This document shows positions 1 to 64,000 of a stretch of 64,000 bases of DNA, in pieces. The notes below the pieces were generated by a model that had not been told where the DNA came from, made no database searches, and saw only the letters and a program-made list of their open reading frames with translations. The stretch comes from Schizochytrium sp. TIO01 (Eukaryota > Sar > Bigyra > Thraustochytrida > Thraustochytriidae): the NCBI GenBank assembly GCA_004764695.1, contig SMSO01000032.1:6344668-6408667 (forward strand). The letters run 5' to 3'. Numbering within the stretch: the first letter of the stretch is position 1; each line of letters starts with the position of its first letter. A program made the position numbers and the translations under genes.

Positions 1-116
1 TCATGGCATGAAGAGCGTGAGCTAAAGCACGAGGTGGGAGTGCTCAAGACCCACGTCGAGACGGCGTCGAAGGCAAGCTTGGGCCTGACTCACTGGCTCG
101 CGTGCTCGACCAAGAG

Positions 117-482
117 ATGCAGGGTATAGACGGAAAGGACATAACGCTACAAAAGCCTCAATGCGCTGGCTTTGAAGTGCCTTTCGGGATTTTTTACAGG
201 GTTTGTACGAACTGCAGATATCAGTATCAGATAGATTATAAACCTACTTCGAACCGAATTCTTGGAAAAGTTGGTATACGTACATCTCATGCCTCAGAGA
301 TGATGAGAAGCGGCAGGCTTTCTGACAGACACAATATCGTCAGTGCAGCTCAAGTTTTAGGTATCGTGAACTACATCATAGCAAATAAGTTTGTTTTAGA
401 AAGCATGAAGCCTATGGCTCACACTGCCATGAACTTGCGTAAAGCAAGAGCCAAGAACTACACCCAATTAGGCAATTTCTAG
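117..482 (+). CDS. Weak hypothetical ORF at left edge
   Basis: The frame encodes about 121 residues from the first ATG; it stays open further upstream but only with a GTG. No family is recognised. It has one CxxC pair (VCTNC near residue 35), aromatic residues around it, and a helical basic C-terminus. It sits at the window edge, so it could be the last exon of a gene that starts outside. A second frame, open from base 1 to a stop at 127-129, overlaps its start, so the reading frame is not certain. No intron is clearly visible, although a TTTTTTACAG acceptor-like string at about 189-198 would allow one. Treat it as a possible gene only. Confidence 0.3.
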   Translation: MQGIDGKDITLQKPQCAGFEVPFGIFYRVCTNCRYQYQIDYKPTSNRILGKVGIRTSHASEMMRSGRLSDRHNIVSAAQVLGIVNYIIANKFVLESMKPMAHTAMNLRKARAKNYTQLGNF

Positions 483-1509
483 CATGCGTATACACACAGT
501 CCTGCAAGATTATCACAAACTAGGAATCGATCTCTTCGATGAATAACACAATCAAAACTGACTATAAACTTTGTAAATAAGGGGGCACTCCATCCAAAGT
601 TCAAGTTCAAAAGCTATGTCTATCACGAAAAGTACCAGGAAGACTGTGTATAAGAGGTGATTATCATCTGAGTCAGTAGGTAGGTATATAGGTACATGTA
701 CCAACCTAGCAACCTAGTGACTTGGGTGTGCACCAATGCAAAGGTGTGTGAATGTCCCCGAGTGTGTCGGGGACCCCTCGCTGAGCCTGAGTCCTAGACC
801 ATCGTGAAACGGAAGAATCATAAATCCATGATCGTGAGTAATCACCCACAAAACTTGTACTAGTACCTAACTACTCGTACGAACTCTGCACTTCCTCGCC
901 CCCATCGATGAGGCACGCTTTTTTCATCAATAATTCGCCTTCTGCTGTCAGCAAGAACTCTTGGAGGGAGAAGTAGGTACCTACTAAGGCTACTTTCATA
1001 CCTTCTATCATGAGGATTATACATGATGACCATATACATAGGAGGTACTTAAGAGGAGTTGAGGGATAGTAGTACAGAATGTAAATTGATTTTCGGTTGA
1101 CAAAAATAAAAAACATTACAAACAGAAGCATCGGCTCAATGAAAGAGATGAAGCTTGATGAGATTGACGATCCTCGCATCATCCTCTGTTGTCGTCCAGC
1201 AGGTTGCCTCAGAACTCGCTTGGACAGGAACTAGGCACCATGATGCATGCTAGCTGATCAATAGGGTTAGAATTGTACACATGGATGTGCGCACAACTAT
1301 TGATTACAGTAAGAAAGTCCTAGTTTATTTATGTGTATTAATACACATTATGAAATCTTGCGCTTTCGTGCCTGAACACGAGGTCTTCAGCGCTAGCAGA
1401 CGCCCAATACAGCTGTGATTGGGCCTACGATGCGCCCGCGGTGCTGAGTCTGGCCAGCTTATTGCTCGTCTCTCCTGACCCAACTTGTGTATTTTTTTAG
1501 CTCTGCGTC
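483..1509. other. Intergenic region with palindromic TAGGTA-type elements
   Basis: No convincing gene. It contains a perfect 12-base palindrome GGTACATGTACC at 691-702, flanked on the left by TAGGTAGGTA and on the right by AACCTAGCAACCTA. A perfect 14-base palindrome AGTAGGTACCTACT lies at 972-985. A minus-strand ATG frame at 871-1182 (103 residues) has hydrophobic runs but AT-driven composition and no family match. The last ~150 bases should include the promoter and 5' leader of the glycosyltransferase starting at 1510. Confidence 0.5.
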
Positions 1510-3078
1510 ATGGTGGGGAATCTTGCCTCTGTCTTGGACGTGAATGGTGTCTCTAGCGAGCCCATGAGCGTCGCTACCTTAAGTATGAGTCCACACGAGG
1601 AGCTGGACAGGCCAAAGATACCCAGGATGTCGGGTTTAAACCGCATGATCTCTAGAGGCTCCTGTGACAAGGTGTCATCCTGCGTGCGAGGTTTGCACCG
1701 CGTGAAGGCTCAGCTCGCCATGCTCGTGCTCATCGCAGTGGCTTGGGTTGGTTTGTGGTATTTCTACTGTGCATACGATCTCTCGATGGCGCTGTATTTG
1801 CAAAAACAACGGCCACGATCAGACCGCTTCGAGAAACTAGCAACGAGCATGTTCTTATACACCTCAAAAGAGTACTCTGTAGATAACGAGATGAAGTTGG
1901 CCTTGAAACAGGCGTTTCAAGATCAAGAGGCTCGAGCCGTAGCGACAGGCAAGATTGATGGCGTTCGCGCTGCTAAAGATCTTGGCGAGCTTGGCAAGTA
2001 CCTCAAGGCGGGAAAAGGCACAAAGGTCATACTCACATGCATTTCAAGAGACGACTACTATGGGCTGTCAGTTAATAGGTTTCAGCTGGAGGAACTGGGT
2101 CGAGCATTTAAAGATTATCGAATTATTATCACAGAGAACGACTCTTCCAATGCATACCGAAAGACTCTGGAAGACTGGGCTCGATCAAACAGCAAGGTGA
2201 AGATCATATCTAAAACATTCAACCTGAAGAAACGACCTCACCTTGGGTTTTTGGGTCGTATGCGTAATTACTATATCGATGAGATTCGGAAGGAGGAGTA
2301 CGCTGACTTTGAGAGGGTCATAATTTTTGACATGGACGTCTCACACCGATGGCCAATCGAATCCATTGTCTCAAGCTCAGTCGTTAGAAGTGATCGCTTT
2401 GGTGTGCGATGTTTTCATATTTATGAACAAGGGTATGTGCACCGAGACGTTCTCGCGTTCAGGTCAAAAAAGTATCTCCCCGAATTTCACTTCTCGTCCT
2501 ATCCACAATCTGTCGCGCCGGAGACACTACAGCAAGTTCATAAGATTAGCCGCGAATGGTACAAGATGCAATATAGTCCAGATGTTGATAGCTGTTTTGG
2601 AGGTATGGCCGTCTACAGCCGTTCTGCACTGATGGAGTGCAAGCACGATCCTGAGCGCCAAGATTGTGAACACTTAGGATTGAATGAATGCCTTAAAGAA
2701 AAGGAGTACAGCGTCATTCTTGATACGACCGTAGCTATCCCGTTCCACTATCGTAAAATCCGGGACGGTCTGCTCGTTGTTCTGCTCTTCACATCTGCTT
2801 TGCCTGAGATGCTGGTGGCCAACCTCATTGGTATGTTACGTTGCTTTTGGGTTCAGTTTTATCAGCGCTCTTTAAGGGTCCAAAGCCTGCGTGACATTGT
2901 CAAGCTTTTCATCAGTGGTTTAGTTTGCCAGTTTTGGTTCGTGCTGCTTGTGAAAGACAGGTATTTTGTTGGATTATTACCTGGCTATGCAATCGCATGC
3001 TTGCTTGAATTCCTAACAGTAGAGTTTACTTACCGACTCATGAGAACAACAAAAAGTGAATTAATAGGGGAAAAGTAA
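1510..3078 (+). CDS. GT69/CAP59-type membrane glycosyltransferase
   Basis: The protein is 522 residues. A basic cytosolic N-terminus is followed by one membrane anchor at about 68-88, the layout of a type II Golgi enzyme. The lumenal part has the run of motifs seen in the cryptococcal mannosyltransferase (CAP59/CMT1, GT69) family: a VILTCISRDDYY strand near 175, an IIITENDSSN motif, an RMRN helix start, a metal-binding-type DMDV at 274-277 in VIIFDMDVSHRW, and a late DSCFGGMAVY loop followed by EHLGLN. The family transfers sugar, usually mannose from GDP-mannose, onto glycans. The acceptor here is unknown. Unusually for this family, about 100 C-terminal residues carry two or three further hydrophobic stretches (roughly 419-443, 461-481, 485-506). 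The start ATG is the first in a long open frame and lies directly after TTTTTTTAG-rich leader sequence. The next gene is convergent. Confidence 0.75.
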   Translation: MVGNLASVLDVNGVSSEPMSVATLSMSPHEELDRPKIPRMSGLNRMISRGSCDKVSSCVRGLHRVKAQLAMLVLIAVAWVGLWYFYCAYDLSMALYLQKQRPRSDRFEKLATSMFLYTSKEYSVDNEMKLALKQAFQDQEARAVATGKIDGVRAAKDLGELGKYLKAGKGTKVILTCISRDDYYGLSVNRFQLEELGRAFKDYRIIITENDSSNAYRKTLEDWARSNSKVKIISKTFNLKKRPHLGFLGRMRNYYIDEIRKEEYADFERVIIFDMDVSHRWPIESIVSSSVVRSDRFGVRCFHIYEQGYVHRDVLAFRSKKYLPEFHFSSYPQSVAPETLQQVHKISREWYKMQYSPDVDSCFGGMAVYSRSALMECKHDPERQDCEHLGLNECLKEKEYSVILDTTVAIPFHYRKIRDGLLVVLLFTSALPEMLVANLIGMLRCFWVQFYQRSLRVQSLRDIVKLFISGLVCQFWFVLLVKDRYFVGLLPGYAIACLLEFLTVEFTYRLMRTTKSELIGEK

Positions 3079-3482
3079 TATTATTCGTCGCGTTGGCTCT
3101 GTAGCTTATATTGAAGATCTCCCTTAGGGTTAAATCAATTCCCACCATTCACCTTGTTTTTTTGTGTTTATAAGAAAAAATGAAACCTCTCCCCAAAGGT
3201 ACTTCAAGTACAACAAAAGACTAGAATAAAGTAAAGATTTACATGAGTAGACGTTAATCTCTTCTCGTTAAATCAACAAAAGTATTGTTTATGAGACACT
3301 ACACCAATCATTAACATCCAAAGAACTTAGAATATGATGTATTGCAGGGTTGCTAGTGTACGTTGACTTATTCAATTTGCTAGGTGGTCTCTTTATTCTA
3401 AAAAGGAAGGAAAGAAGCATACCAAAGCTGTTTGTATAGAAAATAAAATATGGCAATACAGAGCCATGAGCAGCATAACTAA
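3079..3482. other. Shared 3' region of two convergent genes
   Basis: A 404-base AT-rich stretch lies between the stop codons of the glycosyltransferase (+) and the DHHC enzyme (-). A possible poly(A) signal AATAAA on the plus strand is at 3225-3230. TTTATT near 3391-3396 gives AATAAA on the minus strand. No coding potential is seen. Confidence 0.5.
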
Positions 3483-4535
3483 TTATACAAGATGAATCTG
3501 ACCCTCGGAAACACTCCTCCCTGACTTGTCGCGGGATCCACTTGACTGGTCATTGTGCTGGCCAGACGAGCCCGAGGGAGTATGTTCCACAGACACAGTG
3601 CCACCAATCTGGTTTGCTGCACCACAAATCCCGAGGCACCGCCTCCTTCGAGCAGGGAATGAGCCTTGTGCGCCAGCTGCCGCTGCGCGTTGCTGCTGAG
3701 CTTGTTGATCAGCACGTGCATTTCTAGCCTTCTCCACCAGGAATTCGTAGGTGGTTTGTGAGCGATACACTAAGCGAATATGAAATAAAAGAAGGTTTCC
3801 TATCGAGCCAGACGTTATAAGTGTGGCAAAAAAGTATACGGCAGCAATTACAAGACGTCCAATTGAATCTGTTGCCAAAAGAATGCCATTGGCATATAAA
3901 ATAAGCGCGGAAAGCCCAGTAAAAGTTTCTAATAGCAACATGAGCGTCGCCGTGACTAAGAGGCAAAAAAAACTTGTATAATTCTTGCTTCCGATGCAAT
4001 ATTGAATCCATATACAATGGTGATCAAAATGTGAAACACATTTATTACATGTGCGGCAATGCTTGCTAGATCTTCGCACACCGCGTTGGCATACGTGACA
4101 ATAGCTACGTTCGTGCTGTGGTAAATCGTGAAGATCAACTACATCGTCTTCTGGATCAAGACACGAGCACCTTACTGTAAACCAAAGCACAGCTAGTGCC
4201 AATACAGAGTGAACCGCACACATAACGTAGTAAATCGGTCCCCGTAAAGGGTCTCTGCTTACCACGTAATACAAGCAAACAAAAAATGGATACATTACCC
4301 ATGAAAGCATTTGCACATATGTCCATGGCCTCTCAAAACCAGTTTTCCTCACATGCTCTCTTTTGTGCTCTGATTGCACATCGTTGCTGATGGCATTGTT
4401 GCCGCCGGGAGTGCGATTGTTATTAGTATTGGTACCAAATTTAGTAACGCCACTATTATGATGTTGAGCTGTATACGAAGACGTTGGCGTAGGAGAGGTC
4501 CATCCTGGTCTTGTCGTATTCTCCACGTGCGGCAT
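3483..4535 (-). CDS. DHHC-type protein S-palmitoyltransferase
   Basis: The protein is 350 residues. Two membrane spans (about 73-92 and 102-122) are followed by the Cys-rich zinc-binding domain starting at C146 (YCHVCQRGV, then KHCRTCNKCV). The catalytic motif DHHC is at 171-174, followed by two more hydrophobic segments (about 187-215 and 228-252). The TTxE motif is present as TTYE at 261-264, in the usual place after the fourth span. C174 should form the acyl intermediate that passes palmitate to cysteines of substrate proteins at the ER, Golgi or plasma membrane. The substrate cannot be read from sequence. The N-terminal 65 residues are polar and Asn/Thr-rich. The C-terminus has an Ala/Gln-rich helix and a short CLGICGA cysteine cluster that could itself be acylated. 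The start is the first ATG of the frame. Confidence 0.93.
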   Translation of the reverse strand: MPHVENTTRPGWTSPTPTSSYTAQHHNSGVTKFGTNTNNNRTPGGNNAISNDVQSEHKREHVRKTGFERPWTYVQMLSWVMYPFFVCLYYVVSRDPLRGPIYYVMCAVHSVLALAVLWFTVRCSCLDPEDDVVDLHDLPQHERSYCHVCQRGVRRSSKHCRTCNKCVSHFDHHCIWIQYCIGSKNYTSFFCLLVTATLMLLLETFTGLSALILYANGILLATDSIGRLVIAAVYFFATLITSGSIGNLLLFHIRLVYRSQTTYEFLVEKARNARADQQAQQQRAAAAGAQGSFPARRRRCLGICGAANQIGGTVSVEHTPSGSSGQHNDQSSGSRDKSGRSVSEGQIHLV

Positions 4536-6026
4536 CCCGCCTGTTCTGTCAGCTTCGTTATGCGATTCAATTGCTCCAAGCCTTTACGCAAAGCAACCCA
4601 ACAAACTGAGCTGCAAAAAGTAAAGTAGAACAAAACCAAATCAGACTGCCGCCAAACGTACACAAATGGTGGGGAAAGTACCCGCTTCAGTGTTTTTACT
4701 CCGCTCAGTACAATACAACAAGCCTACGCTACACGAGGTCTCCGCCGTAACTCTACACTGGGCGAGGATCGCGCGAGCTCGAGCCTTGATGTGAAAAGTG
4801 TTTATGTTTGCCTGATTAATTCTCAAAGTAGTTCGCCTTTTTAGTCTTTCTTCATTTATTCGTGTTTATTTCTTTCTGTCTTGTGCCAGACTCTCCTACT
4901 TTATATATATTACAAACGGTAGGACTCCAAGCTTCCCTCACTCTGTTCGTTCTGAACCGAACACTACTTTGCTACTTATTTCCAGCGCGTGCAAGCGGTC
5001 ATGATTCGATCGCTACCATACTAGCGAGAACTTCAAGTTGTGGACCCAAGCTTCGGTTCCGTCCCTCGTTACGTGCTTTTACATGAGACAACTAAGTCCT
5101 TGATCTTTTCAACCGAATGTAATCATGATAAAAGTGTAAAGCATCATGAAAACGAGGCCGGTTTTAGGAATCATTCCTCTACACACGGGTTGGTGGTTAT
5201 TAGAGACCATATATGCACACGCTTCATACCTATAACATTGTCTCAATAGTCTCGTACCACTTCAATAGCTTTCGTATGACCACCAAGCTGAGTATAGATA
5301 TAAAGCGATAGACATTATGACCAAAGGTAATGGGTAGAGGCTCAAGACACGGTGGATAGGTAGGTATGTGTTGGTCGCCGTGTGAATCAAAGATCACCTT
5401 TTTTTTTTTTCTTGAACTATCTTATTTATAAAACATGAGAATTGTAGACTAGTCCACTTGCTGCATATTCAGCCATCCAAGCTGCTTTGATGAAGTTATA
5501 ACTTCTGCCGCTACGTATCAAGGCAAACCAAAGTTTTTCTGCATTGCTAACTGCTATTTGCAATCTACTTAATAAAGAGAACATGGCAGATGAAATATTT
5601 AGGATAGAAGCTAACTAAAGTTGGTATCGAAAACAAATATGCAGTTATAGGTCAGTCCTTGTTTCCTAAGATCAAGAAAGTTCGCAAACAGAACAACCAA
5701 ATATGTACAAAACAACGTTTATTGATAATATAATAGCACGGCCTCATTTTGAGATAAAACTCGTGTTGGTATTGTTTATGTTTTGTGAAAAAACGTGTGC
5801 AATCCACGTTAGTTTCCCTAACCCCTCAGTGTATGAGTAAAGTAAGTCCTATTGCATGAAGTATGCTTCTTTTCTAATTGAAATGGGGTAAATAATTGTA
5901 TGTGCGGAAGTTCTACGCAGACTTTTAAAAACCTGACCAACCACAACAAACGGTATATTTTGCTGAAGTGACGTGAAAGACTTTCGACAGAAGAATTTAA
6001 TATGAGGAAACTTAGCCCTGATCCCT
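4536..6026. other. Intergenic region
   Basis: About 1.5 kb between the start of the DHHC gene and the stop of the ATG17-like gene, both on the minus strand. Only short overlapping frames are present (the longest about 100 residues, none with family features). It holds a GATAGGTAGGTA element near 5355-5365 and a poly-T run at about 5398-5410. The first few hundred bases should contain the DHHC promoter. No RNA gene was recognised. Confidence 0.5.
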
Positions 6027-7751
6027 CTATGAAAGAGTAGGACTATCTCCATTTGGAAGGTGCGTTCCATTTTCGGTCACAGCTGAAAAGCTTGCCGCTT
6101 GAAGATCAGATAAATGCTGAGTACAATCGTGTAAATTGTGAGCATCATCAGCATTCACGATAACATACTGAAAGGAAGTAGGCTCAGCTTTAGGTTTGAG
6201 TGCAGAACAAAAACCATCAGGCAGATAAACACCATATTTCTCGTCGAATCGAGCTCGAGCAGCTAATTCAGCTTCTAAAAGTTCATTGAGTTTAGCTTGG
6301 TGTTCCCTGGCAAGTTCTTCAACTTTGGCAAGTGATTCCCAACGTCGGCGAAGCTCTTTTTCGGCTTGAGACTGCGCTTCTTGAAAATTATGATAAAAGC
6401 TGTCCAGCTTGAGAAACTCTGCAGAGGCAACATCAACCTCCCTCTGTGCGTCCATGCAAATGGTGCGAAGATCACCAGCTTGGGATTCGATCTCTTTGGC
6501 TGCTTTGAGGGCTTGTTCGACGAGTGAATGGGCCTTGTCAGGGTACTGCTTGCGTGCTGAAGTAAGCGCAGTTGTAATAGACTTGACCCGATCGACTGAC
6601 AACGCCATTCTCTTTAGGCCTCGTTTCATGTGCGCTTCACAATCTCGAACATATTTCAACATATCCGCATCTGTGATAATGGCCTCAGCGGCCTCGGGTT
6701 CTTCATCAAGATCCCCGCCACCGGTTGCTGCATCATTACTTTCAGTATCATCATCTATAGAGGGCATTTCACTCCCTGTTTGATCATCATCTGCTGTCGT
6801 GTTTGATTCAACCCGATGCTCTCGTTCTTGCTCACTGTGATTGTTTTCAACTTTATGATTTGCTTCCCGTTGTTCTACTTTATCTTGCTCGTACTTTTCA
6901 GGACTACTCTTCTTGACATGCAAGTCTTCCTTTTTCTTATCAATGCTTTCTTGTTGTAGTTGAGACTGACTTGTGGAGCATTTAAGCGTATTTGGTGATT
7001 TATTAAAATCGTGAGCAAGAAAGTCGCGAACAGGTCCCACCAGTTGGTCACCTGGTGGCTCATTATGCGTAGAAGAGTCCAAGAGGTAGTCGTAAAGACC
7101 TGCCAGACCCAGTGAACCCCTAGAAAGAATTTTTACAATTGCACTTTGTTCCTCAACTTCCAATGCAACTCGACTTTCCCAGTCGTTGAGCAATTCAGCA
7201 TATCCTTTGCCTTCCCATGAGGAGTAGTTTTCAGGAGCCGCACAAAGTGCCCGAAGCATATCTTGATTCTTCACGGTTATTTGACGCTCCGTTAGGGATC
7301 CTGCTGCTTCCCGAACAGCGTGAACCTGGCGTTGCGCATCTTCGGCCATGGTCTTTGCTGAGGCACGCAAATTCTCAATCTCGTCGACATCTACAAAATC
7401 TAGGAGAGAATTTCCAACATCGGTGCTCTCAAGGGAGCCTGGGAGCCAAGCTGGGAGCTGCGTTGCTTCCAAAGCATCAAGCGTTGCTCTTAGCTTGCTG
7501 TAACCCTCGTCTTCACGTTTAAGTTCTGCTTCGGCAGCCTCTGCTAACGCCAGCGCAGATCGCTGGAAAACCTCAAGTTGTTTGAGCGCTTCCACATCGG
7601 CCTCACACATTTTGCGAACATCTTTCACGCCGCTTTGGATCCTTGATTTTGAGTTCCTACTGTGCTCAAGCAGCGCGTGCGCATTGTTGACGACTTTGAC
7701 GCTAAAGTCATATGAGGTTGTTGTCGCCCGCAGAAGTTCTTCACGGCCCAT
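6027..7751 (-). CDS. ATG17-like autophagy scaffold (putative)
   Basis: From the first ATG (7751) the protein is 574 residues. The frame runs 14 codons further upstream, but only to a GTG. The N-terminal half is helical coiled coil, with a LLDFVDVDEIENLR segment at about 116-129. This resembles the conserved (L)xDFIDxxxIExLR block of the ATG17-like domain. A charged disordered insert (about 255-355, Glu/Asp/His-rich) follows, then more coiled coil. Near 502-525 there is a block ending FDEKYGVYLPDGF, which matches the family's F..EYG.YLP C-terminal signature. ATG17/RB1CC1-class proteins scaffold the ATG1/ULK kinase complex at the start of autophagosome formation. No kinase or ATG13 gene is next to it. 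The call rests on these two spaced motifs plus length and helix content. A generic coiled-coil protein is the alternative. Confidence 0.6.
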   Translation of the reverse strand: MGREELLRATTTSYDFSVKVVNNAHALLEHSRNSKSRIQSGVKDVRKMCEADVEALKQLEVFQRSALALAEAAEAELKREDEGYSKLRATLDALEATQLPAWLPGSLESTDVGNSLLDFVDVDEIENLRASAKTMAEDAQRQVHAVREAAGSLTERQITVKNQDMLRALCAAPENYSSWEGKGYAELLNDWESRVALEVEEQSAIVKILSRGSLGLAGLYDYLLDSSTHNEPPGDQLVGPVRDFLAHDFNKSPNTLKCSTSQSQLQQESIDKKKEDLHVKKSSPEKYEQDKVEQREANHKVENNHSEQEREHRVESNTTADDDQTGSEMPSIDDDTESNDAATGGGDLDEEPEAAEAIITDADMLKYVRDCEAHMKRGLKRMALSVDRVKSITTALTSARKQYPDKAHSLVEQALKAAKEIESQAGDLRTICMDAQREVDVASAEFLKLDSFYHNFQEAQSQAEKELRRRWESLAKVEELAREHQAKLNELLEAELAARARFDEKYGVYLPDGFCSALKPKAEPTSFQYVIVNADDAHNLHDCTQHLSDLQAASFSAVTENGTHLPNGDSPTLS

Positions 7752-9053
7752 TATGAGAATTCTTAGGGAGTGGGTTAGAGATTTTGTACTCACAAATCAC
7801 AGCTTCAAGAGGTTTCTGCCAACACTGTAAAGTGGGGATAAGGCCTGAATTTCTGAACAAATTTGAAATGTGTTTGTAAGAATCTGCTGCAATTCGAGCT
7901 TAGGCAACTTGGTGAAAGCTTTCCTGAGAGGGTTTGGTGCTCTCAGTTGGAGCGATTTCCCCAAACCGCGCTCTCACGACGACTATCTGGCGCCTCCGAG
8001 CGCCTCCGAGCGCGGGAGGCCCCTACGCGCTGAAGACGAGATTTCGAGCGATATGGGCGGAGCCTCGCACCGCCAAATGGTCGCTTGCGGCACCTTCTTT
8101 CCGCGCAGAGTCGCTTGGTTGAGAGTTTGGACTCGCTCACTCGCTCCTTCTGTTGTTGCTTGTTAGCCTTTTCTCGTTTACTTTTCGTTCTTTTCTTTCA
8201 TTTCTACATGCTATATTCCCTATTAGAGGCCCTAGTAGTCGCATAGTGCTTTTCTTCTTTTCTTTTCTTTTTACTATTGCAAAAGTCTCACTCTGAAAGT
8301 AAGTGCTCATCTTCTAAAGAAGAATAAGAAAACCATCGTATTCTTGGGCACCACAAACCGTCGCCATTTGGTTGTGGCATCTGCTGATATTATTTGTGAA
8401 AATCAAGTTTCACTATGCCTCTTTGTTTTACTTTAATTGTTCTTGATTACAAAGACCCAGATGCTCTATGTCAAAGTCTGGTCCTCGTAGCACTCTTTTA
8501 ATTGAAATAAACAGTAGCAGATATCTAAGTACCTACTCTTTGTGTTTCGTTTTGCTTCATTTTGTTCAATCAGCGTTTGAAGTGCAACTAGTAGTAGTGC
8601 TATTACTAGTCCTAGTACTGTTCACAGAGTAGAACGGCTAATTTTATCAGGTCCTATACTTATTTATTTCTAATGAATTAAAAAAATGTTAACGAAAATG
8701 TTAACGAGAAACAATGAACTTGTAGCTCGGACTCGACAACCTGGTGCAAGGAACCCAGGCACACATCTGAGAGACTTTTTATTTTTGAGGGGATGATATA
8801 GCATTGCAATAAATAATAAGGTCATTTGATAAATTTAATTGTAGCTTGCTTGCACAATTACTACAACACTATGACTAAAGCAAGAAGACAAGAGGATATT
8901 TGGTTTTTATTTCAATGGTCCTATAGCTTGAATGCAAAGATTACTCCAGTCTAATGGGATCTACCATTGTGAAGAACAAAGCAAAGGTTGGAATCTCTCA
9001 TGCATAGAGCTTTCGTGCTGATCTTTTGAAAGAAACAAAATTAAATTAGATAA
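7752..9053. other. Intergenic region
   Basis: About 1.3 kb between the ATG17-like start and the lectin stop. The first 400 bases are GC-richer and contain a direct repeat of GCGCCTCCGA at about 7990-8010; this part is the likely promoter of the ATG17-like gene. From about 8200 the sequence becomes AT-rich with pyrimidine runs (TTTCTTTTC-type), and one TACCTAC element lies near 8530. Short overlapping frames at 7870-8166 are compositional and unlike any protein. Confidence 0.5.
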
Positions 9054-10481
9054 TCACATACAAGTCTCATCGTCATGCGACTCACAAAAGGTCCAAGACA
9101 AAATGTCATGCGATGCCCATGACCGGCCAGTAGAGGAAGTAAACCCTACGAGTGCTTGGTTCTCATCCAAAGCGAGCATCGTGCTTAAATTTACGGGTGT
9201 AGCGACCAAGGGCTCAGTAGAGTTATCCATAAAGATAGCCATAGTGCCAAGCCGGTACCCTTCCCCATTATCTTTTAAGAAGGCAGTGGTTACCGAGGTA
9301 ACGTGAAAATAAGCAACCAGATCAAGATTCAGAAAAGGGTAGTACACTACTCGAGCGCTATGGATCTGCCCATCTGCGAGAGGGTAGGGCTGCGGAATGT
9401 GAAGTTGCTGGTCTTCCAAAGGCTGCAACTCCCCAGTTGGACCTGACGCAAATATTGTAACATGATCTTCGAATGAGTCACCTCGATCTGGGTTATACCA
9501 AATGTCAAATTCAACAGCAACAGCATTTTCAAGCCCACCAAAGCCTAGCTCTGCACCACCCCGACCTAGTGCATTCCGGGTGTTACTATCGGTTTGCATA
9601 ACAAAGGCAAAGCCGTCTCCGCCGTGAACTGAACAAGATTCATATCTCTTTGAGGAGAAACTTGCATCACGAACAATTGAACAAGCACGTGAAAGGTCAC
9701 TGACCTGAAATGTGAATTTAGTGCTGAAGCCCTGCAGCACATTAGCCTCTTCTTTCCTCCAAACAGATCCAATCTGGTACGGCTGTGAGCTTGTTAACCT
9801 AAGTCGTACTGAACAGTCGTTTTCCTCAAGATCCCTGAATCCGCCGAAGAAATAATCATCACGATGTCCGATTGAGGCCAAATTTGTTTCTAAATCATAC
9901 GCATCAGCTCGCTTCGCAGTATCTATACGCATATCTCGCACATCTTCAACAGTTTCCGTCAACAAATGCAAATTTGTTGCTGGTGACGTTCGTCCGTGAC
10001 GAGGCTGGTAGCCGTAGGCTGGCTGACTCTGGTCTGCAGGGTCGTCTTTCTCCTCACAACTGCTCGTAATGGCATCGCCGTTGAATTCGAGGCCGTCCGT
10101 CTGATTAAAGTCTGCATACTGAAAACCAAATGCATTTGCTTCTCCTACCAAATGACTCCAGACGGCTATAATCAAGAAAACCATGAATACCTGAATATTA
10201 TGTGATCTTTGCACGCGAATCCTTAGAGATTTGTCAGTTCTGCAAGACCTGTCAAGATATTGACAAGAGGACGATTTGAATCCCTCAGTGAATTGCTTTT
10301 TCCTCTTCTTTATTTCCAAATCATTGCTCTGCGGCAACCAACTATCACGAGGTATCGTCATCTCCTCAGGATGCCTTTCTCTCTTGTGCCTTCTCCATCT
10401 TCGTACATCTTGTGAGCTTTCTTGACGCCGACTACTCTTCCTCTCTCTCGGATTTCGTGAGGGAGACAATGTGTTATCCAT
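9054..10481 (-). CDS. L-type (legume-like) lectin domain protein
   Basis: The full frame gives 475 residues. A very basic polar N-terminus of about 95 residues precedes a hydrophobic segment at about 97-112. The rest is an L-type lectin beta-sandwich: FGFQYADF near 118-125 opens the domain, GGDGFAFVMQ is the core strand with the carbohydrate-site Asp, then ALGRGGAELGFGGL, VAVEFDIWYN, and finally GFTSSTG...SHDILSWTF. L-type lectins of the secretory pathway bind high-mannose glycans in a calcium-dependent way. An acidic insert of roughly 80 residues (about 140-215) interrupts the early part of the domain. The start is uncertain: ATG at 10481 gives a type II membrane protein, while the in-frame ATG at codon 100 (10184-10182) would give a clean signal peptide ending GEANA. 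No C-terminal membrane anchor is seen in this frame. Confidence 0.8.
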   Translation of the reverse strand: MDNTLSPSRNPRERKSSRRQESSQDVRRWRRHKRERHPEEMTIPRDSWLPQSNDLEIKKRKKQFTEGFKSSSCQYLDRSCRTDKSLRIRVQRSHNIQVFMVFLIIAVWSHLVGEANAFGFQYADFNQTDGLEFNGDAITSSCEEKDDPADQSQPAYGYQPRHGRTSPATNLHLLTETVEDVRDMRIDTAKRADAYDLETNLASIGHRDDYFFGGFRDLEENDCSVRLRLTSSQPYQIGSVWRKEEANVLQGFSTKFTFQVSDLSRACSIVRDASFSSKRYESCSVHGGDGFAFVMQTDSNTRNALGRGGAELGFGGLENAVAVEFDIWYNPDRGDSFEDHVTIFASGPTGELQPLEDQQLHIPQPYPLADGQIHSARVVYYPFLNLDLVAYFHVTSVTTAFLKDNGEGYRLGTMAIFMDNSTEPLVATPVNLSTMLALDENQALVGFTSSTGRSWASHDILSWTFCESHDDETCM

Positions 10482-11458
10482 GTTGACGTATACTGCAAAA
10501 GGATCTACTTGGCTGCCAAAATACTAGTTGACGAACGCTGGATCGAGCGAGCGGTCGAGCCGCACCGTAACAGTCCAGCTGGCCTGCACGCAGGCTAGGG
10601 AGCTGCCGAGCCTCTTCTTTGTTACGCCTAGTGAATGATGGGATTGGGAAAATAGGGTCTTTAGTATTGAGTCACTCAATCGTTGGGACTGACCGTTGAA
10701 AGGAAGTGACGCCTTTATTTTTTATTCGATGTAGGCCTAGGTCTATCATTATTATCATTATTAGTAATTCATTCACTAAAAAATAAAAATAAATTAAATT
10801 AAAAATTGTAGATCTAAGAGTGCTGCTTGGCAATATTGTGAGCATGTTGATTTATTTGCATAATGTTAGCCAGGAAGCAAGTTGCACGAAATAATCAGTC
10901 ATGTTTTCTCGTGGTCTTAAAAGTCTCTTGAGTATTTCTACCCAAGCAGTATTATACCTTTAGGAAATGAAGAGCCAAGTCGATAGTTCTGCGTAGCTAG
11001 GATAACCTGTACTTGGGAAACCTAAGCCATTATAGATCCTTCTCAACAATGAGTTTCAAATAGCGAGTTCTGAGATGGGATTGAAGATGATCAGTGATTG
11101 ATAAGAAATTGGAGGGAAAAACAAAAAAAAGCAAATTGGTTCTTTCAGAGAAGTAGTAGATGAAACTTAGAAACGATGGTAGAAGAAATACGCAGATTCT
11201 AATACGACAACGAGAAGGATGGAAAATACCTGTGCAGGATGCATATACTGGGCTAGGATGAAGCTGTAAAGGCGCAATTCAGTCGTACGGATGTGACAGA
11301 GACGCGAGACAAATGGGTTTTGGTCATAGGGAAGCAGAATAATGCAGGGAGTATGGTGCGTTAAACGAGTATAAGATGGGAAACTTCGAAAAAGGGAAAG
11401 AGTAACAACGACAACAACAAAAAAACTGAATGTAAGATGGCTGCCACTATTTTTACTT
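10482..11458. other. Intergenic region
   Basis: About 980 bases between the lectin start and the CCT7 stop, both on the minus strand. The part near 10500-10700 is the probable lectin promoter. At 10745-10810 it becomes very AT-rich (ATTATTATC and AAATAAAAATAAATTAAATT runs). No open frame with protein-like features and no RNA gene was recognised. Confidence 0.5.
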
Positions 11459-13216
11459 TTACTTGCCACCACGGCCCTTCATCATGCGAACACCACGGCC
11501 GCCCATGGCGGCACCCATACCCTTGAGGCCCTGGCCACCCATAGCCTGTGACATGGGCATGCCACCACCGCGGCCGCCCATCTGGCCACGCTGCTGCATC
11601 TGTGCCTGCTCGGACTGGGGATTGCGGACAGTCTCGTCAACAGAGAGAATTAGGCAAGCTGCCTCTGCGGCAGATGCAATGGAGTTGATCTTGTTGGCTG
11701 CAGGCTCCCAAACACCAGACTTGAAGGTATCGCAGATGCCAGCCTTGTTCACATCAACACCAAACCAGAGACCCTCCTCAGGCTCCTCAAAGTGCTTCTT
11801 GCGGAGCTGGTTGAGGATGTCTGTCGAGTCAAGACCAGCGTTGTCACAGAGCTGGCGAGGGATCTTCTCCAAGGCCTTGGCAAATGCAGTCATCACAAGC
11901 TGCTGTTTACCCTCAATAGTACGTGCCTTAGCGCGAAGGTATCTAGACAACTCCATCTCGACGGCACCACCACCAGCGACGACGCTAGAGTTCTCCATGG
12001 TGCGCTTGACAACCATGAGAGCATCGTGGAGGGAACGGTGAGCCTCCTCGACAAACTGCTCAGATCCTCCGCGGATTACAATGGTGCAAGAGGTTGTGGT
12101 CGGGCACTCAGTGAAGTAGTTAAAGCGCTCACCACCAACCTGCTTCTCCTCAAAGATACCGCAGGTACCAATAGAAGATTCAGGAATGTCGTTGGTGCTG
12201 GTGAGCATCTTAGCGCCAGTAGCACGAGCCACGCGGTCCATGTCGTCCTCGCCAACGCGACCGGCGCAGAACATGTTGCGATCAGCAAAGTACTGTGTTG
12301 CCAAATCACCAATAGGGAGCTTAGACAAAATCACATTGGCTCCGCATTGCACGCACTGGTCAAGCTTGTCATAGATAATCTTCCACTCGGCATCAACGAT
12401 GCTCTGATACAATGCAGGGTCCTCGATGCGGACCTCAGCGTTCTCCTTCTCGCTCTTAAGCTCAAGCTCTACATTCAGCAGGAGGACCTTGGGGTTCACA
12501 ATGTGCTTGGGCTGCTGCTCGAATCCTGCGTAGGAGAAGGTCTTCTTAAAGGCCACACCACGTACGAGGTGGGACTCCTTCACGGATCCACCAGTGATCT
12601 TCTTGATACCCACGTGCTTGAGGTCAAGGTCGCCCTTCTGCAGCAGACCGACAGCATCCACGGCCATCGGGGCGAAAAGAGACTTGTACGCACAGATGAG
12701 CTTCGAGTTAAGTGCGGTGCCAGCAACACGCTCAAGGAGCAGGCGAGCTGCATCTTCAGCCTCCTCCTTGAGGTCTGCAACGCCAACCTTGAGCTGTTGA
12801 AGACGCTCCACGGCCAACAGAGCAGCCTCGCGGTAACCAGCAATGAGAATCTGAGGGTGCACGCCGTCCTCAAGGAAGGGCTTGCACTCGTTAAGGAGCT
12901 CGCAGGCAATGAGGGTAACGCTGGTGGTACCGTCACCAACTTCAACGTCCTGGGACTTGGCAATATCTACGAGAGCGCGAGCAGCAGGGTGAACAATATC
13001 CAAAAGCTTGAGGATCTCTGCACCGTCGTTGCTAATAGTGGCCTTGCCAAGGCCGCTGTAGAGGAGCTTGTCAGCGCCCATAGGACCAAGGGTAGTGGCA
13101 ACGATCTCACCAACAGCGTAGCATGCATTGATGTTGGAGATCAGCTGCGCGGTACCCTGGGAGGTGTCAGTGCCCTCGCGAAGGAGAATAATGCTAGGTT
13201 GCATGAAGTGCGACAT
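11459..13216 (-). CDS. CCT7: T-complex protein 1 subunit eta
   Basis: The protein is 585 residues, group II cytosolic chaperonin. The N-terminus [17 protein letters not shown] is the eta-subunit signature. The nucleotide-binding motifs follow in order: [22 protein letters not shown], then AEVGDGTTS-like [14 protein letters not shown] near 90-103. Eta-specific blocks [17 protein letters not shown] and [17 protein letters not shown] are present, with [17 protein letters not shown] and PRQLCDNAG toward the C-terminus. CCT7 is one of eight subunits of the TRiC ring that folds actin, tubulin and WD proteins. The C-terminal tail is about 40 residues longer than usual and is Gly/Met-rich ([21 protein letters not shown]). 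Codon third positions are strongly C/G-biased, as expected for high expression. The same bias opens a 1.5-kb antisense frame that is not a gene. Confidence 0.98.
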
Positions 13217-14033
13217 CCTGTTTGTTTTTTTATTCGTGCGCGGAGGTGTCTAACTCAGCTCTGTGCTATGTGCAGACAAATAAAATCGAAGTGCAAACCT
13301 GGGATCCTAGTTTGCTATTAGAAGAATCCAAAGTTCTTCTTCGCTCGTTCCTGTGAACGTTGGAAATCCAATCGCAGGCCCAAAAGTACGTCAAACAGAA
13401 ACCGGAGAAGACAAAGTTCATAGCAAGATATGGTGAAATAGTAAACCACCCGCCATATTGCAAAACAAAAAATATCAATGAGGGAGCCATCAACGAATCA
13501 ACGAATCGATCCATGAGGAGAAGCGCAGCACGTTATTGATAACACCGTTAGATAGGATAGTGCACGTATTGCCAACACGTCACCATTCCACGGTAGATCA
13601 GGAAATCCCCAAATAAACCGAAAGAAAAATTATAGAAATAAGCAGGCAGAAAAAGAAGTTCGCCAAACGGCCGGTAGAAGAAACCCGTCGCCGCCAAGAC
13701 CGGTCGAAGGAGCCAGATAAATTCGCATTCTCGTTAGTCTTACATTCTCTCCCCATAACTCGTACTCGACCGTCACTCTTCCTCAGCTCTTCCAAGCCTT
13801 TCTCGCCACCGCCGTTGCTGCCATCGAAAAGAAGGATCTCATCGATTTTCCCCGTTTGAACACCATTGGGATGGATGCAACAGCTGATGATCAATCCGGG
13901 CCCGCCGCCAGGCTTCGCAGAGGGAACAGCTCCGATGATCCTGCAAGCATACCCGCCAGCACCGTCTCCACCAACTCAACGCACCTCTTGCCGCGCGAAC
14001 GGACTCTGCGCAGGCACGAACGATCGAAGTAAA

Positions 14034-14072
14034 ATCGATTGATTGATTGATTGAATGATTGATCGATTGACT
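14034..14072. repeat. (GATT)n microsatellite
   Basis: A run of GATTGATTGATT units with GAATGATT and GATCGATT variants, lying in intergenic DNA. It is the same unit type as the one at 51820-51890. Confidence 0.85.
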
Positions 14073-17000
14073 GTCAATGATTAATTCTTTCTCGATCGAG
14101 GCCCTTTTTTGCCCATAATGTTTTCGATATGGTATCTGTTGTCCTACTATTTCTAAAGGGTTTTTGACGGTGCTGATGTTGATTATGATCATGATTGGGA
14201 TGCTAACTTCGTCATTCTTTCTTCAGAAGTGCCATTGGGCCCAAGAGCGTTGGAATTTTAACTGTTTGGCGGCGCAAAGGTCCACCGCAGACCCTGTTGA
14301 GGCCTGTATATCCGCCCTGAGCCGGGTTCTGTTGGCTGATTTCTTGCTGTTAGAGCCCTTGTTCTTGCTTGCTTTGGGGCGCCGATGGTTTTCAACCGCC
14401 GCTGCTCGGCCGTTCCCGAAGGTCCACGAATCCAGTACCTTCGAGGATATCCTGGATTTGGAGGATTCCAGGGAAGGTGAAGAATATGCTACAAAATAGA
14501 GGATATCCTGGCTGTTGAAATCCCAAAAGACGTTGGGTGGAGGTATATTAGCAGGAACAGGAGTATATGGGAGTAAGGTAGAATCTACTGCAGTGTAAAT
14601 GGCGGGTAGGATGCGCGAGGTCAGCTGGTAGGGAATAGCGCAGAATGGAGGACACAAGAGGTATTAGGGGATACCTAGCTATGGTACGTGCAGAAGCGAA
14701 GAGATAATGTTGAACTTGGGATGAACTTCAGGAAACTTGAATCCTTGCAACGTTCGATGCGCATTCCTAGATGATGAATGTACATACAGCAGGAGTGATC
14801 ATTCTGCACGGATAAAATGGATAAAGAATCAGCTTTAATTTACAATATCCATAGTTTACTGCTGGAGGTGTCGTTAGCACAGAGTCGTTCTTACAGTTGG
14901 TAACTCCAACACAAGGTATGCGAACTAGCTTCGTGAGTGCGCACCTACCTACTTACCGCCATGAGCTAACTAGGTAGGCACTACAATGACGCATTGACGT
15001 ATCACTCATTGAATTGTTGTGAGGGTGAGTTTATTGGTATTTTCGAAAGTCAAAAAAAAAAGTGAAGGACATTTAGCTCGATCTTAAAATTAATTTTGAA
15101 GGACTTCCGCAAAGACAAATTGATACCATGATCTCATCTTCTTTAAATCGTGATCAGCAGTATTACTTTGGAGTTCCTCCTAGTAAAAGAATTACAGGAA
15201 TAGCGTCTGACTGGTGAGAGATGTTGAAAACGAATTTGAAGAAAGTAAAGCATATTTGCTTTTTAGTTTCTGACTCACTCAGGAGCTGTTTCTTTGTGAG
15301 TCACTGGAATGTTGAAAAGACTAGAATTCTCTGCGAAGCCTCTCCCATATTACTTGAACAAGCATGCTACTTATGGTTATCTTTTCTACCATATTCTGGG
15401 TGTTCATTAAAGTAGTAGTCCCACGAATACAACTTTCGAGGTAATTATTTCCCTCTTTTGTTGCAATGAATCAACAATTTTAAATTCGATGCTAAAGCAA
15501 CTCGTGCAGAACATATGTAGACATGAAGCAAGAACTTATATATTGCTCTAGAGCACTAAAAGTGGGCTTGGTTTGTTTCCGAATTGGGAGGAGATGTTTC
15601 CGGTGAAACTTAGCTTAGGTCTCAACTTACAATCTCAGGCATGGTTTTTGTTTCAGCTACCTCACAAATTTGAAAATTAGTCAGCATTGGCCAACCAGGT
15701 GTATTTGATACCTGCTAATGCCATCCTTGTAGCGAGGCAAAAGAACCGAAGATTGTTCTGCTTAGACTCCGGTTTATGACCAATAGTTCTAAGCGTTTAG
15801 CCATGGTCTCGTCATAGGTATTTACAGCACGCTCTACGATTTTTGAGTGCATCACTCAAGACATATCAATGTCAATTATACAATAAAGCTATAAATCATA
15901 CTTGAGCGTAGTTTTTATCCTGGTCATGGGTTCTGTACGTACCTCCTGCAAAAGCCCTCCGTGGTTACGGGAGTAGAGGTATTTATAGTGGGAAATCCGT
16001 CGCTGAATTCATTTGCCTCGAGGTTGTCACCACATCAATGTGCTCTAATATTAACCCAACTTGTAATCATCGATGATCACCCAACATTTTGCGTTATCTA
16101 TGTACTGTGTGTATCTTGCTTTGAGAGCCTTTGGTTATGCTCTTGTCCCATGCTGTTAAGAAAGAAATGGTTTGAAGCAGTGTCATAGACACCTCCGCTC
16201 TTGTGAATTGCATGTTGTCATATCTTTACCCCTTAAAGGCAATGTTATGTTCTAGAGTTGGCCATTTGCAAGGTACTGCATCGTTCCTCGTTGACTGCTT
16301 CCGTGCTATAAGAATTATGCTATCAATTGAAGCAAATAGATTTGCCACAATTCTGGCGATATAAAGGAAGTACAGTCAATTTAGAGATTCTCCTAAACCC
16401 GAAGAAGAGGGGGCGACAATAGTTTAGTTGCAATTACCACCAAGGAAATCTTCAGAGCCCAGCCACTTTCTAGTTCTGCTATCAGTACTAACGAATAGCA
16501 TAGTAGGTATTAGGAGTGTCTAGAGAAACGACACGCATTAATTATAATCAAGGTTCAATTTGAAGCACCTCATACTTTTAAATTGGGGGCTGTGCGTCGA
16601 GACGGGCTCGTCATGAGAGGAGACCAGGTAAGGGGCTAAACTAAACCATACCTCCATGTGTGATTGCATCGTAAACAGCTACCTCGTACTATCAGTGTCC
16701 AGGTTCTTGAAGAAAATCAACAACTTGATTATTGGGGACGAAGGTCAGCAGAATTTGCACAAGTTGAATCCTCAAAACTTTCCTAATCAAAACAACAGTA
16801 AGCTAGCAACTTTAAGTGTGCAACTCTCAAGAGTCGATTAATAGGTGTCTGGTATCATACTTGTGCCGTGGAGGACTCCGACTCGTTCGCCATGTAATTC
16901 CGAGGTCGTTGCATCGCGTGCCGCCCGACGTCCTTCCCGAAAAGCTTGCACGCGCGGGTTGTGCTGCCATACGAAGTGAACGCACCTGTGACACGAATAT

Positions 17001-18300
17001 AGAAACGTCACAAGCCCTAAACTTGTGTGAAGGAATGAGACGACAGCTAATCGCCCTCACCACGGCGGTGGCAAAACTCTTGGTCGGTCGCCGTTCTTTG
17101 TGAATAGTCTAGCTAGCTAGTGGTGGAAGAGTATCTTGAGTTGTCATCGGGCCTCAGAGTTTGATATCTAAGCATGCCTGGGTGTGTACCTTTTTTCACT
17201 CTCGATTTCTGGTGGGCTCGCGAGTTGTGAAGATTTGGAAGGTGTAGTCCGCTCACTTTTATCGACAATAACAAGCTGTTCATCTGTTTATAGGTAGGAG
17301 TGCTATTATTAGACTCTCTGCCAGATCATGTTCTGCATGGTGTGCACAGTTGAAAATTTACAAATGACTCTAATATCTAGATACCAGACAGTAACTCTTA
17401 AAAGCTTCTAGATCGTGTAGGCCGACTTGGTGAGAAGTAATACTCTTCTCAGCAATAAGCTTGATTGCAGAGAAATTCTGTTTTTCTTTTTTCCATTCCT
17501 CGCCACAAGACAAGTGGGGGATTTTCCTATCAGTGCAGCTCGCCCTGTGTTATTGTTGGATGATGTTCGCTCAAATTATATCTTCGAGCCTTTAGCCAAA
17601 ATCAGGCATACTTGAAGTTAGCAACTCCTGAAAGCTCTTGTTTTCATTTAAAATCTAACGATAAGTTTGGCACGCTTGAAGTTCAAATGAGCGAACTGCG
17701 CACTCAATCAAGCTGAAGCACACCTAGTTAATGGTTCGTTCTACCGTGCACAACTTTGAAACCATAATACCATCAGTACTACACTCAATCGCTTACTCAT
17801 TTTGAGATGCTCTGTAAACTCAGCAATTGTCCCAGAATCAACTCATGAAATAAAAAAGGGCACTTTATTCTACTATCTAGTACTAGATCGGGATGTGATA
17901 CAATTTAATTGTTTTTGACACTGGATCTACAACTACCTACCAATACATGCGATGTATGAGAAGCAAAATCTCCAATTTAGTAGTTGTTGACGTCGGCTTA
18001 TGCAGATCTAAGTAGATCTTTTCCCTGTTCCGCTTGCTTTTAGGCTCTCTCAATGTTTGAGCTAGCCGAATGACTATTACCAATAGTACCAAGTCCACGA
18101 TCGCAAATCTATCGAAAATTACTCAATCTTCTTCAACAATCATGAGTTACAGGCCGATTAATTCACACTACTATTATTGTCGAGGTTTCTTAATTATCGA
18201 CCAAATATCCTCCACGCTGGGGTGTCCGAGACCCTCCAAGCATCCGTCACCTCCCGTGGTGGCTGCTAAAGCGCTCTCCCAAGATCTTTGCCACTTCTAA

Positions 18301-18484
18301 ATCACTCACTCGCTCGCTCACTCACCTTTGAGCTACTTATAGAACCACCACTCCCAGGCAGAAAGAATTGGCGATCTCTTGACAACCTTTCGAGTGGGCG
18401 AGCTACCCCAAGATAAACAAAGCGAGCGAGTGAACGAGCGAGTGAGCGGACGAGCGAGTGAGAGAATGATTGAGTGAGCGAGAG
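18301..18484. repeat. Inverted tetranucleotide foldback
   Basis: The left arm (about 18301-18325) is built of CACT/CGCT units (TCACTCACTCGCTCGCTCAC). The right arm (about 18420-18484) is the complementary type, GCGAGCGAGTGAACGAGCG and onward through GTGAGTGAGCGAGAG. About 95 unrelated bases lie between. The arms can pair imperfectly into a long hairpin. Both arms are simple-repeat derived, so this may be chance slippage rather than an element. Confidence 0.6.
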
Positions 18485-20356
18485 ACCGCTAGGAACCAAC
18501 GCTAATGAACAAACATAGGGAATTATGGATGCATTGCATTGCATTTCTTTTTATTTCTCCATGCTCTTTTAATGATAATAATCCTTGGCCATTTTCATTC
18601 GCAGGATATCTAAAACAAAGGTCTTCAGGACTTCAATAACTATTATAGGCAGAACTTCTCGCCAAGACAACGAGCGCCTAAAATCCGAATCGCTACTAGG
18701 CTTTTTCTTTTTTCTTTTTTTAAAATCAGTGACTAACCTGGTAATCTTCTTGAATTTTGGTATCTTGGCATCATCGGAGTGGCGGTCTAAACAGAGTGCA
18801 CGTGGCTAGTCTGGTGCACAAAGCCGGCCTCCCGATTACAAGTTGAACTTTAATTAAGGTCGACATTGCTCCTATCACAGCGATCGCTGACGCCTTGCAT
18901 CTCAATTCTGAATGACGATAAACCTATGATTGTGATGAAATGGTCATCATAAGAGCAAACTAAGAGCCGTCAGAAGCTCCAAGTGCGTCGCGACGGCTCC
19001 CTTATCTTGAAGTCCATGGTTGTGCTGCTGCACGTGCTACCTACTAGTGTGCGCTACTGTAAGCTAAAGTAGCAGTAGCAGTAGGGTACTACAGTGACAG
19101 CGCATCTCAAAATTCCACCAGTACACGTCCGCCGCAGGTCTGGCAGAGATGTAGTCCGAGGCTCTGATGAAGCAACAGACTAACCTCGTATGATAACTGG
19201 CCTCAACGGTCGCTCAGTCTTCTCGGGAATCGTGATTTGCAAGCATCTGCACGAACTTCGTGTGGCAAGCATCTAATTATAATGAACAACTTTAAAAAAA
19301 AAGAGGAGATTCTTCTTTCTATTATTAAAATGAAAAAATACCTTTGAGTTTTACTTGCTTAAAAAAATAATGTTTTAAATAAATTCATTTTTGTTATATT
19401 CATTAGGACTACTATATCAAATTTGGTAGTACCAGTCGCGACACTTTCTATAAATTAAAATAAAAGGAAATCGTACTCAGTGTAAATGGACCCAAGGACT
19501 TGCCCACTTCTCAAGCGGTATCCAGGCCAAGACCGAGGCCGAGACTAAGCTTGGTACAACAAAGGCCAACTGCATACCATCTGACAATCATTCGGCTGCA
19601 GCTGATCATGGCTGGTGATTTTCTTCATCGCTCAAGCTTCATCTTTTCATCCTTTCACCGCGCGTCTTTACAAAACATGAATTCAGTCAATAAATATTAA
19701 AAAAAACAAAAAAACTTGAAAAAATATGGAAAAGAAAGAAAAAGACACGGATTTTCAGGATTCAATCGTTTATTTACTTCGTACTTAATCGTTTATTCAT
19801 TCGACTCATCTTTAGGCGGAAAGTAGGAAGATAAAAAGAAAGCAAGAGGTGTGCTCCATTCTTAGCCAAGACTATTGATAGTATGGAGAGGGGTGTGCGC
19901 TGTCCATCTCCAGCTGTGGTCCAGAATCATTGAGAGGGCACTGTGGGTAAATCCACATTTCTCCTCACAAAAATAATCAAATTTCTTCAGGGATATTAGG
20001 AGAGATAATCACTGTAAAAAGTTCTGGGTGGGAGTTGGTAGTGTGTATGTGAGGTAAGGTTCAAAAGATTGGTGAGGATAAGGAACAACACACTGCCACA
20101 CATTCCACTGCCACTGCACAAACGGCACGTGCAATGACACCCGAAGGGACATAAAGAGGGGGTCCAGTAGAGGAGCCCAAGATCAATCCATTTGCAAACT
20201 CCGCGTGGTCAAGACCACAGGCAATAATGCATCAAAACCGATTCTCACGCACAACAAACACTCAACGCAACAGTAGACGACGATCGTCACTGTCAGCACT
20301 TTTGTTGCCACCTTTACGTAACCAGTACAGCTTTCGTTTCACTCCCTTTTAGCACA

Positions 20357-21381
20357 ATGGCCAACTTCGTTGAAGAGTCTGAGCACTACCTTGAGAAGTT
20401 CAAGGAGCTCCAGACCGAGTCCATCGAGGAGCAGCGCGATGTTTTTGCCCGTAAGTTTCCTAGAGTTTTGAAATGCAGCAACGATTTATGACCTTGCTGC
20501 TGCTCTGCTGCTCTGCTGCGCACCAAGTGTTCTTCTGCAGTAATGCATGCCCTTACGTACAGACTCAACTAACTGTTCACTCAAACATTGTGCACAACAA
20601 CTTGGTATGTTTGTCATGATGACAATTCTGACCATTGTCATGACCTACAGGCCGCTTCGTATTCTCTCTTGGCGACCGCTACTCTGAGGTCTTCACTCTC
20701 GCCACCGCCTTCGAGGAGGCCTGCAAGGCTGATGAGGGCGGCGAGTCCCTCAGCATGGCTGGCGCCGCCAATTTCATGCAGGTGAACGGCAAGACCCGCA
20801 CTGCTACCCAGCGTCGTGCTGAGCTCAAGGACGTCGATATTAACCAGGACGGCCGCTGCACCTTTATTGAGTACCTCCTTCTCCACTACAAGATCATGAT
20901 CCTCGAAGAGTACTTCCGCCGCCACGAGATGGAGCCTGATGTCGACATGGAGGACGACGGTGTTGGCGTTACCGGCGTTGGTGAGCGCCTCGTTGAGGAG
21001 CTCTTCTCAGTGCCCCAGGGTCTTGACCCGGATCTTGAGGCCATGATGAAGGAGTTCTCCATCGAGCACGCCAAGCGCAAGGCCAAGATTGCCGAGCTCG
21101 AGGCTCGCGTCGAGCAAGGTGGTGTCAAGGGTATGGCTGCCAAGAACACCCTCGAGCAGCTCCTTGGTGAGGATCAGACCTCTATGCATGCCATCGAGGC
21201 TCGCATTGCTGCCGCTGTCAAGAAGGCCGTTGCCAAGTCCCGTAAGGAACTTGCCTCCAAGACTGCTGCTTCTGAGGTCGAGGAAGAGGAGAGGCGTGTC
21301 GCTGGACGTGGCAAGCTCGCTGAGAAGATGGCCATGTTCAACAAGCGTGTCTCCCAGCGCCTCAGCCTTGGCCGCAAGTAA
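20357..21381 (+). CDS. EF-hand protein, probable p34-type actin-bundling protein
   Basis: This is a two-exon gene: exon 1 20357-20450, exon 2 20651-21381, giving 274 residues. The donor GTAAGT, the acceptor CTACAG and the joined frame (FAR/RFVFSLGDRY) all agree. One canonical EF-hand loop lies at D94-E105 (D, N, D, G, E at the calcium positions), within LKDVDINQDGRCTF and followed by FIEYLLLHYKIMIL. Upstream, FEEA, FMQVNGKTRTATQRRAEL and then the EF-hand resemble the Dictyostelium 34-kDa calcium-regulated actin-bundling protein. The C-terminal third is a basic coiled coil with GVKGMAAKNTLEQLLGED. In p34, calcium reduces bundling of actin filaments at the cell cortex. Strong C/G third-position bias suggests very high expression. 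The family call is from remembered motif order, so a different EF-hand coiled-coil protein is possible. Confidence 0.75.
20451..20650 (+). other. Spliceosomal intron of the EF-hand gene
   Basis: It is exactly 200 bases, starting GTAAGT and ending TGACCTACAG, phase 1. It has several in-frame stops and joins two frames with the same strong codon bias. It is the only intron in the window that both splice sites and coding continuity support. Confidence 0.88.
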
Positions 21382-22469
21382 GCGCCAATGTCATGCATAG
21401 ACTACTCTAACTCTCTGGGTACGTTATCAGGAATGCCCAGACGACTTGCATTATTTCTCAACTGTAACGTGGGAGAGGTCTCACTCTAAAACTCGAACAG
21501 AGATGCTGACCCTCCCTCATATCTTCAAGACAACAACCGTTTTCACCTTGTAACTAGGGTGAATTAGATCACAATGTTAAGCTTACCCTGTGTGTGTGCC
21601 TAGCAATAGCTTGGTACATGCACATCTTCTATACTGTCACGCATGCGTTTGAGCAGCACACTACCGGGTTCAGCTACAACTCTTTCTAACAATACATCTT
21701 AAGAACACAACAGAGTACATTGTTGTACTCCTCAATCACTATCAACAATACGCTGTAGAACATAAATCAACAATTGTTGCCCCGTGTTAACCCTGCCTCT
21801 CCCCTTTTCTTCTTGATGTTTGAACTTAAATCTGCTGCACCTTCGTTTCACTTCTTTAAAGCTTCCCCAGCAACTGGTCATACCTGACGCACAAATATAA
21901 ACAAGCAACGTCTCGACTCTGGCCTTATGCAATGTGCATGTTACTTACTCGCACTACCTTCTAACTACACGTGCCCATATTTTATTTGTAAACAAGAACA
22001 GCAATTCAATTAGGTCAAGAGCTTGGAACATACCTACACTTAGCGGCCGTAGACTATCTTCGAGGTGGGAGCAATCAAATCAATATGGTAAGCTATCTCG
22101 AAATATGATTTTGGGCTTCGACTCTCACCAGTGGAGAAACATTAAATAAGTTTAAAGAAGTGAGTTCATGGACGTCGAGAAAAACAAATTTAATTCTAGA
22201 TTTTATTTTTAATACTATAAAAATCGAATGAAGTATTTTGGAAATTCACCAGGTGAAGATGCATGAGTGAGCAACAGAGCAGCCAGATAATTAAACTGTG
22301 CTAGCGCTCACAATTGATCCACGATCTTCACCATTTTGTTTCATAGCTCTTATATTAAGAACGAAACAAAGAAAAAACTAAGTCACTAATACAAGGGTGA
22401 CACCACGCGTATTGAAGTGGCCGAATGAGTAGTCAGCTAATGAGTGCCCATTTGCTTTACAAAGCTAAT
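21382..22469. other. Shared 3' region of convergent genes
   Basis: About 1.1 kb between the EF-hand gene stop and the COQ2 stop. The first half is the probable long 3' UTR of the EF-hand gene (pyrimidine-rich). The region from 22150 to 22300 is very AT-rich. No gene-like frame is seen. Confidence 0.5.
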
Positions 22470-23711
22470 TTAAAGCATGAGCTTGCCACCAACGATGCCC
22501 GTAAGCATGATCAAACCTACCGTCTGGTTTGACACAAACCGGTTAGTGAGGTTCATGCGATCATGGAGGTCGGCGGTGCCAATTTGCCATGCAAAGTGAG
22601 CTCCAGAGCCAGCAAGAGCAGCCCAGTACAACGGCGACTCACCCAGACCGGCGTTCATACCAGCAATGGCCCAGAGGCCGATTGCGGCGGCGCCAAATCC
22701 AGCAAGTACTGGCTTCGCGTTCTTATCTCCAATTGTCAAGGCGGAAGAGCGCAGTCCCAAAGCACGATCATCATCCTTGTCCTGATGAGCATAAATGGTA
22801 TCGTACATGAGAGTCCAGAAGGCACCTCCAATGTACAAGGGACCAGTGACGGTAAGATCGAGACTACCGTGAACCGCAGCCCAACCCAGAAGTGCGCCCC
22901 AGTTGAAGGTCAAGCCAAGAACAGCCTGAGGCCACCCCGTGACACGCTTGGCAAGAGGATACAAAGCCACAGGCACAAGCGATGCGGCTCCCAGCGCAAT
23001 CGTAAAGTGGTTCATCTGCACAAGCACTCCGAGACCCACGGTACACTGTGCTGCCAAAAACATGATAGCCTGAGCCGGCGAGACTTTACCTGATGCCAGT
23101 GGCCTCTGGCTCGTACGTTTCACTTTGCCATCAATATCGCGGTCCCAAAAATCATTAATTGTGCATCCTGCGCCACGCATTACAAAGGCCCCAATTCCAA
23201 AGAGTGCCATCAGCTTAAGGTCTGGCATGTGTCCATTTTCTGCAGCCATGCCAATGCTCCATAGACCCGGCAACAACAGCAGATACGTGCCAATTGGCCT
23301 GTCTACACGAGCGAGCTTGGCATATGGCAGCATCGACTCAGGTAGGTTTCGGTCGGCCCATGTAGCGTTCTGATCTTTGTAAAGATCAGAGTCGTCCGTC
23401 TTAACCCCGCTGGGTTTGGCATTGTTTGTATCATCAGTACTAGACTTTTCAGACTCATTCTTGTTATCGTGATTGGGTCCGGAGCTTGCCGTCTTGGCAT
23501 TCGAGCTCAAGAATCGAACTTTCATGCCGTTCTCAGAACGATTCAGAGTATCCGGGATGGCCACGAGGTTTGCTCTGGCAATTGAGAGGCTCGAGGAGGC
23601 AGCCCCAACAGAGCGCCACGCCCCCGCAGGCATGCTGAGACCTGCTGCGGCAGTGCCATGGAGACCTGAATGACGCCCATATAACTTGCAGAGTGCAGCA
23701 AAGGTCGCCAT
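22470..23711 (-). CDS. COQ2: 4-hydroxybenzoate polyprenyltransferase, mitochondrial
   Basis: The protein is 413 residues and belongs to the UbiA family. It attaches the long isoprenoid tail to 4-hydroxybenzoate, the second dedicated step of ubiquinone synthesis, in the mitochondrial inner membrane. Both Asp-rich diphosphate/Mg motifs are intact: NDFWDRDID at 186-194 followed by RTSQRPLASG, and DTIYAHQDKDDD at 304-315 followed by LGLRSSAL. YAKLARVDRPIGTYLLLLPG near 130-149 is the typical COQ2 entry helix. Eight or nine hydrophobic segments follow. The first ~70 residues are Ala/Ser/Arg-rich with few acids, a plausible mitochondrial presequence. A hydrophilic linker (about 71-115, Asn/Asp/Ser-rich) separates it from the enzyme. 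The start is the first ATG, and the length fits the family plus linker. Confidence 0.95.
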   Translation of the reverse strand: MATFAALCKLYGRHSGLHGTAAAGLSMPAGAWRSVGAASSSLSIARANLVAIPDTLNRSENGMKVRFLSSNAKTASSGPNHDNKNESEKSSTDDTNNAKPSGVKTDDSDLYKDQNATWADRNLPESMLPYAKLARVDRPIGTYLLLLPGLWSIGMAAENGHMPDLKLMALFGIGAFVMRGAGCTINDFWDRDIDGKVKRTSQRPLASGKVSPAQAIMFLAAQCTVGLGVLVQMNHFTIALGAASLVPVALYPLAKRVTGWPQAVLGLTFNWGALLGWAAVHGSLDLTVTGPLYIGGAFWTLMYDTIYAHQDKDDDRALGLRSSALTIGDKNAKPVLAGFGAAAIGLWAIAGMNAGLGESPLYWAALAGSGAHFAWQIGTADLHDRMNLTNRFVSNQTVGLIMLTGIVGGKLML

Positions 23712-26422
23712 CGCGAGCTAATGCTGCAGGAGTCAATTAAGACACACGAAAGAAGCAGTTGCTCCGATACGATGGGTCGTCCACACGGACTTCAAGATCT
23801 GCTTGTTGCCTGTTTGTTTGTTTGTTTGTTTGTTTGTATATTCACGGAGTTATGAACGATTAGTCAATCACTCATTGAGGTTTCCTCTATTAGTCCTTTT
23901 AGGTAACCTATAGTAGGTATCTATTACAGTAATAGGAGTTGGTAAAATCAATGAATAATATTCCCATGGCAATTGCAGCAGATCATGCGAACAAACTAGA
24001 ACTTCATATTGCGGATAATGACTGTGTTTGAAGACGCTATCTAGGATCCCTTGGGACCCACATATGACGAGACCCTTTTATATTTTCTTACAGTTCATGA
24101 GAGAGTAATAAACTTCACACAAGAAAAGGTCCGTACCTCGGAGCGATTGCCCAACGTGGTCTAATTCGAGCTCTTGAAGTCTAAAGCTCTCCTGCCTCGC
24201 ATGTCGCGCTCAGATCACAAAGGGGAGATCCTCTTATAGATTAATCACCACTTGGCCTTATCGTTGTTCCTCTCGCAAGTAGAGATAGCAGTCGTATGCA
24301 GCAATTGGAATGTCGCCTGCCCTCTTGGAATTTGGTGTACTGCCATAATCAGGACAATCACTGACTTTATTCTGCACAAATCCGTAGCTAACTCAGAATG
24401 AGAACGGTTCTAAGGGGCAGCTCGAAAAGTATTTAGGTAGCTAGCCAGCCTCTTTGCTTCTTTGGAGGCTGGATATGACGGGTCAATTGGCTGCAGTTTT
24501 GCTCTACAGAAGATTCAACGTTGAGTTAAGAGCTAGCTGGCGGTTGAGGGATAGAAGGATCAGTTAACTAGGACTACCTAACTTCAATTTAGTTTCACTG
24601 TTTGATTAGTATTGCGTCATAACTTTTGTGATGATCTTGTGCCATTTCTCATGATTACATATTTGGAAATGCTTAGCGGGATTTCTGCGGCTGGCCCATG
24701 GCGAATTAGGAACGGGCATTCCCCACGGTTCTAAAGAAAAACACGAAGCGCTCTAGCATTTCCTCTTTTGCGAGTTAACTAGTAATAACTGAGAAGTATA
24801 ACTTTGTATAAGCTTGTTTTGGCTGCGAGGCAATGCGTCGGCCTTTCGAACAGAGCGAAGAAAATGCCACCCTCACCTTACCTCAATCAATATATTGCTC
24901 TTTTATCGAACTATGGAATATAATACTGTGGTACAAACTCTGATGTCCTCTTTCTTGAGCAAGGCGCTTTTCACCAATTGACTGTTTTGACTGTTCAGCA
25001 GCTTGATTAGCTTCATGCCATTACTTAGACAAATATAATGATACGAAGAAAGACTATGAGATGACCAAAGCTCCTACATTGGAAGCGCTATTGCTTGTTG
25101 AGTTCAGTTGGTTCTGCGATTTATCCTGTCACGCTATGATGACACAACTCGTGGATTCCTGAAGCATTCTTTTAACTTATTCACATATGAAGCATGCAAC
25201 ATACAATCTACTTTGCAAAACCCAGCACAGTCGAAGCAGGCAGCGTTGTGAAAATTACTTAGAATATCAAACAGACTTTCATCCCCAGATGTTATATAAA
25301 TTCATTCGCAAATTGAGCGAAGATCTTTTTCCAGGGAAGCGGTCACCTAGCTCTGTCAGATGAATGTAACATGTTGGGAAGCTCACATGTGACCACTCAA
25401 CATGGATTCTTTTTTAGCGAGCTTCAGGTCAATCACAACACAACTCGACGTAATTTACCCTCTATAACCTTTTTATGTTACCCTGGTATAGTACTTCCTA
25501 GAGCATTATCTACATGCATCGTGGTAATCTCTATTTTTTGGCAACACCGTGAGATACTAGGTTACTAGGTCAAGACTGATTGCCCACCACGGACGAGTTC
25601 ATTTTGATGAGCACCATTCCAACTGACTCCCAAGAAACCAAAGCAACAAATTACCAAACTCGTCTAGCTAGTAAAGAATAATATAGCTAGGTAAATCTAG
25701 AACTTCATTAAAAAAGGTCCAAAACTTTGACCGCTTCATAGAAAGAACTAGGCGATGTTACTGAAGAAAACAAAGAAAACATAAAAATAAAATAAAAACG
25801 TTGTATTCATTGCTCCTTAGCGCTGTGTCCATTGGAGTTGAAACTTGGGAACTAGGGCGCTTCGTCGCAGGTGCCTTGTTTCTTGCTGCTGCTGTATTTT
25901 GCGTTTCTTGCCCATGTGTTTGCGTTCGTAGTACCTGCGAGAAGCTGTTGCTCTCAGAACAAACGAAAGAAATGAATGCTCGCCGTTATTCCGTCTCTTT
26001 CTCTATGTCTTAGCTGTCGATAAGTATACTATAATCTTGGTATTTTTTCTTGTCTTGTCCATCATAATTCTCAGCAGCCAAAACAAAGGTGGGGTACGTA
26101 CTGGTCTCTCTGCTATTTCTTGGCGTTGCGTGTTTATTCATCGAATGCAACGCACTCTTCAAATTGACAATGGGCACGATAGATTATGGTATCCTCTGCA
26201 AACGAAGTGAAGAACGCTGGCAAGTTATACTACAATGGGTATCTAAGAATAATGAGAGAAGAGGATCATAATAATTCATAATAATAAACAGAAAGAAAGA
26301 AGACAAGAAATTAAAAATACGAAAAGGCCTTCTTTCTTTTGAAGAGCAATTCACAACGGGCGTTGTCGCCGTCGTAGTCTTCGGCGTCTTCGGCATCCCC
26401 CTTTGCAGGCCTTGAATGCGCG
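23712..26422. other. 2.7-kb intergenic region
   Basis: Lies between the divergent COQ2 (-) and vigilin (+) starts. It opens with the COQ2 promoter side and a (GTTT)n run, then 1.9 kb of AT-rich sequence with stops in every frame and single TAGGTA-type elements near 23912 and 24576. The frame at 25801-26013 (70 residues, hydrophobic, no clear ATG) is not convincing. The last ~150 bases (TTCGGCGTCTTCGGCATC) are the GC-rich vigilin leader. Confidence 0.5.
23811..23837. repeat. (GTTT)n microsatellite
   Basis: Six to seven perfect GTTT units about 100 bases upstream of the COQ2 start codon, in its probable promoter or 5' leader. Confidence 0.9.
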
Positions 26423-29400
26423 ATGGCGGCGGCCGGTTTCGCGGCATCTGTCTCTTCCCCCGCGCTCGCTGCTGCCTCTCTCGCTGAGGAGTCCTTGCGT
26501 CGTCTCGAAGATGAACTTCGCAGCGCCGATCGCGACCTCCGCACTGCGCAGCGTGGCATCCCTCGTGGCTCCACTGCCGACTCTGTGCGTCGTCAGATGG
26601 CATCTCTCGAGTCTCAACGCGAGCGCAGCGCTCATATGACTCTCTCGGAGGAGAAGGCCTTGCTGAAGGATCTTACGCGTCTTCGTGGCGTGATGCGCTC
26701 TCTCGAAAACATTTCCGCCATTCAGAACCGCATTCGCGATCTCAACGCCGCCAAGGCAAAAGCGGCTCAGGCCAAGGTCGAATCTGACGCCGGAGTCCGT
26801 GAAGCGGAGCTGGTAGCCCGCAAGCTCGAGCTCTGTCGCCGTATCTCCGTCGCCAAGGGTGGTATCGTTGTGAGCGTGGACCAGCTCTCTGAAAAGGCTG
26901 TCAAAGTGCCCAAAGATCGTATTGGCCACTTTGTTGGCAAGAGTGGCACTCGCCTCACACGCATGGAAGAGGACCTCTTCGTCGCCATCAAGGTCCACGC
27001 AGACGGTCTCGTGCAAATCGTCGGCGTCAAGGAGGACGTTGACGCTGCAGCTCAAGCCGTCGCAAGCTTTTGCAATGAAAAGACTGAGCAGATACCACTC
27101 TCGGAAGCAGATATACACGTGTTGCGCATGGATAAAAATGATCACCTTCATACGATCGAGAATCTTCTAAACGTAAGCGTGACGCTAGCAGGAACCTCAA
27201 TGTGGGCGCGTGGCCAGCCTGAGAACTTGGAACGGCTCAAGCAGGCTATTAAGGACCTTGGAGCTAGGACAGAAGAGGTCCAGGTGGTACCGAACGGAGC
27301 ATTCTTGAGGATGTTGCTAATGCAAGGAGGAGCCGAAATTCAGGCAGTAGAGAAGGAGTTCAATGTAACGCTGGATCTCGACCGCATAGCAGGACGCATC
27401 AAGGTACTGGGAAGGATGAAGGAGGTTGAAGACGCAGTAAAGAAATTGAATGAAATGGCAGAGGAAAATGAGGAAAAGACGAAGGAAATCGAATTAAAGT
27501 CACAGGAGCAAGCAGCGGCTATTATTGGCAAAAAGGGAGCAACTGTGAGAGAAATCCAACAGGCAACCGGAGTGCATATTACGGTCATTAAACCTTCGGA
27601 CGAGACGCAGGAAGTACCCCGCGTGGTCATTCGAGGAATTCCTGCAAAACTAGGCATTGCGGAAGCTGCGGTGCAGGAGATTTTGGAGAAGCATGCAAAG
27701 GAAAATGCTGTGGTGGAGTTTCCTGAAGATTTCCACAGCGTTCTCTTTGGATCCGGCACAGGACCATCTCGCATCAAGGAGATCCAAGATGCATCCGGTG
27801 GCGCTATCGTCGTGGCACACCGTCGTGATGCATCCTCGGCACCTTCACCCTCAACTTCTACCTCTGACACTATTAGCATTTATATCCGCGGACCCGAGGA
27901 TGCAGTGGCTAATGCGACGCAGGCCACGCGCGATCTTGTCGCTTCCCTGGAAAAGCTCGAGATTAACGTTCCCGAAGAGGTCCGTCCAGCGGTGATTGGG
28001 CCCAAGGGCAGCATTATCTCTAAACTCCAGAGCGAAACAAAGACAAGCATCTCCCTTAGCGATGGCCGCGCTGTGATTCGCGGTTGTAGCGAGGATGTCA
28101 GCAAAGCTCAGGCCACGATCCAGGAGATCATCCAAAGACACGAGCGCGAAAACGTCTCTCTCCTTGTGCTAGCCTCCGCAACAGGCAACCTTATCGGTAA
28201 GGGTGGCTCAAATTTGCGCAAGTTGCGGGAGGAAACGGGCGCACAAATTGACGTGCAGATGGATCGGCGCAACCGTGGCGGGAACAACAACAGCAATGAG
28301 GAGGACGAGGACGAGGGTAATGACAACAACAGTGCCAGCATTAACGGGGCAAGCCAAGACAGCAGCAGTAAGCCAAGGAGACAGCAGCAGCTATCCCCGC
28401 CAGCTTCTGATAAGTATGGCAATATCACTAGTGTCAGTACAATCCGAATTCGCGCTGAAGACCCCGAAAAGTTGCAGGCAGCAGTGTCGGCAGTTAAAGG
28501 TCTTCTCAAGGATTCGCTAGTATCAGAGGCTGAACGGAACGCCTTTCGTGAGGCATTGCTGCCTGTTCCATCACCCGAAGCAGTTCGCAGGCTCGTTGGT
28601 CGTAACGGTGAGACTATTCGCAAGCTCGAAGAAGATCATGGGGTTCAGATCGATGTCTTGCGCAGCTCACAGGAAGTTCGAGTTCGTGGCAAGGCTGGAC
28701 AACAGATGCTTGACGCACTCAACAACATCCGAGCACTCCTGGAAGAGGGTGTCCATGTGAAAGAGAAGCTTGTCAATGTTCACAAGCGCGTAGTCGCGGC
28801 ACTTTCCGATGCTGCAACTGTGCGCCGTCTTCAGGATGAAACCGGCGCGCAAGTGCGTCTTGAGGAAGAAACACCTGTTTCGGAAGACTCATTCTCATAT
28901 CTTAAACCAAAAGAAGACTCCAAACCAGTTCAGGTTGTCTTAATGGATGGGCCAGGCCCCAACGTGCAATCACTCAAGCAAGCTCTTGCTGAGATTGCCT
29001 TGGGTATTGAGCACGAGCTCCTTCGTATTCCTGAGAGCCATATTAACTTTCTTGCTCAGAGCTCCACGAAGCCAAACCTGGAGCGGCTTGAAGAACAGCA
29101 CAGTGTGAAACTCGAGGTGAATGAAACTCGCAACCAAGTGCGCCTTGCTGGTAAGCCTAACAAGCTTGTAGCAGGTAAAACTGCGCTTTTCGCACTTCTT
29201 CGTTTTTCCTTTCCTAACCAGACTCTGCGCATCGCTCTTGATACACCAACTATAATCGCCCATATTATTGGTAAAAAGGGAGCAACTATTAAAAAGATCC
29301 AAGAGGACTTCCCAGATGTTCAAATGAGTGTGCATCGTGAAACATGTGGCGTCGACCTTATCGGTGAAGATGCAGACGCTGTAAAGGGTGCAGCACAAGC

Positions 29401-30628
29401 GATCGAAAATATTATCGAGACCTGGCAAAAGCAGAACATTAGTGTTGCTGTTCCGGTAGAATGTATCCCATCAATCATTGGTAAGAAGGGAAGTACTATT
29501 CAGGAAATTAGGACGCAGAGTGGAGTGGAGCAAATTGATGTTGATCGCGATGCTAAATGCGTTCGTTTGCGTGGTCCCGAAGAGGCGTTAGATAAAGCAA
29601 AGGAGCTTGTACTTACGCGAGTCGCACAATATGAACGTGAAAATAGTGTCATCATGATTGATCCTGCAGAGGTACCTTTTCTCATTGGGGCGAAGGGTGC
29701 TTCAATTCGTGCAATCCAAGAGGAGTCAGGAGCTCGCATTGACGCTTCTCAATCAGCGCCTGGTACTGTACACCTGCATGGGCCCGAGGAGAGTATTGCA
29801 AAGGCACGCGAGCTTATTCAAAAGAAACTCCAGGACGAACGTGACGCGCAAGCCCAGCGCCGGCAGGAGGAGCAGGATCGTCGTCAAAAGCAATATGAAG
29901 AGTCCCTCAAACGCCAGGACGAGGAACAGCGCCGTGTGGAAGAAGAGAAGGAGCTCAAGGACCAATATGCTCAAATGCAAAAGAAAATTGATCAGATGAT
30001 TGGCATCTCACCATCCACAGCGAGAGACACGGTTGCAGCCCTGGAGTCGGTGGTTCCTCTTGGAACCCCAGTGGAAATGGACACAACTATGATGAACTTT
30101 TATAAGCGGCCCAACCAAAAGTCAAAACAGCCAAAGCAAGAGCATGTAGTGACTCCCCCTCCCCAGGTCCAAGTCCAACAGCAACAACCACAACAACAGC
30201 AACAACAGCAACAGCTCCGAGAGGCCTCGCGGGTGTCTGGCTCACAAGTTATGAGCATGTTGCTAGGTGGTTCTGCGAATGAATCTACTCCTGCCGCAGC
30301 ATTTGGATTTGACATGAACCAATTTGCTGCCTCTCCACCCGCAACGCAATCTGCAGTGCAAGCTAATGTTTCTGATGCTTACTCGAATAGCTCTTCATCC
30401 AACAATACCTGGTCTTCTCTAGGCGCCCCTCCAGGCCTCCAAGCCAACAGCATCTGGTCTGCTGCCGCACCAACAGCAGCTCCACTGCCTCCAACATCAG
30501 CTGCGAGTTCGAACAGCCTTAATGGAGGACGTGCTCCACCCGGATTCGCAAACCCTGGACTCCCTAGCCTCGACCCTGACGACGAGTCTTTCTACAAGAG
30601 CAGTGACGGATTCACTGTCCGTCTGTAA
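26423..30628 (+). CDS. Vigilin-type multi-KH RNA-binding protein
   Basis: The protein is 1401 residues. A helical, charged N-terminus (1-150) is followed by a tandem array of about 12-13 KH domains up to residue ~1130. GxxG loops are clear in at least seven: FVGKSGTRL, IIGKKGATV, VIGPKGSII, LIGKGGSNL, LVGRNGETI, IIGKKGATI, IIGKKGSTI and LIGAKGASI. Others have lost the loop (for example VVAALSDAATV and FLAQSSTKP), as happens in Scp160/vigilin. After the KH array come a Gln/Glu/Arg coiled coil (about 1130-1190), a polyglutamine run near 1255-1265 and a low-complexity Pro/Ser/Asn tail. Vigilin proteins bind mRNA and polysomes, often at the ER. One Asn/Glu/Asp-rich insert (about 620-670) lies inside a KH domain. 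The start ATG is the first in frame. The gene is convergent with a TRF4-like gene 347 bases away. Confidence 0.93.
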   Translation: MAAAGFAASVSSPALAAASLAEESLRRLEDELRSADRDLRTAQRGIPRGSTADSVRRQMASLESQRERSAHMTLSEEKALLKDLTRLRGVMRSLENISAIQNRIRDLNAAKAKAAQAKVESDAGVREAELVARKLELCRRISVAKGGIVVSVDQLSEKAVKVPKDRIGHFVGKSGTRLTRMEEDLFVAIKVHADGLVQIVGVKEDVDAAAQAVASFCNEKTEQIPLSEADIHVLRMDKNDHLHTIENLLNVSVTLAGTSMWARGQPENLERLKQAIKDLGARTEEVQVVPNGAFLRMLLMQGGAEIQAVEKEFNVTLDLDRIAGRIKVLGRMKEVEDAVKKLNEMAEENEEKTKEIELKSQEQAAAIIGKKGATVREIQQATGVHITVIKPSDETQEVPRVVIRGIPAKLGIAEAAVQEILEKHAKENAVVEFPEDFHSVLFGSGTGPSRIKEIQDASGGAIVVAHRRDASSAPSPSTSTSDTISIYIRGPEDAVANATQATRDLVASLEKLEINVPEEVRPAVIGPKGSIISKLQSETKTSISLSDGRAVIRGCSEDVSKAQATIQEIIQRHERENVSLLVLASATGNLIGKGGSNLRKLREETGAQIDVQMDRRNRGGNNNSNEEDEDEGNDNNSASINGASQDSSSKPRRQQQLSPPASDKYGNITSVSTIRIRAEDPEKLQAAVSAVKGLLKDSLVSEAERNAFREALLPVPSPEAVRRLVGRNGETIRKLEEDHGVQIDVLRSSQEVRVRGKAGQQMLDALNNIRALLEEGVHVKEKLVNVHKRVVAALSDAATVRRLQDETGAQVRLEEETPVSEDSFSYLKPKEDSKPVQVVLMDGPGPNVQSLKQALAEIALGIEHELLRIPESHINFLAQSSTKPNLERLEEQHSVKLEVNETRNQVRLAGKPNKLVAGKTALFALLRFSFPNQTLRIALDTPTIIAHIIGKKGATIKKIQEDFPDVQMSVHRETCGVDLIGEDADAVKGAAQAIENIIETWQKQNISVAVPVECIPSIIGKKGSTIQEIRTQSGVEQIDVDRDAKCVRLRGPEEALDKAKELVLTRVAQYERENSVIMIDPAEVPFLIGAKGASIRAIQEESGARIDASQSAPGTVHLHGPEESIAKARELIQKKLQDERDAQAQRRQEEQDRRQKQYEESLKRQDEEQRRVEEEKELKDQYAQMQKKIDQMIGISPSTARDTVAALESVVPLGTPVEMDTTMMNFYKRPNQKSKQPKQEHVVTPPPQVQVQQQQPQQQQQQQQLREASRVSGSQVMSMLLGGSANESTPAAAFGFDMNQFAASPPATQSAVQANVSDAYSNSSSSNNTWSSLGAPPGLQANSIWSAAAPTAAPLPPTSAASSNSLNGGRAPPGFANPGLPSLDPDDESFYKSSDGFTVRL

Positions 30629-30975
30629 CCAAATGGTGAAGGATTTTTCTCATGAAAAATTGAAGAGAAGGTCCTGGTACTCTATTTTAAGAATTACAAG
30701 AAGCTGGTTTTATCAAAGATGGAAATAGGCTCTGAAGCGCGTAGATTTAATTTCGAGGAGTTTATTTTCTCCTGCGGCTAGAGAGTCCTGTATTGGTAAA
30801 CTGTGACTGATTACACAATCCCGTTTGCCTCCGAAACATAGAAAATGTAAGCCAGCAGAAAGAAAAGAAATAGAAAACAGGAACCATTTGCAAGACCTAA
30901 TTGGATTTTACCAGCAGGACAACGAAAATAATAATTATCACTTTTTAAAAATTGAAAGAAAATAGGTAGTTTTAG
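30629..30975. other. Shared 3' region of vigilin and TRF4-like genes
   Basis: 347 AT-rich bases between two convergent stops, with A-rich runs at 30855-30880 and 30920-30962. Nothing coding is seen. Transcripts of the two genes probably overlap or end very close together here. Confidence 0.5.
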
Positions 30976-33900
30976 TTACTTTGCAAACAAAAGCCGTTCA
31001 AGAATGCCGCGCCTTGAAGACGACGAGCGAATAGTTTCACAGCGCACCGTATAGGATAAAAGATTAGCATAAAGGTCGGCAAATGCGCGCTGCACCTCTG
31101 CAACTCGGAAGCATGTACGGCCAACATTGTTACCTGTCTGCACTGGGTCGTCAACAACAAGCATTGCAATATAATCGCCAGCAGCATGGGGCGATGATGC
31201 TGCGTGAAAGCGAGGCCCAATGCAAGTAGTGTAACTATCTTTGTTGGCCATAGAAACGACTGTAAGTACAGCTTCTTGGGATGGAACAAAATCCCGACCA
31301 TAAAATTGGAGGAAGTCCATAAATAGCAAACCAAGACTCAATTGATGAGAAGGATGCATGTATTCTGCTGGAGGTGGTGGTTTTGCCTGTGTCTGTGTTT
31401 GTGTTTGTGCTGCACTTGCGGAGCTCATACCAATAGCAGACGAAAAATGCACGGTGTTATCTTCTGAGGAGCCATCACGAGAGCTTACATCATCAGAGCG
31501 ACGGTGTGGACGACGCAAGCGACGATCAACAGATCGGTTAAGTGAAGCCACAGTCATGAGTACCAACGCGTAAGATGACAGACCTCCAGAGAAAGGATCA
31601 TGTAAACCCCTTCCTACAAGGAATCGTTTCAATGTAAGAACAAGAGGTCGTAGCTGCTCATGCGTCTTTACCAAAGATCGTAAGAACTCTGCCGCTCGCT
31701 GACCTGCGTGCGAAGGTAAAGCAATTGTCAAGTCGACATTAACACAGCGACCTAGCACATCTTCGTCAGTTTGGAGTTTGATCACGGGCATCTTGGCTCG
31801 ATCGAGAATTTTAATGTTTTTAACCCAGTCTTTGTGGCGGATGACACGTCCAAGAATATTACAAATACTTGCGCCGTTTACATCGAGCCGCCCTTGATTT
31901 GAAAATAGCACTAGATCAACATCAGAAAGTTCAGGAACAGCTAGACCACTTGCGTACGAACCAAAAAGTTCTGCTCGAATACCTTGCCCGAAGCAAAGCG
32001 ACGCCTCATGTTCTATACGACTAATTATATCCATAATCATTTTTTCGTAATCAGGGTTTTCCTTGGCACATTTGTCTGCATACGCGGTAAGTTCAAAGCG
32101 AAGGTGGCGATGTAGGTTTCTCATTTGGCCATCCATGTGATCGTGGAGGGAGTGTGCATGTGGCGAGCCCAATGCATAAGCCTGTGACGAAAACGAAGAA
32201 GAAAGGGTACGATGAGAGAGAGCCCGCGGGGACTCAAGCGGTTCACCATCATCCAATTGATGGGATACATCGTTGCCCTCGTTATTATCTTCTTGGCACC
32301 CAAGACTACGGCTACGGTAATGGCGACGCGAGGCCTGCATAGGAGATGATGATATGGCTGAAATAACAGATGACGAAGTGCCTGCTGTCTCAATAGACAA
32401 CTCGGATGCTTGCGAGCCTACTCTACCACGTGTTAATGTCGCATCAAAGCTTCCGTGTGCACTGTTACGATGAATTCCACGGTTTGATCTTAAGCTTCCA
32501 TTCGTACTCATGTCTGATCCGATTCCTGTTGTTGCAACAGTGCAATGGCCTGTAAAACTTCTTTGGCTTGAGCCTGAAGGAGCTCGCTCTCGACGCATCT
32601 TAAAGCTTCCGTAACGACGTATGGGAGGTACTACATGAGCACTTTGGGCACGCGACCCCCTTGCCCCTCCGGTGGATTCCAGACCGACAGCTCGATGTAC
32701 ACCACTTGTGTTCTGCTCCTGGATAGCCTCCTCTAGCGAAGATACTCTATGACGTTGCTGGGTAAACCCTGTTGGAGATTCTTGCGAGTCGATATGATTG
32801 AGCATAGCTGGGCATGAGCGAATCCTTCGCATGGGCAGAACAAATCCCTTTCGTCGCGCACTTCCCGAACCACCCCCACCCATGGCACGCTCCATGGCCC
32901 GAAGTTCAACTTTTTGTCGTAATGCTTCGATCTCGGCAGCCTTAAAAATCCACGTGAGGTTTTTGCTGTTAATGAGCTGGTCACGATGTTGACTTCTTTG
33001 GCCAGCATCAAAGCTTGAGCCTCGACGCAGGAAGTCTGCTGGGAATGCGGGATCGAGAGAGTTTAGACTGTGAGCCTGACGATGGATTGGTGGTAGATCA
33101 TGGCGTGGCATGGACCCTAGCATTGGCGAAAACAAGGCTGAAGAAGCTGATAATGAGGACCCATGATGTGAACCTGATTGGGGCAGAGGCGAGAGGGGCG
33201 GCGTCATTGGACTCGAAGGGGCGTAGCCAGTTGCTTCATCAAGAGCTACCAAGGCTGCACTCCCTTGCGTATTCACATATCCAGTTGAGCGGCGGCGTCG
33301 GCGAGGGTCCCTCACTGGAGAGGTGCTCTCAATAGCAACACCATCATCACTAAGATTATCATGACCCGCTGCCAATTCTCGAGCATCTTGCTCCTCGTGC
33401 AAATTAGTAATCTCATCGAGACTATACGAGCGCCTCTCGAAAAAGGGTGGTGCTGAAGAATGATCTAGAGCATTCGGACGGTAACCTCGCATGTCAAAGG
33501 AAGAACTTCGGCTTGACTGAGTAGAGATTGGAGCATCGTAATCATCAAGCGATAAGAAATGATCATCAAATGAAGTCATTGCAGCTGATGACACTCTAGA
33601 GTCAACAAAGTCATGACCCTCTGTGTCAATGAAATTCTCACCAGCTAAAGTAGAAGACATTGACAGTGATGATGTGGCTGATATTAAAGAGGCAGACGAA
33701 GACCCTGAATGAGCACCAATATTTGGTGTACAGGTTGCACCGGCAAAACTTGAACTAAAATCTGTGGACGCCAAACGCCGAGCTCCAGATCTAGATACCA
33801 CAGCATCAATGCTGGCCACCTCATCATCTGAGCTCTCATCACCCTCGCGTTCGAGATTAATGAGACGTGCTTCAATAAGTGCCCGAAGGAGTTGATTGAA

Positions 33901-36900
33901 GTGCTGAGAACGCATTCGCTCATTTTCTTCTGGTGATAATGTCAGCCTCCGTTTTCTCTCTACTTCTGCAGCTTCAATAGCCATTTCCATATTTTTAATG
34001 CGATCCGCTTCCTCTTGCTGTCGCGTAGCAGGGGCAAAGGGGCAAACAGCAAGGTGCGCAGCATATTCAGAACGCAAAATAATATCAGTACACCCCATCA
34101 TGGAGTAAGGGCAAACAATTTCATACCTCTCCATATCCACGGTATTCGAAGAGATTTGCGTGAGGGTGTACCTATCCATATCGATGGGGCCTGTGTCTTC
34201 ATCATGATATGGGCAATGTATTAAATGCTCAGGGAGCATCGCACGCGAACACTCGTGCTCACAACCCATGACACGATATGGACATGCAACAATGAAGTCG
34301 AGTGGGTTGTACAAATTTGCAAATTCTTCGTTGGCGTGGTCATCGACCAGGTCTTTTGTACTCTCGCGAAATTTGCATTGAGATAAGTGTTCGTCAAGCT
34401 CACTGCGCTGACATGTCATTTCACATCCGAGAATCGTATATGGGCAAACGACTTCATAGTTATCCGTGTATGGTGAGTATCCATCATCGCTTGAACTAGA
34501 GCTAGACATCGAATCGAGATCTGAATCAAGGTCAGAAAGATAATTTGCTGAATCCTTCAAAGATGCAAATCCATAGCCATCATCGCCAGGTCGCAGGGAT
34601 GACTCACTTGGAAGCAGTGCTGGCGAAGATTTTGCAATACCATCCTTGTCGAGGCCTGCACGTTTAGCCCGTCTAGCCTCAGCTCGAGTCTTCCGACGCG
34701 CCTCCCGAAGGACAATGTCGGCCCCGGCACCACGTTTGATACGACGATTGCGTTCCACTTCTTCTTGACGGATTGTCCATTCTTTGAGAACCCGCCGCCT
34801 CCGATTAGCACGGCGCTCAAATGCTTTGTCGCGTCGAGTTTGCCGCTGCCGCTCTGCTTCCGTTGCCTTGATTGCCCATTCAAGACGCCGTGCACGCTCG
34901 AGTTTTTCTTGAAGTCTGTCATTCAATATTTCTTTCACACGTCTTGCTCGCTCTGCTTCAGCCATCTGAATAGCGCGAGCTACACGGGTCTCACGGTCAA
35001 CATCATAGAGTTTGTAATAGTTGGCAAGCACCTCTTGTCCCTCTTTAACGCTTCCGTTCATGCTAGCAGAAGAGGACAACGTTCCAATATTGTTGCTGCT
35101 AGCGGTGGTTGCAGCGCCAGTTGCGAACGCCCCCGTGGCACCTGTGGCATGATACCCTGACGTAGAGGATTGACCCATCGAAGACCTGGTTTCTACAGAT
35201 TCCCCTGCATCACTCCAACTTGCACTTTGACTATACGGGCGCGGGGAGAAATAAGGAGCGGTCTGGGGAAGGCGCAGCGATTCTGGGTTAGGCAACGCTT
35301 TCGCCAAATCAAGAACTAAAAGCTCTAGCTCGTGAGTCTCATCCTTGGCTGACATGGGACTTCGGTTGCCATCCCTGTGGGTTGGAGAGAATGGTTCGCA
35401 TGGTATGTTAAGGTTTGGTACGCTAGCTTGTGGGCGATATAATCGATTGTCATAGTGACCATACTCACCTATAGAGGACACCGAGGACGCATCTGCGGGT
35501 CTGTTTTGAGCATAAGGATAGTAGTACATGTATCCTGGTACATCGTATTGATGTGGAGTAGTGGAAGGCGAAGGCTGGCCTCCTTGGGGGTAAACTGGTG
35601 GTGGGGGTGGAAGTGGTAACGGCGGAGTCCTTGGACGTCGATCATAAAGCTCGCTTGGAGCATATTCTGACCTTCTCCGCGTGCCACCGCCATGAAGCCC
35701 ATACTGAGAAGAATACTGATATCTGGACCCCGCATGAATTTGTTGGTGCACTTGCTCTTGAAAATGCTGTTGATACTGGTGAGCAGGAGTAGGCGAAAAC
35801 CCCGTACCGTAGGTTCCTGCAGAATCGCTTTGTGCATGTGTTACAGCCATATCTGCAGATATAGGCAAAGTTGAACCTGGTCCTTGCGTGCCAAACGCAG
35901 CACCAAGTGATGTATGCTGGTATATTGCATTCATATGTGAGAGAGAAGTATTTCCAGAGGCCCTATTTGATGCACTCGCCCAAGAGCCAGCAAAGTTATT
36001 GTCCTCTGCATAGTTTGATGATGTTGAGTACAGATATGAATCATCAGTCAGGCCTTGAGCTTTTTGAGTTTCATTAGCTAAAAATTCATGGCTCAACCTA
36101 TCGTCTGTACTAACACCCAAATGTGAGGAAATTCGAGAATGTGTAGAAGATGCAGTAATGTCATCTCTCGAGTCATGCCGATCAAGAGTTGAGTAGGGAA
36201 CCACGTGCCTTCCAGGGGCACTAGATGCACGTGAGCGAGCTTCGTGCCTTCCAGGCAATGGGAGTTCATCGAAAGAGTCTATCTGGCGAGCACCCAAAAC
36301 AGCATTAATCTCGGATATTCTTGGTCGATCAGGAGAGTCCTGACCGCCAAGAACTGATAATGCAGCGAGGGATGCAGTTTCCTCAGCGTTGACCAGAGGT
36401 AAGCGCGATCGTGATAGACCTCTTTTATCCGTCGAATCTGAGCCGACAGCATCATCTTCGCCTTCGACCTCCTCAAGAATAGGTAAGAAGCCTTGAGGAT
36501 TGTCGCTACGTTGAATCTTCTTTTTTTTCTTTCTTTTCTTCTTCTTGCTAGCGTTGTCATTAGTTTCTTGGTTGTCATTATCCATGTTCATGTATGTATA
36601 TATTTCTGGTCCCATACTTTGAGATTTCTCACAATTAGGCATTACTGCTCCTGGCCCGTCTCCCTCACATAATTCATCACGGTTATCACTATCACTTGCA
36701 ACGGATTGGTCATCGTCTCCATTTGCGCCACCCTTCCTTCTCCTACGCCTTCGAGGACCCTTATGGGCTCGGCCATACATCAAAATCTTCAGTGTCTTTT
36801 TGTCTGCGCCACTTGCTACACTCGCAACATCATCGTCAAAACCCTCATCATTGTAGTCCTCATCATCAAGGCTCATGCTTGCCTTGGATCTTGTTGGTGT

Positions 36901-37092
36901 GTTTGGGGGGTGTTTTCTAGCACTGCGTGGTGTAAGAATGCCTTCTTCAAACCCGCACTGTACAGTTTGATCATCCCAAGTATCATCTTTGTTTCCATTA
37001 GTGGTGACTGATATTTTCACAGGTAGGTTTGTCTCTCTTACAGTATCTCTCTGGTCGGCAGAGCCTTCTCTGTCCTCATCCAGGCTCGCCAT
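30976..37092 (-). CDS. TRF4-like nucleotidyltransferase with TRAF-type zinc fingers
   Basis: The protein is 2038 residues. The C-terminal ~420 residues are a non-canonical poly(A)/terminal nucleotidyltransferase: RAELFGSYASGLAVPELSD is the G-S helix, catalytic Asp are D1724 and D1726 (SDVDLVLF) and D1787 (NVDLTIAL), and the PAP-associated domain has HQLSLGLLFMDFLQFYG. This is closest in motif to TRF4/PAPD5, which add short A tails that mark RNA for exosome decay. Far upstream, three repeated zinc-finger-like units lie at about 880-906, 935-960 and 993-1018. Each has the pattern CPYxxxGC, a basic residue, then HLxxC, like TRAF-type fingers. An Arg/Glu-rich helix (about 700-820) precedes them. 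The remaining ~1200 residues are disordered and Ser/Pro/Gln-rich, including a Lys run near residue 185. The first ATG is used. PAPD5 is about 600-700 residues, so this protein is threefold longer. Confidence 0.88.
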   Translation of the reverse strand: MASLDEDREGSADQRDTVRETNLPVKISVTTNGNKDDTWDDQTVQCGFEEGILTPRSARKHPPNTPTRSKASMSLDDEDYNDEGFDDDVASVASGADKKTLKILMYGRAHKGPRRRRRRKGGANGDDDQSVASDSDNRDELCEGDGPGAVMPNCEKSQSMGPEIYTYMNMDNDNQETNDNASKKKKRKKKKKIQRSDNPQGFLPILEEVEGEDDAVGSDSTDKRGLSRSRLPLVNAEETASLAALSVLGGQDSPDRPRISEINAVLGARQIDSFDELPLPGRHEARSRASSAPGRHVVPYSTLDRHDSRDDITASSTHSRISSHLGVSTDDRLSHEFLANETQKAQGLTDDSYLYSTSSNYAEDNNFAGSWASASNRASGNTSLSHMNAIYQHTSLGAAFGTQGPGSTLPISADMAVTHAQSDSAGTYGTGFSPTPAHQYQQHFQEQVHQQIHAGSRYQYSSQYGLHGGGTRRRSEYAPSELYDRRPRTPPLPLPPPPPVYPQGGQPSPSTTPHQYDVPGYMYYYPYAQNRPADASSVSSIGEYGHYDNRLYRPQASVPNLNIPCEPFSPTHRDGNRSPMSAKDETHELELLVLDLAKALPNPESLRLPQTAPYFSPRPYSQSASWSDAGESVETRSSMGQSSTSGYHATGATGAFATGAATTASSNNIGTLSSSASMNGSVKEGQEVLANYYKLYDVDRETRVARAIQMAEAERARRVKEILNDRLQEKLERARRLEWAIKATEAERQRQTRRDKAFERRANRRRRVLKEWTIRQEEVERNRRIKRGAGADIVLREARRKTRAEARRAKRAGLDKDGIAKSSPALLPSESSLRPGDDGYGFASLKDSANYLSDLDSDLDSMSSSSSSDDGYSPYTDNYEVVCPYTILGCEMTCQRSELDEHLSQCKFRESTKDLVDDHANEEFANLYNPLDFIVACPYRVMGCEHECSRAMLPEHLIHCPYHDEDTGPIDMDRYTLTQISSNTVDMERYEIVCPYSMMGCTDIILRSEYAAHLAVCPFAPATRQQEEADRIKNMEMAIEAAEVERKRRLTLSPEENERMRSQHFNQLLRALIEARLINLEREGDESSDDEVASIDAVVSRSGARRLASTDFSSSFAGATCTPNIGAHSGSSSASLISATSSLSMSSTLAGENFIDTEGHDFVDSRVSSAAMTSFDDHFLSLDDYDAPISTQSSRSSSFDMRGYRPNALDHSSAPPFFERRSYSLDEITNLHEEQDARELAAGHDNLSDDGVAIESTSPVRDPRRRRRSTGYVNTQGSAALVALDEATGYAPSSPMTPPLSPLPQSGSHHGSSLSASSALFSPMLGSMPRHDLPPIHRQAHSLNSLDPAFPADFLRRGSSFDAGQRSQHRDQLINSKNLTWIFKAAEIEALRQKVELRAMERAMGGGGSGSARRKGFVLPMRRIRSCPAMLNHIDSQESPTGFTQQRHRVSSLEEAIQEQNTSGVHRAVGLESTGGARGSRAQSAHVVPPIRRYGSFKMRRERAPSGSSQRSFTGHCTVATTGIGSDMSTNGSLRSNRGIHRNSAHGSFDATLTRGRVGSQASELSIETAGTSSSVISAISSSPMQASRRHYRSRSLGCQEDNNEGNDVSHQLDDGEPLESPRALSHRTLSSSFSSQAYALGSPHAHSLHDHMDGQMRNLHRHLRFELTAYADKCAKENPDYEKMIMDIISRIEHEASLCFGQGIRAELFGSYASGLAVPELSDVDLVLFSNQGRLDVNGASICNILGRVIRHKDWVKNIKILDRAKMPVIKLQTDEDVLGRCVNVDLTIALPSHAGQRAAEFLRSLVKTHEQLRPLVLTLKRFLVGRGLHDPFSGGLSSYALVLMTVASLNRSVDRRLRRPHRRSDDVSSRDGSSEDNTVHFSSAIGMSSASAAQTQTQTQAKPPPPAEYMHPSHQLSLGLLFMDFLQFYGRDFVPSQEAVLTVVSMANKDSYTTCIGPRFHAASSPHAAGDYIAMLVVDDPVQTGNNVGRTCFRVAEVQRAFADLYANLLSYTVRCETIRSSSSRRGILERLLFAK

Positions 37093-39238
37093 AGCTTGAC
37101 TTAGAGATAACCGTGAAGCCTCGCGTTCATCGGCTTCGTGCGCCTATTAATTACCAAAGCTCCGTTTCTATGGGAGAAAACTTCTGAGTTAGACTTTCAA
37201 TTTCGTCTCCAATTTGACGCCAAAATTTCAGCAAACCTGGTTCTCCAAAGGCGCGCACTGTATGTGCTTGAACGTAGCTCGGCGAGAGCGCACGGAAAGG
37301 ACAAGGGCAGCTTTGATCAATGCTTGCGGCCGCTTCACGACAGAAACAGAATCCTTTTAGTCTATAGCCAGAGAGCTGCGGCCGCAAGCAGTCTCTAGTA
37401 TACCCTGCGTAGTGGCACGCTAACCCCCGTGCCCTCCGGAAGGTTCTCAGCACAATATCGCTTTGCCAGCTTGAAGAGGGTTTGCGTTTACAAAAGTAAT
37501 GAATGAATTGATTTCTCTTCTTCTCCTTTCTTTTTTGTTTTGGAAAAAGTTGTGCGCTATGCTATGATTTACCAGTTTTAAAGTAAATAAATTAGTTTTC
37601 TCATTTATTTCCACTCTCTACAGAAAACTTTGCAAAACCCTTCCGCGTTGAATCCTCTCCTCAGCTCAACGCTCATATGTTTCGCAAGCCGTTCTCTAAG
37701 TCAACTTTCTTCAATTTCGTCATTGTTTATGACGCAGTAAGCTTGTTCTCTCTTCATTGGTTTTTGCCTCGCGTTGTTCTTTTCATTTGTTCTCAGTTTG
37801 CTCTTTCGCTCTTTCGTTTCTCCACGCGCCTACTTTTGGCTTTGCCAATCTGTGTTTCCTGCTACCGCAATTCGTCTTTGCAATAAAGCCAAGAATAACG
37901 ATGGCCATAACCTTCGTGTGGAGGGACTGAGCTAAGGCTGTGGAATGGACTTTGCGAGATTGCTTCGTGCCACCTCTGGGACGAGACCGTCTCCAAGTTT
38001 GGGACGAAGATCAGCGGACCTTGAGAACACACCACGAAATCAGCATCGATTGCAGAATCGTAAGCCAGCGAGCTCTACGATGTTTTAATTCTTTCAATGC
38101 TGTTGCGAAGAAGAATTCGTAGCTTTTCCCAAACGATTTGCACTCCATGGCAATACGAACTTCCTTGCCCAATTGCCGCTTCTTCAGCACACGATCTTGT
38201 TCGAGCAGAACTGCACCGTGATCGTTGTGGTTTTGTTCAGAATTAGTGTAACGAAGTCAAGCTTTAGCACGTACCTAAATGCTAAGTGAACATTTTGTGT
38301 CTTTTCCCACAATCGTCCACGCAAAGTGCATTCCTACACTGCGTAGACTACTACTCAGTTCAAGGTCTGCCAATTCAAAGAGACCGTCCCATCATCGTAG
38401 TTTCACTGAGCTCTGCGCTCCTGATTACATCCTCGAAAGCTTTCATGAGCCAAGCCAATTCCATCCATCTCCGAGCTCGGACTCTCAAGCCACCTATTCA
38501 GCAAAAGAGAGCGTCCTGGACAACCCAAAATGGCCCAAAATGGGTTTCTCTAAAGCAATTTCCCATTGCCTGTTTTCGTATATAACTAAACTCGCTTCGC
38601 CGCGGACCTCTACTACTCCGTCTCGCTCCACTCGCCGCCATCACTACTCTCCGGCCTTCTCACGCCCCTTCTTTCTACGCTGCGGAGTTGCGTTTCACCC
38701 GAGGGAGCAGCGAGGGAGGGAGAGAAAGAGAAAGAGAGTGAAGAGACAGCGAGAAGTCGGGAGTTGGTCTTGGAATGCTGCAGAAGACGTGAGTCCCGCT
38801 TCTCCGTACCTTGAAAACTAGCGTCACCTTCTTGGTCTTGCAGTTTACCAAGACACCTTTTGCTAAGCCGACGTGTGTGGACATCTGGCTCGCTCTGTGC
38901 TTGATCGCCTATGCTGATAAACCTGTGTATACTTGCTGCTACTTCGAAACGCCATCGCAAGTGCTTTGTCGGTTTTCCGAATTTTGGCGGAACTACGAGC
39001 TGTGATATAAGAGATCTGAAAGATTTGGAGTCCAAAGATCTTTCTTCGTTAGGTTTAGTGGGTCCAGCGTCTTCCCCAGCCTAGGTTGCATCCACCACAA
39101 AAAAAACTCGGAGTTTTCTGCTTTCTGAGCTGCTTGGGTATTGTTGAGGTCAATTAAAAAAGTGAAATTGTGGCGTGCCTTGCGCCAGGTTTCAAGCGAA
39201 GTCTCTCGTATTCTTTGGCAAGCTTGCAACTTGCAAGA
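37093..39238. other. 2.1-kb intergenic region between divergent genes
   Basis: Holds the promoters of the TRF4-like gene (left) and the disordered protein gene (right). Overlapping frames at 37138-37453 and 38279-39035 occur on both strands. The longest (38279-38821, plus, no ATG at its first codon) is Ser/Arg-rich and has no family features, so none is called. The segment at 38690-38760 is a purine-rich GAGAGAAAGAGAAAG run. Confidence 0.5.
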
Positions 39239-40138
39239 ATGGCGGGAAAACGGTCCTTCGAGGACTTTGACGCTCACCAAGGGGGGTCTGCCCGTAGCGG
39301 AGAGCTCCGTGAGGCCCAAGATGTGATGGGAGCGGACTCTGGTGTGAAGAAGCTTCGTCTTGAAAGTCCTGTTTTGGGTGCTTCGCAAGAGGATGCTGCG
39401 GGTGATATGAGCTCGTGGACAGTATCATCAGACCCCGGTCGCGAAGTAGCATCGACTTACGCTAATTGGAATAATATGTTGCGGATTCTGCATGCTGAAA
39501 GAATGCTTCGTCAACGCCGGCAGTCTCGCGAGAAGGATTCTCGGAAGTTCTCTAGCTCTGTGGGTAGCGTTAATCATCAGAAGAACCAAAATCAACATCA
39601 TTTAGGCAGTCATCCATTTGCGTCAGGAGCTCGGGTGTCTTTTGTTGGCGGCCAGGGGTGCACCGGCACGCGCCAGGAAGAGGAAAACCAACAGCGCCAC
39701 CAGCATCATGACCATCAACAATCGCAGCAAGCCCAACGACAGGGAAGCTCTGAGAGCGTTACCTGCACGCAATCACCTTTAACAAATTCAAATATGAAGC
39801 CACCGCATTCGTCGCCACAGACGTCCGTGATTTCTACATTTGGGCATATGGATAACTCTTCAGATACTAACGTTGCAAACTCGCGAAACTTTGGTTTTGT
39901 GAATAACAGGTCTGGTGGAATGCACGCCCCCACTAAGCGAAAGATTTTTCATGATATGGATCATGATATGCACAACAGCTTTCGATTCACAACTAGCGGC
40001 GCTGAGGGGAGCAGCAGCAGTAGTAGCAGTGACAGTTTCAATAGCAACAGCGCCACTGCGCACGGTTCGTACAGCCCCAGCAAGCGAGCCAAACAGAGCG
40101 GTGAGGATGATGACATGCGAGATGATCACTCTCTGTAA
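39239..40138 (+). CDS. Disordered, probably nuclear protein
   Basis: From the first ATG the protein is 299 residues. The frame continues 23 codons upstream only to a GTG. No family is recognised. It opens MAGKRSFEDFD, has a KKLRLESP motif near 60 and a short helical block ANWNNMLRILHAERMLRQRR (about 97-118), the only part likely to fold. The rest is His/Gln/Ser/Asn-rich, with a polyserine run near 275 and SPSKRAKQSGEDDDMRDDH at the end. Two clusters that look like nuclear localisation signals (PTKRKIF and PSKRAKQ) suggest a nuclear protein. It may be a transcription or chromatin cofactor, but nothing proves this. Confidence 0.65.
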   Translation: MAGKRSFEDFDAHQGGSARSGELREAQDVMGADSGVKKLRLESPVLGASQEDAAGDMSSWTVSSDPGREVASTYANWNNMLRILHAERMLRQRRQSREKDSRKFSSSVGSVNHQKNQNQHHLGSHPFASGARVSFVGGQGCTGTRQEEENQQRHQHHDHQQSQQAQRQGSSESVTCTQSPLTNSNMKPPHSSPQTSVISTFGHMDNSSDTNVANSRNFGFVNNRSGGMHAPTKRKIFHDMDHDMHNSFRFTTSGAEGSSSSSSSDSFNSNSATAHGSYSPSKRAKQSGEDDDMRDDHSL

Positions 40139-40776
40139 GCAGAAGTGCATAATATTGCAATCTGCTAAAATGTATCTAGTTTTCCTTTTTCATGTAGATG
40201 AACTCTGAACATCCGGAGACAAAGCGATGTAAGAATGCGTTGTTTCCAAGCAGATTATGAAACAAAATATCAGACTGTTTCTGGACGTCTTTTTGAGTCA
40301 GATGCGCTGTCTTCTATGGCCTAAAATTTGAGTTCTTCTCAAACACCTTGACTGGCAAGAAAAGTAATCAAGTCGAATTCCAAACTCAATCAGTTGGAGA
40401 TTCCAGTTTTGGGGAGGTTTGTAGGACGCAAGACGCAAGGGGGGTGGGGGGGGGGGGGTCCCGAGACAGACTTCGTAAATGATCGTAGTGTATTAGTGTT
40501 CGCATGGGCAAGCTTAAGCTTTATTGACTGAGTTCTATAATTGCAATACTGGTGTTTTCGAATCATGATGTATGTGTTACAAATGTGTATGTGCGTGTCC
40601 ATGCGATTCCTCGATCCGAATAACAGATCAACAGGGCTGATCGTTGGCGAGGGCTATAATTTACAAGTGGCAAACGCAGTTTAGGTAGGAGTAACGATTA
40701 TCTCAGGTCTATTCCATAATCATTTTGTCATTTTTAAAGAGCTGGTACTATAAGACGAAGTTCTAGATTGAAAATA
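40139..40776. other. Shared 3' region with G-rich tract
   Basis: 638 bases between convergent stops. It contains the poly-G tract described separately and a TAGGTAGG element near 40684. No coding frame with protein-like features is seen. Confidence 0.5.
40439..40458 (+). repeat. Poly-G tract
   Basis: Six G, one T, then thirteen G in a row, in the intergenic DNA between two convergent genes. It is long enough to form a quadruplex or to be an assembly/polymerase-slippage site, so its length is uncertain. Confidence 0.9.
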
Positions 40777-42168
40777 TTATTTTTTCTTTTTCTTCCCACC
40801 TTTTTTGTCTCCTTTCTTTGACGAGGAAGACCCCTTACTGTCTTTCGCAATAGCCTTGAGCTGCTGACTTGCAGGAAGTGGTTTCCAATGCGGGAAAAGT
40901 CCTCCAGAGTTAGCAAGTCCGACTGGATTGTCCCTCCGTCGATAAATGTTCAAACTGGGCTTGGCTTCCTGGATGGCATCTAAAGCTTGCTTTGTCAAAC
41001 CGCCCCCAAAGCAACCTTCTATGTCGATGCGAATAAGTGTCTCTATTGTTGCAAGTGATTCGAGTGTTGGGCGGTCTAGAGCTTCGCATTTACTTAAGTC
41101 CAGCTTTTGCAATTTGGAACACAACAAAGGAAGTTGCTTGAGCGCTTCAATAGATAAATCATGACAATTTGCAACATCTAGATCTTCAAGGGTGAATCCA
41201 AGGGATGCTGCTAGTGCAATAAGGCCAGTTCCTGTTATAGATACACATCCTGCTAAACGTAGATGCGTCAATTTTGGGGCCTCTTGAGCCAGGGTTTTTA
41301 ATGCTTCATCACCAATGAAAGGAAGTGCCGACAAGTCTAGACGACGAAGTTTTCCGCAACGCTTCGCAAGGGCTATAATACCTCGGTCTGTAATCTCCAT
41401 GCACCCATGGAGATCTAGTGTTTGTAAACTACATTTGCTGGGTAATAGTTCTAAGAATGTATCATCTACACCACGTACACCTCTTAAGCTTAGGTCCTTT
41501 AGATTTACATTGACTTCCTGCAGGAGCTCGGCAAAGTCTTGTTGTGCTTGTAGTAGCTCCTGAGAGGCATCCAAAATAGCCTTGCGAGTTTTAATTGGAA
41601 CCCCAGCCTGTAGTGTTGTTGGAAGACTAGATCGAAAAAATTCTAGGAGATCCGCATCGGGAGAAGACCTTGGTAGCGTGAAGAGTTCTGGATTACGTCC
41701 CACGTCGAAGGTTTCGAGGTTTGGGCTCATCGCCAGTAGTAGTAGAACTCCACGCAGAGTTACAGAAGAGCATCCATGGATTTTCAAACAACGCAGGCGA
41801 GAACCCATTGAACGAGCAATCTGCGCAAGTACCTGATCATTAACAGCGGTACACCGATCTAAAATCAGAGTTTCCACATTTTGCTCTGCACAACGTGCGG
41901 CCATTATAAGCAGTGTTTGGGTGTCTATCCACTCCATATCTGCGAGATCAATAGTTTCAAGTTGCTTCTCTCGCACAGTGTCAAGAAGTACATCTCGGGT
42001 AATAAGCGATGTCACTGTGAGCCCTGCATCTGGATCTGTGATGAGCTTTGCGAAGTGGATGTCTTTTCCACCCACTTCGATCAACCTCGACTTCGCAGGA
42101 CTTCTCATCTCGCGATTGTCCATCGTGTTCGTTGGTTCCTTACTTTCCTCCGTATAATGTTGCAGCAT
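40777..42168 (-). CDS. Leucine-rich repeat protein, FBXL/AMN1-like
   Basis: The protein is 463 residues. From about residue 70 to 400 it is a run of cysteine-containing LRRs of the FBXL/AMN1 type. Examples are LETIDLADMEWID, VETLILDRCTAVNDQVL, LQTLDLHGCMEITDRGI, LRRLDLSALPFIGDEAL, LTHLRLAGCVSITGTGL and LQKLDLSKCEALDRPTL. No F-box is visible at the N-terminus, so membership of an SCF ubiquitin ligase is not shown. The C-terminus is a lysine-rich tail (KKGDKKGGKKKKK) suited to nucleic acid or acidic-lipid contact. The first ATG (42168) is used, but the in-frame ATG at codon 16 (42123) has as good a context and would drop 15 residues. The gene is divergent with the small gene at 42706, 537 bases away. 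Confidence 0.85.
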   Translation of the reverse strand: MLQHYTEESKEPTNTMDNREMRSPAKSRLIEVGGKDIHFAKLITDPDAGLTVTSLITRDVLLDTVREKQLETIDLADMEWIDTQTLLIMAARCAEQNVETLILDRCTAVNDQVLAQIARSMGSRLRCLKIHGCSSVTLRGVLLLLAMSPNLETFDVGRNPELFTLPRSSPDADLLEFFRSSLPTTLQAGVPIKTRKAILDASQELLQAQQDFAELLQEVNVNLKDLSLRGVRGVDDTFLELLPSKCSLQTLDLHGCMEITDRGIIALAKRCGKLRRLDLSALPFIGDEALKTLAQEAPKLTHLRLAGCVSITGTGLIALAASLGFTLEDLDVANCHDLSIEALKQLPLLCSKLQKLDLSKCEALDRPTLESLATIETLIRIDIEGCFGGGLTKQALDAIQEAKPSLNIYRRRDNPVGLANSGGLFPHWKPLPASQQLKAIAKDSKGSSSSKKGDKKGGKKKKK

Positions 42169-42705
42169 ATTCTTATGTGCTTCGTTTCAGGTTTTACAGC
42201 AAGACTTCACGCGCTAAACGCCAGCATCAAAGTTTTACCCCGATCCTCCAAACCTAAAATCAGACAGCCCCGAAATGGCTTGCTCACTGAGATCTCAGGA
42301 TGGTACTTAGTTCTCTCCTCCTCGTAGCCTCCAGAATATTTGTATATATTTATATATACTGCCTTGTGAGCACGTCAGCACGACTAGTACGAGGATACCC
42401 GCGGCGTAGTTTTGGGAGCGTACTGTTAAAGTGCCCAATAACCGGATATATGAAAAAGTCTGTCGATTAGGCCTTTTTTTAAAATTAAAAAAAATTAGAC
42501 TTGTCCAATCAACTTTCTATCATTTATAAGTGATGATGCCCTCAGAAAAAGAAGCCCAAAGCTTATTCATTCACCAGCGCGTGTTTCGACAATACCGTGA
42601 GCACTCCCTCGCGTTTTGCAAGGCGTTTCTGACAATCGACCGTCGTCTAGAACGGAGGAACTTTTGAGCGTGTGACTCCTTCGTTGGTTTTTACTTCTTT
42701 CGAAG
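42169..42705. promoter_or_regulatory. Shared promoter region of divergent genes
   Basis: 537 bases between two divergent starts. A TATTTGTATATATTTATATA run at about 42338-42358 is the most TATA-like string in it. A poly-T/A stretch lies at 42473-42492. This is an inference from layout; no promoter element is proven. Confidence 0.4.
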
Positions 42706-43062
42706 ATGGAGCTGCGATTCTTTGTGGATGGCAAGGAGGAGTTCGTGTTCACGCCGCTGACGGAAGAGGAGGAGAAGACAGCTGCTGCAAAAGCGGCTGA
42801 GAACCCCAAAGAGAGGGACGAAATCCCTGATGAGTTCTCAATCCGATTTTATGGTAAACATGATCATGGTGACCTTCCTGAACCGACTCCTAACCCTGCC
42901 TTCGAACCTTTGACCAAGTTTCTCGCGCAGGCAAAAGATGCCACTAACAACTATTTGGCCCCAATTGTGGAGCATGAAAAAGCAGAGAAGGAGGCTGCTA
43001 CAAAGGCCGCTAAAAAGAAGAAAACCGAAGGCGAGGAGACCAACGCCAAGGCAGACGAATAA
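42706..43062 (+). CDS. Small charged protein, possibly GON7-like
   Basis: The protein is 118 residues from a good ATG (AAGATGG). It begins with a beta-like MELRFFVDGKEEFVF, followed by an acidic/Ala helix. A second strand-like segment SIRFYGKHD is then followed by a helix FEPLTKFLAQAKDATNNYL. The end is a Lys/Glu-rich disordered tail. This order (MEL start, short strands, a PL..FLAQ.KD....YL.P helix, charged tail) recalls GON7, the small, poorly conserved fifth subunit of the KEOPS tRNA-modifying complex. The resemblance is by eye and weak; it may simply be an unrelated small acidic protein. The coding region is real by codon use and position between two other genes. Confidence 0.7.
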   Translation: MELRFFVDGKEEFVFTPLTEEEEKTAAAKAAENPKERDEIPDEFSIRFYGKHDHGDLPEPTPNPAFEPLTKFLAQAKDATNNYLAPIVEHEKAEKEAATKAAKKKKTEGEETNAKADE

Positions 43063-43298
43063 GAGTGTAATATTTGCTCAACTTAATTGCCAATAATAAG
43101 GACCTTCACCAAAGCTCACCATGCTGCATGCATGTGTGTGTGCGTGCGAAGGTGAGGGTCGTGGGAGTCAGAGTTAGCTCACCTTGAGGCTAACTCGGAC
43201 GAATATCAGGATTAAATTCTACTGCTACTCAGAAGGAGAGAAAGAAGTCGTCTTTTTTGCTGTGCTTATTAAATAGCTCTCTTGCCATACCAATCATC

Positions 43299-45248
43299 TC
43301 ATGATCTATATGCTCCGAAGCCAGATAATGGAGACGCTGCTTTTGTAGTGTAGATAACATTTGCTTCTTTTTGGTTAGGATCGTCTCGGTGCCAAGGACG
43401 ATGTACATCAACATGTTCGCGGAAGGGGTCATTTGGATCAAACTCTTGCACATCGAATTCATCCACGTTGGGAGGTACAATAGTAATCATTTGATTTGTC
43501 TTGGGCTTGGTAGGTCCAGCTGTAGAAGGAACAATAATTTGTGAATTGAGGCCAACGTAGCCACCCGAACTTTTTACTCCATAATTTCCCTTGACCGCAG
43601 ACGGTGTGCTCTCAGAGCCAAGTGAGTCTTTCCTCTGATCTGCTCCTGTCGAACCTTGCTCGTTGGATGAGCATTCTGTTCCACGAGCCGTGGACGTCAA
43701 GTTGTCATCAAGCACAGAAAAGAAAGTCTGGTAAGAGTCAAGCGTTTTCACCTTTTCACGGGCTACACTAGCCACGCAGGTAAACACGTGAAGGATCTCA
43801 TCTACGCGCTGCTCAATCATTCCAAGGCACTGAAGCATTTCCCGATCGCTGAGTTTATCCAAGTCGAATGTATCAGGAATCGGGAGAGAATCACACTCAG
43901 CCAGCTTGAAAATATCCCGTACAAATGGCTTAAAGATATCCAATTTCTGAGAGAGCTCAGATGAGGACAGCTCTAGATCCTCGGCTTCGATAGCTGCTTG
44001 ATCAGCCTTGTCACGCAAATCAGAGAGCACACGCCTCTTGAAGGCAGAGTAAGCACCTGATTGATTTTTGCTTTCATCAAGCTGGCCATGAAGCGTTGCC
44101 ACAGCAGCTTCCAGGGAAGATACTTCAACATTCATTGATGCCAAATGCTGAAAAGCTCGGTAGTTTTTGTCTTCTGAAGCAGCCATAATTTCAGCTAGAT
44201 GCTCAAGAGACTTTGCCCCTGTCAAACGCTGGACCTTGCCGAAGGCTTCTTCGAATGTGTTTACCTTTTCATTATACACATGGCTTGCAATTCTGGTTCG
44301 TGCAGAGGCCCAATTTCCAGTAACGACCGCCTTTTTCAGTTTTTCCTCGTCTCGTTGTACCTTTTTCAGAATAGTTGCTTCGACATCCTTGGCTTGATTT
44401 GGAGTGCTCATGCGAAGGCGGCTAAATTCCATCATGTACCGGTCCTCTTTCTCATTCATAACCCTACTGAGGGCATCCCACTCTCGCTCAAACTCATTTG
44501 CTGCATCGTGGTGTAACTTCTCAAGGCGTTTAATTTCGCACACAGCATTTGTGCGCCGATCAAAAGCTGCACGAGAAGCTGCAACAATATTAGTAACCTT
44601 ATCTTTCCGTTGTTGGATCTCTTTATCAAGATCGTTGATTTTTGTGTCGAGGCATTTAACCTCATTTCGGCCATAGTTGATATTATTTTTCAATTCTGTA
44701 TAGATCCCTCGCAAATCACATCTCCTTTTTGATGCGGCATAAATGCGCTGCTCCAATTGACGTACCCGCGTCTGCAAGCGCGCCATCGCACAGCCACCAT
44801 CTCTAATTTGTTGTAGTTCCTGACGTAAAATTTTCTCGTCACTTTTAGCTTTGAAAAAGGCTGCTTTGAGATCTTGGCGGCGCTCTAGCTGTTCTTCAAT
44901 TTTAGAGACAAAGACATCTCCTTGTGCATGAAGACGAGTAAGGCTTGTAACCAGAGGGTTTTGATGAGTGGTAATTTGTTTGGTCTTTGTTTGTCTTCGC
45001 CTTTTCTCTGGATTGATTCGCCTTTTTTCCTTTCGAATCTTCATACTGCCATGCGCGCTGGAGTCTGCCATCCGATTCACAATTGCTGCCATTGTAAACT
45101 TGTCAGAGCCTGTCTGTGAACTAGTCTCAGGCTCCACGGAAAAGGGAGGGATGTCAAGCGAGCTCCCCGGGTAGAGATCCAGATCCTCTTCAGAAGACTC
45201 GTTATTCCTTTCATGGCTTGAGGCCTCTTTTGCCAAGGCTTCTCTCAT
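43299..45248 (-). CDS. Outer-dynein-arm docking-like coiled-coil protein
   Basis: The protein is 649 residues. The first ~115 residues are polar and basic (KEKRRINPEKRRRQTKTK), followed by long coiled coil from about 105 to 480. The segment EEAFGKVQRLTGAKSLEHL, then ASEDKNYRAFQHLASMNVEVSSLE (about 335-375), matches the TG....L...F...E..N..LF.Y..E.N.E pattern of the CCDC114/CCDC63/DC1 family. Those proteins hold outer dynein arms on axonemal doublets. The last ~150 residues are Ser/Thr/Pro-rich and disordered. If the call is right, the organism makes motile cilia at some stage, as thraustochytrid zoospores do. The start is the first ATG. The convergent neighbour ends 236 bases away. Confidence 0.75.
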   Translation of the reverse strand: MREALAKEASSHERNNESSEEDLDLYPGSSLDIPPFSVEPETSSQTGSDKFTMAAIVNRMADSSAHGSMKIRKEKRRINPEKRRRQTKTKQITTHQNPLVTSLTRLHAQGDVFVSKIEEQLERRQDLKAAFFKAKSDEKILRQELQQIRDGGCAMARLQTRVRQLEQRIYAASKRRCDLRGIYTELKNNINYGRNEVKCLDTKINDLDKEIQQRKDKVTNIVAASRAAFDRRTNAVCEIKRLEKLHHDAANEFEREWDALSRVMNEKEDRYMMEFSRLRMSTPNQAKDVEATILKKVQRDEEKLKKAVVTGNWASARTRIASHVYNEKVNTFEEAFGKVQRLTGAKSLEHLAEIMAASEDKNYRAFQHLASMNVEVSSLEAAVATLHGQLDESKNQSGAYSAFKRRVLSDLRDKADQAAIEAEDLELSSSELSQKLDIFKPFVRDIFKLAECDSLPIPDTFDLDKLSDREMLQCLGMIEQRVDEILHVFTCVASVAREKVKTLDSYQTFFSVLDDNLTSTARGTECSSNEQGSTGADQRKDSLGSESTPSAVKGNYGVKSSGGYVGLNSQIIVPSTAGPTKPKTNQMITIVPPNVDEFDVQEFDPNDPFREHVDVHRPWHRDDPNQKEANVIYTTKAASPLSGFGAYRS

Positions 45249-45669
45249 CTTGTCTTCACCTATTGCGCAGTGCGTGTCGCAATGAGCTTAAACGAGGAAC
45301 CGCTCGAGGCTATGTGCGAAGGAGGAAGTTGCTTGCTATGACAAGCTGCACCCAAATCGCCAACATAAGCTCCACACTACTGTTTAGTATTACTTGCTGT
45401 CAGCAGATGCACGGATGGTGACTTCTATTACTAGCACTCTGCTAAGACGGTTTAATTTCTAAATGTTCCTGATCATATATTGATTGAGGTACACACTTTA
45501 TCTTTGTAGTATTGGGGACACTTTTAAATTGTCGTAGTCACCTTCACCGGATACATTGATCGATTATTAGGCTTATTAGATACTATTTTCATATAATATT
45601 TTGTGGGATGGATATAAATTTCAATCATGTCAATATAGTCAATGATTTAGTTGTAGAACATGCTTCCTT
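45249..45669. other. Intergenic region
   Basis: 421 bases between the docking-protein start and the kelch-protein stop, both minus strand. AT-rich from 45450 on. It must hold the docking-protein promoter; no element is identifiable. Confidence 0.5.
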
Positions 45670-48267
45670 TTAAAAAGAATTTTTTTTCATCGACTGCTCC
45701 AAATAAGGTGGCGCCAAGGGTGATGAGGAGGAAGAAGAGGATGATGTCGATGAGGATGAGGATGATGAAGACGAAGCAGCACCAGAGGTTGAAGCACCAA
45801 TGCGAGCAGAGAGAACGGAAGGGGAATACAAACCAGGGTCATGATTTGGGGCAAAAGATTTTGTCCGGAAGTCGACAAAAAGCCCAAGGGAGGTATCTGC
45901 GATACGGTTGTCACAAACTCCTCCTGCGACTAGCAGGCACAATTCGGCGGCACTATCAACGAGAGTGTAGCCAAACGAGCTTCTCGGTGAAGGAAGGTCA
46001 TGAGGAGCATACTGCCAGCCTGATGTCGGAGACTCAGTACTTTCAAATCGAAGCTGCAGGACTGAAGCTAGATCTCGGTGTGTTGCATCGCGGCCTCCCA
46101 CAAGAATAATGCGTTGGTGGCCATCTGGGCATTTTAATGCAAATGCACCCATGGAATGACGAGGTGCTGGTAAGTCGTCCAGATTTTGCCAGCAGATGCT
46201 CGCGAGGAAAGTATTCGCGAATCGCTGATTCGAATTTGAGGACAATTTTTTCCGTTTGCTTCGGGGATGCGTACGGCGCGGCTGTTGAATTTGTCGAAAA
46301 ATGTTTTCCTGGTCGGCATTAGAGGTATTGGTTATGGAGGTAATCGAGAATACTTCGACTGATGAAAGAGTTTTGTCTCCTTGGGAAGAAACACCTCCGA
46401 TGATAATCATTGTTGTATCGTTAAGAACGCAAGAGGCTGCAGCAAATCGAGGCACACGAAGATCAGAAAGTGGCTCCCATGCTGTCCCCCATGTCCATGT
46501 GAGTTGTGCACCTTGGTCATACCTGCAAGAGACCTCAAGCGCAAGCGTGGATGCCTGGGCATGACCAAACTGATCACAGCCAGCAGCAACTACGACAAGA
46601 TAGCGACTATTTGGCTTGATACATAGCCAGGATGCAGAGGCTGCGACTCGAGGAGCAGGCAATTGTGTAATGCGAATCCATTGTTTGGATTCAAATATAA
46701 AAGCAGAAGCAGAAGATACAATTTTCCCTGTGCTGACATCGCAACCCCCAAGTATGATGGCAAACTGATTTCTAGCTACTGCGATTGCAGCATCAACTAC
46801 ACTGGCATTGCAGGCCGTTCCTGCAACTCCCTGACTTGGCTGCTGAGAGATAAGCGAACCAATCATATTTGACATCGAGGTAGATGTTGAGGAAGTGGAG
46901 GATGTAGCATGTCCAGACTCGACTTGTCTCACAATAAAAGGTACTTGCGGACTTAAGCTAAACTGGTTTGAGCAACGTGTTGGATTACTTTTTGGACCCC
47001 GCTGTGCAAGAGAAGGAAAACGCTCTCGGACATACACACTTGGGAAGCTGACCAAGCGAAAATGGGAAGGCCCCATACCTCCAAACGTGAAATATTTTTG
47101 TTGATAAGTAGCACAGGAGAGGCCCATGAGAGGTATACATAACTTATCGATGTGTCTCCATACCTTAGAAGTAAAAATCATATCTTGAGCCTGCTTTCGG
47201 GCCACATCAAGCAAGTATCCCCAAGCGTCCGAATTGGAAGAAAGGGAGGTTTCAACAACACCAAACTTTCGAAGAAAGTCAGGGGAGGAAGGAAACATTA
47301 TTTGGGCTTGCGCAAGAATTGCATCAATCATTGGACGATCTGCGTTGCCAATTCGAATTTCCCCAAGTAAACAGGCGATATTGCTGCTATTGAAGGAATG
47401 TTCAGATCGAAATAGCCATTCTACTACGGCCTGAACAAGAACAGGGCCCGGCATAAAGCTTTGTTTGGCTTCGCGAACCCATGTTCTTACATCATCTACA
47501 GACAAAGCGAGCCATGAGTCTGTCTTACTAATGACCTCAAGGTTTCTTACAATATAAATCTTCAGCTGCTCAATTTCTTCTTGCGTTCCAAATCGAGCAA
47601 CATACACGTATGCTTGAAGAGCTACTTGTGGAGTGATGAGCACACGTAGACAGCCTAGAGCGGCGCTTCGAAGATAGCTCATTCCCAATGTGTCAGCTGC
47701 AAGCAACAGTTGAGCAGCATCGCCGAATGTATCACATGAAACATTGTCACCATATATGTGATTCTTAATCTTGTTGATCACGGCGGCTGTGCAAAACTCC
47801 CGTTTGCAGTGGAGTTGGTGAAGACCATTTTTAATTGCAGCTGCAATAGCGTCTGCTTGAGGGGCGGCGAGGACGCCTAAAATTTGAATTTCTGATCCAT
47901 CAACTGCGATTAGAGTGAAATCATCCTCCGCAATCACCGCAGAGGTGGAAAACGAATTTGTGGTCATGTCATTCGCATCGACGGGGCGACTGGAGGATAC
48001 TTTTCCATCTTCCTCCTCTTCCTCCTCTGTAGAGCTTGAGTTCATGAGAACAGCCGTATCATCCTCATTTGCTTCACCTGTGATCCTCTTGCTCGTTGCA
48101 GATTCTCTCTTGAGGGCTAGTCCGGTAGAGCTCGAGGAAACTGAGGCAAGTTTGCGCTTACTCATCTTCGCTGGGTTTTCCTGGCTTTTGCTATCACTCT
48201 TCTCCCTCGTGACAGCTCTCGAATTCTTTCTTTGCAAATATGTTATCCGACGATCTGATTTGGACAT
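45670..48267 (-). CDS. BTB/BACK/kelch-repeat protein
   Basis: From the first ATG (48267) the protein is 865 residues. The frame is open 51 codons further but begins with GTG there. A later ATG at 48165 would give 831. The N-terminus (to ~150) is Ser/Lys/Glu-rich disordered. A degenerate BTB-like region (about 110-210) leads into a BACK domain (ALGCLRVLITPQVALQAYVY, then LSVDDVRTW and VLVQAVVEWL). Kelch repeats follow from about 430, seen as VVVAAGCDQFG, TTMIIIGGVSS, RIILVGGRDATH and CLLVAGGVCDNR, each with a Gly-Gly or Gly-Cys pair and downstream Trp. Such proteins often bridge CUL3 ubiquitin ligase and a substrate. A clear CUL3-binding BTB face cannot be confirmed. The C-terminus is polyserine. 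Confidence 0.8.
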   Translation of the reverse strand: MSKSDRRITYLQRKNSRAVTREKSDSKSQENPAKMSKRKLASVSSSSTGLALKRESATSKRITGEANEDDTAVLMNSSSTEEEEEEDGKVSSSRPVDANDMTTNSFSTSAVIAEDDFTLIAVDGSEIQILGVLAAPQADAIAAAIKNGLHQLHCKREFCTAAVINKIKNHIYGDNVSCDTFGDAAQLLLAADTLGMSYLRSAALGCLRVLITPQVALQAYVYVARFGTQEEIEQLKIYIVRNLEVISKTDSWLALSVDDVRTWVREAKQSFMPGPVLVQAVVEWLFRSEHSFNSSNIACLLGEIRIGNADRPMIDAILAQAQIMFPSSPDFLRKFGVVETSLSSNSDAWGYLLDVARKQAQDMIFTSKVWRHIDKLCIPLMGLSCATYQQKYFTFGGMGPSHFRLVSFPSVYVRERFPSLAQRGPKSNPTRCSNQFSLSPQVPFIVRQVESGHATSSTSSTSTSMSNMIGSLISQQPSQGVAGTACNASVVDAAIAVARNQFAIILGGCDVSTGKIVSSASAFIFESKQWIRITQLPAPRVAASASWLCIKPNSRYLVVVAAGCDQFGHAQASTLALEVSCRYDQGAQLTWTWGTAWEPLSDLRVPRFAAASCVLNDTTMIIIGGVSSQGDKTLSSVEVFSITSITNTSNADQENIFRQIQQPRRTHPRSKRKKLSSNSNQRFANTFLASICWQNLDDLPAPRHSMGAFALKCPDGHQRIILVGGRDATHRDLASVLQLRFESTESPTSGWQYAPHDLPSPRSSFGYTLVDSAAELCLLVAGGVCDNRIADTSLGLFVDFRTKSFAPNHDPGLYSPSVLSARIGASTSGAASSSSSSSSSTSSSSSSSSPLAPPYLEQSMKKNSF

Positions 48268-49356
48268 TTGAAATTTAGGATGTGAGTTCAAGCTTTTTTC
48301 ATGCCTCCAAATTTGAATTTCTCTCCTCGATCTTGTATCACTGAGGAACAGAGGTCCAAATTTATCTGGAGATATTTTCCGATCATCTCGCGATTGGATA
48401 GAGATTGGAGTTGGCAGCACAGAATACTAATACTTGGTTTTATTTTCTTAGATCTCTTCCTGATCGCGAGTGTTTCAAGATTCACGTTGTGCTCAAAACC
48501 GGGAAGAGAAAACAGGCAAACTTAGGGAAAGGATAAAGATAGATAATATTTGTAAGGAACTATACATCATCATCATCATCATCATTAGACGTACATACAT
48601 ATTAAAAAGAGGACGATGTAAGCCATCGTCCTGGTAGTAGTTGAGAAGTGCGTGCGCAAGAATGGAAATGATCCGAAATGGCTACGCTGCAATTTGATAA
48701 TCATCAACCATCGAGATTTAGAGCCTAGCAACAAGGGAGGAGTCAGAAAAGAAAAGTTGCTAGAGCAGGAGCTGAAAGGGGCAAAAAAAGGCACGCATTG
48801 GAGAATTCGTAGCCGATGCAGGAGACATGTAATGTAGAGGTAGTGTAGATAAAATAAGCAATTGAAACAGCAACGAAAACATGAAAAGGAAAAATTCCGT
48901 CATGGTCGCGTGCGATGACCTGGCGGCAATACAGGCTCAAGACGCGCAGGGAAGTTTTATTCAATGCTTGAATACGCACGCGAACCTGGAGTCCTTGTCC
49001 ACCTTGATGCAGTCAGATGCCTGAAATTTTATCTCCCTGTGCCTGCAAACAAAGACACCCAAGTCATACTTGGGGAGCCATTCTGTTACACTGAGTCTCG
49101 GGAAACGAGTGTTTTCTCACCTCAAACTTTGTAAGTTGGAGAGCCCTTGACTCTCTTCTTCTAAATCCTGTTTATTATAGTATATTGTGAGGCTGAATGG
49201 CAATCTGAGTTGATCAAGGTATTTTGCTAAACAAGCAAGCAGGCAGGGAGGTGGGCAGCAGGCTTTTTGAGTTCAACCAGCAAACAGTAAGGAAGGAAAA
49301 AATGAAAGAGTATGAGAAAAATGAGGGAGTAGCTACATGTCCCAAACATCTACTCG
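48268..49356. other. Intergenic region
   Basis: About 1.1 kb between the kelch start and the CDPK stop, both minus strand. It contains an (ATC)n microsatellite at 48565-48586. Frames at 48585-48979 (69-78 residues) on the minus strand have no family features. No RNA gene was recognised. Confidence 0.5.
48565..48586. repeat. (ATC)n microsatellite
   Basis: Seven perfect ATC/CAT units in intergenic DNA upstream of the kelch gene. Confidence 0.9.
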
Positions 49357-51450
49357 TTACTTCCCGTTGATTGAATCATCAGGATTGATCGAAGGCACAC
49401 GATGTGGTGCTTCCGCGGGTTCAGAAGAATCTTGCTTCGTCTTCGTAGCCATCTCCGCGACCGTGGTCGGGTCCTGCTGACCCGTTGTTGCGTTGATATC
49501 TGTTTCGTTACGGTTCTCCTTGCCTGCTCTACATGAGTCGGCTGTTTGCGGGTTTTCCTGGTCCACAGAGGGTGCAGATGACTTTGCATCAGATGTGCAG
49601 ATTTCAATACTGCCCTCGTCGATTGTGCTGGCATCCTCAATGCGGCTGCCATTGATTAGGTCATCCTCATCCTCGCTATCAGAAAGGTGAACGCCTTCGG
49701 AGTGAAGCGACATGTTGTCCCCTGACATGTCTTCAATATCGAGAGATTGTGAGGGTACTTGAGCAATCACATCCTCGTGCCCCTCGCGGATAATGGCCAT
49801 GAAATCTTTGACAGTGATTTTACCTTGAAGTCCGAGTGAACTGTTTCTCTCAATGACCTCATCTAGAACCTTGGAGGCATATTTGCCATCCTCATCCTTA
49901 AGGTGCGATCCAAACATAGTGCGGATCTGGTCAACATCGATGAGGCCATCGTTGTCGAGGTCAAGGCGAGAAAAGGCATGTTGGATGATAGTTTCATCGT
50001 GCTCAAAGCTGAGACTGAGTGCTGCAGCAAGGAATTCGTTGAAGTGAACCTTTCCTGTGCGATCGAAGTCCATTGCTTGGAAAATCTCGCGACACTCAGA
50101 ATCGCTGAGTTTGTGATGGCTGGTGAGCTCGTGCTCAAGCTCCTCAGATGTGATGTACCCGTCACCATCCTTGTCAAGGATCTTGAAGGCGTTTTCGAGA
50201 TCTTTAATATCATCGTGGGAAAGCTCATAGGAGACGGCCTGGAGGGCAATCCGTGTGAAACTTGCGTGGCGTGCGTATTGCTGGAGGCTCTTGATGATGC
50301 CATCATGGACCATAGAAGAATCGCTTGAGATGGAGCTAGTTGCTTCAGTTTCCGCCTCCGAGGCAAGTTCCATGCGAAACCAAGGGTGATCGAGGGCCTC
50401 ACGCGCTGTAATGCGCCTCTTGACGTTAATAACGAGGCACTTGCGTACAAAGTCTTTGGCCTCCTCAGAGAGGGTTTTCCAGATGGGACGGGACATGGAG
50501 TAGACACCTCGGAGAGCAGAAGCCATGATTTTTTGTTCCGTTTCGCCCTTGAACGGGGGAGTACCTGAGAGAAGCATATAGACAATGACTCCAAGGGACC
50601 ACATGTCACACTCGACACCGTAGTTCTTCTTGAGAACTTCAGGGGCAATATAGTAGGATGATCCGACAATATCGTGCATTTGCGCTGTTGTAGTGCGGCC
50701 GGAGGACTTGTATTTCACAGAGAGGCCAAAATCGATGAGTACAAGGTCAGACCCGCCTTCCTCGCGGTAAACAAAATTCTCAAGTTTGAGGTCTCTGTGA
50801 ACGATTCCTCTTGAATGAAGGTACGCAATGGCGCTCACCATTTGCCGCGTTGTGTTACGTGCATCAACCTCTGAGAACCTTCCCTTGGGCGAGTCTACCG
50901 TGAGCCTCTTGAAGAGTTCTCCTCCTTCCAGGAGCTCCATGATCAGATACAAGTTTAGGCCTTCCTCCTCATAAGTCTCGTACAGCTTTGCGATGTGCGG
51001 ATGGTCGAGCTTTGCGAGCACAAGAATCTCGTCGAGGAGTTCTTGCCTCCTGTGAGGAGACATGTTCTTGGATAACCTTAAAATCTTACAAGCGAATTTG
51101 CGGCTGTCGTCTCTCCGCTTCACTACACGAACCTGGCCCCAGTTTCCTGATCCGAGCCAGCCGTCCTCGCCAGGTTTTCCGCCAGGAGCTGCTTTCTTGC
51201 GTTTCGGGTGTTGCAGTCCATCGTAGACCTTGCGAATGTCCTCATTCAAATGCAGCTGGACCATGGCTTCATTTAGGGTCGAGAGTTCTCTCTGGTACAT
51301 TGCCTCGCCTGTTAGCGACCCTGACCTCGCCTTCTTCCTTTTCAATTCGTCTGCCGCGCTCTGCTTTCTTGCTGCCGCATCTTTTCCATCTCGCGGCGCA
51401 TTCTTACCATCCGCGGCGCCCTTGGACGCCTTGGATCCTGTGCAGCCCAT
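49357..51450 (-). CDS. Calcium-dependent protein kinase (CDPK)
   Basis: The protein is 697 residues. The N-terminus MGCTGSK fits N-myristoylation at G2 and palmitoylation at C3, so it is probably membrane-tethered. The kinase domain is at about 95-360: glycine loop LGSGNWGQV (99-107), K122 in FACKIL, HRDLKLEN (218-225), DFGLS (240-244), and IAPEVL (268-273). A junction helix is followed by EF-hands at 426-437 (DKDGDGYITSEE), 461-472 (DFDRTGKVHFNE) and 497-508 (DLDNDGLIDVDQ). The fourth hand is degenerate. Calcium binding to the hands releases the autoinhibitory junction and activates the kinase. A ~140-residue acidic Ser/Asp/Thr tail follows. The plant and alveolate family is usually 500-600 residues, so this tail is extra. 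The start is the only fitting ATG. Confidence 0.95.
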   Translation of the reverse strand: MGCTGSKASKGAADGKNAPRDGKDAAARKQSAADELKRKKARSGSLTGEAMYQRELSTLNEAMVQLHLNEDIRKVYDGLQHPKRKKAAPGGKPGEDGWLGSGNWGQVRVVKRRDDSRKFACKILRLSKNMSPHRRQELLDEILVLAKLDHPHIAKLYETYEEEGLNLYLIMELLEGGELFKRLTVDSPKGRFSEVDARNTTRQMVSAIAYLHSRGIVHRDLKLENFVYREEGGSDLVLIDFGLSVKYKSSGRTTTAQMHDIVGSSYYIAPEVLKKNYGVECDMWSLGVIVYMLLSGTPPFKGETEQKIMASALRGVYSMSRPIWKTLSEEAKDFVRKCLVINVKRRITAREALDHPWFRMELASEAETEATSSISSDSSMVHDGIIKSLQQYARHASFTRIALQAVSYELSHDDIKDLENAFKILDKDGDGYITSEELEHELTSHHKLSDSECREIFQAMDFDRTGKVHFNEFLAAALSLSFEHDETIIQHAFSRLDLDNDGLIDVDQIRTMFGSHLKDEDGKYASKVLDEVIERNSSLGLQGKITVKDFMAIIREGHEDVIAQVPSQSLDIEDMSGDNMSLHSEGVHLSDSEDEDDLINGSRIEDASTIDEGSIEICTSDAKSSAPSVDQENPQTADSCRAGKENRNETDINATTGQQDPTTVAEMATKTKQDSSEPAEAPHRVPSINPDDSINGK

Positions 51451-54400
51451 GCTTCACGCTTCACCGTCGCTTGGCCGCCCTGGCCACGAGAGACCTGTTT
51501 CTTTCTTTCCGTGACGACCTTTTCCGAGGTGGGTGGTTTATCTTTGTAGGATTCCTCGTAGTCCCTGACTGGAGTCTCTCAAGGTATGCCCCGTCGCCGT
51601 CGAGCTCCTCCTCGAAGTGCAACAAGATCGACCTTCACTTGAAGATCGACCAAACTCAGACTCCGATTGAACAGCACAAGAGACTAAGAGCAGGAAAAGA
51701 GAGAGGGGGAGAGAGAAAGGTTCAAGCGAACGCGTCGCTGCGTCCACGAACGCGACGCTGCTGTCGTCGAGTCCGCCTGTGTGTATGCGTAACGATGGAC
51801 GTCCAATCGACGCTCAATCGATCGATTGATTGATTGTCTGTTTGAAGAGGACAATGGCTGATCGATCGATTGATCAATTGATTTGCTCGAATGAGGGAAT
51901 GAAATAAATAGGGAATGAATAAATAATGTTTGAACGAAAGTAATTCAGTCGAAGCGATGCGACTTTCTACCTTTTAGTATAATTGGTAGTGTTTCTCTCT
52001 CTTCCTTCTTTCCCTCCTTTTCAAAACAAAAACAAAACAATCAATAAGTTTCTTTCTTCTTCTGATTTGTTTCGTTTTTTACAGTATTTTTCAAACTACT
52101 ATTATTTTAAAAATAAAATAAAACATCTCACTCTTATTGATTAATCCTTTAAAAAAATAAATAAATAAATAACAACATGTAGTACACCATAATTAATAAC
52201 AACTATACAAGCAGAAGAAAAAACATTCTTTTTTATAATGTAATTCACCAAAGTGCTAGAAAGCATTCCCTCTATGCCGTGTTGCAAAATATACTCATCT
52301 ACTCTACGCCTACGGAAACACCTATGCGCGGTGCTAGCAGCTTACAGGAACTGGCACCCTCACTATAGAAACGCTAACCAATCAAGTCAAGTTCTTAATC
52401 AGAGCTTAAAACGTTAAAGTCTTCTTCTGTGAGCAGAGCATCGAAGGTCACTCACTATTCATTCTACTATTCCCACTATCTGCCTCGCTATCTGTCTACA
52501 CGTACGTATCTATATATGTATGTATGCATATATATATATGTATGTATGACTGAGTGAGTGAGTGACAGAAACAACGAACGATGATGCGAATAAATCGATC
52601 CATCGCTCTTTCCCTCTGTTCCCTCCTCTTTCTGTCCTCTGTCTGCTGCTGACTCCTCGATGGGCGTGAGCTCCGCCGCTTCTGCCTCCAAATCGTATCT
52701 CGATCCTTCGAGCCTTTATCTCCATGCTCTCCATCCATCCGCCAACCTATCAGTCAATCAATCGAAGCCTCAACAACTTCAGTTCTTCAGGCCGCGACAA
52801 TCCATATTCTTTCTCTTCTTCGGCTTTCCTTTCGAGCAAATGAACAAACAAACAATCATTAGATAGCCTACTTACTACCCCTACGGTTCCTCCTACCTGG
52901 CGCAGTAGGTACCGTACATACCAAGCATATACATACAAATACGTACTGCATATACTTATGCCTAAGCACATGGCACCTTTCTTCATTTGTTAAAGCTTCG
53001 GTTCCATTTCAAAAAAGAGGCTCGAGTAGTAAGTGCCTACTGAATGCCTAGCAGTCTCTAGGGTAGACAGGAGAAGATGGACTCTATGGGTGGTAATATT
53101 CATTTTCTTTCGTTTCAAAGAAGAGTGAGGGAGAACTCCTCTGATGGAGAGAAAGGAAGAGAAGAAGAAGAAGAAAATAAAATTATAGAAAATAAGGTCC
53201 CTCCGGTAGACCGATCGAAGAGGCTCTTCTTTCTGCGCGCTGCTTGAACAGGAGAAGCGTGCGTGGAAGGGCGCGAACTTGCAGTAGGTCATTGAAATCT
53301 CATCATTCAATTCATGCACGCAGCCAAAGTCGCAGACGAGTGTTTTCTACTTGAATTTTCCATTCGTTTCTTTATAATTATTTAACTTTTTAACGCAATG
53401 TTAGACTATAGCTCTTTTTGATTCTTTCTTTGATTTCGTTTATTTTTAAATGCCTAAAACTGTTAAGGTATCGAGGCCTACCTAGGCACCTGCCTAGGAG
53501 GCGCCTAAGCTTCCCGTCTGTCGTCTCGCCCTGCTTAGTAGTAGTCTCTTTTTTTCTTTTTCTTTTTTTTAATAGAGTCTGTCACTGAGTGCATAGGTCA
53601 GTGTAACTAATGACAACAATGTTATTCTTTGGCGCCTTCTTCGGCATCTCGAGGTTTCAAGTTTCCGTCCCCAAATACCTCACCAAAGTCTTCGAGTCCG
53701 TCGCGTATTCCCGTCCAACTTGCAGCGCTCATCCTGAATCGCTGTGCATATTCCGGACCTCTCACGCATTGCATCATCCTCGCAACGATTCATTTCTAAA
53801 TAAGATAGATGATCTTGATTTTATCCATCCATCCACCTCCTTCTTCTTCTTCTAATTGCAATGACCCTAATCTTCGAAGATGTGAGAGATTTGTGAATCT
53901 TGAGATTGCGAAGGCCATAAATGCGATCGATTGGGAGTCATTGACTCAATGGATCATCGCTCCATCTTCTTTCCTTTCTGCTGTTTGTTCAACCAATAAT
54001 CTGATCATTTTCGCCTCTTCGGCATCATCAGTTTTTAAAAGCAAAGCTAAACAGCAAATCTCACTTTCTCTTTCTCAATCCCTGTAAGATTGCTATAACT
54101 ATTTAGCTAATTAACTAGCTAACTAAGCCAACTACCTGCCCTCACTACTGCTACGAAGGCAGGCTTCCTCCATTTCCCTTCAAGTTCTTTCTTCTTTCTT
54201 CTTTCTTCTTTCTTCCATGCGAAATCAGATGTTGATGACTCTTTTTTCCCTTTTCCCTTTTCCCTTTTTATTTTTTTTAAGAATATACTTTTACAATATG
54301 ATAATTGGTAGTAAGTGCGTGGTATATGACAATAGCAGGTTTCCTAAACCCAGCCTCGGACTCCCAGCTAGGCGCCTACTAGTGTTATCGTTAGGCATCT

Positions 54401-57293
54401 CTATCGCTGGCTAGTTGCCTTCACTCTCAATTCATCTCCAATGGCAGAACAGGGCAAGAACAGCGCTAGGCTTCTTCTTCTTCTTCTTCTTCTTCTTCTT
54501 TCCTTCTTCTCTTTCAGACTCCGTGCTTCTTTCTCCTTATTCGCCCTTCCTCGAAGCCGCCCATCTGAGCTCAGATTTCGCCACTGCCACCGTTCAAAAG
54601 TCCTAGATTCTCAAAGCACTCCGTCATTCTCATTTCTCATTCATTTCGTTCATTCATTCATTCACTCATCCATCTTGATTAATCAATCAATCACAATATC
54701 AATGACTCAAAGCAGGTTAGGCAGCTAGGTAGGGAATAAGTACTGCTAGGAATCTTTTAAAACAGAGCGTCTCAGCTGTAAAATTACCTATTATGGTGAC
54801 GGTGGCAAAAGCAAATGGACTTCTGCAAGTTTCGTGATGCTCTGATGCTTTCCAACTGTATCCTATCGATGGCTGCCAAAGACACGGCTGTTGTTGCTAC
54901 TTACTACCTGACAGGCACTTTTTGCTTGGTTTTTTTTGTTTGTTTTCAAGTCGATGGCGAATCATTGGTCATGGATGGGCCCTTCGCATCATCGTCGCCT
55001 ATCGCATTGATTCGATGCATTCGCTTCGATAGCCGGACCGTAGAAAGACAGACAAACTTGATTCTCACTCACTCACTCACTCACTCCACTCACTCCACAC
55101 TCACTCTATTTCTTTATTTCTTTCTTTATTTATTTTTTAATGATATGATAAAATAAATCTCAACTGTACAAATAACATAGACATAGGTAGGTACAGCGTT
55201 GCCTCCCTATTGTTGCTCTTAGGCACGAGTTACTAAGATTCTTCCGCACGTTCATTCGCTCTGATAGGGACTAAATACTGGTTTTCCAATACATACTACT
55301 GCTATCACCGTAAAAGTTCAAAAACTAAACAAAACAAAACAAAACAAAACTAAACTCTGTTTTCCCTTCTTCTGTCTTTGAGTTAAAGCAGAAACCAAAA
55401 TGAATAGACATTGAAAGAGAGAGCTCCCTCTCAACAGGGACCTGGAAGTTCCCACTGCTACAGCGGCAACTACCCAAAACCTATCATCGCTCTCTCTCTA
55501 TTTATCGCATCGTCTTCCAAGAGCAATTCGCTATTCGCCTGCCGCTAAGGGCTTCTACTGCCGCAGGTAGGGGTCTCGAATTGCTTGCGAATACGGCTTT
55601 GGCTCAATGCAATTCTTGCCCATGAACATGCAATGAACTTGCCTCGCTTTGCAGGATTTGCTTGCTTTCCAAGGCACAACTGAGTCTCGAGGAGAGCAAG
55701 AAATCCAAGCGCCGGCCAAAACAAGGCAGCTCACGCGGAATAAATGAATGAATGAATGTATGCATGAATGAATGCATGTATGTATCTGCGTATCTGTGTA
55801 TATCTATGTATCTATATCGACGTATTTTCACCAAGAAAGGGATGAGAAAACAGATAAGTCAATGATATGTATGTTTCAATCATCTCTGAGTGAGTGCAAT
55901 AGATAAATAATAAGGCTTCTTCGTTCTGGCCATGCGGCGGTGTATTTGTTTGTTTGCTAAAAAGTTTAGAGAATTGGATTTCCGAGTTCTTTGTGTAGTT
56001 TTGCAGCTCAGCAGCAACAGCAGCAAAGCAGCGCAAGGAATCACGAAAGGTTCTGCCTCCGCAGCGCCGCTTCCCGTGGGTCCGTGACCCCGTCTCGGCT
56101 TTGGCTCAACTTTAAGCTCCAATCACCTCGAGTTTGCAGACAAGAGTCCAACTCTTGGAATCCATTCACTCACTCACTCTCTTTCATCCTCCTTGTAATC
56201 AATGTAATTGTAATTTTTATAAATAATACTTTAAAATGATAACAACAAAACAAATAGTAACAATTTTTAATTCACAAACAAACAAACAAAACAAACAAAT
56301 TAAAAAACTGTAAACTTCTGCTTTTCCTCAATGATATATTGCAGTTCTCCGCTTTTGCCTTCGCCTCGAACTGCTGTGACGCATGCAAGAATGCATGCAA
56401 GAGCGCATTAAAGCACCACGAAACCCTTCGGAGGTCTTCGCAGCTCTTCGACGACCCGGCCTGCCTTGCTTGAGAGGCCAATCGCTGTCCTTCGAGGCTT
56501 CGGCTTTCAGATTGTGTCTCACCTCGCGGATCCTGAGGCCGTTGTGCACACTCACTACTAGTACCGCACCTCCAGGCCCTTCTCGAGATCCTGCGCCCAG
56601 TAGCCGCCACATACCCAAAACCGTAGCACCTCCACCAGTTGAAAGGAGCAGGTCAACCGGCCAGCTCCCTCGAAAATGGGTTCCGCAACTCCTACTGGAG
56701 CAGATAGGATTGCGGGTAGGGACCCGGCAGGTAGGGCTCCGATAGGCGCCGGTAGGAGCGCCAGCTAGTCCCACTTTGAGCGCGTGGCGCAAAGAGAGGA
56801 ACGAAGGACACCGCGTTTACAGTGGACCTTCATCTTGAAGCTTCAAGTTTAGCACCGCTGCGTTCGATATCGAAGGCGCGCCCTCGAGGGAGAGTTGAGT
56901 TTGCCGCCATGCGGGTCACGGGAGAAGGTTTCGGACAGACTCCCGCGGCTTCGGAGGACAAGGGGAGACCAAGGCAGAGAAAGTTGAGCTGGAGTCGGAA
57001 AAACGAAAATGAGAACTTTTGACAAATAAAAATGCGATCTTAAAGACGGGAGTTGCAACTAAAAGAGATGACCCAACGCTCTTCATTTCTTTTGCATTTT
57101 AAGTTTTTATTTTCAATATATATTATATATGTATGTATATAATTTAATTTTAACCAGCACACAATTGGAGTTTAAAACATTGCTATTCTTTCGCTTATTG
57201 GAATCATTATTATTGTTATTTATTATTCTGGCTGACACCTTTTAAAAACTAAATGTCATCCAAATAATAGCAGACGAAGAATTCATTTGTGCT

Positions 57294-57460
57294 TTTGAAT
57301 TTCAACTTTTCAACTTTTTAACTTTTCAACTTTTGAATTTGAACTTTTGAATTTTGAACTTTCCAATTTGAACTCTTGAATTTGAAATTTGAATTTGAAC
57401 TTTTGAACTTTCGAATTTGAATTTCAACTTTTGAACTTTTGAACTTTTGAATTTGAAATG
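57294..57460. repeat. Degenerate GAACTTTT/GAATTT tandem repeat
   Basis: About 165 bases made almost wholly of AACTTTTGA and GAATTTGAA units in changing order. The plus strand is rich in T and A; the complementary strand reads as AAAAGTTC/AAATTC. It is intergenic. Confidence 0.85.
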
Positions 57461-59645
57461 AGGTTTCAAGCAAAGCGTGAAAGAGGCAAAGCGGCCGAGG
57501 GAAAGAAAGCTCAGGACCCGGCAGGGCCGGCGTCCCGACGGCCGACGCTGCTCCCTCCCGTGCGCCTGCTGCTCTGCTGGCCAGCCAGGTCCCGCCAGCG
57601 CCGCCCGGCCTCGCTCTGCCTGCCTTGTCAGGCCTTGCTCGCGAGCCTGCCCATGTATACATGCGTACTTACTTAGAGAGGAGAGAGAGAGGGAGAGAGA
57701 CCACGTGCACATGGAGGTCCAAAACGATGTGCTCGAGGCCCTCGCCTTCGCCTTCGCCTTCGCCTTCGCCCTCACCTTCACCGCTACCGCCACCTCGAGC
57801 ATCACCTTCGAGGAGGGCGCGGGACCGCGACGCCGCGACCGCGCCAGGGTCGAGCGGTGGATGGATTTATGGATGGATGGGCGGGTGGGCGGGAACTGGG
57901 AACCGCGGGATCAAGGCGGTTTCTTGGTTTCTTGAGCTGGTCCATCCATCATCCGTTTCTGTGCGAGGCTTTCGAGCATTTCCTCGCTCGCTCGCGACGC
58001 CGCGGCGAGGCGGGAGGCAGGGAGGCAGGCCCCTGCGGCCTCGAGCCCGCGTCCGCCATTGCTTCAGGCCTCGCCAGGATCTCTTCGGGTCGGGTTCGAG
58101 CGCGAGATATCTATCTACCCATCGCGGGAGCACAGGCACATGAATGACTATAGAAATAAAGAGAGAAAGGCGAACAAATCAATCAATCAATCAATCAATC
58201 AATCCAAACAACGTCCATCATGGTGCTGCGGAATTCGGAATGGGCAGCCGTTACCTCCCCCAGCGGCGGCGGCGGGGAGACCGCCTCTCGCGCTTGGCGA
58301 GACCGGACACCTTGCGGGAGCAGCGCTGCCTTCCCCTCGCACGCGCCCTCGCCGCCGTCTTGAAACACGCGCTCCTCGAGCCAAGCCCTCCTCGAGGGAG
58401 TTAGTTCAAGGCCGCCGTCTCCGCGTTCATGGACGCCTCAATACGGTACTACGATTCGAAATCCTTTCTTTGCATCACTATCTTTCGTTCTTTGGACGCT
58501 AACATATTCGGTGTGTTCCATCCATCCACACTAACTAAGAGTCGAACGAACGACTGCCAAGGAGCCTCGTTTGAATTTTAATTTACATTTGAGTCCTTCT
58601 TCTGCTACTCAGGTCTTTCTCTGCCCATTATACCTGCATAAAACTTACCGAAGAAGAGAAGGGCTTTGAATGAATCAAACTTCGAGGAACAATTTGTTGT
58701 TGTTTTCAACAAAACAAATTATTTTCAACTAAAGAAATAACTTTACAAGAAAAGGAAAGAAAAGGAAAGGAAAAGGAAAAAGAAAAAGGAAAAGAAAAAG
58801 AAGATAGACAGGTAAAAGCCCACACAGTATTGGTCGCGCGAGCTAGCTCGGGATCTGGGAGCGGCGAGCGTTAAAGTGCTGGTCCCTCGAACGCATCCGC
58901 TCGCTTCGGGCACACCCGCCATTGCAATGGCTCTCTCTCCCTCTTCTTTAGTCGCCTCCTTGCCTGCGTCCTGAAGACCTTGCTCGCTCGGCTTCGCGCC
59001 GCAAATGCAGCGCAGAGGAGCGAAAGAAACCATTCTTCTCCTTCTCCCTCTTCTTCGTTCTCCTTCTGCTGCTGCATATCTAAGCGCACAGTTAATCAGT
59101 CAGTCGTCAGTTAGTTGGTTAGTCAGTCATGGTTGGTCAGTTAGTTAGATAGATAGATAGTTAGTCCGCGTTTCGAGGCGAAAGCACAGCGAAAGTGCGG
59201 TCGAAGTTTATGGATGTGGGGTCGAATTGAGGCCTTTCGCAGTCGTTGCTGACGACACGTCGAGAAACGCGGACCAAAACAGCGACCGCACAGACGGCTC
59301 TGATTGAAACAGGCAGGCCATGGCGCGAGAAGGCCTCGCTCTTCTGCCAGCGGCGTATGTGCTGCAGAGACCTGCCTCGCTCGAGGCGCCTTCGAGGAGG
59401 GAGGGAGATTGCTTTCTCCTCGGAGCTCGTGGAGAATGAATGAATGAAAGAATGATTGATTGAATGATCGAATGAATGATCGAATGAAAGAATGATCGAA
59501 TGAAAGAAAGAAGGAAAACGCGAGCGCTGCGATTGCGAAGAAACCCGTGCGAGTGCCGGAGGAACGTCCACTTAATGGTTGGGGAAGAGACGGGCCGAAG
59601 CCCGCTTTGTTGCGGTTCAGGCGTAGCATTATAGTGGCGCTTGCT

Positions 59646-59748
59646 CATGATATTCTTCATGATATTCTTCATGATATTCTTCATGATATTCTTCATGATA
59701 TTCTTCATGATATTCTTCATGATATTCTTCATGATATTCTTCATGATA
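59646..59748. repeat. Perfect 12-bp minisatellite (CATGATATTCTT)n
   Basis: Eight full identical copies plus seven bases of a ninth, with no mismatch. Because the unit is a multiple of three, every frame stays open through it (HDIL repeats on plus, MKNI repeats on minus), which creates artificial ORFs. The array is bordered by similar words (ATAGTGGCGC left, ATAGTGGCAT right), as if it grew inside a short duplicated sequence. Confidence 0.97.
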
Positions 59749-60183
59749 GTGGCATTGAGAGAGCGACGGTGAGAAAAGCGAGAAAGCGTTCTCTGCTTTG
59801 AACACTCTCTTCAGCCAAACTTCCTCTCTTCAGTTGATGACTTCTCATAGGAGGAGCGCATACATACATAAAAACAAACAAACAAACACACTTCGAGTTC
59901 CGCTCCTCCGTATGATTCTCTATAGATAGCCGGTAGTAATGATGATGGACACTCAGCGGTGTTCTCTCTTTCTTTCGAGTTAGACTTTCGAGTTAGACTT
60001 TCGATGAAGATTGGTTTCATTGATGGCTTTTCTATCTCAAGTTTATGGGTTTTAATCTTAATCTTTATCTTTTATTTTCATTTTCATTTTCATTTTCATT
60101 TTCATTTTTTTTACATTTCAAAAAGTTAATATTATTAATATTATACAAAATGAAGGGGCTGGTTTTATTTTTTACTTAAATTT

Positions 60184-60204
60184 AAAAAAAAAAAAAAAAA
60201 AAAA
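60184..60204. repeat. Poly-A tract
   Basis: An unbroken run of about 21 A in intergenic DNA. Its length is uncertain in any assembly. Confidence 0.85.
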
Positions 60205-61247
60205 GTTGAATGAAGGCCTTCTCTTTCGCAGATGTTGAAGCCATAGCGATGACGACTCTGCATCTCATCGGCGAATCTGTGACGATCGTCGTCGATTGCG
60301 GTGGTATTAAGGGCCGCTCAGAGCGCTTGAAGCTCGGATAACTCGGGTTCTGCGGTGCTCCCAAAGCCTCGTTTCGTTTTCCTGCTCGAGAACATGCGGA
60401 AATGAAGGGTATATATAAATAATAACACAGTCAGTGAGTGTACGATGTGAGCGAGAGAGGACTTCTTTCGCTGTTCCCCTGCCGTGCCTTCATCCTGGCG
60501 AGGTTCCAGCTCGCTTTGGGTTCTTGCCATTTGCTGTTCTTCTCTGAGTCCTGCCCCATTCTTTGTGCTCCTGCTCCGCCAATCACCCACCGCGAGGGGG
60601 GGAGAGGGCGAACTCCGGTGTCTCCACAAGCTTCTCGCCGCCACAGAAAAGCAGGCTGGAGCGCCGCATTGTCCGCGCCTCAACGAGGCTGTGACAGCGC
60701 GTATCTATCTATCTATCTGTCTATTTTTATCTGTCTGCCTAATATCTCAGACCTCTTTCTCTTCCTTCACAAAGAAGAAGAAACGATTACTGTACTTTTC
60801 ACAATTAAAAAGAAAGAAAGAAAGAGAGAATTAAATTAAAGGTTGTAAATTTAATAATGATGGTAATAATAGTAATCATAATAATAACTAAAAACTGTTT
60901 TTTGTTAATTATCACGCGATTTGTCTCCTTCCTTTTTCCTTCTGTTTCAAACTGGGAATGCGATGAAGAGGGAATACTTTGAATACGACCATTATGAATA
61001 GTGTCTAAAAAGAAGAACCTACTCTGGTAGGAGCAGCTACCCGAGGGCCTAGCCAGGTGCTACGTGCGTTCAGGTTGAGGACTCCAGAATTCGCGCTGTC
61101 TTCTGCTGTTTGACGCACTCCCTCACTCCCTCACTCCCTCCCTCACTCACTCACTCCCTCCCTCACTCACTCACTCACTCACTCACTCCTTCACTCATTC
61201 TTCGCAACGTTGAACTTCTGACTCACTCACTCACTCACTCACTCACT

Positions 61248-61271
61248 CAGGCAGGCAGGCAGGCAGGCAGG
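61248..61271. repeat. (GCAG)n microsatellite
   Basis: Six perfect GCAG/GGCA units directly after a long CTCA array, at the right end of the repeat-rich island. Confidence 0.9.
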
Positions 61272-61792
61272 AGCGAAGGCGTTGGGCTCCGCATCGACAC
61301 GCTCCGAGGAGCGCCGGGCACTGCACAGGCTACCATCGTGCCATGCCTGGCCAACTTGCGGCCTCGCATTGCCCTCGCGAAGGCGTGTGCTTTGCTTGCA
61401 GTCCCTGCTGCTGATGCATGACCAGTTCCTGTGCCTGCGAACTATTGGCAAGTTGTACTATTTGGAAAACGCCAACAAGACAGAAGCGGCGAACGGCTAT
61501 GTCCTCTCCCCAATAGTCAATTAGTATGGCAAATAAAGGTACACCCAATCTTGTCAATATATAGTATGACAAACAGAAGCAAGCAGGTGCACACCCTTCG
61601 TGGCAGCTGAGAGCGCTTCGTTGCGAGAGAGCTTGCGGACTTAGCTATGGCGCAGGCATTGGCACTGCGAGCTTGCGGGGAGCAAGAACGACAAAGCCTG
61701 CTCGACACTGATGATTGCAGGGAAACTGCACGCGACCTGGGTCAGCTCTGCGCAGAGGGGACGAAGAAGCTTGGGCAAGGGGACGGAAGGAG

Positions 61793-62971
61793 ATGAGAGA
61801 CAGCGTGTGCTGGGTCTGTGCGATCGACCTAGCAGGTAGAACTGAGCTTGTTGAGCACGAAGGACAGAGAGAACACTTGGAGATATTGTATAAACAGGCA
61901 CTTGGAGAAGATGACGATGCTGATGGAAGGCGGAGGACACGCCGTCGCAACAAACTTCTTCGGCTTTGCCTTGGGGATGCTCACCGCGATGAACTTATGC
62001 GAGAACGCATAGGACCCCTCTGGACTATTGAGCAACTGACAGAGAACCAAGAAAACACTGAGGAGACGCAGCAGCTGGACGAAAAGCGCACCATTGACCG
62101 TCCTAGTTCTTCTCGATCACCATCTCCGCAAGATAGAATTGAAACTCTTCATGCATCTCGTATCGTGGGCAGCCAGAATCAGACTGACATGAGTATTGAG
62201 GCCTATGAAAATGATGCATTAAAGCTTTATTTTTGTTCGTGCATTTTAGGATGGCGTGTGGGCAAATGTGAACATAAATGCCATGAGAGGAGCCAACTTG
62301 ACGCAGCTTCCTTACGGCGACAAGTGTTTAAAGATCTTTTCACAACTCATGCTATTGAAGAGGAAGTAATAGAACGAAAACGATCTTTGCAGCGTGGTCT
62401 AAGTGCAATAAACCTTACAGATCTCGAGTACGATGCTCGATCCGAAGCCCAAGAAAATATTGCGGCCATGAAGAAGTCCTCTCTTTTGAAAATGCTGCAA
62501 AGGCGGATCAAGCACACAATCAAAACCCGTTTCTCTATGAACGACGAAGCAAGACGTTCACGCAGCCCTCTTGTCAATAGCTCTGTAAGATATAAGAGCT
62601 TTCATAAAGTACACGTCTTAGGTCACGAGATGCAACACCCTAAGTTGCTAATTGAGCAATACTCACCGACTTTGCCTGCACCTGCTAGTGAGGCTATTGC
62701 AAATGTGCAGCTTCAAGTGCGTCGCAAAACCGCACGTTTTCTTCCAGGTATTGAGAGCGACGAAACAATAATGGAAAGTAGTCCACTTCGTCCAAGTCAT
62801 GATAGACGGCCTGTGTTTACGCGTGGAGACATCATGGAGCAACGCTTTGATGCTATGCGTGCAAAATGGCAACAAAAGATTCAAGAAACCCTTGACAAAA
62901 ATCCCCGAGGGGCTTCTATTGCTAATTCGCTTTCATTCAAGATGAAGAAGAAACCCTCAGTCTCTTCATAA
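61793..62971 (+). CDS. U1/matrin-type zinc-finger protein, unknown function
   Basis: From the first ATG (61793) the protein is 392 residues. The frame extends 26 codons upstream only to a TTG preceded directly by a stop. Near the start CWVC (6-9), then H22 and H28, give C-x2-C-x12-H-x5-H, the spacing of U1-like/matrin C2H2 fingers that bind RNA or RNPs. A second Cys/His cluster lies at about 165-185 (CSCILGWRVGKCEHKCHE) and may bind another metal. The rest is charged and largely helical, with an SSSRSPSP segment near 105 and short basic ends. No further domain is recognised, so the link to splicing is only a possibility from the finger type. The gene stands alone next to the repeat island. 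Confidence 0.7.
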   Translation: MRDSVCWVCAIDLAGRTELVEHEGQREHLEILYKQALGEDDDADGRRRTRRRNKLLRLCLGDAHRDELMRERIGPLWTIEQLTENQENTEETQQLDEKRTIDRPSSSRSPSPQDRIETLHASRIVGSQNQTDMSIEAYENDALKLYFCSCILGWRVGKCEHKCHERSQLDAASLRRQVFKDLFTTHAIEEEVIERKRSLQRGLSAINLTDLEYDARSEAQENIAAMKKSSLLKMLQRRIKHTIKTRFSMNDEARRSRSPLVNSSVRYKSFHKVHVLGHEMQHPKLLIEQYSPTLPAPASEAIANVQLQVRRKTARFLPGIESDETIMESSPLRPSHDRRPVFTRGDIMEQRFDAMRAKWQQKIQETLDKNPRGASIANSLSFKMKKKPSVSS

Positions 62972-63009
62972 AGGATATAAAACATGCAGCCTATCGATGA
63001 ATATTATTT

Positions 63010-63046
<37 letters not shown>

Positions 63047-64000
63047 GAATAAAAAGAAAGTTTTTTTGTTTTGTTTTTTCAAGAACGAAGAACTGGTTGG
63101 ATCTACCACTCTTTCTCGACCAATCTCGTCTTTCCATGTTTATATATATAACCAGCATCACTGATCGTCTATGAAATCTGAAGAGGTGATTAAACTTTCT
63201 TCTTCCTTATTTTTTCCCTCTGTAATTTCGAATCTAAAAGCTTTGGAAGGAAAGAAAGAAATCCCGCAATTTCTTCTTCCATGCATTATAGTAGTAGGTA
63301 GCTAGGTAGATAGATAGGACTATCTTTTGAGGGGCGCGAGAGAGAAAGACCATGAGAACCACCATTTTCCGATCTCAAGTTGGATTTCTCTTGCTCCTTC
63401 AGAGACTACAAACTCTCCCCACACTACGAACGCCACCATGCTCACATTAATCGTTCTCAACCCAAACGAAGGTAACCTTCCTTCCTGGTCTGGCTCAGAT
63501 CTACTCCGATCTTTCTGCTTGCCTGAAATACCTGTGGCTTCACGGTCTTCATATAAATTGGCTGTATTATTCTGGGCTCTCTTTACTTCTTCAAAGTAGT
63601 AGTAGCTAGTTATTGTCTCTCTAGGTGCCTAAGTCCTACTCTCAGCAGGTCGCGTCTCACTCTGTCTTCTATTTGCCATCAAAACTCCATCCGTTTGCCA
63701 TCTAAAGTCGGCGGAAGTTCTACCTGCTGAGACCTTTTTCAGTGCTTGCATTACTCAAAACAACGATGAACCTCGATAGATAAATAAGCTTTGCTGCAAT
63801 GACTTCAAGGGCGTCCTCTCCAGAATTCGGCTGACAACAACCAAAAGAGACCTCCATACCAGGGTCGCTGTGCTCTTAACGCAATGTTGGGGCTCAGTAC
63901 ATTCGCTGGATGCAATCTGGAAGCGGAATGTCCACAGATCTTAGTGATAACATCGAGAACTGCAAATAACGAAGACCGCGAACTAAAAGAGGAGAGGCCA
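62972..64000. other. Right-edge intergenic region
   Basis: It contains a 29-base poly-T run (63015-63043) just after the zinc-finger gene, which on the minus strand would be poly-A. A TAGGTAGCTAGGTAGATAGATAGG element is at about 63295-63318. An ATG in a strong context (GCCACCATG, 63438-63440) starts a 53-codon frame to 63599. A GTAACC donor-like site lies 11-12 codons in, so this could be a first exon of a gene continuing past the window. Nothing else is seen. Confidence 0.4.
63015..63043. repeat. Poly-T tract
   Basis: 29 T in a row, 44 bases after the stop of the zinc-finger gene. It is probably in its 3' UTR or just beyond; exact length is unreliable. Confidence 0.9.

Follow-up and report, generated by a model that had tools for sequence, protein, structure and literature searches.

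A predicted TRF4-like nucleotidyltransferase with TRAF-type zinc fingers in the genome of Schizochytrium sp. TIO01

It is known that the TENT4 enzymes are directed by partner proteins, with ZCCHC7 in the TRAMP complex and ZCCHC14 on other RNAs (PMC7988573), that TUT1, TUT4 and TUT7 carry a nucleotidyltransferase and zinc fingers in one chain (PMC6240794), and that H336 of Cid1 has a reported significant role in UTP selectivity (PMC4357723). The protein described here is encoded in a 64,000-nucleotide stretch of contig SMSO01000032.1 of Schizochytrium sp. TIO01 (the window, whose numbering is used throughout), within an assembly of 64 Mb in 37 contigs, a genome of nuclear type. Like TUT1, TUT4 and TUT7, it joins a nucleotidyltransferase and zinc fingers, but their fingers are of the C2H2 and CCHC kinds, whereas those of the window protein are TRAF-type. 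With TRF4/TRF5 (TENT4A/B, PAPD5/7) it shares the catalytic fold family, the Asp triad, the GGLxSY motif, the nucleotide-recognition motif and the side of the tree. In contrast to these enzymes, it is divergent in sequence, carries TRAF-type fingers and Arg/Glu repeats in addition, and is about three times as long as the TRF4 of the same organism (2038 versus 729 aa).

The frame runs from ATG to TAA through 2038 codons with zero internal stops, and its stop-to-stop length is 2055 codons, only 17 more than that of the ATG-led frame. When codon usage was compared in blocks of 120 codons, using the other long frames of the window plus the paralogues as training set, this frame was preferred over the five others in 15 of 17 blocks, the two non-preferring blocks falling in low-complexity stretches. 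The single uninterrupted frame noted in a first-pass annotation of this DNA is therefore confirmed. The features of the gene, all on the reverse strand (-), are as follows.

30976..37092 (-): whole frame, 2038 aa (open frame plus coding signal in 15/17 blocks)
35011..37092 (-): N-terminal low-complexity region, residues 1-694 (composition)
34714..35010 (-): three tandem 33-residue Arg/Glu repeats, residues 695-793 (lag-33 identities)
34375..34446 (-): predicted zinc finger 1, residues 883-906; C883, C890, H902, C906 (pattern and Pfam)
34213..34284 (-): predicted zinc finger 2, residues 937-960; C937, C944, H956, C960 (pattern and Pfam)
34042..34113 (-): predicted zinc finger 3, residues 994-1017; C994, C1001, H1013, C1017 (pattern and Pfam)
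33919..34017 (-): fourth Arg/Glu repeat copy, residues 1026-1058, after the fingers (picked by eye)
32173..33867 (-): low-complexity linker rich in Ser, residues 1076-1640 (judged by composition only)
32887..32985 (-): degenerate fifth Arg/Glu repeat copy, residues 1370-1402, in the second linker (by eye, uncertain)
31537..32142 (-): palm and central domain of the nucleotidyltransferase, residues 1651-1852; D1724, D1726, D1787 and a TRF4-like GGLSSY
31357..31536 (-): low-complexity insert within the catalytic region, residues 1853-1912
31066..31338 (-): PAP-associated region, residues 1919-2009 (phmmer alignment; below the Pfam cut-off)

Just upstream of the gene (37322-37389) there is an inverted repeat, GCTTGCGGCCGC...GCGGCCGCAAGC; the genome has no other exact copy of the pattern. 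The convergent neighbour (26423-30628, +) encodes a vigilin-like protein of 1401 aa in which nine KH stretches were recognised, also RNA-binding.

In the catalytic region, the nucleotidyltransferase domain retains an intact GS motif together with D1724, D1726 and D1787, the three aspartates of the triad being located at exactly the residues given in the first-pass annotation. Two Pfam profiles, MTPAP-like_central (37.7 bits) and NTP_transf_2 (30.9 bits), passed their cut-offs, and the nearest solved relative was yeast Trf4 (3nyb, E 2.9e-15), followed by Cid1 (6.4e-13). The C-terminal PAP-associated domain that had also been proposed stood only in part: phmmer aligned this region with both Trf4 and Cid1 through an intact nucleotide-recognition motif (DPVQTGNNVGR, residues 1982-1992), but the PAP_assoc score (17.1 bits) was below the cut-off of 22.6. 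Within the motif, N1988 occupies the column of Cid1 H336, where Trf4 likewise has N, and a Cid1 chain with N in this column (4fhx) outscored the Cid1 chains with H. Replacement of H336 in Cid1 reportedly shifts the preference towards ATP, and the position of N1988 in the H336 column thus suggests that the window enzyme would prefer ATP over UTP. A second structure model, built from the single sequence, was poor (mean pLDDT 36.7).

A tree of catalytic regions placed the window protein with Trf4 and against the Cid1/TUT enzymes (support 100/99) on the basis of 12 rows, of which those from yeast, plant and fungi were partial (aligned stretches only) and in which seven of nine inner forks were weak. 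Membership of the Cid1/TUT enzymes was rejected on this tree. Cid1 and URT1 have H at the selectivity position, where the window protein has N. Inside the TRF4 side, it fell in a five-member divergent group of its own genome with L042, L044, L045 and L046, although the support for this group (91/96) was not strong. L042, L044 and L046 have a similar enzyme module without fingers. L045 (G000:C24:5171500-5178500, frame from 2190, +) is likewise large and rich in low-complexity sequence and has an extra domain at its N-terminus, but this is a Dev_Cell_Death (DCD) domain (57 bits) and not an array of fingers, and, unlike in the window protein, about 360 residues of low complexity are inserted into its catalytic palm, the frame remaining open. 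The same genome encodes an ordinary TRF4 of 729 aa (L043, E 3.3e-45 to yeast Trf4), which scores 158 bits against yeast Trf4 versus 59 for the window protein. The label "TRF4-type" given earlier thus holds at the level of the clade, but the window protein is not the TRF4 of this organism: it is a divergent extra paralogue beside an ordinary TRF4, as judged from these sequence comparisons. We rejected both its identity as the TRF4 orthologue (the TRAMP subunit), since L043 is closer to yeast Trf4, and a replacement of TRF4 by it, since L043 is present. One Mtr4 (L060), several proteins with multiple CCHC knuckles and a URT1-like enzyme (L047) are also encoded in the genome, as is a nucleotidyltransferase of the Cid1/TUT type that has a CCHC knuckle at its C-terminus (L048; G000:C31:4974500-4979500, frame from 2106, +).

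The three fingers follow the same pattern, C-x6-C-x11-H-x3-C, with starts 54 and 57 residues apart, and the Cys and His residues predicted to act as zinc ligands are present in each of them. A looser version of the pattern had three matches in the protein versus 0.0045 expected from 2000 shuffles of the same residues. As an array, they scored 34.1 bits with Pfam zf-TRAF (in three stretches) and 33.5 with zf-TRAF_2, both above the cut-offs of 27; none of the single fingers exceeded the zf-TRAF cut-off alone, so that only the whole array passes. These scores bear out the earlier description of three TRAF-like fingers at about residues 880-1018, as well as their reading as zinc fingers by profile. 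AlphaFold2 run without an alignment modelled the region poorly (mean pLDDT 49.7), finger 3 being the best part (pLDDT 72-78), and a Foldseek search with this low-confidence model gave no significant match (best E 0.039). Its top-ranked chains were, nevertheless, TRAF6, SIAH1 and the zinc fingers of an F-box protein, and further down the list came LNX1 and LNX2, all non-significant; a TRAF6 chain superposed on the model over 32 columns at 1.1 A rmsd, and a TRAF6-Ubc13~Ub complex was among the titles. This result, resting on a model, is suggestive and agrees with Pfam zf-TRAF, of which it is not independent proof. Fingers of the TRAF6, SIAH and LNX kind mostly bind proteins. The window array resembles them in its pattern and in passing the zf-TRAF cut-off, but differs from the TRAF, SIAH and LNX proteins in the distances of 54 and 57 residues between its fingers and in the lack of RING and MATH domains, neither of which was found across the whole protein; its identity as a TRAF protein was rejected on that account. 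A protein search disclosed no second copy of the finger region in the genome, and a search of solved structures by sequence gave no matches to it. A genome search with zf-TRAF at E 0.1 missed even the array of the window, so that absence is not demonstrable by it. Elsewhere in the genome (G000:C3:1799790-1805699), an open frame of 2549 codons has at least 10 zf-TRAF matches.

Outside these modules, about 1260 of the 2038 residues are rich in Ser, Pro, Gln, Gly and Asn and poor in hydrophobic residues, a composition that matches the disordered scaffold of 1200 residues that had been described. The N-terminal region contains two basic tracts, RRRRRRK (114) and KKKKRKKKKK (183), which are possible nuclear-localisation or RNA-contact sites. 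An Arg/Glu helix had been noticed before the fingers; it is present, and takes the form of a tandem repeat of 33 residues with the core xAIxxAExERxRR. At lag 33 the region had 23 identities versus 11.2 in shuffles, none of 5000 shuffles being as high, and the periodicity had p 0.019 when any lag from 5 to 59 was allowed. In a protein search at E 0.001, no other place in the genome matched the repeat region.

We believe, with moderate confidence, that the gene encodes one large and probably active TRF4-like non-canonical poly(A) polymerase, a divergent paralogue that would be recruited by a partner through its fingers. The first-pass annotation had proposed that the part recognising RNA or protein may have been built into the enzyme itself. 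In the RNA form of this reading, the fingers and the basic repeats would recognise RNA, with a role similar to that of AIR1/2 for TRF4. The Arg-rich repeats, with a net charge of +0.13 per residue, and the basic tracts could indeed touch RNA, units 1 and 3 have a weak similarity, below the cut-off, to the CHHC finger of U11-48K (E 0.42 and 0.017), and U11 snRNP chains appear low down in the Foldseek list. However, the finger array itself is acidic (-0.11 per residue), has TRAF spacing and finds its top matches among protein-binding fingers. Moreover, since the ordinary TRF4, Mtr4 and the multi-knuckle CCHC proteins have all been kept, there is nothing to replace and a built-in substitute for AIR1/2 is unneeded. 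We thus consider this role unlikely and did not uphold the earlier proposal in this form. Because the fingers resemble those of TRAF6, SIAH and LNX and not the CCHC knuckles of AIR1/2, docking to a protein is more likely, as far as family resemblance can tell, than built-in RNA recognition, although contacts of the Arg-rich repeats or the basic tracts with RNA are possible.

Two further explanations concern the enzyme part. The weak PAP_assoc score and the far drift from TRF4 (59 bits where L043 reaches 158) would be consistent with a catalytically dead or nearly dead nucleotidyltransferase in a protein acting as a scaffold. However, the Asp triad, GS motif and nucleotide-recognition motif are all intact, which is not what one would expect of a dead domain, and we consider this explanation improbable, somewhat more so than the recognition of RNA by the fingers. 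As for the existence of two genes or two products, in which separate finger and enzyme proteins would arise by an internal promoter, splicing or cleavage, the fingerless L042, L044 and L046 indicate that the enzyme part is able to stand alone, and frame preference is weak in two blocks of the second linker. Against this, a first gene would require a stop that is missing from the single ATG-led frame of 2038 codons, and we regard this explanation as very improbable.

In the one-protein, partner-recruited enzyme that we favor, the catalytic module would extend RNA 3' ends with nucleotides, A being the most likely one, and the three TRAF-type fingers, lying between Arg/Glu helical repeats, would most likely dock a partner protein, which would deliver the enzyme to its RNA or to its cellular site, while the low-complexity stretches might serve as flexible tethers and perhaps contact RNA. 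Catalytic activity is probable from the conserved sequence features, and docking of a partner through the fingers is most likely the mechanism, the best supported one, on the strength of their family resemblance. By analogy with the TENT4 enzymes, TRAF-type fingers could let another class of partner steer the enzyme. More speculatively, and with considerable doubt on our part, TRF4-like enzymes may have multiplied in this lineage, each equipped with its own targeting module, such as the TRAF-type fingers of the window protein or the DCD domain of L045, and RNA tailing would then be steered directly by protein signals of the TRAF or ubiquitin kind.

The first-pass annotation knew of no such architecture elsewhere, and we found no counterpart either: no report of TRAF-type fingers and a nucleotidyltransferase in one protein appeared in the literature searched, which took in few subscription journals and was in part searched by exact phrase. 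Relatives of the finger region were absent from viral contigs and from bacterial and archaeal genome contigs, and those of the catalytic region from viral contigs (alignment scan) and phages (tblastn), all of these being collections without eukaryotes and hence silent on protists. The fusion of zinc fingers to this enzyme superfamily is not new as such, as TUT1, TUT4, TUT7 and L048 illustrate, but the combination of a TRF4-kind enzyme with TRAF-type fingers appears not to have been described before. TRF4-type enzymes need separate partners to reach their RNAs, and here putative docking fingers share the chain with the enzyme. Docking fingers fused to the enzyme, in a genome with a retained TRF4, would be evidence that gene duplication plus domain fusion can redirect tailing, and the fused enzyme would offer a simple experimental system in which to ask what a module of this kind recognises.
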